Shown: positions 1 to 64,000 of the stretch, in pieces
Layout of the letters: each line of letters begins with the position of its first letter
Numbering within the stretch: position 1 is the first letter of the stretch
Source: Sipunculus nudus
Taxonomy: Eukaryota; Annelida; Sipuncula; Golfingiida; Sipunculidae
Length of the DNA stretch: 64,000 nucleotides
Direction: 5' to 3'
Assembly (NCBI GenBank): GCA_026874595.1
Contig: CM049307.1
Span: 43,902,362 to 43,966,361 of the forward strand
Made by a program: the position numbers and the translations under genes
Notes under the pieces: generated by a model
The model's input: the letters and a program-made list of their open reading frames with translations, nothing else
What the model was told of the DNA's origin: nothing
The model's database searches: none

Positions 1-648
1 TAAAATCTGTATTTTTTTTATTATTCCGTCAAGTTTTAATTCATAATGATAAAGGGATAATAAAATTAAAAAGGATATACATGTATTGAGGAGAGTATTT
101 ATTCGATAGTTCTCTTAACGAATTAATTCGCAGAAAACAGTAAGACCGTGATAATGTAAGAAATTGTGATTAGTGCCCCATGCATGAGCTTTTCTATTGT
201 TGTATATAGAGTGCATTCATAATATACCATGCATGTATATGGACAACTGTCCCTGCGGGCGACATATTGATCATATGAAAGCAGGACGACTTAACGTATC
301 AGCTGCATTCAGTTAAGATATACAAAATACGAATTATTCAATGCAAAACAACCGTTTTTGCACTGCTCATGTATAATATTGTATTGAAAAATGCAGGTCT
401 GGGTTTTTATCTTATAAAAATCTCAAATTTATTAGAGATCAAAACTGAAATTATGAGAGGCAGTAAAAAGAGTTTTTAATATATAGTAAAAGTAAGCAAT
501 TTTAATTCCGGAAGCTCCTTTTTTATCTAAACATATGTTGTTATTAATAATAAAACTTTATGAAATATTCATTAATTTCAGTCTGATATTGAATATAAAT
601 ATAGGTTAAAATCTCACAAACATACAATAAACACACAAGATACATATA

Positions 649-651
<3 letters not shown>
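1..651. other. AT-rich intergenic DNA, no feature seen
   Basis: No coding potential, RNA gene or repeat boundary is recognisable. Base composition is strongly AT-biased like most of the window. Confidence 0.6.
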
Positions 652-701
<50 letters not shown>

Positions 702-720
702 GACTTGCATGCTTTATTAC

Positions 721-755
<35 letters not shown>

Positions 756-779
756 TAAAAGACATTCAGCCACTGACTT

Positions 780-858
<79 letters not shown>

Positions 859-860
859 AT
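652..860. repeat. Cluster of three (TA)n microsatellites
   Basis: Three long TA tracts (652-698, 723-753, 783-860) are separated by short unique spacers. Open frames across them, made of Tyr-Ile runs, are artefacts of the repeat. Confidence 0.95.
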
Positions 861-3195
861 CACTCTGTCTGTATCATGATATAGAGTTGATTTCACGCCT
901 TTATTTGATCAGGAAAAGTGTTCTTTCAAAAACATTGTCTCAACGTGCATGACAGTGAAAGTAGTTGTGGTAAGACGTGCACACACCGCGTCAAGCAAAG
1001 GGACAACTTATGCCAGCATAAAATGTCTGTAAAAGACTGCACGGCGCTTAATAAGACAGGTTCCTATCAAACAAACACTGTGGCTGTAGATGGGCTGTTC
1101 TATAACACGTGCGTGAAGGGGACAACACCGTAATGGATTGTTGTTTTACATGAAGATAGATCTAAAGATTGAGTTTAGTCTATTCGTGACTACACTTACA
1201 ACAAAGAAAAGCGCAATGCACCGCATACATAAGGCTTGTTGGCTTACATGGTTCTCGACAGTGGTCTGAGCATGCGCGCACGCGCCAGGCGCGTGGCTAA
1301 AGCAATTGGCCACCCACGAGTTTTAGCGCCGAGGCGACCAAACGCGCATATACACAACTATGGACCCCCACACCTAAGTCCATCCATAATTGGGCCAGTT
1401 AATGTGACTGAGTTTTGTACCGAATAACCTTAATTTCAGATTTTCTGCTATATTACAGTTTGAAGGTATATTAAATGAAGAACATGTTTTAATTATTTAT
1501 TTTTTCACCAATATAATATATGTTAGCCCTATATAGAATATCTACTTAATAAACAAATGTGTCTGTAATAAATATTATTTTGAGCAAGGAAGTCTCAGTT
1601 ACGTTTTTAAAAATGATTATATTTGCATGTATTAATTTTATATATACACAGATTGCATATGATAATGTCGTGCGTATGCATGCATGTACACAGAACCTAA
1701 AATAAATGTTTTCCATTGCATTTTATTCATATATTACAACATAACGAGGTATGTTTATTAGATGTTTATATATTTCGGTGTCAAAATATATAAATATTAC
1801 CAGTGACGAATACGATCAGGGACAGGTCTCATATTATGAATTCTTAATTAAATTAATTGATTCCTGTACTGTATGTTTGTTTATATTGAACCTTAGATAC
1901 TCATGTTGAAGTTTTAGTGCAAACGCATGCAGAACTAAAGCTAACATTTTTTTATGTGTCCTCGTTGTGATATTAATTTAAGAAAACATGCACATGCCCA
2001 TCATAAGGAACGTTATTAATCGTGTGTATGAGTGAATACAGGTACATGTGTAAATGAATGCAGCTGTATTTAAATTAAAGTAACTCCTATATTAAAGCAA
2101 GTAATTTAAAAAGTGTCGCGTCAGTGAACGAAAAAGTTAATGGACGCGGGATGATAAAACGCTTGGCTTAAAGACGTGTGACCTATGGTTGATAATGGAG
2201 CGAAATCTGATTAAAGTTTAAAGACCCTAATAAGAGAGGAGAGAGGGAGGTACCAAGCTATACGTTTAATATTAAGTACTTAGAAGGTCAGGGGTCACTT
2301 TCGGGGGCCGGGCGGGGATGCTGGCCGCGTACTTTGATGTTTCCTGCGTACAATGCGAGCAATGACGTAGGAGTAATGACTTCATTCCACGGGTCACACC
2401 TTTGTGAATAGCTTGTAAAGACGGGGGTACCCACCCGAAAGAGGGGGGCATGCCCGGGGTCTACACTGCGGTGGAAGAAATCATCTATTTGGCTGCACTT
2501 GACGGACCCAGAAGAGGCGAAAAAAAGAACACTATGGAAATTGATGGCACCCTTAGGACCCCCCAACAGAGAAACATAGCTGTTTTGAGACGCATTGGCG
2601 CTGCACCACTCATTTATAGTCCTCCAGGAGAAGTTAACTGGAAGAAAATACCTGTTCCCTTTGACTTTTTATTTGGCTCGCGCAACAAGCACCGAGTTTT
2701 ATCTATTTCTGCTGTGTCAGCGATATTGAATTCGCCAAGTGGGCGGCCTAACTATACATAGGTATATATACCACGGAACTCTAAAGCATATAGGTGATTC
2801 ATCAATCAGACTGCTAATAAAATATGTTCTGTATGTCTTTTATTACACCACCAATCATAAACACATCTTATTATATGTTTTCAGAGTTTGAAATAAACAC
2901 ATATTGAATTATAACTATATAAATATGTAAACCCGTATAAATATAAACGTGCAATTTTGACTACTGAAAAAAATATATCATATATAATATTTACTTTATT
3001 CTTAGACTGTGTTTTTTCACCCCTTTTTAGATCATTTATCGAATGTCAGTGACAGATATTGATACGTTTTAATTACAACAAGAACTGGAGTAATACAGAA
3101 TGTGTGACAGTTCTTATTGACAGAGTATATAAATATAATATACATGCACGGAAAGGAATATAGCATACTGTATGGTCACATATTTTTTATAGTCC
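861..3195. other. Intergenic DNA without a supported gene
   Basis: A 103-codon frame at 2450-2761 (+) and an overlapping antisense frame fall in a locally GC-richer patch (about 2,230-2,760). Neither resembles a known family or shows splice or initiation context. The rest is AT-rich and featureless. Confidence 0.5.
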
Positions 3196-3456
3196 CCGCC
3201 GATGAGATTTAGTTTTCACTCACGCCTCTCTGTCTGTTAGTGTATTTAATTGATTATCTGTAAGCACGATCACGCAAAAACAACTGAACCGACTCCATAA
3301 AACTTAGTGTAGTGGTGGGAAATGGAACAGAGATAACCATTACCAAGTTTTATGTGGATCTGCATGGGTAAAATAATGGGCCAAATCCAGTAGGATTATT
3401 CTTTGCCTTAAATTGGCGGAGGTATGGACTCTTCTGAGAGCCATTCCAGTTCCGCA
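3196..3456. mobile_element. Dispersed element of the GGCGGAGG-ended family (copy 1)
   Basis: The left end CCCCGCCGATGAG and the right end TTGGCGGAGGTATGG are imperfect inverted repeats. The interior has the stretch CACGATCACGCAAAAAC followed by a purine-rich part. This layout matches a short noncoding repeat that is widespread in marine invertebrate genomes. Two related copies lie near 58.7 and 63.3 kb. No protein is encoded, so it is nonautonomous. Confidence 0.6.
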
Positions 3457-3959
3457 CGTATTACCTGTCCATTTAACGTTAGAATTGTTTGTTGCCTATG
3501 ATTTATTGCAAGGAGACCCCATGGCTTGATGACTAACTTGTGTTTTCAGTGTATTGTGTGTGATTGTGACAAGTTCCACTGAGATGTTCTCATATTAACG
3601 TTGATGACAGACAGAAGGGAATGCACATAACACAGTTTATAGATAAAGCACTTAGTATAACGAATAACCAGCCAGTTATCAAATATATACCGGGATTAAA
3701 GATTGTACTGGTGGGAATTGTAAAGAAAATTTATTTATGATAATAGTCCGAGAGTGATTAGGGTGCAACCTTAACATATATAGTAACATAAAACCTTGTA
3801 TAGACCTCTTGCCAAAAGATTAGTAAACTATACAGTTTCGTCCGGACAGCTGGCAAGATTGTCGGATGTCGATATTTCTTTGAGGTCAGCTTTGCATGTA
3901 TTATCGCATTAATCACTTTGTCGACAGGCTATTTAAATGCAATATAACGTGATCCTGAG
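3457..3959. other. AT-rich intergenic DNA, no feature seen
   Basis: No coding, RNA or repeat signal recognised. Confidence 0.5.
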
Positions 3960-4440
3960 CACTTGTTGACAACCCGATAAGGGCAAGCTTGGAGATCAAG
4001 TAGGGAGCTCACATATCACCGCGCATGTCCCGGCACCTGCGCACTGTTGACTCTTGCCTGCCGGCCGAGACCCGACGAGTATAATCGGAACGTAACGCGG
4101 GCTCACGATGTTTACCGAACCGGCCGCGGAGGACCGACCGCGCAGCCCCCGGTACCAACCAGTATGTGTTTTAAATAATTCTAATTGATTCATGACTGTA
4201 ATCCTCGAGGATAGGACCCGTCAGCGCCTGGGCAGCGGCAGGACATAAATCCGCTTTTGGCAGCGGAATTAGAAACAGAATCTGCATTGTAGTTAGAAGA
4301 GGGTACATGAATATTAATGAGCCATTTTGGATTGGCGGTGAAGGGCCATTATGGGGGCGGTGGAAGTCCAGGTGGGGCCCTTTGGGAGGGTGGGGACCGG
4401 GTCACGAGCTCTCGACCCCTCCCGCCCATGCAAACGCGGC
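3960..4440. other. CpG- and GC-rich patch
   Basis: This stretch is much richer in G+C and in CpG than its surroundings, for example around ACCGGCCGCGGAGGACCGAC. Short frames here (3996-4193 -, 4307-4504 +) match no family. CpG retention in an otherwise AT-rich region can mark an unmethylated regulatory element or a transposon remnant. The sequence alone does not decide between these. Confidence 0.4.
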
Positions 4441-5040
4441 TGAGAAATATTTTGCCCGGGTTTTGTGTTTAATAATACACTCTACCAAGCAACGACGTGT
4501 ATGATAAGAGACAAATATATCCAAATGATATATGAATGAGTTTATTTATTGTAGTGTCATGTATAAAAATACAAGAAGGAATACAGTAAATGTCTGCTTA
4601 TAGTACCCAACCTCGCAGGAGTTTATATGACCCTCATTACTCTAGTCGATGAAGGTAGCACAAAAGTTCTTTCTAATCTCCCATGCTTTGGCTACTAATT
4701 CACTGATTTCAACATAATTATGTTTGTTTTAATTTTTTATATGTAAATATAAACAATGTATAAATGTATATGTGTATATGTATGCAACAAAGAGACAGAC
4801 AGACAGACAAACAGACAGACACACAGAGATGGAACGATATACCTGTACATACGCATTAAAGTCTGACCGTATCAGCTGATGTGGTCGCTACAAATTCATA
4901 CACACACACACATTCTTTGTTTGTTTGCTTCACAGGGCAATAGACGCATCAGATTTTCTGGATTAAGGTCAGGGGATTTATTTCAAAACCGATGCTTTAG
5001 AAATAATGAAAGAATATGCAATTTATCTTCAATCTAAAGT
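4441..5040. other. Intergenic DNA with a short (GACA)n tract
   Basis: A degenerate GACA tetranucleotide run occupies about 4,791-4,825, and a short CA run follows near 4,900. Nothing else is recognisable. Confidence 0.5.
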
Positions 5041-5680
5041 AAAATATTGATCAAATATAACGGCAAAAAATCGAAGACGCGCGTTCAGTGCTTTCCATTT
5101 TTAGACAGGAAACAAGCTTCAGCATACGATACTACACTTTCAAACAACTATTCATGGCATTATGCCAAATTTCTATTAGCCGAAAGACATTTCCCAGATG
5201 CGAAAACTTGAGATCCCGCCGGTCGTTTTGTCGTCAGGACAATGTCGCGTGCTTCGCCGTCTGCAGAAGGCTTCCAACATTTAAGATCATGGCATACATA
5301 TACATTCACTCGAACAACAATATACACATCCCATTAAGAGCCTTCATGTTCCAGTCATCACCAGAAATCACTGGCACATCTGGCCTATTGAAGTGTGTGT
5401 CTCTCAATTATTGTCAAGTCTCGCAGACATTGTCGTTCTACCACTGCTCCACTTTCCGGCATGTCGGAAGTGGAATGTGACACGCGCGCCGAGCTGCGCC
5501 GCTCGGTTGCGCAAGAGCACAAAGACAATATCCTGACATCGGAAACGGTTTATTTGTTGCGGTAGTCAGGGCCGGCCCCGTGACACCTATTAGTTTACAA
5601 TGGTCACACCATCGGCGGGGAAATGACCCGAAATGAATAATACTTTCCGTTTAACTCCCGAAAGAGATTTACTTTTCACG
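5041..5680. other. CpG-rich patch with an ETS-like palindrome
   Basis: CpG density rises again at about 5,470-5,600. The segment near 5,450-5,475 reads ACTTTCCGGCATGTCGGAAG, an imperfect inverted pair of GGAA cores as bound by ETS factors. A 130-codon frame at 5088-5480 has no recognisable domain and is not called as a gene. Confidence 0.35.
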
Positions 5681-6253
5681 CTCCAAGCATCCTAGTGTAA
5701 ACCCCATAAATTACCTGAACTAAATATTACCTGGACAGCCCTAATTTATCCTGAGTCTCCATGAATTCCAGGCATGTTAAGGGATTAGCTAGACTTTCCT
5801 GTACATATATATGACAGGAAGTTTGGGTTTTGTACATGGTCAGTGGCAGGTGTCCGCGACTGCTGAAAGTTTTATTGCTTGAATAAATTTTGATTTTCCC
5901 ACCAAGGTGTCAGGAAATGTAAATTATTTCTATTTACAAACATACATTATTCATAGCAACTTGAAATATATGGATATACCATATATTTTAAAGGGGAACT
6001 GCAGAAATTGGGTGCCAATATCTGTATATTTTAAGTTATTTGCATATATATTATATATATTAATAATATAATAACATTAATTTGATCAAAAAGTACATCA
6101 TTCAATTATACAGTTTGGAATACTTCTGTGATACATTAAATTTAAACACAAGTATTATTTTTATTGTATAAAAAATATTTTAAACTGTTAAGTACTCTAT
6201 ATGTTATAGCATGCAGGACTTTATTAAATTATATACAACTCGAGAAAATTATA
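5681..6253. other. AT-rich intergenic DNA, no feature seen
   Basis: No coding, RNA or repeat boundary recognised. Confidence 0.5.
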
Positions 6254-6664
6254 TACTGTGGTTGGCTTTATATTCGCGAGGCTGAAATTTCGTTATTCCT
6301 TAATTTTGAACGTTCCACGGGGGTTTCATTTTCGCGATGGCACCAGCACCTGTAAAATCTAAGTACAGCAGATTCTGTATTGATGTAAAATTGCGAAAAA
6401 AAAATCCTACAAAACCTTACTAATCACTGTTTCATTCATTAAATTATGACTTGTATCACAGTCGATATGTATCACAGCGTGTGAGTACGGCTAATGCATG
6501 GGCCAGTTTCGAAAACCGGCAGAGATAAGGTTGCTGTTAAGGTTGTTTTCAGAGGTCATCTTAGTCAAAGGGGCATCTTATTCCCGGGGGTCTCATATTC
6601 GCGATTATTTCACATTCGCCAATATCGCGAAATTAAAACCCTCGCCAACAAAAGGGCAACCACA

Positions 6665-6667
<3 letters not shown>
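6254..6667. mobile_element. 414-bp TIR element (TACTGTGGTTG family, copy 1)
   Basis: The ends are inverted repeats: TACTGTGGTTGGC at 6254-6266 and GCAACCACAGTA at 6656-6667. Just inside both ends are TTCGCGA-containing segments that are themselves arranged as inverted subterminal repeats. There is no protein. The element ends exactly where a (TA)n tract begins, so any TA target duplication is hidden. A second, decayed copy starts at 38,685. Elements with this kind of end are abundant in bivalves; the family assignment is inference. Confidence 0.65.
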
Positions 6668-6714
<47 letters not shown>

Positions 6715-6754
6715 TAGTATATATCTATATAAAGAGAGAAAGACAGACAGACCG

Positions 6755-6820
<66 letters not shown>

Positions 6821-6862
6821 GCAGGGAGTAAGACAGAGAGAAAGGCAGAGAGACACAGAGAG
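6665..6862. repeat. Compound (TA)n then (GA)n microsatellite
   Basis: TA units at 6665-6713 are followed, after a GACA-like bridge, by a pure GA tract at about 6759-6817 and a degenerate GA tail. Long frames at 6494-6937 and 6498-7031 run straight through it and are not genes. Confidence 0.95.
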
Positions 6863-7699
6863 AGTATATATACAATTGCTTTTTACCTCTGGAAAAGCAT
6901 TATGGACGATCATCGTATTCAGATTATTTCCCTATAATCTTAACATACTAAAACTAATTTTTATTGTGTGGTTTGTAACATTTCATTTTACTATATTTAT
7001 TTATGAGTTTTGCAGCTGTGATTGTGTATAGAGACTTTCTTTAATATGGAGTTGGTTCATGATCGCCCATGGGTTATAAGGCTCGTTTTATTACATAATA
7101 ATTAAGTCTAGCCATGTTTTATTTGTTTATAATCAAAGCTATACTCGCCAGCCTTGTAGATTAATCCAATGAACATAAAATACAATAATATGACTGCTTG
7201 GTATAAGTAGCGTGTGTCGTTATATTTACGAGGCGTGCCTTCTTTTATTATAGCTGACCTATTGTGGACGGGAGTATACATATGCCCAAATTAAGCTAGT
7301 CCTCATGACAATCGAAATCTCACGTGCGGTCCGCTCACGAAAATCAGCGGCGTTTTTTGTACGAATAAACGCGCGTACAAACGCCACGCGCCGGGGCGGT
7401 CTGCTTTTGTTAGGCGGGCGTGCAAAGAACTTTTTATTTGGAGTTGACTATATATGTCTGCACAAAGGCTACATATGATATCTCTTTTATACATGCCGAA
7501 TATACTAAGATCATATGTATACTTGCATGCTCTTTGTATATACCCTTTAATTAAATACCCATTAATTAGTTCATCTCATGTTGGTAAAAACTATAACGCG
7601 ATAACGAAGTCACTAGCTATATATATTCCATTTGATTCTTGATTCATGATTTACCTTTCGCTTCACGATTCGATAAGCAAAGGGACATTCTTTATACAT

Positions 7700-7734
<35 letters not shown>

Positions 7735-7938
7735 AAGTATTTTTACAGAAAGCAGTATACTATCAAACTTAAATAGCCAAGGTTGAAAAGAAAGGAAATA
7801 CTTATTGTCTTAAACAGTGCCTGATCAACATATCATAGGAATAGAATTCTTGTATATATATGCATGTATACTACATGCATAGCTGCATTATGCATATGTA
7901 CCAATGCATATGTATATAGTTGTTATTTCAAAATAAAG

Positions 7939-7986
<48 letters not shown>

Positions 7987-8065
7987 CTACAGGTTTCCTG
8001 CAATAAACAACTAGTATATATAGAGTGCTCTATGATATCTTATAACACCAGAGCTTTATTATTAC
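6863..8065. other. Intergenic DNA with two (TA)n tracts
   Basis: (TA)n tracts lie at 7704-7731 and 7944-7984. A CpG-rich patch occupies about 7,310-7,420. No gene is recognisable. Confidence 0.5.
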
Positions 8066-8190
8066 ACAAATATAGAGAAGACAGCCTTATATACCTGATG
8101 AGCACAACATGTTGCACGAAACTATATGTATATTATATAGTATAGTATATAATAAAAATGTCTGACAAAACTTGATTCCTCTATATTTGT
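8066..8190 (+). ncRNA. Hammerhead-ribozyme-like motif in a short inverted-repeat element
   Basis: The conserved core CTGATGA (8095-8101) and GAAA (8118-8121) are present in the right order. Helix I can pair TTATATAC (8087-8094) with GTATATAA (8145-8152), eight perfect pairs. Helix III can pair CTATAT (8122-8127) with ATATAG (8135-8140), followed by a GTA cleavage triplet (8140-8142). Stem II (8102-8117) is weak, and two extra bases (8143-8144) separate the cleavage site from helix I, so activity is uncertain. The unit is flanked by a 12-bp inverted repeat (8066-8077 and 8179-8190). Type I hammerheads are known from Penelope-like retroelements and retrozymes; this would fit such a terminal repeat. 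Confidence 0.45.
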
Positions 8191-8195
8191 ATGAT

Positions 8196-8275
<80 letters not shown>
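8196..8275. repeat. Compound (TA)n-(GA)n microsatellite
   Basis: TA units run from about 8196 to 8255 and switch directly to GA units up to 8275. The same TA-to-GA order on the + strand is seen at 6.7 and 57.8 kb. Confidence 0.95.
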
Positions 8276-8276
<1 letters not shown>

Positions 8277-8278
8277 GG

Positions 8279-8429
8279 TTAAGATAAACAGTGACGCCTT
8301 TTAGATAGACTAACTAGTTTATTAACACACGAGCTTTCGAAGTACACAGACTTCTTCGTCAGGTGGAAAGCTCGTGTGCTAATAAACTATAGTTAGTCTA
8401 TCTATATAAGGTGTCACTGTTTATCTTAA
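8279..8429 (-). mobile_element. Long inverted repeat with hammerhead-like core; probable Penelope-like terminal remnant
   Basis: A left arm at 8279-8338 and a right arm at 8366-8429 are complementary with few mismatches, leaving a 27-base loop. Read on the - strand, the loop carries CTGACGA (8362-8356), a 5-bp stem II (GAAGT with ACTTC) and GAAA (8338-8335), i.e. the catalytic core of a hammerhead. Helix I is missing, because only five bases separate the would-be cleavage site from the core, so self-cleavage in this form is doubtful. The downstream GACTAACACGGCTATATCAC (8452-8471) looks like the ends of Penelope-like elements. No reverse transcriptase is present. Confidence 0.5.
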
Positions 8430-8470
8430 ACTATATAGACTTCAACTATATAGACTAACACGGCTATATC

Positions 8471-8474
<4 letters not shown>

Positions 8475-8539
<65 letters not shown>
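8475..8539. repeat. (TA)n microsatellite
   Basis: A pure TA tract abuts the hammerhead-like inverted-repeat element. Confidence 0.95.
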
Positions 8540-8543
<4 letters not shown>

Positions 8544-8842
8544 TGTAAAGCAACACATTCTTGCAAAAAGTATATATCAAATATATGGACACAAAATATT
8601 CAGCTGTTCTTTATTGAATTAACAATCGGATGCCACAAACATATTTTAATAGAGTTCTGAATCAAACTGCTTTGATTTTTATGGATTGGGATTTATAAAT
8701 CACATTACCTCGATTTTAACAGAAACATGATAATCATCAATTTTAATGGCATTTGAAATAAATAATAATAAGTGTGTTATTTATGTAGCTCTCATTACAT
8801 ATGTATTGAATCAAGTCATAAGCACTTTATATACATGTGACA

Positions 8843-8877
<35 letters not shown>

Positions 8878-9466
8878 AACATGATAACTGAACTGCATTA
8901 TAATTGCATGGTTATAATTTTTTACAGAATCGTTATTATACAATCGGTTTTTAAAGAATCGTGCTTTTTATGTAAACATAATGGCTAAATCAGGATATTT
9001 CCACTTTTATATAAACAAGCACGTGATACAAAATATCAGATCGGATGTATTAAACTGATTTTTTTAATGAAATCGTTATTACCGAATTGCTGAATTCAGA
9101 ACGAAATTGTATATATTTAGAGTCATGATTTCTGTGTCATGTTTCAACAATTAATTTATTTTACATTTGTGATTTCAATCACATTACATCGATTTCTGTG
9201 CAATCGCGATAACACTGAATCGGAGTGAATCGTATCTTATACGAATCTCGACTTCTGAAATCTTCAAAGTAAGTTATTATTTCTGCATGCATGGATGAAT
9301 TCTCGGGATTGATTAAACAAGTGCATGCACTCATTTATCAGAAACAAACATATTCGCTTTTGCATATAAACCATACAGAAAGTTAATAAAGGAATAATTA
9401 AGAAGTATAATAATAATGTATTCTTCTCTATATAAAGTCAGCATGTGTATATCACAGTGTTTTACT

Positions 9467-9520
<54 letters not shown>

Positions 9521-10163
9521 TGCATGAAGTAAAAGTACAGCAAAGCGGAGTTATATAAATATATATAGAATTTTTATATAAAAAACAATCCAGAGAAATA
9601 TATAAGTAACATATATGTTTTAAAGTCAAAGTAAATGTTGTAGATAAATCATTAATTCAGAGGCCTCGGGCAAATTACCATTTGTTAATGCATGATTGTA
9701 TGCTATATTGTCTTTAATAAATTATAATTAACACATGCATGGAATAACATTCCAGGTATTTATCAGCATGAAAGCCAATTGATATGCATTATATCTGTAC
9801 GACCGCGTGTGTTCCCACTGTATTATGGCCATTATTTTCTCAAATGTGAATTTTATCACACATTCTGCAATTAAAGTTGATGATTGGCCAAAGGACTTTA
9901 ATATGAGCGACAAACATAAAAAGAAGTAATTAATTCTGAAAAAAATAAATATGTTTAATATTTAACTGTTTCCTTGTCCATATAAACATGTTGCTTTTCT
10001 TACATTGAACTTCCGTATGAACATATAGCAACACCCATGCATATACAGCTTTAATGTATATATAGAAGTCTTCGAACGTGTACTTGCATGCGTGCATACA
10101 TGTGATTTTATATGTTTTATATATTGTCCACATATGTTGTCTTATGTAAAACAATTAAAAGCA

Positions 10164-10212
<49 letters not shown>

Positions 10213-11147
10213 CATCATTATACTAACTGGAGTTCTGGATATGCATGGGTGCGCATTTACGTGTGCCCGTTTTAGTGCGCGAAATATAACCAGATAAAAA
10301 TTGCTTATGTAAATTTCTATGTATAATAAAACGCTTCGCACCTGTTAGAAGGAGGGTGTTAAAATTATTGGTACTATCTCTATCCTTTATAACTGAAACT
10401 TGTATATCCCCGTTGAGGCCGGATGCCGGCCAGGCGGGTGTACGCAGATGATGTATCATTATGTAGCCATGCTGTATTGTTGTCTACAACACAGGATGGT
10501 GGTTTATGCTTTTCGCGCACGGTTTATTTATTAAAGAACACCGCTCCATTCCTATTGACGAGGATCTTTGGTTTTCATCTATAGGCATCGACGGGGGGCT
10601 GCCTCCAAGTGGCTCTGTTTCCGCTAAACATTTGGTCAGTCGATGTCGTAAATTCACACATGGCATAATAAGCATTAATCTAATTAACGACTGGTGCCCG
10701 GTGCAGGGAGAAATAAATATACTAATAATGGAAAGCCTGAAATTGAATGTTGGTTCTGCGAGGTAGGGGTGCCCACGCGAGCGTCGTTTGGGCTCAGCGG
10801 GCGCGGCTATCCACGGTGATTACGCCACGTCGCGTGGAAATTTATGCTGACAGTCGCTACAAAAGCGCGCACGACTTGCACGTGTGGGGGCAATGGCGCA
10901 CACCGGCGGTTCAAAATATACCGAACTGATGATAAGTGCCTTATGGTCAGTTGTCCGCTGTTCACGTAAGGTGGACATGATATATACCAGAAGTCTTACA
11001 TAATAAATTTGATTTTCCCCATTGCAGAGCTGCAAGCTTTCCTGCAATGCTTAATGCATGCAGCCGTAATAAACACATATTTTATGCATCTTGCAAGGTA
11101 TGTCGTGTAGGGAAACATTTTGTAATGATTCAAATTATGTTACATAT
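8540..11147. other. Intergenic DNA with several (TA)n tracts
   Basis: TA tracts occur at 8848-8876, 9472-9517 and 10167-10209. A CpG-rich patch at about 10,745-10,930 holds short frames without recognisable similarity. No gene or transposon boundary could be supported. Confidence 0.5.
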
Positions 11148-11379
11148 GGTTTATTTTCTTTGATATATTGTTCTTACAATGATGAACAAATATGTTATAG
11201 AATTGCATGCAATTCGAGGTCATCCGGTATGACCGGTGTACTGATGTGTGTACGTATTAAGTAGGGTTTATTTTCTTTGATATATTGTTCTTACAATGAT
11301 GAACAAATATGTTATAGAATTGCATGCAATTCGAGGTCATCCGGTATGACCGGTGTACTGATGTGTGTACGTATTAAGT
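11148..11379. repeat. Identical 115-bp tandem duplication
   Basis: Two copies (11148-11262 and 11265-11379) read the same base for base. Each contains the perfect palindrome AATTGCATGCAATT and the inverted pair GGTCATCCGGTATGACC. Identity points to a recent duplication. A (TA)n tract starts a few bases after the second copy. Confidence 0.9.
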
Positions 11380-11380
11380 G

Positions 11381-11384
<4 letters not shown>

Positions 11385-11433
<49 letters not shown>
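11385..11433. repeat. (TA)n microsatellite
   Basis: Pure TA tract directly after the 115-bp duplication. Confidence 0.95.
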
Positions 11434-11439
<6 letters not shown>

Positions 11440-12159
11440 ACACACCGAGGCCGGTGTAAAATGAGGTCATCAAAGGAAAACAATATACGAAGTAAGTTAA
11501 TAAACGATGATAGTAAGTAAAATATTATTAATGTTTGCAACTCACCATGCAATACTGATACACATGCAAGCTTTGGTTTTGGACGGTTACTGATTTCCAC
11601 GATAATTACGGTATCTAAGGGCTGCTTTTGCCATAATTTACCGTACCGTTGTCGTGATATCGCGTGATATCGTGAAGTGCTTTATCCAAGGGTTTGGTTC
11701 GCAAAAATGCCCATCAGGATTACTTGCAGAAAACCACTCTATCGGTATAGCTTCGATCTACGTTCTGAATATATAACGTTTATTTTCAGGAATGTCATTT
11801 ATTTTAAATATTTCGCATTGAAATCGGAAATCTATAAAGAAGTAATCATTCTAATTTTGAATATATATGGATATAATGTGCATGAAATTTTATATTCGTA
11901 TGTGCATGCATATGTGTGCATATTTGTGTGTGTGTGTGTGTGTCTGAGAGAGAAAGAGAGAGAGAGAGAGAGAGGAGAGGAAGAGAAAGAAAGAGACAGA
12001 CAGACAGACAGACAGATACTTGACTTTCGGTGTGCGTGCCGTACCTGTAGTATGACAGGTGGTCACACGTACACGGGACATTGAGTCTATAATGTTACTT
12101 ACCTCAGCAACATATAATTTGTGAGGTTAATTCAATTACAGGAGATAGTATCGGTCTCC
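11434..12159. other. Intergenic DNA with compound (TG)(GA)(GACA) repeat
   Basis: TG units (about 11,924-11,942), GA units (to about 11,975) and GACA units (about 11,996-12,018) follow one another. The 135-codon frame that crosses them is not a gene. Nothing else is recognised. Confidence 0.6.
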
Positions 12160-12320
12160 CTGCGGTGACCAAATGACCATTACCTGGTTATTTGTAGGGT
12201 CAGTGTGGCTGAATGACCGGCGGACAGGAGTGTCTATCTGACCAATCAGTGTCACTGACCCGCTGTGATGTCACTGATCTAATCACAGACTGCCGTGATC
12301 TGACCCCTGTCATTTTATTT
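12160..12320. promoter_or_regulatory. Cluster of TGACC/GGTCA half-sites (candidate regulatory patch)
   Basis: Within about 160 bp there are six TGACC or CTGACC sequences, one GGGTCA, a CCAAT box (GACCAATCAG) and two copies of GTCACTGA. TGACC/GGTCA is the core half-site of nuclear receptors. Spacing is irregular, and no transcript start is visible. A decayed tandem repeat would look similar. Confidence 0.25.
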
Positions 12321-12465
12321 CTACTCCCCTACTTAGTCTCTGTATAACACTATACATCTATCTTACCACTCATCCGTATACTCGCCTCAAGGTACCGCTA
12401 TTTTCGGCACGCTTCTCCGTTATCTACGGTATATATTATAACGTACAAACACACACGCACTCATG

Positions 12466-12543
<78 letters not shown>

Positions 12544-13020
12544 TTGCTTGGATAACAAATGAATTAACCAACTGTAACTTAAAAAGCATATATTTTTTTT
12601 CCAAATACAATTAATTATATAAAACTTTGCAAAATATCCCTTTTTTCATCATTATTTGTACATGTGCTCATGAATCCAAATGGTCCTTGGTATTTTTTAA
12701 AATTATTTGTGAGACTAAATTTCTTACATACTGATTACGTTAATTTAATTAGTAGTTAGTTGAACGCTCACTCCTGCATATACCACAATATTATTTACGC
12801 TGTTAATATTATTTACGTTAGTGTGCGATAGTGAATTTACGAATCGAAAATATAAGAATTAATGTAGAGTACCAAGTAAGACATGGAAGGGATACAATCT
12901 TGAATACTTACATATGTGTATATAAACCTGTTATCTTATTTAAATCGCATACATGTACTGGTATATAATCGGTATTGTAGTATCGGGCGTCAGGCAAGTA
13001 AATGATGTATAAAGGCTTGG
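12321..13020. other. Intergenic DNA with a (TA)n tract
   Basis: A TA tract interrupted by TATG units lies at about 12,469-12,541. No other feature was recognised. Confidence 0.5.
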
Positions 13021-13680
13021 TCATTCAGGGTTTACTTTCATCAAATATACAGTGAGGGGTGTATTCACGGAGTAACGTTAACTTATACAAGGGAGGTGGC
13101 GTTGAGAGAGATTCAATCTAAACGGACACAATGGTGTCCACATGTAGCGCGTGGACAAAATACAGATAATCTAGTTAAATCGGCCGTATAACGTCGCCGA
13201 ACAAAAGGCGGCCCGATGTTTACGCGGTCAGCAAACAGATATATCGTGCGGCGGCATACACCCGACATGCACGTACACAGAACGCGCTTTACTTTATCTC
13301 TACCGAGTCAGAGAAGGTCGCTGGTTTGTTGACTTATATCTTAAGGGGCAAATATAGCCACGTGCGGGAGTGTTCAGTGAGTCGTGGAATTAATAGCCGG
13401 ATCTTATGAACAAGTCACGGGAAGTCATCATGGCAAATAAACGAGTCTTCATGCAGAAATCCCGCCCTTCTTGTCCGTCGGCACGTTGCTTCTCTATAGA
13501 GTAATTTGGTCTTTTGTGCCCAGGTAATCTGTTTAATTACCAGCGTGCGTCGGTTTCTCCGCCGCAATTGACACAATTAAGTATATATGTATGCTTTTGA
13601 CTCACCTGGACTTTAGGCGGTCATTTACACGATGACTTCTAAAGTATCCGCGTGTGTTTAATTATCTGCGGGGGTATGTC
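13021..13680. other. CpG-retaining, repeat-free patch
   Basis: The segment around 13,170-13,320 is rich in CpG (for example GTCGCCGAACAAAAGGCGGC) and free of simple repeats. It also has forkhead-like AAATAAAC and homeodomain-like TTAATTA sequences. It could be conserved noncoding DNA. No coding frame is convincing. Confidence 0.3.
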
Positions 13681-14259
13681 CAAGCATGTCGTATCAAAGT
13701 GCAATCGGAGTAGTGACTGATTTACAGGCAATGAAACTAATTAACAGTTTTAATAAATCTGCTAACAACTTTCAGATGGATGCACTCTCTTTGTATATAT
13801 GTTGGCATATAGGTTTTGTATACAATGCAGACGAATATGAAATAGCTTTATTGCGTTTAAGCAAGACCGATCCCCTTTATCAGAAAAATTAAAACATGCA
13901 GTAAATATCGTTAGTTTTCTTCTCTAAATTGAGAAACGCATAGTGATATATGTATAGCACTTGAAATTGAAAATGCTTGAAAATGGTAAATGAATATTAT
14001 AAACTTGTGATTGATAAACTTCTCTACAATAATCCTGAAATGTTCCAGTTTATTTTCCGCATACAGAAACAGATAGTCCGTCTCTCATATTATACGCGAA
14101 TGAAATAGCTGGCACACTGCAATACCTGTGTTGAACTATAGGTAATTATTATTCTGAGGAAGACAAACAGTGAGTGCACTGTCTCCCAAATAATAAAGTT
14201 TTTGTGCAAGAAAATCACCCTTAAAACGTGAGTATATATACATGTGCTGGTGTATATAG
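13681..14259. other. AT-rich intergenic DNA, no feature seen
   Basis: A 68-codon frame at 13686-13892 has no recognisable similarity. Nothing else was found. Confidence 0.5.
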
Positions 14260-15610
14260 AAAGAATCGTCCGCCTTCGAAACATTCGTGTCCCGAGAACA
14301 CTCGTCATAGGGACATTATCCTGGGAACACCAGTCTGAAAGCATTCGTCCGGGAACACCCGTCTTAGGAGCTAGATTTCCTCCAGTTTGGATGTGGGAGG
14401 AGGTGATTTGTCCAGAGAACACCAATCCTGAAGAACTGTCGTCCAAGGAACAGTTGCCCAAGGAGTATTCGTCCGGGAAAAACTGGTCTCGGGGCATTCA
14501 TCCAGTGAACACTTATCGGAGGGACATTTGTTCGTGGAACGAAAGTTCGTCCTGGGAACACTTTAATTGTCTGGCAGTCTCTATGTTGGAAATATACGTC
14601 TGGACAGCCTTACTGCAGCTACGGAACATTCTCCTTGGCAGCCTATACCTGTAAGAAAAATTTCATCAAGGCAGCCTCCCTGTGGGAAACATTCGTTCAG
14701 ACAGTTTCACTGTAGGAAAGATTCGTCTATAAGCAGCCTCATTGTGGGGAACAATCGTCTAAGTAGCCTTTCTCGGGGAACATTCGTCTAGGCAGCCTTA
14801 CTGTAGGGAACATTCGTCTTGGCAGCCTCCCTGTAAGAAAATGTCGTCTTTGCAGTCCCCTTGTATAGAAAACATTCGTCTATCAGTCTCACTGTACAGG
14901 GTAGATTTGTCTAGGCAGCTTTCTATAGCAAGGTTCATTTTTGTAGTCTCCCATTCTGAAACATTCGTCTTTCCAGCCTCCCTGTGGGGATGATTCGCCT
15001 ACCAGTCTCACAGCAGGAAACATTCGTCTAGCCAGCCTCACTGAATAGAAAAAAGATTCGTCTAGGCAGCCTCATTGTATAGGAAAGGTTCGTCTAGGCA
15101 GCCTCACTGTATAGGAAAGATTCGTCTAGGCAGTCTCACTGTATAGGAAAGATTCGTCTAGGCAGCCTCACTGTATAGGAAAGATTCGTCTAGGCAGCCT
15201 CACTGTATAGGAAAGATTCGTCGAGGCAGCCTCACTGTACAGGAAAGATTCGTGTAGGCAGCCTCACTGTATAGGAAAGATTCGTCTAGGTAACCTAATT
15301 CCCTATGCATGCATGGGAAAGATTCGTCATGGTAGCCTCTCTGTGGAAAAGATTAGTCAATAGTCTTTGATTAACCTCCCTGTTGGAATCATTTGCCTGT
15401 AGGCAGTCTCTGTTTTGGAAATATTCACCAAGGCACTCTTTGTATAGAAAACATTCGTCCAGGCCGCCTCCCTGTAGGAAGCACTCGTTCAGGCAGTCTC
15501 CCTTTTGGAAAGATTCTTCTATATGCAGCCTTCTGTGCATGGCTATCGTTCGTCTATAGGCAGACAGTCGAAAACATTCGTTTACGCAGCCTCACTGTAA
15601 GAAATCATTT
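14260..15610. repeat. 32-bp minisatellite array (ATTCGTCTAGGCAGCCTC)
   Basis: The unit contains ATTCGTCTAGGCAGCCTC followed by ACTGTATAGGAAAG. It is nearly perfect and 32 bp long in the core (about 15,050-15,300) and decays gradually on both sides, where only ATTCGTC and GGAAC/GGAAA remain in register. Homogeneous centre and degenerate flanks are the usual pattern for unequal exchange. Short frames on both strands inside it are repeat translations. Confidence 0.9.
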
Positions 15611-16540
15611 TTATCTAACTAAACTAGGTCAGTGAAAGGTGTAAGCATTTGACCATGCATAGAACTTAGGCGCCCTATACTTTGCGTACATGTCTAAAGA
15701 GCCGTGGGGATTGAAAAAAAAAATGAAATTGATAAGATTGCTCTGTCTTAGTAGCATGCAGGCAATGCCTACTTGACTATATTTGGAAAACACACACACA
15801 AACATATATGTATATTTATATATATCATTAAAAATACTCAGAACAATGAAGAAACTTAGAACGTGCAATTCAGATAACGGTTTTCTCGCTTTCTTTGTCT
15901 CTCTTTCTCTGTATATATATATATACTATAGTACCGGTATGTGTGTTTACCTATGTACATGTATGCCTTTACAATTAGTGACTATATAGCGGAGCAAAAC
16001 AAAACGCACCCATAATGACACAAGTGGACTTGGATAATTTTATTAGTGGTTAAATGAACCGCAAGGTATTCATCCGTTATCAATAATATAAATAAAGTAT
16101 ATTATGAATGGTGAGCAACACCAAAATAAAACTGAAAAAACTGTATCATAACCAACAATTGGTTCAGGTTCCCCAAATACCGATATATTGAATATATACC
16201 CCAGTGATTCTATACTTTCACTTTCGTGTGCACTCTTGGTATCTCAATGCACACATGCACTGTCGCTATATTAGGGCTTAAATAAGGAACAAAATTGTAT
16301 GGATGAATAAACTAATACTCTCGCTACATTCTTTAAGCGGATATAATTATGCGGACGAGCACTTAAGTGAAAGCTTTTGTGGCCGACAGGTGGCCCCCGA
16401 AGGCGTTTTGTCCGAACATTAAAGTCGAACCGCCCGCTCAAGATGACGCGATTCAACAAAAGCCAGGGCACCGCCCGTCATTAATATGCCTAGGGTAGAA
16501 AAATGAAGCGTGATAATTTGTAAACATAGTTCCTAAGGCC
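15611..16540. other. AT-rich intergenic DNA, no feature seen
   Basis: No coding, RNA or repeat boundary recognised. Confidence 0.5.
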
Positions 16541-16780
16541 ACGATGTGTTACATGCAAAGAGCTCATAATGATGGAGAAAAAGATCAAAGTCACTTCACG
16601 TGACGTCACAACTTACAAGTCCGACTTACAACACCGACCCCATCGACTCGGCCGGTTGTTTACATAATCGGCTGCGCGCGCTTCATAAACGATCGTTAAT
16701 GAGTGATCTATCCACTTGTTACGTAACCACAAAAACCGGTCACTCTTTACAGGTGTGACCCGTCTCGCACGTAAAACTGA
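16541..16780. promoter_or_regulatory. Candidate enhancer with clustered transcription-factor motifs
   Basis: Within about 210 bp lie ATGCAAAG (octamer-like, 16553), GATCAAAG (TCF/LEF, 16583), CACGTG overlapping a perfect CRE TGACGTCA (16597-16608), TTGTTTAC (forkhead, 16656), GTTAATGA (homeodomain, 16695), AACCACAAA (RUNX, 16725) and AGGTGTGA (T-box, 16751). CpGs are retained and there is no simple repeat. It lies 5.3 kb upstream of the HMG-box gene. Motif content is seen directly; enhancer function is inference. Confidence 0.4.
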
Positions 16781-17040
16781 ATAAATTCCCATTCAGCAGA
16801 TGGGCCATTAAATCTGTTATACGCTCCATTAGTTTATTAGCTTAGCGTGTTTCCGCTTCCAGTCATAGGGGTGACGGTATCCAGCGGTCCATCTTTGACC
16901 GAACACCCTCTACCAAATCCCACAATCCTTCAAAAGAAAAGCTTGCAATGTACTCTGCCGGCCCCAGTTTCTAAAACGTTTCGGTTAAAAATGGGAGATA
17001 AGTCATTAAGAAATGAGTCAACACGGTGTTGGTTATAAAC

Positions 17041-17109
<69 letters not shown>

Positions 17110-18691
17110 CATACACATAAACCTCATCGATTGTGATATTGGGAAAGGTACAAAAATATTATCAATAATAATTAATTGTTTTATTTACAAATTCTGATAT
17201 TCGTCGGTGAGTATATATAATATATCTATAGATTGGACAATCTATGTCAAGGTTTTCATAGCAGAATTGGCATTGCTGACAAATGTTTAAAGCTTTTAAC
17301 TGCATGAATATTTAGGCCGTAAAAAGCCTTCGAACAAAAGTCTTGGAAGATCCAGGCAAGTTATTAAACTCGATGTTTCATATTTACTACAGCCTTCAGT
17401 GACATCCATCACATATCGATATTGGACCCGGTATATCTGCCTTTTATGTAAACGGTCTGTGTTTAACCAATTATACTTGTCAGCACTTTCTGGAGTCTGC
17501 TTGCTAAGACAAATGCTGTTCATTGCTATCTGTTAATCTTGTGTATAAGTCTATAATAACTTTTTAAAACCCTTTCAAATAATGGTAACACGGCTTTCTT
17601 CATGCATAATTGTAATAAAAAAAAAAACACTAAAGTTTCCCCTCTATTTTTACAACCGTTTCACATTCCTCCATCGAAATAACTGCTTCGCAAATAATCT
17701 GCTCATCTTGCGATAGGTGGCGCTTCACTGGCTTTGCATTTAGGTTGTGGCTTCACAATTCTTCTGGCATATAGTTGTCAAATTTCCTTTAAAAAAAAAC
17801 AATACTTTTAAAATCTTCATCACCAGTTTCAAGAGCGTTCCCATAATTACTACAGATTCTAATGTCATTTGATGATTGTCTCTCTGATTCTAAACTTAAA
17901 AATTATTTCGAGTTTTTCTCCCCTTCATCATACCATTTAATCAGGGACCTAATTGGGGCACCAATAACCTTTTCTTCACATATTTTATAACATTTCTCTT
18001 CTCCAACAATTATGATTTTGATTTAGAACGTCTGCTTCTTTCTCCTCCATAATTCAAAGATATGCTTTTAAGTAGCTGCTAAAATTCCTTCCATAACCGC
18101 ACTTTTGATATACCAGTATTAATTTTACTTTTCTCATTTTGAACAAATCCTTTCTGGCAATATTCATCATCATTCAAAAACTTTGTATTCAGTTAAATCC
18201 CCTTTATTTCCGTTAAAATGAAACTTAACTATTACTTAAGTAAAGGTTGACTGGTCATAAAGAAGTTATTGAAGAGTATATAGATGCTGGTATATGTAAG
18301 AATTTTGCAGTTAAAAAAAAATATTTATCAGGAAACGTAAATGAGGGTATACTTTTATTAACTCTTAAACTAAGAGTGTGCTGGCTTTTCTATACCTGAC
18401 TATACAAATGTATATTCAAGGTTTATCGGTTTTATTTTGTTAATCTATTTCGTTCAGATATAGCGTTGTAATTGCCCAATAGGTGTCACTACATGTAAAT
18501 ACTTTGTAGCACCGGCGTGGCATCGGAAACAGAAACGTACAGCTCCAATGATAGTTTGTGCGAGGATTGAGTTATAATATATTAAGCCTTCTTGGCGCGA
18601 GATATTGCTGTAAGTGAGATGACTAAGTTAAGCACATATATGGGCAATCGGGCATATACATATACACAAATCCGTTTATGCAGCTATATCC
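16781..18691. other. Intergenic DNA with a (TA)n tract
   Basis: A pure TA tract spans about 17,044-17,105. The remainder is AT-rich and contains no supported gene. An AGGTGGCGC (CTCF-like) core lies at 17,715-17,723. Confidence 0.5.
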
Positions 18692-18721
18692 AATAATAAT
18701 AATAATAATAATAATAATAAT

Positions 18722-18770
<49 letters not shown>

Positions 18771-18782
18771 TGAATAATTCTT

Positions 18783-18841
<59 letters not shown>
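18692..18841. repeat. Compound (AAT)n-(TTC)n-(ATT)n triplet repeat
   Basis: AAT units run to about 18,770, then TTC units (about 18,779-18,811), then ATT units. The outer arms are complementary and could fold into a hairpin or cruciform. The central GAA/TTC tract is a polypurine-polypyrimidine sequence able to form triplex DNA. Confidence 0.95.
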
Positions 18842-18844
<3 letters not shown>

Positions 18845-20660
18845 AAGAAAACAGTCAGTATAGACTTTATCATCATTCATCAACATTTTTTTTAATTTAA
18901 AATATTTATGATGTTACAGTAATTTTCCAGTAATTCCCTCTTCTTATTCAAGAGACACCTTGCGAGTTCCTTCCTCCATTTGCATTATTATGTAATGAAA
19001 TCGATAAAACAGAACCAAACATAAACTAACCGTAGGCGTCATGGAAAAGACGTTTGATACCGAAATATTTGTTGGTGGACATACCTTTAATGAGTGAGTC
19101 GGTGAACACCAGATGGCGTTGTATGCCTGGGCCGTATGTTAATGTGGATTATATTAAGCGATAGTCCGTGGTTAGACAGCTTACTAACTTTAATCCGTAT
19201 GCTGATGGTTGGACTGAAATTAGTCCGGGTTTAGTAGGCTGATTGAGACCCGAAAACTTAGACCTGCTGAGGTGGTGGTTTAAAGGTGGACTAACTTCAG
19301 AGCAAACACGCAGGCGGTAAAAATGTCGCTATTAGAATATATAGTAATTATAAGCTAAGTTTAATTAACTAAATCATGACCAAAGATATACCGATGGTAA
19401 AAATACAAACACTCGCATCTTGCTTATTAGGTTTCATGATGAGGAACATAAGTTTTCGGGAGTTCAAAGGCTATAAAAAAAAATCAAATAAGTTTTATAA
19501 TAATTTTTTTAATAATTGACAAAATACCTGTCATTTCCAAGATATAAGGTTTTGCATATTTTTTTTTGTTTGTTTTAAAAATGGAAATAATTAAAGATAA
19601 GAGGTATTCTGGTCATAAGGAACGTTGGCTGTTTGAAGCAATAATAGATTAAAACATGGAAATGCAGCTCTTTCACAATGATCTAAAGAGGTATAATTGC
19701 TGTTAATGGGCAGTATTCCACAATAATGGTAACATCTGATGGACAGAAAAACAATAAAAAAGAAAATATGAAATATATATCGCTGCCAAAATTTTATATT
19801 AAAAAATGACGGAGTGGTGAGATTTTGCAACACTGAACTTGCAAAGAGTTACATATATTATGATTTACAGGTAATTTAACATTCTATCATGAACCCTTAA
19901 TTTTGGGATAGAAATGATAGAAATGTTCATGTATCTGATATGAAAATTGTTCCAGGTAGATAAATAAGTACACTTTCGATGAGTAATAAAACATGTTAAT
20001 CCAGGTTAGCCTATTAAGTTTAGGAAAGGATTACCACAAGTAGCTTTATAGATATCAGGCTTTTTCGCATGTATAGGTATACACTTGAGCAGGTGGTCCA
20101 GAAAAATAGGTCTTATCTAGGGGTCAAAGGTGAACGAAATACTTAGAGGGGTACTTACGACCGAAAACTCCACTAAATAGGGAGCCACGGTTTTCACGGG
20201 AGCTCATTTCATAAGAATTTCAATTATTTCTGTTCATTTAACACATCATTATATGACTGGCATGATTATATATTTCTTGGGAGGGGTGTGGGATAGGAGG
20301 AAAATCTATACTAATGCCTTTCCCGATCTTTCATGCTGGAATTGGGGTGGGATTGGGCTTTGGGCATTCGCACCATCCCACCAACCCAGTACTCACGCCT
20401 GTATGTCTTGTTAAATAACATTCACGTTGCTTTCACGTGTTCAACACATAGACAATGTGGTTAATTGACTTGCCAGAGAGCCGATAACGCAACAGAAAAA
20501 TTAAAAGGTCACGGTTTTAACTGTTAACAATAGTTATTATATGCACAATGGCTTATATCATTAATATATTGGCGTTAATCAATCCATTTGTTCTTATTTT
20601 CGGGTACTCTTAACGGTCCGGCCGAACTAGAAACACTTGTGCATGTGCACACGTCAACAC
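18842..20660. other. AT-rich intergenic DNA
   Basis: No gene was recognised. A CACCAGATGGCGTTG (CTCF-like) sequence is at 19,107-19,121. Segments near 19,190-19,300 share the words TTAGTCCGGGTTTA and AAACCC with the 20.7 kb repeat. Confidence 0.4.
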
Positions 20661-20885
20661 CATTTTAGGCCTGATGTGTGGTGAACTTTGCCGACCTGCT
20701 TCATTAATATGCATATACCCACTAAGTCCGGGTTTAAACCCCGGTTTAACACTATTTTTAGCTCTGAGAGATGGTGAACTTCATTCACCTTCTTCATTAA
20801 AATGCATGTTTCCCGTTAGTTCGGGTTTAAAAACGACGCTGAGCATACCACCGCAAGTTAGTCGCCAAAACCCCGACTAAGTAAA
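20661..20885. repeat. Degenerate tandem duplication with GGGTTTAAACCC palindrome
   Basis: Two diverged units share GATGGTGAACTT, CTTCATTAA, ATGCAT and CGGGTTTAA in the same order. The first ends in the perfect palindrome GGGTTTAAACCC. The family also appears in a shorter form near 19.2 kb. The 68-codon frame across it is not a gene. Confidence 0.5.
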
Positions 20886-21965
20886 CCCACGGTTTACGCT
20901 AAACCGCCTACTAATTTCATGAATGCTCAGTGTAAGGGCATTGACTCTTGAAAGTGTTAGAAAAATATTTAAGACTATTCGATTAATGAGTGGTTACGAC
21001 GCTGTTTGTCAGTGGCTACAGGGCCACTAAGCAACAGACAGACCTTCTAATGCATGGGCCTACTTCACAAGACTCCTGTGCCTCTGGCGCCAGCATAACA
21101 CAGTACATCTTACGAACACCAGAAGTCGCGACAGATCAGCGTCGCATAACACACCTGCATGCTTGTCCATCGTGCATGACACATGATAAACATGTCTTAG
21201 CTGACATACTGCACGTACTGTATTATAAACAATAATCTGTGCATCTCCCCGATGGTCATTTATGCACGTGCCAAGCCTCATTTAAAAGAGGTACATATAT
21301 CCTCTCTTGTTTTACAATTTTCAGACTTTCTTTGAATGGCGAGCTTCTTCGAAACCTATATTCAAATTTCAAGCAATGTTAAGTGGTTCAACACACCTGT
21401 TAACGGTGGCTTATTTGGAACACAGAAAAAATATATCGAGATATCGACATAAACCTAGTATCTCGAAATCTCATTTTATATAGAATTTCACCAAAAATGT
21501 TTAGGACACAGAAAAAAAGTAATACATCTCGAGAGAAAATACGTAGTATTGTTTCTATGTCCTATATCAGTCATGGTACAGGTCTGTTTAATGGGAGCAT
21601 TGTCTTGATACCTATTAAAGTCTGTGTTTGAATTTTTCCTTTTTATAAAAAAGATTTGCGCCCCTCGCCCCCCCCCCCCCCCCCCCTTACACACACACAC
21701 TGAGCTTGATTCAGGCCTGTCAAATACCATGCACGTCACATAAGCCTACTGCGGTATGATAATATTCGACATATTTCAAATATCCCACGAAATGTTTACA
21801 CTAATTAACATTTTGGGTTAAACCTTACATTCAGACGTTTTCATGAACACAGTTTCAGTTTAAAAGTACATAATACATGCAAATGTTCTTTTATTAACGG
21901 CTTGTAGAAACTTAACATTAGATAACATGCATAATCAATGAACAACAGTGATAAACATAATGGGA
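20886..21965. other. Intergenic DNA with a poly-C run
   Basis: A run of 19 C lies at 21,668-21,686 beside a short CA repeat. No gene was recognised. Short frames at 20,990-21,281 on both strands match nothing. Confidence 0.5.
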
Positions 21966-22027
21966 ATCAAGGGGAGAAATGGAAACTGCACGTCGCAGGT
22001 GGATTCTCTCAGTGAGCATCGACGTCG

Positions 22028-22052
22028 TGACGTCATAAACATCGTGACGTCA
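22028..22052. promoter_or_regulatory. Two perfect cAMP-response elements (CRE) upstream of the HMG-box gene
   Basis: TGACGTCA occurs at 22028-22035 and 22045-22052, each inside the same 13-base direct repeat TCGTGACGTCATA, 17 bp apart. They lie 45-70 bp before the upstream ATG of the HMG-box gene. CREs bind CREB/CREM/ATF dimers, and paired proximal CREs are typical of cAMP-driven and of germ-cell promoters. No TATA box is seen at a matching distance. The actual transcription start is not known. Confidence 0.6.
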
Positions 22053-22096
22053 TAGCGAAGGCTCCTCATTTCTAGATCGATTCTGAAACGCAGGAT

Positions 22097-22129
22097 ATGG
22101 GTGGTGGTTCCACTGGAAGTGATTTGTTT
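22097..22129 (+). CDS. Putative first coding mini-exon of the HMG-box gene
   Basis: ATG at 22097 opens 11 codons (MGGGSTGSDLF) that end at a good donor, TTT|GTGAGT. The next exon begins in the same phase after TCTTTTAG, adding Leu-Ser before the internal Met at 22841. The reading frame fit could be chance, because only 33 bases are involved. If this exon is untranslated or unused, translation starts at 22841. Confidence 0.45.
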
Positions 22130-25100
22130 GTGAGTATATTAACTGTAGATTACTATAGAGGACGTTTTATTTCATCTCCTGATAAGTAATATATTGCATT
22201 TAGATGTAGAATGAAAACACGTGGAATTTAGACCTTTCATGCACAGTGAACATACCTTTTTGCAAGAAAGATCTTTCCCTGTCACTTTTATCAAGCCCAT
22301 AGTATCTCAACTTCGTGAGTTATAATTGATACTGATAGTGATAATAAACACTGATCATGACATAAAGTCCTAAGATATCAGTGTCAATGGCATATTCTTT
22401 CAATACATTTAATACAGTGCAACTGTTTCAAATCTTGTCAGTATCGATATATTTTGTACATCATATATAATAAGTTATATCGGTAAAAGTGCAGTATAAG
22501 TGACCTGCCAAAAACTTGCTTCCTTACTGATGGTGTGTCCTTATTTTTTCTTGCTCCCACATGGAGCTTACTTGATGATTCCATCAACATGCACAAATTT
22601 CTATAAGAAAATATCTAACTTGATTCAAAGGAAAAATTAAGTAAGATTTATGCCAGTTTACGTCAGGTCACCTATACTGCACTTTTACCGCATTTTGATC
22701 CGTGTAAAGCCCGCATTTCATACCGATTGCAACGGTACAGCTCAGCGCAAGAATGTTTTAATTTGAAAACTTAAAAAATCTTATTTAAATCTCAATTGTT
22801 GAAGGTTATTTTACAAGAAATTAATCTCTTTTAGCTGAGCATGGCTGCCCCAGTGGGAGGGGTGCTGTCCTTTCAGACAACAAATGGTTACGTAAAGCGT
22901 CCGATGAATTCGTATATGCTGTTTGCCAGGGACAACCGAAGGCGGGTCCAAAAACTGAACCCAAATTTGAACCTTGGACAGATCAGCACAGTACTAGGTG
23001 AGAAACATTGCCATTTGGACACTTGATCCTCCTGAATATACAGTATTGGCAAGTATTATTTAACTTGAATGAAGACTGTCCAAATTAATATGATAGTTTT
23101 ACCCTCATAACCCTGGTGGGCAAATTACATGAACCGAACGGAGCTGTATAAGTATAAAACTAGTATACATAAGTTCTCTGTAATCCTATTACATGATTTT
23201 GAACTGAAGACTGATAAAAAGTTAGCTTGGAAAAAACAGATTGTGTATTCAACCAGCCGGTAGATGGCGCTAAGAAAAAAGAAGCCAAGACGGAGCCTAA
23301 GAAAGGAATGAACCCCGGTACAGGAAAGACTGTGTTAAGCCTCACTCAAGTGAGATAACATCCATAAATTTCTCCCATATAAAACATAATATAACTACCG
23401 TTTAAGTTTACGCTATTTTCATTCGAGCTCCAGTGACAAAGATTGATACGTTGTTCCTGATGTTTCGTTCTTTTTTTCCCAATCCTATGTTACACCCTCC
23501 CCGAGCCGTCATTCGCTTTACAAGTCCCATACACACTCCCTGCAGAATCTTACTCACAAGCAAAGAGCTCTGCTGGTTATTGACTGTAAGTAAAGAAATT
23601 CTTTCTCCACAATGCCCTAGGCTCCCCACCAAGCACTGGGGCTTCTAGACACACCATCGCCATAGGTATAAATGTAATGAAGAGGACAAAGTAGTCCTTT
23701 AGAAATGAATCTGCTGGATTAGAAGTGTATCAAGGCAAATATCATGAATATGGACTTTTATTTGGTAAGGATAATGTACTAAGTATTTTTTTGTATGTAA
23801 GCGCATGTGCAGTGTAAACAGAACTTGTTTCCATGAACTGTTAAAAATTTAAATTTTGAAATTTGACAGGTTGTCCTGTCCGGCCCACGGACAAGCTGTC
23901 CCGGCGGGTCCACAATTCCTTACTGGAAGAAGTTCGTTTTGAATAGGAACGACCCCTGGCGGAAGGGTGGTCTAATACGTTGAATCCCGTCCCTTTTTAC
24001 TCATACGGGTCTCTGTGCCAGTGTTTTAACTTGATGACGTGACCCTGCTTTAAAATTCTGGGGTCGTTTCCTTTAATCCGATGTTTACATTTTGTGCATT
24101 TGATCTTAAACATCTTATTCGTGCACTTGCACATTTGTAAACCTATTAAATTATTTCCCTTATTTGCTTGCTCGTTATAAATGTGCAACATATTTATGTT
24201 GTTTCGTGTAGGCATAATGTGGCGCCATCTATCAGTCAACCAAAGAGACTATTACAAGAGTCTGTCTCAGCAACTGACTGAACTGCACCAGAGTCTGTAC
24301 CCCACATACAAGTATTCACCAGGCATGCGCAGACGTCACAACAAGGCGGAGAAGAGCTCAGATAGACACTCTAGGAAAAAAGCCATGGCAGCAATGAGAT
24401 ACCTGGGTAAGAATTTCAATACTTTTCAAAGCGTTCAATACATTAACAAAATTGAAAATGTTTTCTTTTGTTCATCTTTCAATTTTTCTGTTTTTCTGTA
24501 GAATCACACCAAAAATTACTAATTTAGCTCCCTCCTTTAGCTTTCATCGATATATAAATGTCCTTGGTTATTGGCATGTGAAGTATGATAGAACTCCGGT
24601 TAATTGGTGTAGGTTCAGTGGTAGTGTGTGATCATGTGCGCTCACAATAATAGTGTTCGAGGTTTAAATTCCGAATCCATCTGGCCTTATCAGGTTATTT
24701 TGTGTGTGTGTGTTTTTTTTTCAAATTTGTTTGGTGTTTCCACTCTCTTTTGTGTCCTTCAGTTATCGTTTAAAATACACCCTCGGTATCTACTCGGTAC
24801 TTCATTAGTATCTACACAGGGTTCTCAATTAGTATTTATAGGTTTCTTTGTCAGTATCTCCAGGATGTTCCATCAGTATCTAATCAGGGTTCTCCATCAG
24901 TATTCATAGGTTTCTTAGTCAGTATCTAAAGAATGCTCAGTCAGTATCTACACAGGGGTCTCCATCAGTAGTCACAGGTTTCTTCGTCAGTATATCCAGG
25001 ATGCTCCGTCAGTATCTACAGAGGGTTCTCCATCAGTAGTCACAGGTTTCTTCGTCAGTATCTCCAGGATGCTCCGTCAGTATCTACACAGGGTTCTCCA

Positions 25101-26871
25101 TCAGTAGTCACAGGTTTCTTCGTCAGTATCTCCAGGATGCTCCGTCAGTATCTACACGGGGTTCTCCATCAGTAGTCACAGGTTTCTTCGTCAGTATATC
25201 CAGGATGCTCCGTCAGTATCTACACAGGGTTCTCCATCAGTAGTCACAGGTTTCTTCGTCAGTATCTCCAGGATGCTCCGTCAGTATCTACAGAGGGTTC
25301 TCCATCAGTAGTCACAGATTTCTTCGTCAGTATCTCCAGGATGCTCCGTCAGTATTTTCACAGGGTTTTCCATCAGTATTTACAGGTTTCTTCGTCAATG
25401 TCTACAGGATTTTCGGCATTATCTACAGAGGGTTAACCATCAGGATTCATTGGTTTCTTCATCAGTATTTACAAGGGATCTCCATAAAATATTGATAATT
25501 TTCAATATTTGTCCTTTTTATCTTTATAGAACATGATATTGTGTCTATCAAATAAAACACAGTTCCGGTTACACCTTTAAAGACAAGAAAAAATAAATAT
25601 TACTTGAGGGATAGGCTAAAATGGATTTATTCGCTCCTTTTAATTTCTCCGTCCACCGCCAGACGTCGCGGCTTGTGGAGCAAATTGATGTGACCTGTTA
25701 TTCCTTATTTGCAGCATCGAGGAAATATAGAACCATTCGGCCGAAAAGGGACCCATTAGCACTAATAATGGAGAAACTGCAAATACACAGCGGTGCTACA
25801 GAGGCTACGGAACCTGTACTAGAGAGCAGACCAACAGAGGGACTGATACAACCACGCAGTGCTGACCACGTCCACCAGAGGAGTGGTGGACACTCAGATC
25901 CTGTAACATACGGTCAGAGAGGTAAAACTGCTGGACTGCAAGGTGGGACTAGTTGTAGCGGTCGATTTAACAGAACTTTCCTGCAAAAACGTAAATTTGA
26001 CGCGGGGACCAATTATACATTCAAAACTTGTACAACTAACAGGTTTAACAGTAAATTACCGTCCAAAGTCAATTCAAGAAAGCGTCACGCTCATCAAAGG
26101 TATCCTCCAAGTGATAAACGAGGGAGCTTTCTTCCTCATTGTGCAACTTCATTTAAACCACATTCAAGTCCTGCAAACTGCACATTAGTACCTAGCGCGA
26201 CCGACAGATGGCAGCGATCCCAAGAGCCGACTGCTGCAAATGAATCGCCTCTTCCACGTAGATTCGGTTTCTTTGGTTTGCAAAAAGTGGAAGAACCATT
26301 AACCAGCCCTGGGACTTACAGCCGTCATCAGACTCCACCAAAGATCATAAGCTGCTCCAGTCCGGGCTCTGTGTCTTCACTGACCGAAGAACTCCGTGAA
26401 TGTCTCAAAGACTCGCCGTGGCGGAGCCCGTTTTTATCGATTCTAGATCTGAATTCATCGCCAAGGAACAGCTTACCATCAAGCAATGACTGGTTAGTCG
26501 GTGACAGAACTTTATACGACATGTCTCCTGTGTTTAACCCGCGCTTATTTGAAAGTCCTCAAAACGAGGCTGAAAATCCCGTCTGTATGGAGAGTGACTG
26601 CTTTCCTATGAATAGCACATGTCTGGAGGCTGACGATGACTTGTTACCGGTTGCCAGCACACCTCCAAAGAATACGCTAAGTGCTCCTTACGATTCCATC
26701 CCGGTCCTCCCGCACAAATCAAGAGTGATAACAGGACGACTGGAGGAAGATGTTGGCTTTGTTATGTCCATCCCTGATGATGTAACCATGCCATCCCTGG
26801 AAACAGTCGACACATCAGTCCTGAACAGCCCCACGTACGACCGCCATTCGGAGTTGTTTGGTCTGGCTTGA
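22097..26871 (+). CDS. SOX-like HMG-box transcription factor (4-exon model)
   Basis: A sequence-specific DNA-binding protein of the HMG-box superfamily, expected in the nucleus. The exon junctions 22997/24212 and 24406/25715 join in phase 1 through clean GT-AG sites and give 502 residues from the Met at 22841. The box spans residues about 17-90: it opens with KRPMNSYMLFARDNRRRV, has ISTVLG, then a second helix with Trp56 and a third helix ending in LYPTYKYSP. A basic cluster (RRRH, then RHSRKK) forms a likely nuclear localisation signal. The ending YPxYKYxP is SOX-like, but the usual SOX signature RPMNAFMVW reads RPMNSYMLF here, so it is a divergent SOX or SOX-related protein, not assignable to a subgroup by eye. 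The long C-terminal part is Ser/Pro-rich and partly acidic, as in activation domains. An upstream mini-exon starting at 22097 would add 13 residues in frame. Alternatives: an HBP1- or MATA-type box. Confidence 0.85.
22481..22690. mobile_element. 210-bp TIR element in intron 1 of the HMG-box gene
   Basis: The ends are about 27-bp inverted repeats starting CGGTAAAAGTGCAGTATA and differing at only one position. The element is noncoding, so it is a MITE by structure. No target-site duplication is obvious, so the superfamily is undetermined. It sits wholly between the putative first exon and the HMG-box exon. Confidence 0.7.
22835..22997 (+). CDS. HMG-box gene exon 2 (first half of the HMG box)
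   Basis: The acceptor is a pyrimidine-rich AATCTCTTTTAG ending at 22834 and the donor is CTAG|GTGAGA at 22998. The exon encodes the N-terminal arm, helix 1 and the start of helix 2 up to STVL, ending one base into Gly53. The Met at 22841 (context GAGCATGG) is the conservative start. Confidence 0.9.
24212..24406 (+). CDS. HMG-box gene exon 3 (second half of the HMG box and nuclear localisation signal)
   Basis: The acceptor TTTCGTGTAG ends at 24211 and the donor CTGG|GTAAGA follows 24406. The two bases after the acceptor complete Gly53, giving STVLGIMWRHLS across the junction, a normal HMG-box helix 2. The exon ends with a basic tail and one base of the next codon. Confidence 0.9.
24609..24680 (+). 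mobile_element. tRNA-derived SINE head in intron 3
   Basis: A box A-like AGGTTCAGTGGTAGTG (from 24611) and a box B-like GAGGTTTAAATTCC (to 24672) stand at tRNA spacing. The acceptor stem is not conserved, so it is a SINE remnant rather than a tRNA gene. A T-rich, GT-rich stretch follows at about 24,700. Confidence 0.5.
24780..25460. repeat. 68-bp minisatellite in intron 3 of the HMG-box gene
   Basis: About seven nearly identical 68-bp units contain TTCTTCGTCAGTATCTCCAG and ATGCTCCGTCAGTATCTACA. The unit is built from shorter sub-repeats around the word TCAGTATCT. It is homogeneous at about 24,960-25,340 and degenerate on both sides. Confidence 0.9.
25715..26871 (+). CDS. HMG-box gene exon 4 (C-terminal region and stop)
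   Basis: The acceptor TTCCTTATTTGCAG ends at 25714, and the first two bases complete an Ala codon with the preceding exon. The frame is open upstream to a Met at 25621, but that part precedes the splice acceptor and is intron. The encoded 385 residues begin ASRKYRTIRPKRDPLALIM, then are Ser/Pro/Thr-rich with an acidic patch (ESDCFPMN to ADDDLLPV), and end at TGA 26869-26871. No second DNA-binding domain is visible. Confidence 0.85.
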
Positions 26872-27473
26872 ATCGACGCCCTCCATACTGTCTAGGTATA
26901 ATGACCTTTTACCCGTGTCCATAATTATTCATATATTTATTATATTTATTAATTATTGCATGCTGAATTGTTGCATCAACAATTTTGTTATGAATCAATT
27001 ATAATGTTATGTCAGCTGTATTTGTCTGTAACGGTGCTCTTTATCTCAAATATATACCCACATAATGTATTTGAAATGAGTAAAAATTACCATTTATAAT
27101 CGAATTCCCTATTGATATAAAGGTTGGAAATACATGTTATTGAAAAAAAAATAACTAATACATTATGTATTGTCATGTCTAAAATATAGGCCGCCCAGTA
27201 AAACATTGCGTTAATTGTAAGGCGGAAATTGTAGGGATTTTCCGCTTGAGTGTCTCCCTTATTTAACAAACCCTTTGATCCAAGGAGGAATACCCTCAAC
27301 CTTTTTTTGCAAAGGAAATATGAATGATGTTATTAAAGAAGGTGTAGTTGGTCACATGACAGATTTGTATCCTGGTTTGTATGAATCATGTACAGGCATG
27401 CATTGACTTATACGCTTTACACCATTCCCTATAACAGGACTCCCGAATTCGGAACATTAGCACATGAAATAAA
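26872..27473 (+). other. 3' UTR of the HMG-box gene with candidate polyadenylation signal
   Basis: The region after the stop is AT-rich with several ATTTA words. The first good AATAAA is at 27468-27473, and ATTAAA variants lie nearby (27,333 and 27,688). The end of the transcript is not determined by sequence alone. Confidence 0.4.
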
Positions 27474-28697
27474 CATAATGAATTATATGCGATGTAACGC
27501 ACTGCGATATAAAGTGATCAGTATGGTGTAATGTGATGTTTTGAAATGTATATAGTAATGCAATGCGTTGTAATGCAATGTTCACCTCAGGTATATGCGT
27601 TGTAAGTGTTTGAATGCCTTACTGTCATTGCTCTTTTATGTGTATGTTTATATATTATTTATTATCACAGTCATTTCTATAGTATTTATTAAAGACATAC
27701 AGATACGGAAGTATTTTGAGTTTTCATGTAAGGCCACATTTCTCATTTCATTTTAATCCTGGACTATGAAATTAATTTGACTCATTTTATAGACTGGTGA
27801 ATATATGTTTGTATATATGTGAGTGGGCGCAGAGCAGGGTCCCTTTAGGTTTTGGCATTCTCGCGGCAGTTTGATTATTCATACAAGCCACCTATTACTC
27901 CGGCTAGGGGACACTGACCAAGTTTATCATACAGTCCCTGGGAAACTTGATCTTACTGACATATTCAAACAAACATACAAGTGCTAAAACGCCCGCCTTT
28001 CCCCAGAGGTATTTTCTACTGAAACCTCGTCTAGTCAGGGATTTGTTGGACAATCAGGACAACTACGGCTTTTTGAAACACCTGGCTTTTAAGATCACCC
28101 TTGAGTGAACCGAAAACATTCACATTGGTAATAACTGGCATGTCTAATAAGCCCACCTGTGAATTAAGACCTTTTTTTTGCCAGGCTCGCCGATGGTCTT
28201 ATTACTCGGGTTTCCCTGTAGGCCTTTATATATATACATGTATTTGTCTCAACTGTCAATTTGAAATTAAAAATTTGTCACTATCCAAAAAAAAACTTCT
28301 GCTTGTATTACACATACTCTTTCAGAAGGAATTTTACTGTTTATTTTATCAAGTCATTATCACAAAAAAAGCTCATGTTAATGTACCTGTAATATGCCTT
28401 GAATCAATTCTGGTCCAACATATTTTAATGGATTATACCTACTACTTTAATACATGCATCCCTACGCCGTTGGTGTATTTAGAAGCGGAGGGGTGGCATG
28501 CAACTTTGGGATCTGATCGTCAGCTAATAAAACGGAAGGCATCTCGTGAGGTGTACTCATCTATGCTCCGCTCTCCTACTCAGCTCAACCTGGTTCAGGC
28601 GATTACATTTTTATACAGACAAATAAATCCCAGTTGTTTCTTCCAAAGTATCCAGTTTTATTAACTGGAAGGAAAATAATATCTTACCATCCTATCA
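27474..28697. other. Intergenic DNA, no supported gene
   Basis: A 187-codon frame (28101-28664 +) has no domain, biased composition or splice context and reads through homopolymer runs. It is not called. Confidence 0.5.
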
Positions 28698-28877
28698 TGG
28701 GGCGGATCCAGGATTAGGAAAAGGAGGGGTCAAACCCGGGAGGTCAAATGACAAAACCTAAAAGGTCCCTAGGTCTGGAAGGGGGGGGGGAAGGGGAGAA
28801 TGGTCGCAAAAAATGGTCTGAACCTTTTAAACAGGTTTAGGCAGGCTGAAAAAAATGGGGGGGGGGGGGGGGGGGGG
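28698..28877. repeat. GGGGCGGATCCAGGATT repeat fragment with poly-G runs
   Basis: The start GGGGCGGATCCAGGATTAGG recurs in altered form at 62,038. Two poly-G runs follow (10 G at 28,781 and about 21 G ending at 28,877). Both copies are linked to long G tracts, so the tract is probably part of the element. Confidence 0.55.
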
Positions 28878-29087
28878 CTAGTGTATATCAAATATACCTT
28901 TTCCATACGCGTGTGAAATGTACAACGTGCGATGCGCCGCTGAAAAATCGCACCAGTGTAAATCATGTGTGGCTTTTCAATGCACGCGGGTTAGTCTTAC
29001 TGTGGAGGTCAAGGACGTGAATGCAGTCTGCTTGTAGCCTTATGTCTATTATTATGGCGACAAATCAAATTCAGATGCTGCATTTCT

Positions 29088-29131
<44 letters not shown>

Positions 29132-32100
29132 GGTGTGTGTATGTATAGGCCTGTGTGTGTGTGTGTGTTAAACATCTAAATACCGGCTGTGGTAGTCACG
29201 AATCTTCTCGTATATGACCCCCTACTCGTCAATACCACACTACGTAATACGTCCCTGCAAATGGAACGAAAATTATAAATGCATCCATGAACTTTACAAA
29301 ACATACCTGCACCACATGTTGCCGTGAACACTGGTAGACGGGGAATATGAAACATATCAGATGGAGGGGGGGGGGGGGGGATTGAACTCCGCGCTCATGG
29401 AAAGCTCAATTCAGCGAGTCGTTTTTTTTTTCAGCGGGCGGAAACGCACGCACAGAAAAGGCGCCTTAGTGAGATCAGGGCCTTACATCCCGGAGTGATA
29501 TGAATTGAAGCCGCTGGATGCAGGAGACCCACAATATATTAATAGGTTGATTCCGATGTCCGACGTATAGTCCCTTGAACCTTTAATAATGTTAGGCCAT
29601 GCAGAACACACAAATCCAACCACACACAGGCTGTTCGTTTTGTTTATATCGACGTGTTTATAACACCGGGGAAGGAGTGCAAAAAATAATCCAAACACAT
29701 TCAACAAGGACATCTGGCGGCAAGTCAGAAGAACTGGAGTTTTGCATAGCAACATGTGGTTTTTCCAACTTCCGTATAAATGCAACCAACCACCATAGGT
29801 TTTTCCGTTTGTCGACGCTTCTGAGTTTACTAACATGTGCAGCGGGTAGATAAACATGCTTACCTCATACACCAACCACAGGGGCTTTATAAGAACTTAT
29901 CCTAACACGAATTACATAGAGTTCCTTAATATGTACACAGAATAAACAAAAAAATCACGTACATTATTTAGAAAAGGTTGGTGAATAGCTGGCTTTAACA
30001 AATATGCTGGTAATGTCACATTAATATGCCGTGGAAGCTGTAATTACCAAGCTTTCAAGGGATGGTGATACTGTTAACGTAACACGACGGTGACACTCTT
30101 CATGTCAAGGTCAGCATCCCCACACGGTCACTAAACGTTATGTATACATATCATTCGTTCTGACAAATGGGTTCTGCAAATTGCTTCTACCAGTTCTGAT
30201 TAAACACCGTGGTGATGAGGTCCGTCTTATGCGAAATGACAGGTATCCATTGTACTATCAGTAATCATGCTCCAAATACCCGTCTCACGAAAACTTAGGG
30301 ATATATACGGCACGGAGCATGTGACCTCCTGTTTACCCCTGGCTATAGTTTCCCGAGCAGTCTGGCAGACGAATTAACTGATGACCATTATGAAAGTCCT
30401 CGCCAAACTCTAAAATAGCGGCAGGTAATGACATCCGGCCCTCTTTGGCTGGATTTAGCATCCAGTTTCGGGGTTTTCATGTAATTGGAATCCGGCTATA
30501 TTACATATAAACTTAATCATGTCCCCGTGTTGAGACTCGGATCCAATAAGGCTTAAGCCCAGGATTTGCCCTCGCTACCATAGTGACAATTATAATGTCA
30601 TAACATTTCCTGTAATCCCTTCTACCAGGGCCAATACGGGTTCCGTGTTCGGCTGACTGAAAAATTCCCAAAGGGAAGAATCCGATGCAGTCTGGAGATG
30701 ATATTACCGGGACCTTCCAGGGTTCAGGGATTCTGGGGATTGACCGGATCAATGGAACTTAAAGATTCCTAGAATTAGTATTGTGTGCCTTTATATGGTT
30801 TTGGCTGTTGGTCTCCAGTAAATTCCTTGATATTAATAGTCTCGACATTTTTATGTCTATATGCAGTTAATCTCCGAGGAAAAGCTCCTGCAAAGCACTT
30901 TAATTGATATTTAAACCAGAAGTCACCCGTGTTACTGGTTTATAATGCAGATTGGTTTACTGATATCAATAAATATAAGCCTTAACTGAACAGCCTCCTG
31001 CCCTGAAACGGGACCATTCTATCCCAACCCATCATTTATAATATATCATTGAAAATAATTAAGGAAAAAGTAAGACTATTCTTGCTGTTGTCGAGAAAGG
31101 AACAGGACACCATTGTCAGGGATATGATTGACATGTTTGTGGACTGAAATAGAAAAATAGATGGCCTCTGGAATATTCAAATAAAATTCTGCGTTTTGGG
31201 AGGTTTTTTCTCTTTTGTCATCAGATGAAACATATTATACTTACTGCATGGCCAAGCTTCCGGCCAATGATCATGTGTTGAAGGTTGGTATGTGAGACAA
31301 GGGCGGAGAATTGCATGATTTATCACAGGATCGTGTTTATGAGAATGAAACGTCCGATGCAACTGTGGGTATGCGAGCTTCATTATTATAGGCAGGTAAA
31401 GGGATGTATTGATGTTTTGATCCCGACCTCGAAGTGTATCTTCATTTTTCTGTTTAATATATATGGTGCACCATATTCTTGGGACATTTCTTAGCAAACG
31501 TGACTCAAGGCTCCAGTTGTGGCTCAAGACCCAAATTGTTGGTCAAGACTTTGCATCCAACCTAAGACATAATGAGACTGGCCTCTGGGTTGCTTGAAAC
31601 GGAAGTTGTCGCGCTTCACTTGGCAAAGCAACAAGTAATATTAGTAACATTCGGTTCCGCTGGAGTGACCCCCCTCCTTTACAATGTGTTCATAGTGAGA
31701 TGCTTTTAACATACTATTATGGAATTTTACATATGTACTTAGCCTCAAGTGTATATTTGCCGATCCAGAATGATGCATGCAAAAGAAAGAGACCACTGGT
31801 CTACATAAACTTGCCCGACGTCTCGTGTCCCATACTGAATCATAAAATCTGGAAACATGGCAACCAATGAACGAGGATTGAGAGAGTACAAAAATGTTTT
31901 GTAACAAAACTCTTAATACTCACCATTATAAAAGATTTAGACACTCAAATAATTTTATCATATATACTCCTCAAGTAACTGAAGATGCATTTTGAGCTGC
32001 TTTTATCTGGGTCTTTTTTTAGACCAGTGAGAAATCTTCATTTAAATAATGATGACGTATCTCTCCATGTTTTATTTCCGTTCTAAAACATCGATGTTAG

Positions 32101-32997
32101 TGTACTGTCTACAACCATATTGCCTCAGATTAAGCTGGGGAAACATGATCAATCAACTGAGAAAAGGCTCCAGACATCAATTGATTGTATCTTTGGCAAT
32201 GCATCACATTCGGCCTATCCTGATGAAATCTCGAGCGACAAGCCTGCATGACCGAATTAAGTGGTAGAAGTGGCGGGGGGGGGGGGGGGGGGGAGGGGGT
32301 CTGCGCGTCCTTGTGTACATTTATGTGAAGGTATGTGAGAGACAGACAGATATACATACAGACAGATACTGATTTGTGTCTGGCGTTTTGTTTGGCTCCA
32401 GTAGCACTTTAGTGTCTGGTAGAAGAATCAATCAACCATACCCCGAGGAGCATATTTCCAGGTGCATCATGTATACACGCACTCTGGATCAATTTTCTCA
32501 GTTTTTCCCGGACGATATTCCTTATATAATATATAGAAATTATTCAGGTATCACTTTTCAGATCTCTTGTTCTTTAAAAGTAATTTCTGTGAAAAAAATA
32601 TCAAAAATAATTATTTCATAATACAATATATATTCATGATAACTATTATAAAAAAAATTTAGATCAATGCACATGCAGTGTACAAATCATTACATGCAGA
32701 TCAACGTATTCTTTGCAATACATGTAGTTGCTATAATATTCTATGCAATTAGTGTAAAAGAGCGAGCAAATAAATGTCCGTGGTTTAATTTAAATATATG
32801 CTTTCATATATTCCATGGCACTTTCTAATGTTCCAAAATAAGTCGTATAAAAAATTTTAAAATCAGAATAACCCAAACAGAACAAAATATCTACAAATAG
32901 GTACACGTAAATTGATAAATATCTAAAATGTTAACAGCTTTAAAATTACGAAAAGTTTTAAATTACGGGACATTTTAGAAAAACATGGTCCACATTT
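28878..32997. other. Intergenic DNA with (GT)n and poly-G tracts
   Basis: A (GT)n tract occupies about 29,093-29,126 and 29,152-29,168. G runs lie at 29,366-29,380 and 32,275-32,299. The stretch 30,000-30,560 is repeat-free and of mixed composition, so it could be conserved noncoding DNA. A 130-codon frame at 29483-29875 (-) is not supported as a gene. Confidence 0.45.
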
Positions 32998-33912
32998 ATC
33001 AGCCATTACCCATCGGATTTAGAAGGTAATTGGATCTTGGAATTTCAATGGAGGACATTTATTTGAGAAAGAAAAAAAATGGAATCACCACCAAGAAACT
33101 GATATACTTTATAATGCATTTTTTGTTGATCTATATGCAATTTAAATGTATTGCTTCTGGTTTATTATAACACCTACGCACTAAATTAATCTAATTTGTT
33201 CCCGTCTATGTAGCATTCCTCACCACAGAGCTGAGTGGATTTAGTGAGGCGCCACAAAACTTTCTGAAACCATAGATCGCGTACAGTAGATTATTTTCAC
33301 TGTCACATTAAGTTGAAAGTCTCTCTCTCAGGAATATTCTTTTTTTAGGCTGCTCAAGGTAAGCGGATATAAAGCTAAAATATGGTTAAATTAGATTTCT
33401 TTTTTCATTTTTTAAGTCATATTTCTTTCCGAAAGGAATTTCTGGTTATATAATAACCAAATAATTATCAGTCTTTACCCATAGGATTTGGAAGGTAATT
33501 GGATCTTGGAATTTCTATGGAAGACATTTATTTAAGAAAGAACATATTCAAAGAAATTTTTATACTATATAATGCACGTTTTTGTTGATCTATATGCAAT
33601 TAAATTATTGCCCTGGTTTATTATTAACCTACACACTATAAAATAATCTAATTTGTTCCCGTTTATGCAGCACTACCCATCACAGAGCTGAGTGAATATA
33701 TATATATATATATATATAGTGAGGCGCCGCAAAACTTTCTGAAAGTTAACCATAGATCGCCTACAGTAGCTTCCGTGTAACATTAAATTTAAAGTCTCTC
33801 TATCGGTGTAGTCAAAGTTAGCGGATATACAGCTAAAATATGTTTAAATTAGACGATTTTTCATTTTTAGTCAAATTTCTTTTCCAAAGGAATTTCTGGT
33901 TATAATATAACC
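32998..33912. repeat. Old tandem duplication (about 465-bp unit)
   Basis: Units at about 32,998-33,463 and 33,467-33,912 align throughout, sharing GGTAATTGGATCTTGGAATT, CTAATTTGTTCCCGT and GAGGCGCC and both ending AATTTCTGGTTAT, with scattered changes and indels. The second unit carries a (TA)n insertion. Part of the second unit recurs inverted at 42,993-43,112. Confidence 0.85.
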
Positions 33913-34749
33913 TATATAATAATAGCCTGCGGGGCGGCTCAGAAATAATACCATGTTGTTATATAATTCCTTCCTCATTGAGGAATATCATTTTATAAGA
34001 TATTCCAATCGGTCTTCACATAGATAGGCCTATACAATATCTGTGGATATTGTTATTATTATCAAGAAGTTATTAAATTAAGACTTGATAAGTTCCTGAT
34101 ATCCCACCCTGACTAGACATAGTCCGAATCATGACTATAGATATTAAAGAAATAATAATCTGAATGATATTCTGTCGAGAAAACTAGTTCCCAATACAGG
34201 GAACAGATAATGAAATAAGAAACTAAGTAACATTTCTATAGTTGAGTGTACTCGGGTCTATACTAAGACCGTGATGCTCCCTAAGTTGCGACCGAATTCC
34301 TAAAATAGGATAATGATATTTCGTGCTGCTTTTCGTGCCATGCTTTAAAAAATGTCTTATTTTTAAACACGCATAAAGAACAGGTCCAAGGGTTACTCAG
34401 TTTGAGGTACCGTATGTGATATGAGGGTAACTTCACTGTACGCGGGTCAGTTCTTAACCCTTCGCCTCAGTATGCTTGGCAAGGAGAATTCTACATTAGA
34501 TCACCCAATCGTTCGGTTAAGACTTCTGGAGTTTTCACAGGGCATGTATAAAGCTAATGTTAACATAACATTCCATACCATTGTATATTCACTTAATTAC
34601 AAAGCCGGGAATGTCCGAGTTAAATCACGAATATTTCTTCTCGCATGAAAATACATTCATGGTAAAGGTATCTCGCTTGATTGATATATACCTTTATACC
34701 AGATATAGAGTTTTCAGTGTGCGAGAACGCTAGGCATCATGGGAACCTC
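33913..34749. other. AT-rich intergenic DNA, no feature seen
   Basis: A 75-codon frame at 34421-34648 has no recognisable similarity. Confidence 0.5.
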
Positions 34750-34829
34750 ATACAGTAAAACCTCGCTTAACGACCATCTCAGTTCAGCGACCACCTCACT
34801 GTATAAAGTGTGAGCATCAGACCGTTTTA

Positions 34830-34894
<65 letters not shown>
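34750..34894. repeat. CCTCGCTTAACGACCA repeat fragment and (TA)n tract
   Basis: AGTAAAACCTCGCTTAACGA followed by CCACCTCACTG resembles a dispersed repeat seen in many marine invertebrates. A related ACGACCACC segment is at 55,950. A pure (TA)n tract (34,833-34,894) follows. Confidence 0.5.
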
Positions 34895-34897
<3 letters not shown>

Positions 34898-36317
34898 CTT
34901 AATGTTATAATCGATTTATAATTTTGATTAAAAGGGCGCTGCAAGCGGCATGGGGCTGCTATAAATAGGCTGTATAATTTAATCAAAGTTTTCATTTTTA
35001 ACACTTCTAGGCTAAAACCCAACTTTTTTATTATAACGTTAGGGCATATTTTCTGTTTTGATTCGGGAATTGCTTTTAGTATCTAAAATGTTTCTTTGCC
35101 CAAAGGGAACAAGTTACAAGTGACAAATTTCATTTAACTTAAAGAACTTAAAGAAGAGAATTAATTTCCTGATGGAAACATTGTCACTGGAACTCACATC
35201 AACTTCTCATCTGGGTACGTGGCATAGTACGCCGGTTCCCACTGTCCTTGAGGGGTTCTTCATCCTTCCACCATATTTTCATGTCTCAGGTACTGCCACC
35301 AATTAACAGAGGTGTATATGAAGCTGCAATAAGAAGTAGATGCAAGGAATTCCAACGAAGGAGACAGTCAATAAGTCTCCCTTCTTTGGAGGTGATAAGC
35401 TCCGTTTATACTGGACTAATGGGTGTTAAATGTCATCTGCTTTCTCTGCGCATCAGCGTACCTATCGCACTAATGCCATAATAGTTGTAATTACGTTCTT
35501 CAATTCTTTTCAAACTGTATTTCCACAATTAATGTATACACGTGTATTCAGAAAAGGCTGGTGCTGCAGATCTTGGCCCATTCATCATAATTTTAATTAA
35601 TTCCAAGAAATGGCTGCAACGAGTGACTCACACTGTGGCGTCCATTTTTTTGCCGTGACTTGCGATATTCCGTGCATTATCTATCTAAAGTAAGATACAG
35701 CGTGAACTGATGATTAACGATCTCGTTAGCCCACAATAAGATTACAGGATTGGCAAAAAAAACATTATAACTAAAGTCAATCCAAAAGTTGATTTAAATC
35801 CATAAAGTATTCATAATTTTAAACCCGGCATAGGGTTCTTTCAGATGATATACATGTTTTAAACTTTTCATTTATTTTTTTTCAATTATAACAGTATTTA
35901 TGATAATTGTAATTATAAAAACAAAAATATTACATTCATGTCACGGGAGGCTGCCATGAATGAGATCATTGACAATATAAAAAAGTCATTTCAAGAAGAA
36001 GTTATCATTATGAATAATAAATATAGGAAGGTCATTTCAAAATGTTATAGTTATGGATATTAAATCAGAAACGACTTCCATACAATACAGGTTAAATATA
36101 AACATTGCAAATGGTCTTTTGTAACCGTATAGGTAAACCTGTTTGCCCATCTAATATCAGTGATCCCTGTCAGAGCCATCGACAATTGTATCTTCCCACC
36201 TGCATTGATAAACAAATCCTGTCAACCTTAAGAATTGTTACAGAGGATGGGGAGTATCTGCATCCAGATCACTATCAATCATTTTTGTTCCCTCTTGGTA
36301 AAAAATTTAAACTGGCC
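34895..36317. other. Intergenic DNA, no supported gene
   Basis: Short frames at 35248-35481 and 36105-36389 match no family. No repeat boundary was recognised. Confidence 0.5.
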
Positions 36318-36395
36318 CAGTCGATGCAGTGGTTAAGACCTCCCGCTGGCAGAGACATCAAACCTGTCCCCGCGGTATCGCAACGCTAAGAGTAG
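36318..36395 (+). mobile_element. Possible tRNA-derived SINE remnant
   Basis: GATGCAGTGGTTAAGACC resembles the box A of SINEs. ACATCAAACCTGTCC, 35 bases on, is a degenerate box B. The acceptor stem is not paired. Confidence 0.35.
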
Positions 36396-38684
36396 GTACT
36401 GCTACCTCGCGGCAAATTTTATATTCAAATTTACAGCTCTCTGAGTTGGGGTTCTGTCTATCGGTGAATGGACTTAAGTTTAATTTTCGCATTTCATAGT
36501 AGCAAACATAAATACTAACTCCCTGACAGGGCTACAAAAATATAGAATCTAATACACTTCTGTGATGAATCTGCCAACTTAACTGAGTTATTCCTTAAAC
36601 GCAAATGCTGAAATAACCAACAAAAAAATATATATATACACTTCAACATAGCCTTCCTCTTGTCAAAGGTAAATAAGATTACATGTATATACAATTGTTC
36701 AACAGCCTTTTTTGTCAATAGATAGATATAGGTTATCTTTAGGATATAATAAAATTACATTTTTATCAGTTTCATGTCAAAATGAATCAGCAGTTAAACT
36801 TTACAGAGATTCCCAACTGAAGCACAATGTCCTTAAGCTACGAAATAAACATAAACGAAACTGACTCAAATGATATTTATGTAGTAAAAAAATGTTATTC
36901 CATACACCCTTGCAATTTTTCACTGTTACTTTGTTCTTGTCTGAAGATAATGTTATTTCCAACCCCAGACAACATGAAACCCCACACATCACTCCCCATT
37001 AAGAGCATGCTCCGATTCCTTGGCTTCCAATGTGGCAGTAGTGATGAACTGACATTGTTTTAAAGTCTGTTTTGTGCCGCGAGACATCTGCATGACAAAT
37101 TGAAGCCGACCTATGGTGTTATGGTAAAATCATGAACAGTGTCATTTCTCTTATTTTACGATCAATTCATCCGACCCCAGACCCGGGGGTTAATCTGCGG
37201 GATTTCTTTCCTGGAAATCATGTCGTTATTTACTCACTTTGGCAGGGATCATGAAACTTATTGATGGCAACTACATAGGCGTAAATTAATGCCAAAAGGA
37301 TCAACATTGGAAGTGACATCCCTTTGTGTGTAATGCCAGACCATCGGCAACATATTGAGTTATAGTCTCTATGTATATATCTGTATCATAAAAACGCCAA
37401 AGAAACAAAGTAAATTGAACCAATAAACAAAAACGAGCCCCGGAGGACCGGGTGGCTTTCTGGTTTCTCTGGTTATTTGCAGCTTTTGACATGGCAGTTA
37501 TTTGGTTTCTGCCGCTGGACCTATCACCGTATCTACAGCCGGCATTGTCTGGTTTGTGTTAACGTCTCCTGGAGTACGTCAGTCTTATCTGCCGCAGGAA
37601 AGGCAGGCACCCAGCTATATCATTGATTTAACAATAACCCTGCACCTGCGTATTGTCTCCCCTTGTTTATATGTCTTGCTTTCTGGGGTTATCGAAATCC
37701 AAAATTACTACTAGAGTTGACCAAGAAATATGTATTTCTCTGGTCTTTTTCGCTGCCATTCACATGTTGAGGTCCTATATACCGTTTGCACAAAATATAC
37801 TGTTTATATTTAAGTCCCATTCTCGGTTCTATTCGAGATGAATTTGCGTGATATGTCTGTTTTCAAAATATGACATAAAATATTCTATGTTTCCGACTTA
37901 TATTTGCAGAGGTGATCCATAAATCTGGTGTTTGATCTCTTGACATGATATACCTCTGCAATGACTCTTTATAATGCGGCTTATAGAGGCGAATCGCTTG
38001 ACGGCGTGTCACCGTATGGTATATGAAAGAAAGGCCATGTATAAGGGATACATTATACGATATATCCCTTATAGGAAGGCGAAACTTATTGACGCCGTGT
38101 GACAGCATATGGGTAGGGATATATTTGCTGTGGTGCATCTTAAAAAGCCGTGTGACGGCAAACGATATACACGACGTCAATATGGATGCACCTCTATCAT
38201 ATGTTTACCTTACCATAAACCGTATAGCATACTCCTTTTACCAGATACCGCCTCACTGTTTTGGTACTACATTTTCTATTATTTGAGACACCAGAGTGAA
38301 TTAAGTATCCGAGTCATTATACCTAGTACATACATTTAAATGATGCGTATAAGAAAGACCAAGTGACGCAGAAATCATCCATGAACTTATCAATGAATTG
38401 AAGCAAAAATAAAGAATGACAATGTTCATGTGCCATTTGCTAATGCACGGCAGCCTTGACATGGTATATTTATAAACAATATGTTTCAGAGCTGACTTAT
38501 TTATAACTGGCAGGTTGGCCATTGTGACATTAAAACGGTCTAGCATAATCGCGACACGATGGAACGATAATTTATATCTATGGCGCAATCGGCTAGTATT
38601 GTCTATCATTACCTGATCCACCAGGGTATCATTCCGCTGTAGCGGGTAAGGTTAACTGTTAATGTAATTATATGTATATATAAA
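36396..38684. other. Intergenic DNA with a small degenerate tandem repeat
   Basis: At about 37,988-38,165 three loose units share GGCGAA, GACGSCGTGTSACMG and ATATG. Between the first two lies an 11-bp hairpin, TATAAGGGATA (38,040) with TATCCCTTATA (38,063). No gene was recognised. Confidence 0.4.
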
Positions 38685-38790
38685 TACTGTGGTTGTCTTT
38701 TTGTTCGCTAGGGTTTCAAATTCGCGATATTCGCAAAAGGGAAATTATCGCGAAAACTAAATCGTCGTGGATAATACGCCTCATCTGCAC
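38685..38790. mobile_element. Decayed copy of the TACTGTGGTTG TIR family
   Basis: The left end TACTGTGGTTGTC and the internal TTCGCGATATTCGC match the 6.25 kb element. The right end is too decayed to place. Confidence 0.55.
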
Positions 38791-39918
38791 TGGAGAAAGA
38801 TTATCAATAATATATAGCCTCATATACCCTGATAATAAGTCTTATCATGTGACTATATAGGGGTCAGGAAAAAATTTACTCATTCTCGTGGATCGTCGTC
38901 ATATTGTTGAGATTTAGCGTGCATTTTATATAATCAATGTATGTACAGATTATTACAATCGTGGGAAGAGGGAAATGAACAATAAAAAAAATTAATATAA
39001 TGCCAACCACAATATATATATAAATATATAAATTTATATATGTAAATAATTTATATACATTTCGAATAGAAGAGACAAGCTTTCTATAAAAAATGAATAT
39101 TATAAGAATATTTATATGTTGGACGTATATCTAATGCGGTTGTGGGTCGACCAGGGTGGATCGAAGGTTAGCGCGAAATCAACAAGATCATAGTGAACCT
39201 ATAGTGAAGACCTATAGTGAACAAACTTGCAGTAAACAAAAGTGCTGCAGTTTTTGAGTTGCAGGAGCAGTCATATGATTCATATATACAAACAGACCTG
39301 ACTACAATAACTTCCCCTTCAGGAGAGATGGTTCAAGGGACTATTAAATAGATGTTAAAGGGATGATCACTAGCGCAGACATAAACAATGTGCGCACACA
39401 ACCTTTTGTGTTCCTTATTTCATGTTTCTTCTCCATGTTTAACAGTTGTTGCGCATGCGCAAGATTGTTATGTTAAACAGACACACCTGGCTTGTGTTTA
39501 CTTAAACAAAGAACCATAATAACACGTCTATATAGGTTATTCGGAGTTAGTCATAGTCAGTTGGCCGGATGGGAATTTTTGTATTCAATCAAATAAATTA
39601 ACAGGTAGTGATAAAACACGTCATTGCTAAATGTACCTTTAAAATTATATAGGGGCAATATACTGTATTTACGAAAATATACTTTAGTATATAAATATAT
39701 GAAAGTTTAAAAATGTTATTTTGATATAACGCTCCTCTTTAATTCTTTTTCTATCTAAAGTAAAATGGGTTAAACTACATTTATAAACAAGAAACTCAAA
39801 CTCTCTCTTAAACTTTAAGTTTAATATGAGATTATATCTTGGAATGGTTTGATAACTGCGCGTGTTTATAGTTTTTGTTTATGCGTCACATATATAAAAC
39901 TATAGGTAAGTGTATATA

Positions 39919-39969
<51 letters not shown>

Positions 39970-40225
39970 TGGAAACTGTTTTTAACTTATGACTTTGAGA
40001 TATTTTTAAAACTTTTAACAATGGTGCATGAGCTTTCACAATCAGGCTGGGTGGGGCGTGACGTATTCTCATCTGGGCAGTTAGGTCAACAAATGGTCAG
40101 TCAGTAGAGTATAACATTCCATAAGGCATCTCCTGCTGTCGCCTTGGTAACTGTCAATGACAGGACTGGATTGTTCAATTGTTCGGCTGCAATAAACTCT
40201 CCCCCATGCAGTCCGCTCAGTCAGA
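38791..40225. other. Intergenic DNA with a (CT)n tract
   Basis: A pure CT tract spans 39,921-39,967. No gene was recognised. Confidence 0.6.
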
Positions 40226-41840
40226 CTGTTCTACAGACTGTTCTTCTGACTGTTCTACTGAGTATTCTACAAACTCTTCAACTGACAGTTCTACAGACTG
40301 TTCTACAGACTGTTCTACAGACTGTTCTACAGGCTGTTCTACAGGCTGTTCTACAGGCTGTTCTAGAGACTGTTCTAGAGACTGTTCTACAGGCTGTTCT
40401 ACAGACTGTTCTACAGACTGTTCTACAGACTGTTCTACAGACTGTTCTACAGACTGTTCTACAGGCTGTTCTACAGACTGTTCTACAGGCTGTTCTACAG
40501 GCTGTTCTACAGGCTGTTCTACAGGCTGTTCTACAGACTGTTCTACAGGCTGTTCTACAGGCTGTTCTACTGACTATTCTACAGGCTGTTCTACAGGCTG
40601 TTCTACAGGCTGTTCTACAGACTGTTCTACAGACTGTTCCACAGGCAGTTCTACAGACTGTTCTACAGGCTGTTCTACAGACTGTTCTACAGACTGTTCT
40701 ACAGGCTGTTCTACAGACTGTTCTACAGACTGTTCTACAGGCTGTTCTACAGACTGTTCTACAGGCTGTTCTACAGACTGTTCTACAGGCTGTTCTATAG
40801 GCTGTTCTACAGACTGTTCTACAAACTGTTATACTGACAGTTCTACAGGCTGTTCTACAGACTGTTCTACAGGCTGTTCTACAGACTGATCTACAGACTG
40901 TTCTACAGACTGTTCTACAGACTGTTCTACAGACTGTTCTACAGACTGTTCTACAGACTGTTCTACAGAATGTTCTACAGACTGATCTACAGGCTGTTCT
41001 ACAGACTGTTCTACAGACTGTTCTACAGGCTGTTCTACAGACTGTTCTACAGGCTGTTCTACAGACTGTTCTACAGACTGTTCTACAGACTGTTGTACAG
41101 ACTGTTCTACAGACTGTTCTACAGACTGTTCTACAGGCTGTTCTACAGACTGTTCTACAGGCTGTTCTACAGACTGTTCTACAGACTGTTCTACAGAATA
41201 CAGACTGTTCTACAGACTGTTCTACAGAATACAGGCTGTTCTACAGGCTGTTCTACAGACTGTTCTACAGACTGTTCTACAGACTGTTCTACAGACTGTT
41301 CTACAGAATACAGACTGTTCTACAGACTGTTCTACAGACTGTTCTACAGACTGTTCTTCAGAATACAGGCTGTTCTACAGGCTGTTCTACAGACTGTTCT
41401 ACAGACTGTTCTACAGACTGTTCTACAGAATACAGACTGTTCTACAGACTGTTCTACAGACTGTTCTTCAGAATACAGGCTGTTCTACAGGCTGTTCTAC
41501 AGACTGTTCTACAGACTGTTCTACAGACTGTTCTACAGAATACAGACTGTTCTACAGACTGTTCTACAGAAAACAGGCTGTTCTACAGGCTGTTCTACAG
41601 ACTGTTCTACAGACTGTTCTACAGAATACAGGCTGTTCTACAGGCTGTTCTACAGACTGTTCTACAGACTGTTCTACAGAATACAGACTGTTCTACAGAC
41701 TGTTCTACAAACTGTTCTACAGAATACAGACTGTTCTACAGACTGTTCTACAGACTGTTCTACAGACTGTTCTACAGAATACAGGCTGTTCTACAGGCTG
41801 TTCTACAGGCTGTTCTATAGACTGTTCTACAGACTGTTCG
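40226..41840. repeat. 1.6-kb satellite of a 12-bp unit (CTGTTCTACAGR)
   Basis: About 130 units of CTGTTCTACAGA or CTGTTCTACAGG follow head to tail. The main variation is A or G at one position. From about 41,195 on, a 7-bp spacer AATACAG is inserted between blocks about eleven times, each shifting the reading frame. Frames of 218, 236 and 317 codons cover the array because the unit has no stop in any + frame. They are not called as genes: there is no start context, no domain and no splice signal. Confidence 0.95.
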
Positions 41841-41869
41841 TGATATGGTCAACCAGTGATATAATCCCG

Positions 41870-42390
41870 CCCACACCATCCGAGTCCGAGTGCAAGTCCG
41901 AGTCTAGGCCACTCGAGTTATAGTCCAAGTCTGTGTCGTTGCGTTTCGAGTCTATGTCCACCCTTTTCGAGTCCGTGTTATTTGAAATCCGAGTCCTATA
42001 TACGAAGCTTCTTATTAAGAGAAATTTAAAATGGAAATTTACGTTTTTCTTTATGTTTTTATGTTAGTTTATACACCTGCGTTTTACTTGAATGTTTAAT
42101 AAGATAAAGCTCCCGATGCAGGGCCAAAACTTGGTATATATAGTCTATTTGGTAATATTCTGTTAGAAGTTTGCACAGGTATATGTCTTTAGAGTATGTA
42201 AGTTTTTTTTTCTACTGTACTCGAGATAGACTCTGCCTGATTTCTCGAGTCCTTAGTACAAGTCTGATTACAGGACCCTCGAGTACAAGCCTGAGTACAG
42301 GACCCTCGAGTAAAAGTCCGAGTCAAAGTCCCTACAAAAGTGAACTCGGGTCCTGACTCGAGTCCAAGTCCGGAGTCAAGTCCTATCCAT
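41870..42390. repeat. Degenerate GAGTCC/CTCGAGT repeat region
   Basis: The words GAGTCC, AAGTCC and CTCGAGT recur densely in two blocks (41,870-42,000 and 42,220-42,385). The second has a clearer 24-27-bp repeat with ACAGGACCCTCGAGTA. It adjoins the 12-bp satellite. Confidence 0.7.
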
Positions 42391-42696
42391 CACTGGTGTC
42401 TGATATCGGTCGCCGGTTTATTGTTGTTGTTTAATGCATTATCTGTGACCAGATACATATATTTATACGTACAGTCATGCTGCTTGTCCTGGGTCTTTCC
42501 GGTACATTTAGCGTCTCGATTGTTGGTATGAGTGTTGTTTTTTCCTGTATCTCATTAAAACCGTTGAAATGACGGGCAACCCATATCAACATGCATATAA
42601 ACGTGCAAAAGGATCGATTGCATAAGTAATATGTATGCAATGTGATCTAAAATTTACACATGCAGTAACTATAGGTACGTAAGTCTATGTATACAA

Positions 42697-42935
42697 TGTA
42701 TGTTTTATGTAACCCTATTTATTCCGGGAACCTCTTTATTATAATGATCCGTTAACATGTTATATACCGACCCCTCCTATATAATGGACGGATTAACTGC
42801 ACGGCAGATTACAATCACATCTGTCTTACCCCATGTATAGATATAAGTCATATAAATGATATTTGTCCCCAATTATAGACCGCGTCTGTCGACTGGTTCA
42901 CCCCTATCACATGCGTCCACACCCCCACACCATAT

Positions 42936-42994
<59 letters not shown>

Positions 42995-43362
42995 CTCAGC
43001 TCTGTGATGGGTAGTGCTGCATAAACGGGAACAAATTAGATTATTTTATAGTGTGTATAGGTTAATAATAAACCAGGGCAATAATTTAAATTGCATATAG
43101 ATCAACATATAATATATATATATATATATGTTTTATGTAACCCTATTTATTCCGGGAACCTCTTTATTATAATGATCCGTTAACATGTTATATACCGACC
43201 CCTCCTATATAATGGACGGATTAACTGCACGGCAGATTACAATCACATCTGTCTTACCCCATGTAGATATAAGTCATATAAATGATATTTGTCCCCAATT
43301 ATAGACCGCGTCTGTCGACTGGTTCACCCCTATCACATGTCACACGCGTCCACACCCCCACA

Positions 43363-43400
<38 letters not shown>
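42697..43400. repeat. Recent 240-bp direct duplication enclosing an inverted repeat copy
   Basis: Two almost identical segments (42,697-42,935 and about 43,131-43,364) begin TGTTTTATGTAACCCTATTT and end CCACACCCCCACACC. Each is followed by (TA)n. Between them, at 42,993-43,112, lies a reverse-complement copy of part of the 33.5 kb repeat, bracketed by TA tracts. The whole looks like a partial tandem duplication of a composite unit. Confidence 0.85.
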
Positions 43401-43405
<5 letters not shown>

Positions 43406-43929
43406 GTAATATATATAATATTGTATTTATAGGCGTGTGTGTGTGCGTGTGTAGAATTAAAAAAAACCGCATATATTAAATATCTGAACCCCACTCTTAA
43501 GTAAAAGGTTTTCTCCACAAGTTGTTTGGATCGTTTGAGAGCTAAATAACCTCTCCTCCCTCCCCGCTGTTTTTGATAGTGCATTGTGTTTGTGCATTCG
43601 GTTTAAGTGCAAATATGGCCGATGACGGATAATATATATGAAGCGCGATCGTCCTTGACCTATCGTTCGTTTTCACAATTTATAGCTCCTGATTTCCGGT
43701 CTCCCTTGAGTACATGATATCCTGATAGCTACTCAGATATAAACATCAACGTACGACACCCAGTCTAGCGTTACCTATTGAGGAGGGGCACGGTGACGTT
43801 CTTCACCAAGTCAACCATCCGCGACGTCACGCTTTTGCGCTTGGCAACACCACGTGCACCATGGAGACGGATCCGAATGGCGGTAACACAGCATTCTGGG
43901 AGAAAACCCACATCCGACAGGCAAAGAAG
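43401..43929. other. Intergenic DNA, no supported gene
   Basis: A short (GT)n tract lies near 43,434-43,452. No coding signal. Confidence 0.5.
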
Positions 43930-44000
43930 GAGTACTTGGTGTAGTGACTAAGTGACGCCTGGTCCCTGGGTCGTAAGTTTACCTCCTCTTGTGGTTCCAG
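43930..44000 (+). mobile_element. Possible tRNA-derived SINE remnant
   Basis: CTTGGTGTAGTGACTAAGTG resembles a box A. TGGGTCGTAAGTTTACC at tRNA distance is a degenerate box B. No closed acceptor stem. Confidence 0.35.
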
Positions 44001-44599
44001 GTAGTCTTGCAGCCTCTTAAAGAACATCCTAAGTGCTAGCCTATCAAGGGCGCTATTTTCAGACAGGCCAACATGTGTTGCCGCCCAACACACCTTGAAA
44101 AACACCCCGACGTGAAGGGAAGAGTTAAGAAGTATAAACGTTTATCTTGCTAGTTATTGCGAGCCCGGCACGCCGATAAGACCCCCTTTGAAAAATCAAT
44201 GTGTTCAATTTCAGCCAGGCCAGGGGTTTCTGAAAAGTGTTAGCTGGGTTGTTCCCGTTAATTGCTGTTGCAGAGCATCTGTGTGCTGGTGCAGCAGACA
44301 CGGAGGCTGGCTGCAGACCCCGGGCTTTATTGAATCTGGTTATATGTCTTTAACAGAAGTACTTCCAGGTTTGTTCAAAAGTAAAAGACCACACACAACG
44401 CCGGTTGTAAACTTGACGGACACCGCGCATGTATCTGGGAATATAAACGTTCTTATCATAGCGCGAGACGGTTAGCTTCCCAGTGGGCTCGCGAGGGGGA
44501 TCTCTGGTACGTCATGTGATCAAGACAGTGTATGTATGGATACTGAGTACATACGGGCGTCAAGTACCGTAACACGTTAACAACAAACAGCGAGCTCTC
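44001..44599. other. Region upstream of the PRKG1 exon
   Basis: CpG content is higher than average from about 44,390 on, and a CRE half-site sequence TACGTCATGTG lies at 44,509. This could be promoter or 5' exon sequence for PRKG1. No TATA box or transcription start can be placed. Confidence 0.35.
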
Positions 44600-44759
44600 A
44601 TGGAGGGAAGCCATAGAGTGACCGCCTCCCTAAAGGTACGGTAATACACTCAGAAGGGGCCGCGATGGTTTCAAAACACAGACGCCAGTCCATAGGTCCG
44701 GACACTCGTGCCAGCAGAGAGGCTACATTGTAGGTAGTGTAAGGTATATGACTTACTAG
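44600..44759 (+). promoter_or_regulatory. Three short upstream ORFs before PRKG1
   Basis: If the transcript includes this stretch, three upstream ATGs open frames of 14 (44600-44644), 22 (44665-44733) and 3 codons (44748-44759), all closing before the main ATG. Such uORFs usually lower translation. Whether they are in the mRNA is unknown, since CCTCAGCCTGCAG just before the main ATG could also be a splice acceptor. Confidence 0.3.
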
Positions 44760-44854
44760 TCGGTTAGCTGACTGTACTGATAGCTAACTGGTTCTCTGAG
44801 AGCACTGTCCACCTAGACAGGATATAGCGGGCCTTACAGCCTCAGCCTGCAGAC

Positions 44855-45129
44855 ATGGGAAGTCTGCAGGAATTACAGCGCTCACTGCGCCAAAAAGATG
44901 AACGGATCAAAGAACTGCTAAGGATTATTAAAGAAAAAGATGAGCGAATACAGGAACTCTCAAGCCAGTTGGATAAATACCAGTCTGTGCTACCCCAGAG
45001 CCCATCAGCTTTCCAACGGAAGGGGCCCAGAACACAGAGGGCACAGGGTATATCAGCTGAACCCCACGCTCTGGCCAATTTAGCGGACTTCAAAGCTAAC
45101 ACCTTCAAGAAATACTCCAAATCTAGAAG
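44855..45129 (+). CDS. PRKG1: cGMP-dependent protein kinase 1, N-terminal coding exon (gene continues)
   Basis: This exon encodes the dimerisation and autoinhibitory start of PKG I (Drosophila foraging), the cytosolic Ser/Thr kinase activated by cGMP in NO/natriuretic signalling. The 91 codons show a leucine zipper with Leu/Ile at every seventh position (4, 11, 18, 25, 32, 39, 46), then QSVLP and the autoinhibitory segment GPRTQRAQGISAEP (57-70), nearly identical to vertebrate PKG I-alpha. The exon ends in phase 2 at AGAAG|GTAGGT, the place where vertebrate isoform-specific first exons join the common exon. The start has G at -3 and +4. Position 42 is Tyr, where mammalian PKG I-alpha has its redox-active Cys. 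The cGMP-binding and kinase exons are not in this window as far as can be seen. Confidence 0.92.
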
Positions 45130-45355
45130 GTAGGTCAACTACAGTACTTCTTCAGTACAATGACTCCATACACAAGAATACTAAAACATTCGATGTCAAT
45201 ACCTCACCATATAGATTACCCCCTACCAGAAGAAGAGAAAAATGCATTACGTCAGCCATCGTTTCTGTGATGTATATACCATGATAATTATAGATTGATA
45301 ATCTTTAATCAGGAGGTGCCCAGCTCATTATTATTCTTTTCTTTTTCTTTTTACC

Positions 45356-45411
<56 letters not shown>

Positions 45412-48400
45412 AATAAAATACTCCATGTTGACCGGCATCTGCATGCACTGAGAGTACACAATAATAACATGCATTCCGATGTGGCCATTAATTTAAGCCA
45501 ATGTCATCCGAGCTCATTGAGTTGAGTTCCGTATGAATGGCGCCGCACATGGTGAAGTTGTATATTGTCAGCTTTGCCAACGGCAAGATGTTGGTTATAC
45601 CAAGGGTCGTGCGGATTTTGTACGTACTAGAGTCTGAATGACAGAAGAGACAACTCTGACAATACCACGCCAATGATAAACACACGTGAATGGACTCCGT
45701 GTACGGGCGTATACTAGTTCGGTGGGGCACAGGTCTTTCCAGCTTATACCAATCTTGAGACATCTTGTTACTACCTGCATGCCCGTATTTATATTGACAC
45801 ACCTTTTGTCGTGCGGCTAGATATGCTATCTTGTGTTAAAGTGTGCGACACCCTGAGCGCTAAGGCGGTATTTGTCACCAGGGATAGACCTTGTCAGGGA
45901 TATCAGCTAGTTATGTCCTGAAATTGAAGCAACTGATAACGTGATAATATTATATACCGGAATCTTTTGGGTGTCAGTATACATGCAAACTTACTGTATA
46001 TAACCGCCATGTTGTTACTTGACCTGAGGATCATCAACACACAAACGTACGCATACGCATACACAGATGTGCATTTAGCGCACAATAATATAATTAAAAT
46101 ATCATATCACGTCATATTTCCTATCAAATAACATCAGATGTATTTATAAATGCATGGGCAGGCTTAAAATGATAGACTTAAAACAACACGCATACCTCGC
46201 CCATTGTGTGAACAAGATTTAAAATATTTCAGTTTGATTTATTGCTCCCACGTATAATCCGGAAATAAATTTGGAAGTTTATCCATTAATCCTTAATTGC
46301 CAGCTAAGCAGAACTGAAATTTATGACCAAATTTGTTTAGATACCGTGTGTACAGGCGTAAAACCAGACTGTTATATAAAATCCTACAACCCTCTGACCG
46401 CGCCATGCATACATACAGCGACATTGTGTTATTACATTAGCCTTTCCTATTAATATATGCATCATCAGATAGTTATTAAGTAATTACATGTCGGTCCAGT
46501 ACTCATGTGGCAGATTCTTAGATGTACTTCATCATAAGAAATTAAAGATCGCGGGAGAGTGTGTCCTCAGTCATATCAATTAAAACTAATTGCCTCGCGT
46601 AATCCGTCTATACCGAATTTCCTGTCCTAACGACAAGGCTGCCAGTCTGTATTGTCATGGTTCATATATTGAGTACTGTACTTGTATATTCTACATGCGA
46701 CCGAATGACCCACGGAGCTCAGTTAATCACGAACTCCATTTACAGGTGCCATCTCACCTACTTTTTTAAATATAATTTATGTGATTCCTGGCTTCCTATG
46801 TGTATATATTAATGATCTAAGGGTAATTCTGGTTATGAAAAGTTCTTATAATGCCTCCGTGAAGGATGTATGAACTTGTTTATCAACAACGTGTTTGTAA
46901 ACACAGCTTTGTTGACCAACGAGAAAACGTGTAACCTCAGGTGGTAGGCTGCATATATGCGGAGGTAGGAAGGTCACTTGTTGAAAAACGCCATCTGCAA
47001 AGCTCTAGCTTATCTGACTTGCCGCTAGATGCCCATGTTGATTTTTTTTTTAATTATTTTGGTGGGCCCCCACATATTATTAATACGTTGATATAAATAA
47101 AACAAGCAACCTGTGTGCGGTGATATCCACGTTTTCTGGACAAGAGATTACCTTTACTTTATAAAAGTCAGATAGGTGATTGGGTCTCTTTAATCACCCA
47201 GTTTCTAAGCGGCTGTTGTAACCCTTGGAATCCATCCTCACTGCCCGTAAAATTCCCTTTCCATGCAGGCGCATACACATTTTACCTAAACTGTGTTCTA
47301 CTCTGTTCGGGTCCAGTCATTAGAAAAAAAAAACGCAGGTTTGGTCAGATGCAAGTTGACAGCTCCCAATAGGAATGTCACCATGAAAAATGTGTCCAGG
47401 TGACGCAAGTGTGAATGAAGAGTTCTGTTAATTAACACATGGAGTCAAACAAAGTCGTTGGTTCAACTTTGACGTTATGTAGAGGGACAGTTTCTGTTTT
47501 CTGCATGATATGGATGATGGATGATAGCAGGAACATCCAGTGTTGATAAGCTTACCTGTATGAGAGGCTGGCTGACATTGCTGAAATTACTAACGTTGTT
47601 CCTGACACTCAGAATAACAGGTATTTACTTGTCAACAGGAAAATAAGGACAGGGAAGCCAATGTAGCTTAATTAGCACGTCTTTACCTGTCATCTAATTA
47701 AATTAAACAGCCTTGGTGTACTCTCTATGGTGATTCACAGGAAGGAGAAGCGCAGGAATTGATTGGCCCCGCATCCCTGGTCGTTGTATACTTCTGTAGC
47801 AGGCCATTATGGCTTAATTGCTCTCACCGTCCTTGTAACTGAATACAAGAATTCTTAACATAGGCTGCTAGGTCTATATTTATTACAAATACACCTCATA
47901 ATATATTATATAAGCCTGCCATCTCCATTTATTTCATAATATCATGGATAGTTGAGATTGGCAGACCAAAAAAAAAAAAAAAAAAAAATCGAATAGCATA
48001 ATCTCTTAAATGAAACACCCTGATAGACAGACCATAACACAAACTCTCTCGAACTCACTCATTTAAACACATCTACTTGCTTATCGACTAGGGTATGGTG
48101 GTCATACATTGGTCAGTTGATCAAATCTACATATTCATGTGTAATTATGGTCTTATATGTATTGCTAACGAATATTTTAATTAAGTTGAAATAAACAGCA
48201 CATGATGATTTTCCCCTTCCGCTGTTATCTGCTCTTCTTTCTTTAAATACCTGTTTTTTGTCAGTGTTATTATATAGGTGATAAGTTCTTAAGGAAAATG
48301 CATATTGCAAGGGAAACCGGACATAGGAACCTAACTTACAGAAAAGAAGAGATATACCTTATTTTCTCAATATTTTAGAAAAATAACTGTTTATGAATCA

Positions 48401-49450
48401 GCCTTCATTTCACAACACTTCAGTCCACTATACGGCGGTCAATGTCAATGGTTACATGCAAAATCAACAGTTGCTGTTATGATGATGTCTTGTAAAAACA
48501 ATAATATAAGATATGACAAGATAAAAACAAAGATGACTATACTCAAGCAAACATCTGATCTGTCATATCATAAGAGCACACATTGATGTAAAATTTTAAC
48601 TGATTTTTATTTATGAATTCTAGATTGATTTATTTGGTCGTCTCTTTTATATGCAGTTCTTTATGGTTTAAAAAAGAAAGTATTAAAAGAAAATCCAGGT
48701 TATCCCAGCTGGTGGAATAGACTGTAATGGTTTATGTCAGTATACCATTCATTATATATGCTTACTTTCTTCGCAGCAGTGTGTATATTGAGAATACCGG
48801 TCCATCTCTTCATAAATAATTCAATAATTATAAATACCAGATGTATTCAGATAGACTGCATGTAAATTATCTAATTAAAATCCTTGATTACCTGCGTACT
48901 ATGATATATGTTCTGATTAATCATCATATGTGTGTATATATGTATGTAGACGCTGTGCGGTGTACACAAAACACCATGTCTGAACCAACAGCATGACCCA
49001 AGTGTTATCAAATAGTAGTTTTGACCCAGGAAGGCGTGTTGTAGTTAGCCGTGTACTTGTTTCTACAAGAGGTCATTTCACTTAAACACTAGGGCCCGAA
49101 CCCCGTCAGGGTAAGTATGACCCGAGATAAACTAGCTGACCTTATTGTAACCAGGCGGGACTTGTTGCGATCAGCTATACTAGGGCCTAACTTTAAAGGT
49201 TCAAAGGGAGAATCTGTCCGAACGTTTGTGAATAAATCCTGGCCCGATCTGACGGTGTATATATTTAGATGTAAACATTGACCATTCAGTGCCAGTCAGA
49301 CGGTACCCTATTTATACCTGCTATATAAACTCAATCAGAACCAGCGAAAACCATGCACATATTCCCTGTTTCTTTCGCATTTCGACCATTATCAGTGTGT
49401 CCATATCTTTTGAAGACATCCACCAAAAGTCTCCTAATGTTCAGAGTTAA
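45130..49450 (+). other. PRKG1 first intron, proximal part
   Basis: It starts with the donor GTAGGTCA and has no recognised exon. A (TA)n tract lies at about 45,355-45,409 and an A run at about 47,969-47,988. The assignment to the intron is inferred from the open donor and the lack of any downstream PKG exon. Confidence 0.6.
47390..47840. promoter_or_regulatory. Repeat-free, motif-rich stretch in the PRKG1 intron (candidate enhancer)
   Basis: There is no microsatellite or repeat here. The stretch has several homeodomain-type cores (GTTAATTAAC, AGCTTAATTAGC, TCTAATTAAATTAAA, GCTTAATTGC) and two ACCTGT E-box-like words. Clusters of this kind are common in intronic enhancers, but conservation cannot be judged from one sequence. 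Confidence 0.3.
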
Positions 49451-49772
49451 GGCAAAAAAAAAGTAAATAAATAAATGAATAAAAAAGGTATGGTTCTCAG
49501 GCACTTTTTTCAGAAATCACTGCGGGTGGGCGGTATTTTATTTTTCACCTTTTTATGTATGTTATAAAAACGTTATATGATCAGGCAAAAGCATGAAAAT
49601 AACAGGTTTTGTTTCTTGCTAAACCGGTAAAAGCACTACATAACAAGGGAAATCGTATCAAAATTGTATTGTAAAATCTTCTTGAATATGAAAATCAGAA
49701 TAAAAATGTTTGATGCGGGAGGTTAAAATTGACGCGGGCGGTGCCTGAGAACCATACCTATTTTATTTGGCC
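49451..49772. mobile_element. TTA-flanked MITE, copy A (Harbinger-like)
   Basis: The terminal inverted repeats include GGTATGGTTCTCAGGCAC and its exact complement, plus an outer AGGCAAAA...TTTGGCC part. The flanking trinucleotide is TTA on both sides (49448-49450 and 49773-49775). The interior has GC-rich words (GGGTGGGCGG, GACGCGGGCGG) next to the ends and AT-rich DNA between. It is noncoding. A 3-bp TWA duplication with GGCC-type ends fits PIF/Harbinger. Confidence 0.8.
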
Positions 49773-50876
49773 TTACGCTGTTTATTTGTGTAGTGTTATA
49801 TAGACTTCATATGGTGTGTTTTCGAAGTTTCTATGGTTACAATTTTCTTATATCTGAATTCAGCAGATTACAGACTGTTTTTTATACCCGCTTGGTGTCA
49901 GATTGTCCAAAAATAATCAGAAAAATTGGTTCAGCAGTTTTTGCTATCTTGCTTATACACACACAAAAAACACAGACACACAAACCAAAGAAAATAAAGA
50001 AAAGGTTATTAGAACATGTGTACCAGTTCATAACATGAATTCAGTCTTTCAAAATGCAGGATGAAATTTAAATTATAAAAGGATGAAATCTGTTAACTGT
50101 TAAATCGGTTAGTAGGTTTAAACATAATTATGTTATTCGACATTGGCTAATTCCGTGTTAAGTGAAAAGGAAATAAAATTAAATATTAAATGTAACTTAT
50201 TCATTAATAAAACAAAAGACACTGAAAACATTTCAGTAATGTTAATCTGATGAACCGTCACATGAAATGTCATATTATGTTTATAACTGAAGGGAATAAT
50301 ATGTTTTTCTATTTATTATAATAGTACTTGGCTAGGAATAATTAAAAAATCATCATCTCTATCAGAAATCATATCCTTCCGCTACGACATTTGGGAGAAT
50401 CTTCGAGGTTCCAAGTGAAACCAATATATACGACATCGAAACCATTATAAAAAATACTTTTGAAGGGATATGTACGTGTTAAATGAGGCCCATTACGTTT
50501 GCCAGAGATAAGACAATATAGTTCTTTTATCACGGGCGCTTTAGCTATATATTGTCTGATCAAAGTGGGAACATTCAGTACATTTGCACTCAACTGTATT
50601 GCATGCATACTCATACTTCTGGTGTATATACATGATTGTTTAACAGGCTTTTATATTTATTATATGTTACCTAATGTCAATATACGTTTTGTAGTCAGTG
50701 CTAAATTGATTAGGATTTGGTTCGGGAGTCATAAAAGAGGTAATATAATATAACCCCACCTGAGATAAACCAAATTCATAATTTCCTAAAGACATTATTT
50801 TGTACATTTCCCCTTTGTCTCACGTTATGTAATGCACATTGTATCGCGGATTGAGTTAAAAACAGACATATTTCCT
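49773..50876. other. PRKG1 intron, no further feature
   Basis: The stretch 49,880-49,990 (AAAATTGGTTCAGCAGTTTT, then ACACAC-rich) looks like the tail of another dispersed repeat. Nothing else was recognised. Confidence 0.4.
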
Positions 50877-51196
50877 GCTTCTGTGGCTCAGGGGTAGAGC
50901 ACAGGACTCAAAGCCGGAAGATCGTGGGTTTGTATCTCAGCCGAGGCGGTGAGATATTTCACGGTCGGCTCCCACCCAGGGTGTGCGCTCTGCAGGCATA
51001 ATGGGGAGACTGTGCCCTAGAGTCGTGTTTCACACCCAAAACGAGTGCGCCTTTCGGGGGTTCCTCAGTGTTATGACCCTGCAATGGGGATATCACACAC
51101 CCATGACCGAACCTAGCTGACACCAGGATAATCGAGTATGAGCCCCTGTCACCCAGTCCGAAACCGGAATGGAACTCTGAAGATGTATATAATATA
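50877..51196 (+). mobile_element. tRNA-derived SINE, about 320 bp
   Basis: The head carries a perfect box A, TGGCTCAGGGGTAGAGC (50884-50900), and a degenerate box B, GGGTTTGTATCTC (50926-50938). A GC-richer body of about 250 bp follows, ending near CCGAAACCGGAATGG and a TA-rich tail. It is the most complete SINE in the window. Confidence 0.75.
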
Positions 51197-51516
51197 TATT
51201 ACATAGTTAAGCAAGCATTAGAAAATGGAGGCGGTAACATTCACCAATTAAAAAATCTGAAAAAATCAGGGACAATGGTGTACAAATCAGCGAAAGTGTC
51301 ACGGAAAATCGTCGATTGAGGATTCATACAAGCTGATTTATCAGAATTACGGTGGTACTTAAATATAAATTTAAATTTGTTGCGCAAGATTTTCTGCCAT
51401 TCTGATTTATATCTTATAAATTCTGTTTGCTGGACTTCTTGTCATAATTGTCTATCAAAACTTCGAATCACACACTTTTTCATGTTAAATTTAGAAATGT
51501 TCATGTGGTTATATCC

Positions 51517-51576
<60 letters not shown>

Positions 51577-52321
51577 CTTATAAGTTAGTTAATACCTCTC
51601 TGTGACAGCGCCAGATGTACATTTACTCTTAACATCCCTCGAATCCGTAGAATACAAAGAAGTATGTGCATTAAGCGAGGAAAGTTGATTTATGATTAGA
51701 GTGATCAAGGTTTCATGGAGAGGTCAAAGGTCAATACAATAATCACAATGAAAGCAAATTTGTCGACACAGTAATTGGGTTGTCCAGGAGCTCCACAGAC
51801 CAGTGAGAATGTACTCTCCAATCAACCAGCACAGATACCAGCTTGACAGGCTGCTTACGGCTGCCCAGCACTTGACAGACTGGAGCAGCCCGCTGCCATA
51901 AATCTCTTCAAAGGCCTGATTACGTGAATACGACGGACATTTAGACTGCCGGGTAAAGACCTGAAAATTATAGCGGCTCTTGTAGGGAGTACCTTTGGAC
52001 CTCTGCTGTGTTCCTAATAACCGGCCTCTCTAGTTGTTCCCCTTAGTGAATTTACATAACCAAAATGTCCACAGTATCATATGTATCGTCGTAAAGCTAA
52101 TACTCATTAAGTAAATGCATGTTTAAAGCTGCGTTTACCGGGCGCGCGGTACGTGAAAACGGGAGTGGTTTCCCTTGGAAACTTTGTATTCAATGAAAAT
52201 AATTTAACGGATGACTCAACTATTCCCCATATCACTTAATTCACCTTTTCCCCGCTTTCATACAAAAATATCAGGGAAGCCGAGAATGAGATATATGTAA
52301 GCACCACGAGACAGATGGTTA
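51197..52321. other. PRKG1 intron with (TA)n tract and a repeat-free stretch
   Basis: (TA)n lies at 51,521-51,575. The stretch 51,770-52,030 is balanced in composition and free of repeats, so it could be conserved noncoding DNA. No exon was recognised. Confidence 0.4.
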
Positions 52322-52658
52322 GGCCAAAATAAAAAAAGGTATGGTTCTCAGGCACTTTTTTTTCAGAAATCAGTGCGGGCGGGCGGTTTTTTTATTTTTA
52401 ATTTTTTGGTATGTTTCGATAAAAATGTCAAATGATAAGGAAAAAAAAACATGATAATAACAGATATATTTTGCTTAACACGTTAAAGCACTACATAACA
52501 AAGGAAATTGTATGATTTTATCTTCTTGAAAAAAATGTCCGAGCGGCTGCAGCTCAAAATTGGTAAGTTCTTATTGAAAATCAAAATAAAAATGTTTGAT
52601 GCGGGGGTTCAAAATTGATGCGGGCGGTGCCTGAGAACCATACCTTTTTTTTTTGGCC
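52322..52658. mobile_element. TTA-flanked MITE, copy B (Harbinger-like)
   Basis: The outer ends are GGCCAAAAT and TTTTGGCC, the inner ends GGTATGGTTCTCAGGCAC and its complement, with TTA on both sides (52319-52321 and 52659-52661). Same orientation as copy A; 337 bp, slightly longer through small insertions. Confidence 0.85.
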
Positions 52659-52857
52659 TTACTGATATATGATCTATTTATTTTGACCCCCTTATAGTTA
52701 AATGATTTCATAAAAAGTATTTTTATGTTTGAAATATACTTTATATCAAAGTATGAAAAAAACAGGAAGGCTCTGTATACAGATATAGATACAGATATGC
52801 GATTATTAGAGAGAATCGAGATTCCATGTCGACAGAGCATCTAACCTACATATTTAG

Positions 52858-52898
52858 CCCCCCCCCCCCCCACCCCCACCCCCCCCCCCCCCACCCCC
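52858..52898. repeat. Poly-C tract with CACCCCC interruptions
   Basis: About 40 bases almost entirely C on the + strand. The complement is a strong G-quadruplex candidate. Confidence 0.9.
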
Positions 52899-54480
52899 GG
52901 TAGTTCGGGGGAGACTTATAGAAGGAGATGAGTCTGTCTCTATATTCATATTTGGGGAAAATGTTTATGAGTGGACCGACTCAGGCCCCGAATGCAAAAC
53001 TATCGATTTTTTTTTCATGTGCCATTTTATGTTGGGGAGATTTCTTATAAGATTGGTTTACTTATGCTGAAATTTGGGCACTATATTAGTCCTATAGGGC
53101 ACATGACTGTTACTTATTTTTGACCTTGTGCCCATATATGTGCACTCCATAGCCAAATCCCCATTACCGCTTCCAGTGATCGCTTGGTGATTGCATATAT
53201 CTAGTTAAAGTACATTTTTGGTATCGTAAGACAACGTCACTAGATAGCTATATTTAGAACTCTAATCAGCTTGGCGTCCTGTTTGTTGCCATTGCAAGGA
53301 CAGCGAATAGGGGTCAGGCGAGGACAGAATTTTTTTTATGCTGATAATACTGATAAAAACTGATCAAGCTGAAGTGTCAATAGTAGGAAGACAAGTAACT
53401 AGGAAGTATAAGAATGTTTTAACCAGCGGAATGTTTGTTTTGCTTACTTTTGTTTCCACGAAAATCATCAAGACGAGTATATGTATATCTAAGACGCTAC
53501 ACAGGCATTCATATATCATAACAGATAGCCAACGGTAAAGCGAATTTGGTTCAGTACTTCAATCAATCATGTAAGAACCCTATGAACTATCAAATGTGTC
53601 AGCATTATCTTTCAGTTCGGATATGCGTGAAGGAACCGGTAATCTATATTATAAGTGAGGGTGGTGGCTATCAATCGTTGTAACGTAACTCCTCCATGTC
53701 CGAAGGGTGTCATCTTCCTGAGACTATTATGCTAAGAGGCTATAGCGGCGCCCTCTATCATAAACTACATCCAGTGCAGCGCCATCTGTTGCATTTAGAA
53801 TGAAACTGGTCTATGAAATGATGAACGGATAAATTGCTAGATATAATTTATGTAATTACGCCAAATTTATAATTGACTTGCATTGTCTCCAAATTGTTAG
53901 AATGGAGTTAACTGGAAGATGTGTCGAAATCATATCTGTTATCTGTTTTCTTTATTCCACTTTATTTATCGTCAGGATATCGGAATTTTTTTATAATTAT
54001 ACTTTCTGAACTTCACTAATATGCTTGTTTGCAATTATACACGTTTTCATGCTGAAACCTTAGTACAATATAAATGGGAATAGACTAAAGTCAGCAAAAA
54101 TATTGATATAAGTTACAGTATAAACACGTCATGAAACATTTCTTAGGCTTAAATTGAAATATCATTGTATATATAGAATGTCAACTGAACAAGCGGTTTA
54201 CTGTGATCGATATTCATTTTGAGACAAGTCGCCCGACCCTGGATAATCAAAAACTTGTCAGAAGAATTTTGCAGAAGATTTTTCCTTCTGTAGGTTCTCA
54301 CCAGTTATAAGATAAACGCCAGGAATAATCATGATTGCTTGTGTATTAAGTGTTATGTATATAACGTGGAGCGAGATGTAGCCGTATATTTAGCATTGAA
54401 CGGATTAATAAAAATGTATGGTTGTATAAATACCACTTTATATCAAGAATAAGCAAGTTAACGTTTCTCCTATAGACCTC
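52899..54480. other. PRKG1 intron, no further feature
   Basis: Two CTCF-like cores on the - strand lie at 53,747-53,759 and 53,778-53,788. Otherwise AT-rich and featureless. Confidence 0.4.
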
Positions 54481-54555
54481 TGGCCCAATAGATAAGAGCA
54501 TACGTAGGCAGGCGTTAAGTCCAATCTTGTTATATGGTCTGTGGTGTTTAATCTC
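54481..54555 (+). mobile_element. Possible tRNA-derived remnant
   Basis: CTCTGGCCCAATAGATAAGA is close to a tRNA box A. GGCGTTAAGTCCAATC is a poor box B at the right distance. Confidence 0.3.
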
Positions 54556-55740
54556 TGGTCAGGACACAATAATCCACCTGTAAGCATGCACTGAAATCTA
54601 TAGAACATCACATAGATACGGGTCCGGTTAATAAAAGATTTAAATATAGATGTGGAACTTTAACCTGTATCATTTCCCCCATTATTATATTAGACGCTTA
54701 TAAAATTAGTGAATTCTATATAATTTTATAAGATTATTTATAACTTCCTTCACGAAGTTTTCAAGCCTGAAAACACACAGTGTCGCCAGGATATGTTGTG
54801 ACTCAATAGGCATTTATATTGAGCTGGTAAACTAAACCTGTATCGTGATACAAGCCATACGGGAGAATGTACTGCAACGGTCATCCATCTTGTTGCATTG
54901 ATATCGTAGTGAACAGTCGAAAATCTTCTCATTAGGCTACGAATGATGAATTAGAGAATGTATATGAAATCACAGACCAAGCTGAAAACCCGTCTCTATG
55001 GTAACAAGTCATTTCCAATATTGCTTACAAGTAAGCTATCGTGCAGTAACCGGTGCGAGCCATTCTTGTATGCAGGAAATCAACAGACAAGCAGAAGGAT
55101 TTATCAATATGCCGAGTTAAAAACCACGGCACGCGTTTTCAGAAAGTATACTAAATACAAACAATTGGTCTGGCTTTTGTCAAGTAGCAGCCATGAGGTG
55201 TTATCAAAAATGACGACGATATCTGCATCCTCATATAGAACCTTACAGAATGGTCCTCGTTGCAAGATGTAACGGCCCTCTGACGCTAATGCGATGGTCG
55301 TAGACTCTCTAATGCCAGAGGGACAAAATGACCCTAGAAAATGCCCGGCCGGGTAAGTGTGGGCATGACCAGCACATTAAATATATATTGCTGCCAGTGG
55401 TCCGTTCTCATTGGTTGTAACGTATATCCAATCCAGTGGAAGTTTGACCTTCTTGACTGCATGAATTACAATAAGATGTATTGGAATATGACCAAGGTTT
55501 TATTTACTGTGTTAATATTCTGAATTAACATGATTTAACTACAGAACTGATTCGCTTTCTCTGTGTTCGCTGTGTTCCCTAATGTAGCTTTTTATTTTGC
55601 AGCTTCTTTGTTAAAATACAGCCAAAGCAAGCGGTCATATTAATCATCCTTTGGTTTATCGCCAGCATCAGTTTACGCCAGTTTGAACCATGCACGTTTA
55701 TGTAGTTACATCCTTTACCGGAGGTTGTAGCATGAAAAGC
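54556..55740. other. PRKG1 intron, no supported feature
   Basis: A 104-codon frame at 54958-55272 has no recognisable similarity or splice context and is not called. Confidence 0.5.
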
Positions 55741-55812
55741 TATCAGAACGGGACTCGAACCCGCAACATTTCGGTTACAAGCCTCTCTAAGAAAATTAGA
55801 CCACTTTGCATG
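55741..55812 (-). mobile_element. tRNA-like sequence (SINE or tRNA-Thr pseudogene)
   Basis: On the - strand the T arm is intact (GCGGGTTCGAGTCCCGT, perfect box B GGTTCGAGTCC). The anticodon loop CTTGTAA would read TGT (Thr), and a degenerate box A TGCAAAGTGG precedes it. The 5' acceptor strand does not pair with the 3' strand, so a functional tRNA is unlikely. Confidence 0.6.
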
Positions 55813-55949
55813 TCACTTATTAAAATAGCAGTTTTTCATATCCTATTTTCACATAATCTATTTGGAACTAAACTGGCGAGCCTGTTCAACATGTGTTATA
55901 AGTATATAAATGATAACTTTCAAGCCCTTACGTTTGATATATAGATACT

Positions 55950-57050
55950 GACGACCACCCTGCTACCACGACCAATCATTTTTTTGGTCCCGGACTAATG
56001 TAAACCACCATAAAAAAACTCCCGCTAACACGACACCCCACTAAAGCCTCGGTCACAACCGGAATACGGTCGCCGTACGGCGGGTGTTTTGGGCTATTCC
56101 GTGCGGTTGACGTACGGCAACCGTGCGATTTCAAACGTCGCATGGACTCCCCAACGACCTTAACTGACCTTAGCGCAAGCGCCTAAGTTGATGCGGCGGC
56201 CGCGCGTCATGCAGCTACCTACTGGCTCCGTACGGGCACCGTACAGAAGATCAAGGAGTTTACAGGGCTGGAGTATCAAGTGAAAGTCTGGCCGTGTCGG
56301 ATGTTGCTGACAGGGATCTTAAAACTCGCTGCTCTAAGGCACAAAGAGCCCGCTGATAAGCCCGGCGCCAATTGATACAACACTAGAGAACACCCTTCGG
56401 GGTGACTTCGGAACAGCTCGTTAGTTCCCGGAGACCCCCATCGTGTCTAATGTCTGATTTTTTACAGGTAGTACTTAATGTATTTAATGTAAATATTAGA
56501 ACAATCGTAAGATTGTACACCATATTTTCATATGTGTGTGAAACGTGTGTGTAGCTGTCGTTGCCAATGATGCTTCAGCAATAGCTGGGCTGCGGTAAAC
56601 ATGGGCGATAATACTCCTTGAGTAGACGTACGGATGTCGTAGGATGCTCGTGCCATCTTTAACGCCTATACTCGGTTACCCAAGAGACGTACGGTGTACC
56701 TACGGCTGTCGGAAGGGGTCTTTGCGGCTTCCGCAGGGTTAGCTTGGGGCGTTTGTGAGGTTAGCTTACTTTACCGTGCGAAGGGTCGTGAGAATGAGGA
56801 AGACATCTTGTCGTTTCCGCACGTCGGCCGCATAAGTATTCCTGCGGTTTCAAAAACCGAACGATGATCTACGTTGTACGGTGTCCGCAGCGGGTTGTGA
56901 CCGAAGCTTAAGTATTCCTGCGGTCCCAAAAACCGTACGAGACTCTACGGTGTGCGGTGACCGCACTTGGTTGTGACCGAGGCTTAACACGACCATTTTG
57001 GCTCGTCCCGCAGGCAGTCGTGTTAGCGAAACTTCATGGTATATGGTTTT
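55950..57050. repeat. ACGACC-type repeat split by a TIR element
   Basis: The outer repeat has CGCTAACACGAC near 56,026 and its complement GTCGTGTTAGCG at 57,016-57,027, plus ACGACCACC at 55,953. The 940-bp TIR element sits in its middle, so the outer repeat is older. Confidence 0.6.
56045..56984. mobile_element. 940-bp noncoding TIR element rich in CGTACGG
   Basis: The ends are exact inverted repeats, AGCCTCGGTCACAACC and its complement, flanked by TAA on both sides (56042-56044 and 56985-56987). The last 152 bp are two tandem copies (from 56,833 and 56,909) of a unit beginning TAAGTATTCCTGCGGT, so the right terminus is duplicated. The interior is CpG-rich with many CGTACGG or TACGGTG words. 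No transposase frame exists. The 3-bp TAA duplication suggests a Harbinger-type or related element; this is inference. Confidence 0.8.
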
Positions 57051-57830
57051 GTGAGAAAAATGTGCCCTTTGCTGAAACAACAAAGGGGATACAGCAGGCT
57101 GTTCGGGAAGGTGCATTTCGATCCCTGTCGACTACATTAAAACTGATTCTATTGTTCAATATTCAGTAAGACCAGGAATTAAAAAGGCTTTTTCTAGCCC
57201 GCATATTAATGACTGTGCTTATATCCGTCTGAATGGTGCTGTACTGTGGCGAGGATTACGTAGATGGGAGAATTGCTGATGTCCCCAGCAAAATGCCTGG
57301 AAACTAAAGAGGCTCATGGTGTCAGTACGGACATTGCTCCTGACCCTATTTGTGTGTCAATGGCGGAACTATGGGCCATTTACATAAAGCTCTCTGAGAT
57401 CACACGCCGGCGGTCATATAAGCTTATAAACCAATAGTCTGTCTTTCTCTCTTTTGTAAACGCGCATGCATGGATGCAAGGAATCCCGGCGTTGGGGCGG
57501 GTATACACTTTGGACTTTGTGTACACATAATTAGGCCATTCCATTCGTACTACACCCCATTTTTACCCGTTTGTTCAAGGCCTGTTCCTGGTTGTTTAGT
57601 GACGCAATGGGACTTCACACTTGAAGAGATTATACAAATTGCCCATTACAGAAAAGCATGCTAATGCAGGCTACATGTTAAATAACTGTTACATAGTCAT
57701 ATGCCGTGTATTAATCCACGGTTATAAACAGTTGATGTCATTAAGACCTTAAACCTTGTGTGTATGTTCGTTTATGTTGGTTCATGCATTGTTCAAGTTT
57801 AATATATCTTTTCATCAGCAGTTTTAGGGA

Positions 57831-57831
<1 letters not shown>
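57051..57831. other. PRKG1 intron, no further feature
   Basis: Short frames at 56957-57169 and 57470-57664 match nothing. No repeat boundary was recognised. Confidence 0.5.

Positions 57832-57918
<87 letters not shown>
57832..57918. repeat. Compound (TA)n-(GA)n microsatellite
   Basis: TA units pass directly into GA units at about 57,880. The overlapping - strand frames are repeat translations. Confidence 0.95.
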
Positions 57919-57920
<2 letters not shown>

Positions 57921-58648
57921 AAAGAGAGAGAGAGTGTCCGGAAATTTACAGAGTGCATTCCTCGGCTTACTTCCCACTTGAGTTTTAGTACAGTGCCACA
58001 CCCAGATGTCATAACCAGTGGGCATCCATTCCTACGAGAAAGATGTACAAAATGGGGGAAAAATGTCCCATGTCATGAATCAAGCATAGACCAAGAATAG
58101 CATATCTCCGTCACAAATAAATAATGCATACATTTAGGGGGGGAAACAAATAACCCAACCAACAAACATACAGAGAGACATCTGGGCATCGGTGAAATTA
58201 TAATATATAATGTCAGACTTCTTTTGGTGACGGTTATGATACACGTGTGCGTTCTGTATATGACCTTCAGTGAGGTTAGTACACTGCCATACGTTGTCAT
58301 ATTGTGGCCACAAATACCGCAATCATTTCCGGTTCAGTGTGTCTATTCTATCACATGTTATTCTACAAGTAGGGTATACAGAATATGTAGCAGTAAGCTG
58401 GAAAGATCGGCAATGCAAATATGTCGATAGAGGTCATGACAGGATTTTGATAGAATGAGGTTAAGTACCTCATCGCGGCGCTATTTATATATATATAAAC
58501 GAATACACAGCATATATAGTCGTACAGTGACAATCAATTTTCTTGAAGATAACATGTACATGACAAACTCATATTATATATGTGAGAAGCAGATTGATTC
58601 ATAAAAGTAAATGTTACAGCAACTAGAAATCTGCATTCTGGGGAATGC
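57919..58648. other. PRKG1 intron, no further feature
   Basis: No gene, RNA or repeat boundary recognised. Confidence 0.5.
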
Positions 58649-58994
58649 AAGCCTCCGCCATGCGGGCGGTTCCTATGGTGGGATGCTCCCCAATCGGTGT
58701 CTGCATTTACTTATTCGGCCCGTATTTGCAGGTTCATTCGTGCATGCTCAAGTGACTGTACACTTGTGAATATTCCTTGATGGCGTTCCTGAATCCGGAT
58801 CATATGCCGGATCCACGCTAAATTCTGAACAATTGTTCATTATTCCATTCCTGAAATGCCCTTATAATTTCATGAAATTCCATTCATGATTGCGTGAGTT
58901 GTTTTGTGAACAAACAAAAAAAAAAGACACAAACACACACGCACTAACACACACACGGATAAGGATGAAAACAAACCCTCCTGGCGGAGGCAAT
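58649..58994. mobile_element. Dispersed element of the GGCGGAGG-ended family (copy 2)
   Basis: The left end GCAAGCCTCCGCCATGCGGG and the right end CCTCCTGGCGGAGGCAAT are inverted repeats. The interior shares GTTCCTGAATCCGGATCAT and GCCGGATCCAC with the 63.2 kb copy and ends in a CA-rich stretch. It is noncoding. Confidence 0.7.
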
Positions 58995-59069
58995 GACCAC
59001 GCTATGTAATTTTCTACAGTATATTTTATCGAATTTTCTTCATCCCCCGTCTCAGAGTGTCGGAATATA

Positions 59070-59640
59070 TAGTGATCGGATCAGTCCCTCTTTCCGTTTG
59101 TCCGTCCTTCAGTAAAAAGTGCCTTTTCCACCAGATACTCAAAAAACCGTTACCAGTATAAACTTCTAATTATTGCATGTTAACGTATGTTATGATCTTC
59201 TGACCTGATTGTGTTTTAGTTACACTAATTGGATTAAAAATATAACTTTTTTTTTAAATGAAAAACCTCATATACGACCAGAAAACTAAAAAATGTTTCT
59301 TATAACTTCTTTTAGTTAAGATGGGAGATATATCTTATGTTTCTCCTGACCTGATTAGGTTTTGGTCTCATCTGGTTCATTTCTGGATTTTCTTTATGAA
59401 TTCTTAAATTTCTGGAAACAAATTACGAATGCTTAAATGCTATTTCTTATGTGATTAAATATCTCAAAAACATGTACTAATATCCACGTCTATTATTAAG
59501 ACGGCTGGCGTATTTTATGGGTTTAGTTACCTGATAAGGTTTGGTTACACTAGGTTCGTTTTTGGATTTATATTTTTTTTTTGCGAATCTTAAAATTTTA
59601 AATTAACATTCTGTATACGATCTTGCATTTCAAGTATGGT
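59070..59640. repeat. Degenerate triplicated segment and repeat head
   Basis: Three loosely similar units start near 59,196, 59,340 and 59,508, each with CCTGATWRKGTTT, a TTWSACT- or TCATCTGGTT-type core and TTTTTGGATTT. The head CCCTCTTTCCGTTTGTCCGT (from 59,086) resembles another widespread invertebrate repeat. Confidence 0.45.
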
Positions 59641-61238
59641 TCATGATTTTAAGTTCAAATTATTAAGGCAGGTAATATTAAGCGTTCAGATGAGCCATAG
59701 TTTATGCATTCTCCATTGGTACTTTAATCATATTTCACTTTGTATTACAAAACAAAAGTGCACATTTCTCACATAACACATCGACGGGGGATAAGATCCG
59801 CTTGATATTTTCTAGTCTTTATATTTATTATCTGTATAATATGGAAGATGTCACACTAATATTCTGTCTTGTTTCAATGTCCATATACAGGAATTGAGAT
59901 CGCTCAAATGAATTCATAAACAGTGACAGAGGTTTGCCACATGTCATGAATTTCATAATATCGGCAGGGGTTTTTGTTTCATGATTTTCATAATTTTATT
60001 TACAGGAATATGCAAAGTGATTCACTATGTTGTGACATGTATGAACGGCATATCATGATCCTTTTAATATTTTTCAAGCCATTCTTAAAATATCGTGATA
60101 CATACTGAATATCAACTTAACCAAATTTTTCATACTTAATTTATGTTATCATTTCCCCCAACTCGAGTATATTTTACATATTATATATTTTTTTATTATA
60201 TATTAATCATTATATACTAATCTTATATGAATCATATACATAACACGATTTATCATTTGTATTGGATATTATATAACATTTTAATTCCATATATGTCAAA
60301 ATGCAAAATATTTCTGTCAGTTCATATGGCCTCAGTTGTGATGTTAAAATGTTAATTAAGAACTTTCTTATTATCAATTTCTTAATGTTTCTACATTAAT
60401 ATTTGTATAATTTGCATGAAACGAGAACGACTGTAAATCTGACTGCTTTAAATTTGCTTGTAGTCAGAAGTTTTTATAACACTGAATATGTTGATTTTGA
60501 TTTTGAATGTGTCACTGCCTTTTGATGTGCGGATGAAAATGCAATGACCCAAAATTGTCTAATGCTAATTTATATATTGCATCGATTTTGCTTTAAATGT
60601 GGAATATCATGAATTTATAATATATAACACGTAATATAATTCATGAATCAGCAGCGTAAGTTACAGGCAAGGATTATAGCATGCTAAATGGTCGGTAAAA
60701 AAAGGATAAATTTGCCATGAATGTAAAACAAGTAATTTAAATAATAAGACTGAATTTTCGAGATAACATTGGGATAACAGTAGTTTAAAGCACACTTAAT
60801 TCGGTAGAAGCATACAACATGTTTTTGAGTTTGCTTCAGTAAAATAATGCTTATTGCTTTAACAGCCATTCTGTTGCTCTGAATTTTAATATCGTCATCC
60901 TATATACATGTATACATATTCAATAAATCATTATTACTTTAAAATAGTAATAATGCGAATAAACATGCATACAATGGAATCGACTGTAATTTACAAGCAA
61001 GACGGATGACCTTGACTGAACCATGACAACCAATAAGTTGTCACGACAAACATTTGACGATCCTTTTGACAGATATAGAATATAAATTTTGACAACCTGA
61101 GTTTTTGTGTTAGTTACATCCATTTGGCAACCCCTTAAGTTGTCGATTTGTCAACCCTATGTTTTCAGTACCCATGCTGAGTGACTTTTTTATTCTAACC
61201 ATTTATACAACCTTGTAAAACAAATAAAGTTTCATTTA
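59641..61238. other. AT-rich PRKG1 intron, no feature seen
   Basis: No coding, RNA or repeat boundary recognised in a very AT-rich stretch. Confidence 0.5.
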
Positions 61239-61528
61239 GGACATAAAAATAAAAGGTCTGGTTCTCAGGCACCGCCCGCGTCAATTTTAACCCCCGCATC
61301 ATAAATTTTGATTTTCATCTTTCAAAAAGATTAAATAATACAATTTTGATAAGATTGCCTTTGTTATGTAGCGGTTTTACCTGCTTAGGGGAAAAATCTG
61401 TTATTTTCTTGCTTTTACCTGATTATTTGATATTCTTATCGAAGGTAAATAGGTAAATAAAATAAAATATCGCCCGCCCGCAGTGATTTATAAAAAAAGT
61501 GCCTGAGAACTATATCTTTTCTTTTGCC
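61239..61528. mobile_element. TTA-flanked MITE, copy C (opposite orientation)
   Basis: The ends GGTCTGGTTCTCAGGCAC and GTGCCTGAGAACTATA match copies A and B with two changes. The GC-rich internal words are on the opposite sides, showing inverse orientation. TTA flanks both ends (61236-61238 and 61529-61531). It is 290 bp, the shortest and most decayed copy. Confidence 0.8.
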
Positions 61529-62037
61529 TTAAAAGAATACAATAATAATCGATGTTAACAGCTTTCTCGATATATCGTCATTGTTGTTTAAATTTTCGAT
61601 CGCTCCGTTCTATCAAAGATGTTAAAACTTAACCCGATATCCTGCCCCGTATTTGTTGTTTTTTTTCTTTTGGCAAGATTCCTAATGTTAACATGTTTGG
61701 CTTCAATATGTTTGGAAAGTGAATTGGCCCACTCCGCCAAAAGAAAACACGCTTCAAATAACACCGCAGACCAATTTCATGAGCAGGTGAGGTGAAGATG
61801 AAATAAATACAACACGGCTTTTTGATCAGTGGTCGGGCCGTTAATGACGTATCCATGCTTGTTCAACGATGACAAAAACAGAGATATCTAAAGATTAAAG
61901 CTCCGACAAAAATGTTCGTCCAGACAGACAGTTTACAGACATTATGGTATATCAGTAAGTTAATTTCCCATGTGATTTATCCGTGTCGGTTACCCGTACC
62001 CTATCAAGTATAGACAGTTATACTTTTTTTATATGCA
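61529..62037. other. PRKG1 intron, no further feature
   Basis: No gene or repeat recognised. Confidence 0.5.
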
Positions 62038-62092
62038 GGGGCGGATACATGATTTGGCAAAGGGGGGGGGGGGGGGGGGGGGGGGGGAGGGG
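62038..62092. repeat. GGGGCGGATACATGATT repeat fragment with 26-G run
   Basis: GGGGCGGATACATGATTTGG is related to the start of the 28.7 kb repeat and is followed by 26 G, an A and five more G. Confidence 0.7.
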
Positions 62093-62882
62093 GCGCTTAG
62101 AGAAACATTTCAGAATCTTGGCTGAAACGGCGCAATCTTGGAAATTTTAAATGCATCATGTTCTTCAACCTCACTCTGACTTTTTTTATTGCTGATTTTT
62201 CCAGACGTTTAAGGTCGAAGGGGGTTGGGGGGCTTCTGGTATCACGCACTATACATGCTTTATTTTATAACAAAGATAACAGAAACGTATAAAATAAGTG
62301 CCAATCTCAGATAAGATTAAATTCAGTTTACAGGGAATAATATATAAACCAAACAAGGCGGCGCAGCACGTTGCCTGGGTGGTCTGCCTGGTGTCAGTAG
62401 ACTATTGGGTAGTCATAAAAATCCTGCCGTCTTTCGCTTTGCATCGGCGGATATACTGACTTATTTATTACCCAGCCACAGCTATATCACTCTTTTCCGT
62501 CGAACTGATGCCAGAACTTAAGAGGGTTCACCAAATCGTTGTGAGTGGGTGCATTATATCTCTCTTAAACGATATCAATATTTATTATATTCTGACAAGC
62601 TCATGATTAAGCCCGCTCGAATTCAGAAATTTGGAATCATATACGCCACCAACAAAACAGAGTATATATGTAAACGTGTTGCACTGCATTGTTTCCATTA
62701 TATAAATCATATTCTTTGAAGTTATCTTAATTTAAATTTGAATCATATAATTAATGATTCATTTTTTAGATAATCTGGCGAAGCCTTTTGCCCATGAAGA
62801 TATTCTGATACAATTACTCTGCCTCCCTATAACAACACACACAGAAAAATTTATACATATATACAATTATATATATATATGC

Positions 62883-62928
<46 letters not shown>

Positions 62929-63159
62929 CTATGTTATCGGCCCTAGACACATTTGGTTTTTGTCATCCGGTGTTGTCTTAAAAAAATTTTGGCCCCTCCC
63001 TTCCAACCCCCTCCCCCGGCCCACTCCTTTCAGCTTATGTGTTTACGATGTGTGTTTGCACTCCTTTTGATTGCTTAGCCATCTGTGTATGCTTACCGCA
63101 AAACAATGGGTTTGATTTAAATAGGCACCTTGATTAAAGAAATCTGCGTTCGAAAGAAT
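62093..63159. other. PRKG1 intron with a (TA)n tract
   Basis: An imperfect TA tract spans about 62,865-62,925. No exon was recognised. Confidence 0.5.
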
Positions 63160-63475
63160 GCAAGCCACCGCGATGGGGGGGGGGGGTCCCAAAACCGTTT
63201 GGATTTACTTATTTGACTCATATTCACAGGTTCATTCGTACAAAAGTGATTGCACATTTGTAAATATTCTCTTAGTGACGTTCCTGGATCCGCATCATGG
63301 GCCGGATCCACACAAAAAATCTTATCGATTCTTCATTGGCCCATTCCTGGAATCCCCTGAATCGTTTAAAAGATCCCCCTAATGACTGCGTGCATGAGTT
63401 ATTTTCGAACAAACACACAAACACACACACGAAGGAGGATAAACGCATACCCTACTGCGTGGCGGAGTAAAAAAT
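63160..63475. mobile_element. Dispersed element of the GGCGGAGG-ended family (copy 3)
   Basis: The left part GCAAGCCACCGCGATGG and the right end TGCGTGGCGGAG are degenerate inverted repeats. The interior shares GACGTTCCTGGATCCGCATC and GCCGGATCCAC with the 58.7 kb copy and ends CA-rich. A 12-G run replaces part of the left end. Confidence 0.65.
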
Positions 63476-64000
63476 ATCGTTTTCTTTTTAATTTTAAAGT
63501 TATTCCGGTGTGGTTGTTATGACATGCTGAAAACGTCAGTTATATTGTTTACATTATTATTTCCACGCACAAACCTTGGCTGTCATCTATATAAATGCCT
63601 GCTTATTGATATAACATATACCTCCGGCGTACAGTATAACCATGGAAACGATGCAATTTGGACGATGTTATTCTTCCATCTGGCTGTATTGGTGCCATAT
63701 TCCGTGTAGATACAGGGGATGTATTTGTATACGGCAACTAACATCCATCGTTTGCAGTGAAAAGGTTTTCAATAGACTCTTACCGAGCGTCATTATAAAT
63801 GACCCCGATAAGCAAATGGTCAAGGTTTGCAAGTATATAATATTTTAAATGATTCGCGTTTGCTTGCTGATATGATCTGCTGATGGGACCTTAACCAAAA
63901 AATTGAAGGGTATCAATCCATAATTTCTTTATATATTTTGAAGAAGACAAATATCGCGACCGAAAATTCGTAAACTGACGGTGTAATAACGTTACTTTTA
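63476..64000. other. PRKG1 intron, no further feature
   Basis: Short frames at 63524-63709 and 63642-63848 match no family and are not PKG exons. Confidence 0.5.

Follow-up and report, generated by a model that had tools for sequence, protein, structure and literature searches.

A divergent SOX-like HMG-box gene, additional to the canonical SOX set, in the genome of Sipunculus nudus

Introduction

The motif RPMNAFMVW, described in two papers (PMC4813134, PMC6814067), served as the screening motif in an echinoderm survey (PMC11218330). It is not absolute, since Sox30 and Sox32 of tilapia depart from it (PMC4813134). Another rule admits a box to the SOX family when it is at least 50% similar to that of SRY (PMC3004900). 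A survey spanning over 40 bivalves, in the excerpts used here, lists six main SOX groups (SoxB1/2, C, D, E, F and H) and no clade-restricted SOX, and it retained solely those genes on which two annotation systems agreed (PMC12530298). Divergent SOX-like genes are already known; in Sycon, the Sox-like genes are set apart by two marks, one of which is a deviation at RPMNAF (PMC3495037).

Here we describe another such variant from the genome of Sipunculus nudus. The window, meaning the whole stretch of DNA that was analysed, is 64,000 nucleotides long and belongs to a contig of 98 Mb in an assembly of 1.43 Gb. The original prediction, made from the letters of the window, had proposed a divergent SOX-like HMG-box gene behind two perfect tandem CREs, with a possible germline or sex-related role. 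A literature search, made by description and not by protein-database lookup, recognised no paper describing this gene.

Gene Model and Coding Signal

The gene consists of four exons separated by GT-AG introns (Table 1), which together make an intact frame of 1548 nt encoding 515 amino acids and a stop, which confirms the gene originally proposed. Of three candidate ends tested for exon 3, only 24406 preserves the reading frame. Upstream of the first ATG the frame is closed by an in-frame TAG (22073), with no earlier ATG between them, and further coding exons 5' of it are therefore unlikely. By eye, another ATG in exon 2 (22841) has a good context; should translation begin there, exon 1 would be 5' UTR.

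Table 1. Coordinates of the SOX-like gene and associated features, in positions of the 64,000-nt window.
Feature	Position	Strand	Description
CRE 1	22028..22035	.	TGACGTCA, palindrome, exact match; 62-69 bp 5' of the ATG
CRE 2	22045..22052	.	TGACGTCA, exact match; 45-52 bp 5' of the ATG
Exon 1	22097-22129	+	33 nt, MGGGSTGSDLF; starts with ATG 22097; donor GTGAGT, phase 0
Exon 2	22835-22997	+	163 nt; N-terminal portion of the HMG box, with helix 1 and the beginning of helix 2
Exon 2 donor	after 22997	+	phase 1, within the Gly codon of VLG
Exon 3	24212-24406	+	195 nt; C-terminal portion of the HMG box, YPTYKYSP tail, basic stretch MRRRHNKAEKSSDRHSRKK
Minisatellite	24807..25468	+	68-bp unit, 9.8 copies; inside intron 3
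Exon 4	25715-26871	+	1157 nt including the stop; 384 C-terminal residues and a split codon
Stop TGA	26869-26871	+	end of exon 4

The frame of exon 4 runs for 418 codons from stop to stop and is the longest open frame in the window. Coding scores were calculated with codon frequencies from five further ORFs in this genome. Exon 4 scored 0.080 bits/codon in frame, which is higher than in its other five frames and higher than 2000 of 2000 windows drawn from presumed non-coding stretches (maximum 0.019), and lower than the training ORFs' own 0.20-0.41 bits/codon. Exon 3 scored highest in its own frame (0.235), and exon 2, with 54 codons, scored 0.081 in frame vs. 0.117 in another frame. The locus is a real, apparently single-copy, intact protein-coding gene. 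When the whole protein was searched against its own 1.43-Gb genome, 13 matches were obtained at E ≤ 1; three were its own exons and the other ten were HMG boxes, extended by short edges at most, so that no second copy of the gene was found at this threshold. The C-terminus, which had been described as matching nothing recognisable, indeed gave neither a Pfam match nor a second copy in the genome search. Its charge changes from net +9 (residues 241-300) to net −6 (residues 421-480), giving a basic first half and an acidic end. AlphaFold, run on the C-terminus alone without an alignment, gave an uninformative mean pLDDT of 41.

A contaminant or fungal origin was considered and ruled out by the long introns, the 98-Mb contig and the codon usage, which is closer to that of host genes than to non-coding DNA. 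Among prokaryote genomes and viral contigs searched with a 128-residue query, no relatives were confirmed, as expected for an animal gene.

Other Features of the Window

Intron 1 contains an imperfect 39-bp inverted repeat (87%) with a 132-bp loop at 22481-22690, possibly a small transposon relic. The neighbouring ORFs were scanned for protein families, using 142 of the 148 longest filtered frames (six overlapping or low-complexity frames were omitted). Ten families were matched at E ≤ 0.01, and the sole clear one was the coiled coil of a cGMP-dependent protein kinase (PKG). The first coding exon of this PKG gene lies at 44855-45130 on the plus strand (MGSLQELQRSL...); it encodes a PKcGMP_CC coiled coil (E 3e-10), and its donor follows SKSRR. 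A 12-bp tandem array of ~140 copies (unit CAGACTGTTCTA) occupies 40222-41839, and the long open frames seen there in several frames on both strands are artefacts of the repeat. Rfam and tRNA scans of the 64-kb window found nothing.

HMG Box and DNA-Reading Residues

Residues 31-99 of the protein match the HMG box model PF00505 (E 1.3e-15, 58 bits) as a single box; of the other two Pfam matches, one is to an overlapping HMG model and the other falls under its cut-off. At core-motif positions 5-13 the box reads RPMNSYMLF and not RPMNAFMVW, and its tail, YPTYKYSP, is of the SOX type YPxYKYxP. Both motifs stand as originally written, as does the description of a divergent SOX-like HMG-box gene.

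By a rule from structural work on HMG boxes, residues 10, 32 and 36 tell sequence-specific from architectural boxes. Position 32 contacts bases in SOX and LEF proteins, and in HMG-D it supplies a second wedge. By HMG-D numbering, the box described here retains Asn10, Tyr12-Met13 (for Phe-Met), Ser36 and Trp43, and carries Leu at position 32 in helix 2. Among 23 sequence-specific boxes counted (13 mammalian and 10 from the same genome), position 32 was Asn in 21 and Ser in two (LEF1 and a TCF of this genome). Standing outside this count were the second TCF exon of the genome (Ser), two divergent boxes described below (L017, in which the alignment was shifted, and L023, of ambiguous class, Thr by eye) and a provisional fungal box sequence (Asn). 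Position 32 was hydrophobic in all four aligned architectural boxes (I, F, V, V), and by eye it was Leu, Val or Phe in seven other non-SOX boxes of the genome (L005, the second box of L008, L012, L013, L014, L019 and L021). A relaxed or altered specificity is suggested by the Leu that stands in place of Asn. Of the three HMGB-type features (Ser10, a hydrophobic residue 32 and a non-SOX tail), the hydrophobic residue 32 alone is present. Asn10 and YPTYKYSP are not HMGB-like, and on these features the box was not assigned to the HMGB type.

SOX and HMG Boxes of the Genome

A PF00505 search of the genome gave at least 27 matches, the window gene among them, which were named by comparison with known boxes. 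Seven SOX genes were recognised: SoxB1 and SoxB2 on contig C9, SoxC and SoxF on C4, SoxD on C14 (C14:47698159), SoxE on C2 and SoxH on C1 (C1:72683605). RPMNAFMVW is present in all seven of their boxes. The non-SOX boxes include CIC, two TCF exons, HMGB, SSRP1, a polybromo-like box and others. Because the genome holds SoxB1, B2, C, D, E and F and also a canonical SoxH, the gene in the window is not SoxH and is extra to a full bilaterian SOX set.

Two further divergent boxes were observed in this search. L017 (positions 2006-2620, plus strand, contig C102) is an intronless ORF with a MATA-like HMG box (PF00505, E 8e-10) and the divergent motifs RPPNSFLVFR...YPEYKFTP. Contig C102 is unplaced and 127 kb long; its other ORFs appear bacterial or phage-like by eye and include WD40-like repeats, a 637-aa tail-type protein, a transporter-like protein and an acyl-CoA dehydrogenase-like protein. 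Its GC content is 47-51% in two stretches vs. 37-41% in four host SOX loci, and it probably comes from a symbiont or contaminant and carries a eukaryote-like gene. L023 (C3:81308000-81314000) contains another divergent split HMG box, MNGFMMYSRMHRREF ... HTSQISKKMGHAWRKL, reminiscent of the meiosis gene MEIOSIN/BHMG1.

Similarity and Phylogenetic Placement

The window box has low identity to every box compared. Among mammalian boxes from the PDB, identity was 38% (29/77) to SOX30, 35% to SRY and SOX2, 34% to SOX5 and SOX9, 30-32% to SOX4, 11, 17 and 18, 30% to CIC and HBP1, 26% to LEF1, 23% to BBX and 22% to HMGB1 box B; the SOX-SOX pairs compared were identical at 42% of positions and up. Relative to SRY, 27 of 77 residues are identical (35%) and 61% are BLOSUM-positive, so the box lies below the 50% mark by identity and above it by similarity. 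Against a profile built from nine SOX boxes it scored 70.1 bits, next to 69.7 for CIC and 99.5 for the lowest held-out SOX box (SOX30).

A box tree was built on 77 columns, in which the SoxE, SoxH, SoxD, TCF, SSRP1 and L011 boxes of this genome were partial. The SOX boxes of the genome grouped with their mammalian counterparts, with support of 92/98 for SoxH-SOX30, 99/100 for SoxD-SOX5, 96/99 for SoxE, 81/87 for SoxF, 88/89 for SoxC and 99/57 for SoxB1/B2 with SOX2 and SRY, the odd L017 box being drawn into the last group. The window box grouped with none of them and fell outside SOX, unsupported (44/45), beside the provisional sequence of a fungal MATA_HMG box, taken to be S. pombe Mc. The original prediction had named such a phylogeny as its check and a firm place in a known somatic family as the result that would speak against it; the tree places the box firmly in no family, and a somatic placement was not obtained.

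Eleven constrained trees were compared using the same sequence set minus the fungal box and L017. The AU test rejected grouping the window box with SoxF (p 0.003), SoxE (0.018), SoxB (0.022) and SoxC (0.023). It did not reject SoxD (0.185), SoxH (0.088), HBP1 (0.188), TCF (0.544), CIC/BBX (0.575) or the architectural boxes (0.590). A position inside SOX had an AU p of 0.157 and the free tree 0.73, on 77 columns with some boxes partial. By RELL bootstrap, "inside SOX" lay outside the 95% set (0.020) and the SoxH grouping was excluded too, and the SH test rejected 0 of the 11 constrained trees. The C-terminus of SoxF carries a DxxEFxQY motif. Membership of SoxF was set aside, as this motif is absent from the C-terminus of the window protein and the AU test rejects the grouping.

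In-Box Intron

The intron within the box interrupts the Gly codon of VLG in phase 1 (CTA G|GC). The SoxD and SoxF genes found alongside it in this genome carry their in-box introns at the identical base of the same Gly codon and in the same phase (TTA G|GT); both splice sites, donor and acceptor, were observed in each of the three genes. Elsewhere in the genome the in-box positions differ: the SoxE donor is four codons further along and in phase 2, SoxH is interrupted at the YPG codon, TCF in phase 0 after GRK and CIC after LAFQ, and an HMGB-type gene has an intron acceptor one codon upstream of the position in the window gene. The boxes of SoxB1, B2 and C contain no intron. In tilapia, a single intron interrupts the box in each of groups D, E, F, H and K (PMC4813134).

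The match in codon and phase with SoxD and SoxF indicates SOX descent, and the simplest reading of the intron is probably descent from an intron-bearing SOX stock of the SoxD/F type. With SoxF rejected by the AU test, a SoxD or SOX-stem branch remains. AG|G is a favoured site of intron insertion, and since this intron lies at such a site, independent gain is possible.

CRE Pair and Promoter Region

Two perfect tandem CREs precede the first ATG, as had been claimed; both are exact copies of TGACGTCA and sit within a direct repeat, TCGTGACGTCATA. A third site lies at 16601, which brings the window total to three vs. 0.76 expected, a count reached in 5 of 100 shuffles of the window. Under a first-order model, 1.6e-4 close pairs would be expected per window, a figure that underrates the real frequency. 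Across the 1.43 Gb of the genome we counted 1105 CRE pairs with gaps of 4-22 bp, compared with 453 for a reversed control pattern, corresponding to ~0.05 pairs per 64 kb and ~8e-5 per 100 bp. Several of the copies among those listed have an identical spacer and are hence repeat-like. Pairs with the spacer TATTGAT occur at five nearby sites (C1:37038812, 37050052, 37064376, 37101771 and 37117442), so some CRE pairs travel with repeats. A pair anywhere within 64 kb is thus not extraordinary, and one directly 5' of a given ATG is unlikely by chance. Between 21801 and 22301 neither a TATA box (plus strand) nor CCAAT was found. The CpG observed/expected ratio was 1.23 in 21901-22100 vs. 0.84 in the whole window.

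The pair is likely a promoter element, pointing to the CREB/ATF/CREM family and not to the germ line. By analogy it could mark a CREM-driven spermatid gene, a reading that would fit two perfect sites so close to the ATG and the plus strand without a TATA box. Set against this are the 1105 similar pairs, which make the feature non-diagnostic, and the good ATG in exon 2. CREs are also frequent in ordinary CREB/ATF promoters, and we consider a spermatid gene of this kind improbable. A germline or sex-related role may be possible by the same analogy; the proposal is not supported by the present analysis, because the CRE analogy was its sole basis and CRE pairs are not rare.

Discussion

We interpret the locus as a single-copy, divergent gene for a SOX-like transcription factor, extra to the canonical set and likely an offshoot of the SoxD/F type, and assign this reading a probability of roughly 0.6. 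Within it, a fast-evolving offshoot of SoxD/SoxF-type stock is the most likely history, and the gene is best filed as a SOX-like orphan. A diverged SoxH/Sox30, which would be a testis gene of Sipunculus nudus, was the first candidate considered. By identity SOX30 comes nearest among the full mammalian boxes, phmmer ranks it first among single-box PDB chains (54.9 bits; SOX5 54.5), and SoxH is testis-specific in oyster and sea cucumber (PMC4232546, PMC11218330). This identity was dropped once the canonical SoxH on C1 was found, which carries RPMNAFMVW and NNAEISVQLG and joins SOX30 at 92/98. The window box matches that SoxH at 22 of 68 positions, the two donors differ (at the YPG codon in SoxH, at the LG codon in the window gene), and the AU value of 0.088 is near but not below rejection. 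The tie to the testis that SoxH would have given is undercut by the canonical gene elsewhere, and we regard this identity as very unlikely.

Orthology with CgSox-like of the Pacific oyster, reportedly expressed predominantly in the mature male gonad (PMC12111275, citing Sun et al. 2023 and another), is possible though rather unlikely, and would make this a known male-gonad SOX-like gene; the oyster report keeps a male-gonad role conceivable. A divergent oyster Sox, Cg05340 (E 6e-8 to nematode Sox2), is given as not gonad-specific in the excerpted report (PMC4232546), and if both reports concern one gene they conflict on gonad bias. Alternatively, an older HMG stem, placed between SOX, TCF/CIC/HBP1 and fungal MATA, might survive in this gene as a relic. 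The weak grouping outside SOX, the AU tests that do not reject non-SOX groupings and the MLF for MVW, as in HBP1, are consistent with this, as are the "Sox-like" genes of choanoflagellates and ctenophores that cluster outside SOX (PMC4021642); the in-box intron, placed as in SoxD and SoxF, and the SOX-type tail argue against it, and such a relic appears unlikely. Quite improbable, in our judgement, is a mixed-class HMG lineage (Asn10/Ser36 with a hydrophobic helix-2 residue) that would make this the eighth SOX-stem gene, controlled through CREs and acting as a germ-line DNA bender with relaxed sequence choice.

By homology, the protein would be expected to bind the DNA minor groove and bend DNA. 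With Leu for Asn32, helix 2 probably reads bases in a relaxed or altered way, and Leu32 perhaps supplies a further hydrophobic wedge. The basic region that follows the box may serve as a nuclear signal and the acidic C-terminal end as a transactivation region, which the charge trend fits. The transcription start probably lies in the ~45 bp that separate the CREs from the ATG (22053-22096), with control by factors of the CREB/ATF/CREM type; the gonad is a possible tissue. The mixed DNA interface offers a natural test of the residues that separate sequence-reading from architectural HMG boxes. A gene of this kind could escape surveys because of the two-annotation and RPMNAFMVW filters. Should orthologues exist, an entire lineage of SOX-like genes may have been overlooked in the hunt for molluscan sex-determining genes.

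Comparison with Known Systems

With SoxD (SOX5, and C14:47698159 in this genome) the gene shares an HMG box and the phase-1 intron in the Gly codon. SOX5 is identical to the window box at 26 of 77 positions and has the best BLOSUM score among 14 boxes, and the AU test does not reject the grouping. It differs from SoxD in RPMNSYMLF, Leu32, an unmatched C-terminus and an N-terminus of 29 residues before the box. SoxD proteins carry an N-terminal coiled coil; in the gene model described here, those 29 residues are all that precedes the box. SoxH/SOX30 has the highest box identity among the full boxes compared (38%); the window gene differs from it in its intron site and short N-terminus, and the genome holds its own SoxH separately. 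With HMGB, NHP6A and HMG-D it shares the hydrophobic residue 32, with NHP6A and HMG-D also Tyr12-Met13, and with NHP6A in addition Gly33-Gln34, whereas Asn10, Ser36, the SOX-type tail and the single box set it apart from them. The fungal MATA_HMG box (S. pombe Mc, provisional sequence) has MWR and YPxYKYxP in common with it and is identical at 26 of 76 positions; relative to that sequence, the window box has RPM for RPP and Leu32 for Asn. Sycon SoxL and the oyster Sox-like gene are, as far as likeness by description goes, divergent "Sox-like" genes of the same kind, to which this gene adds another variant.
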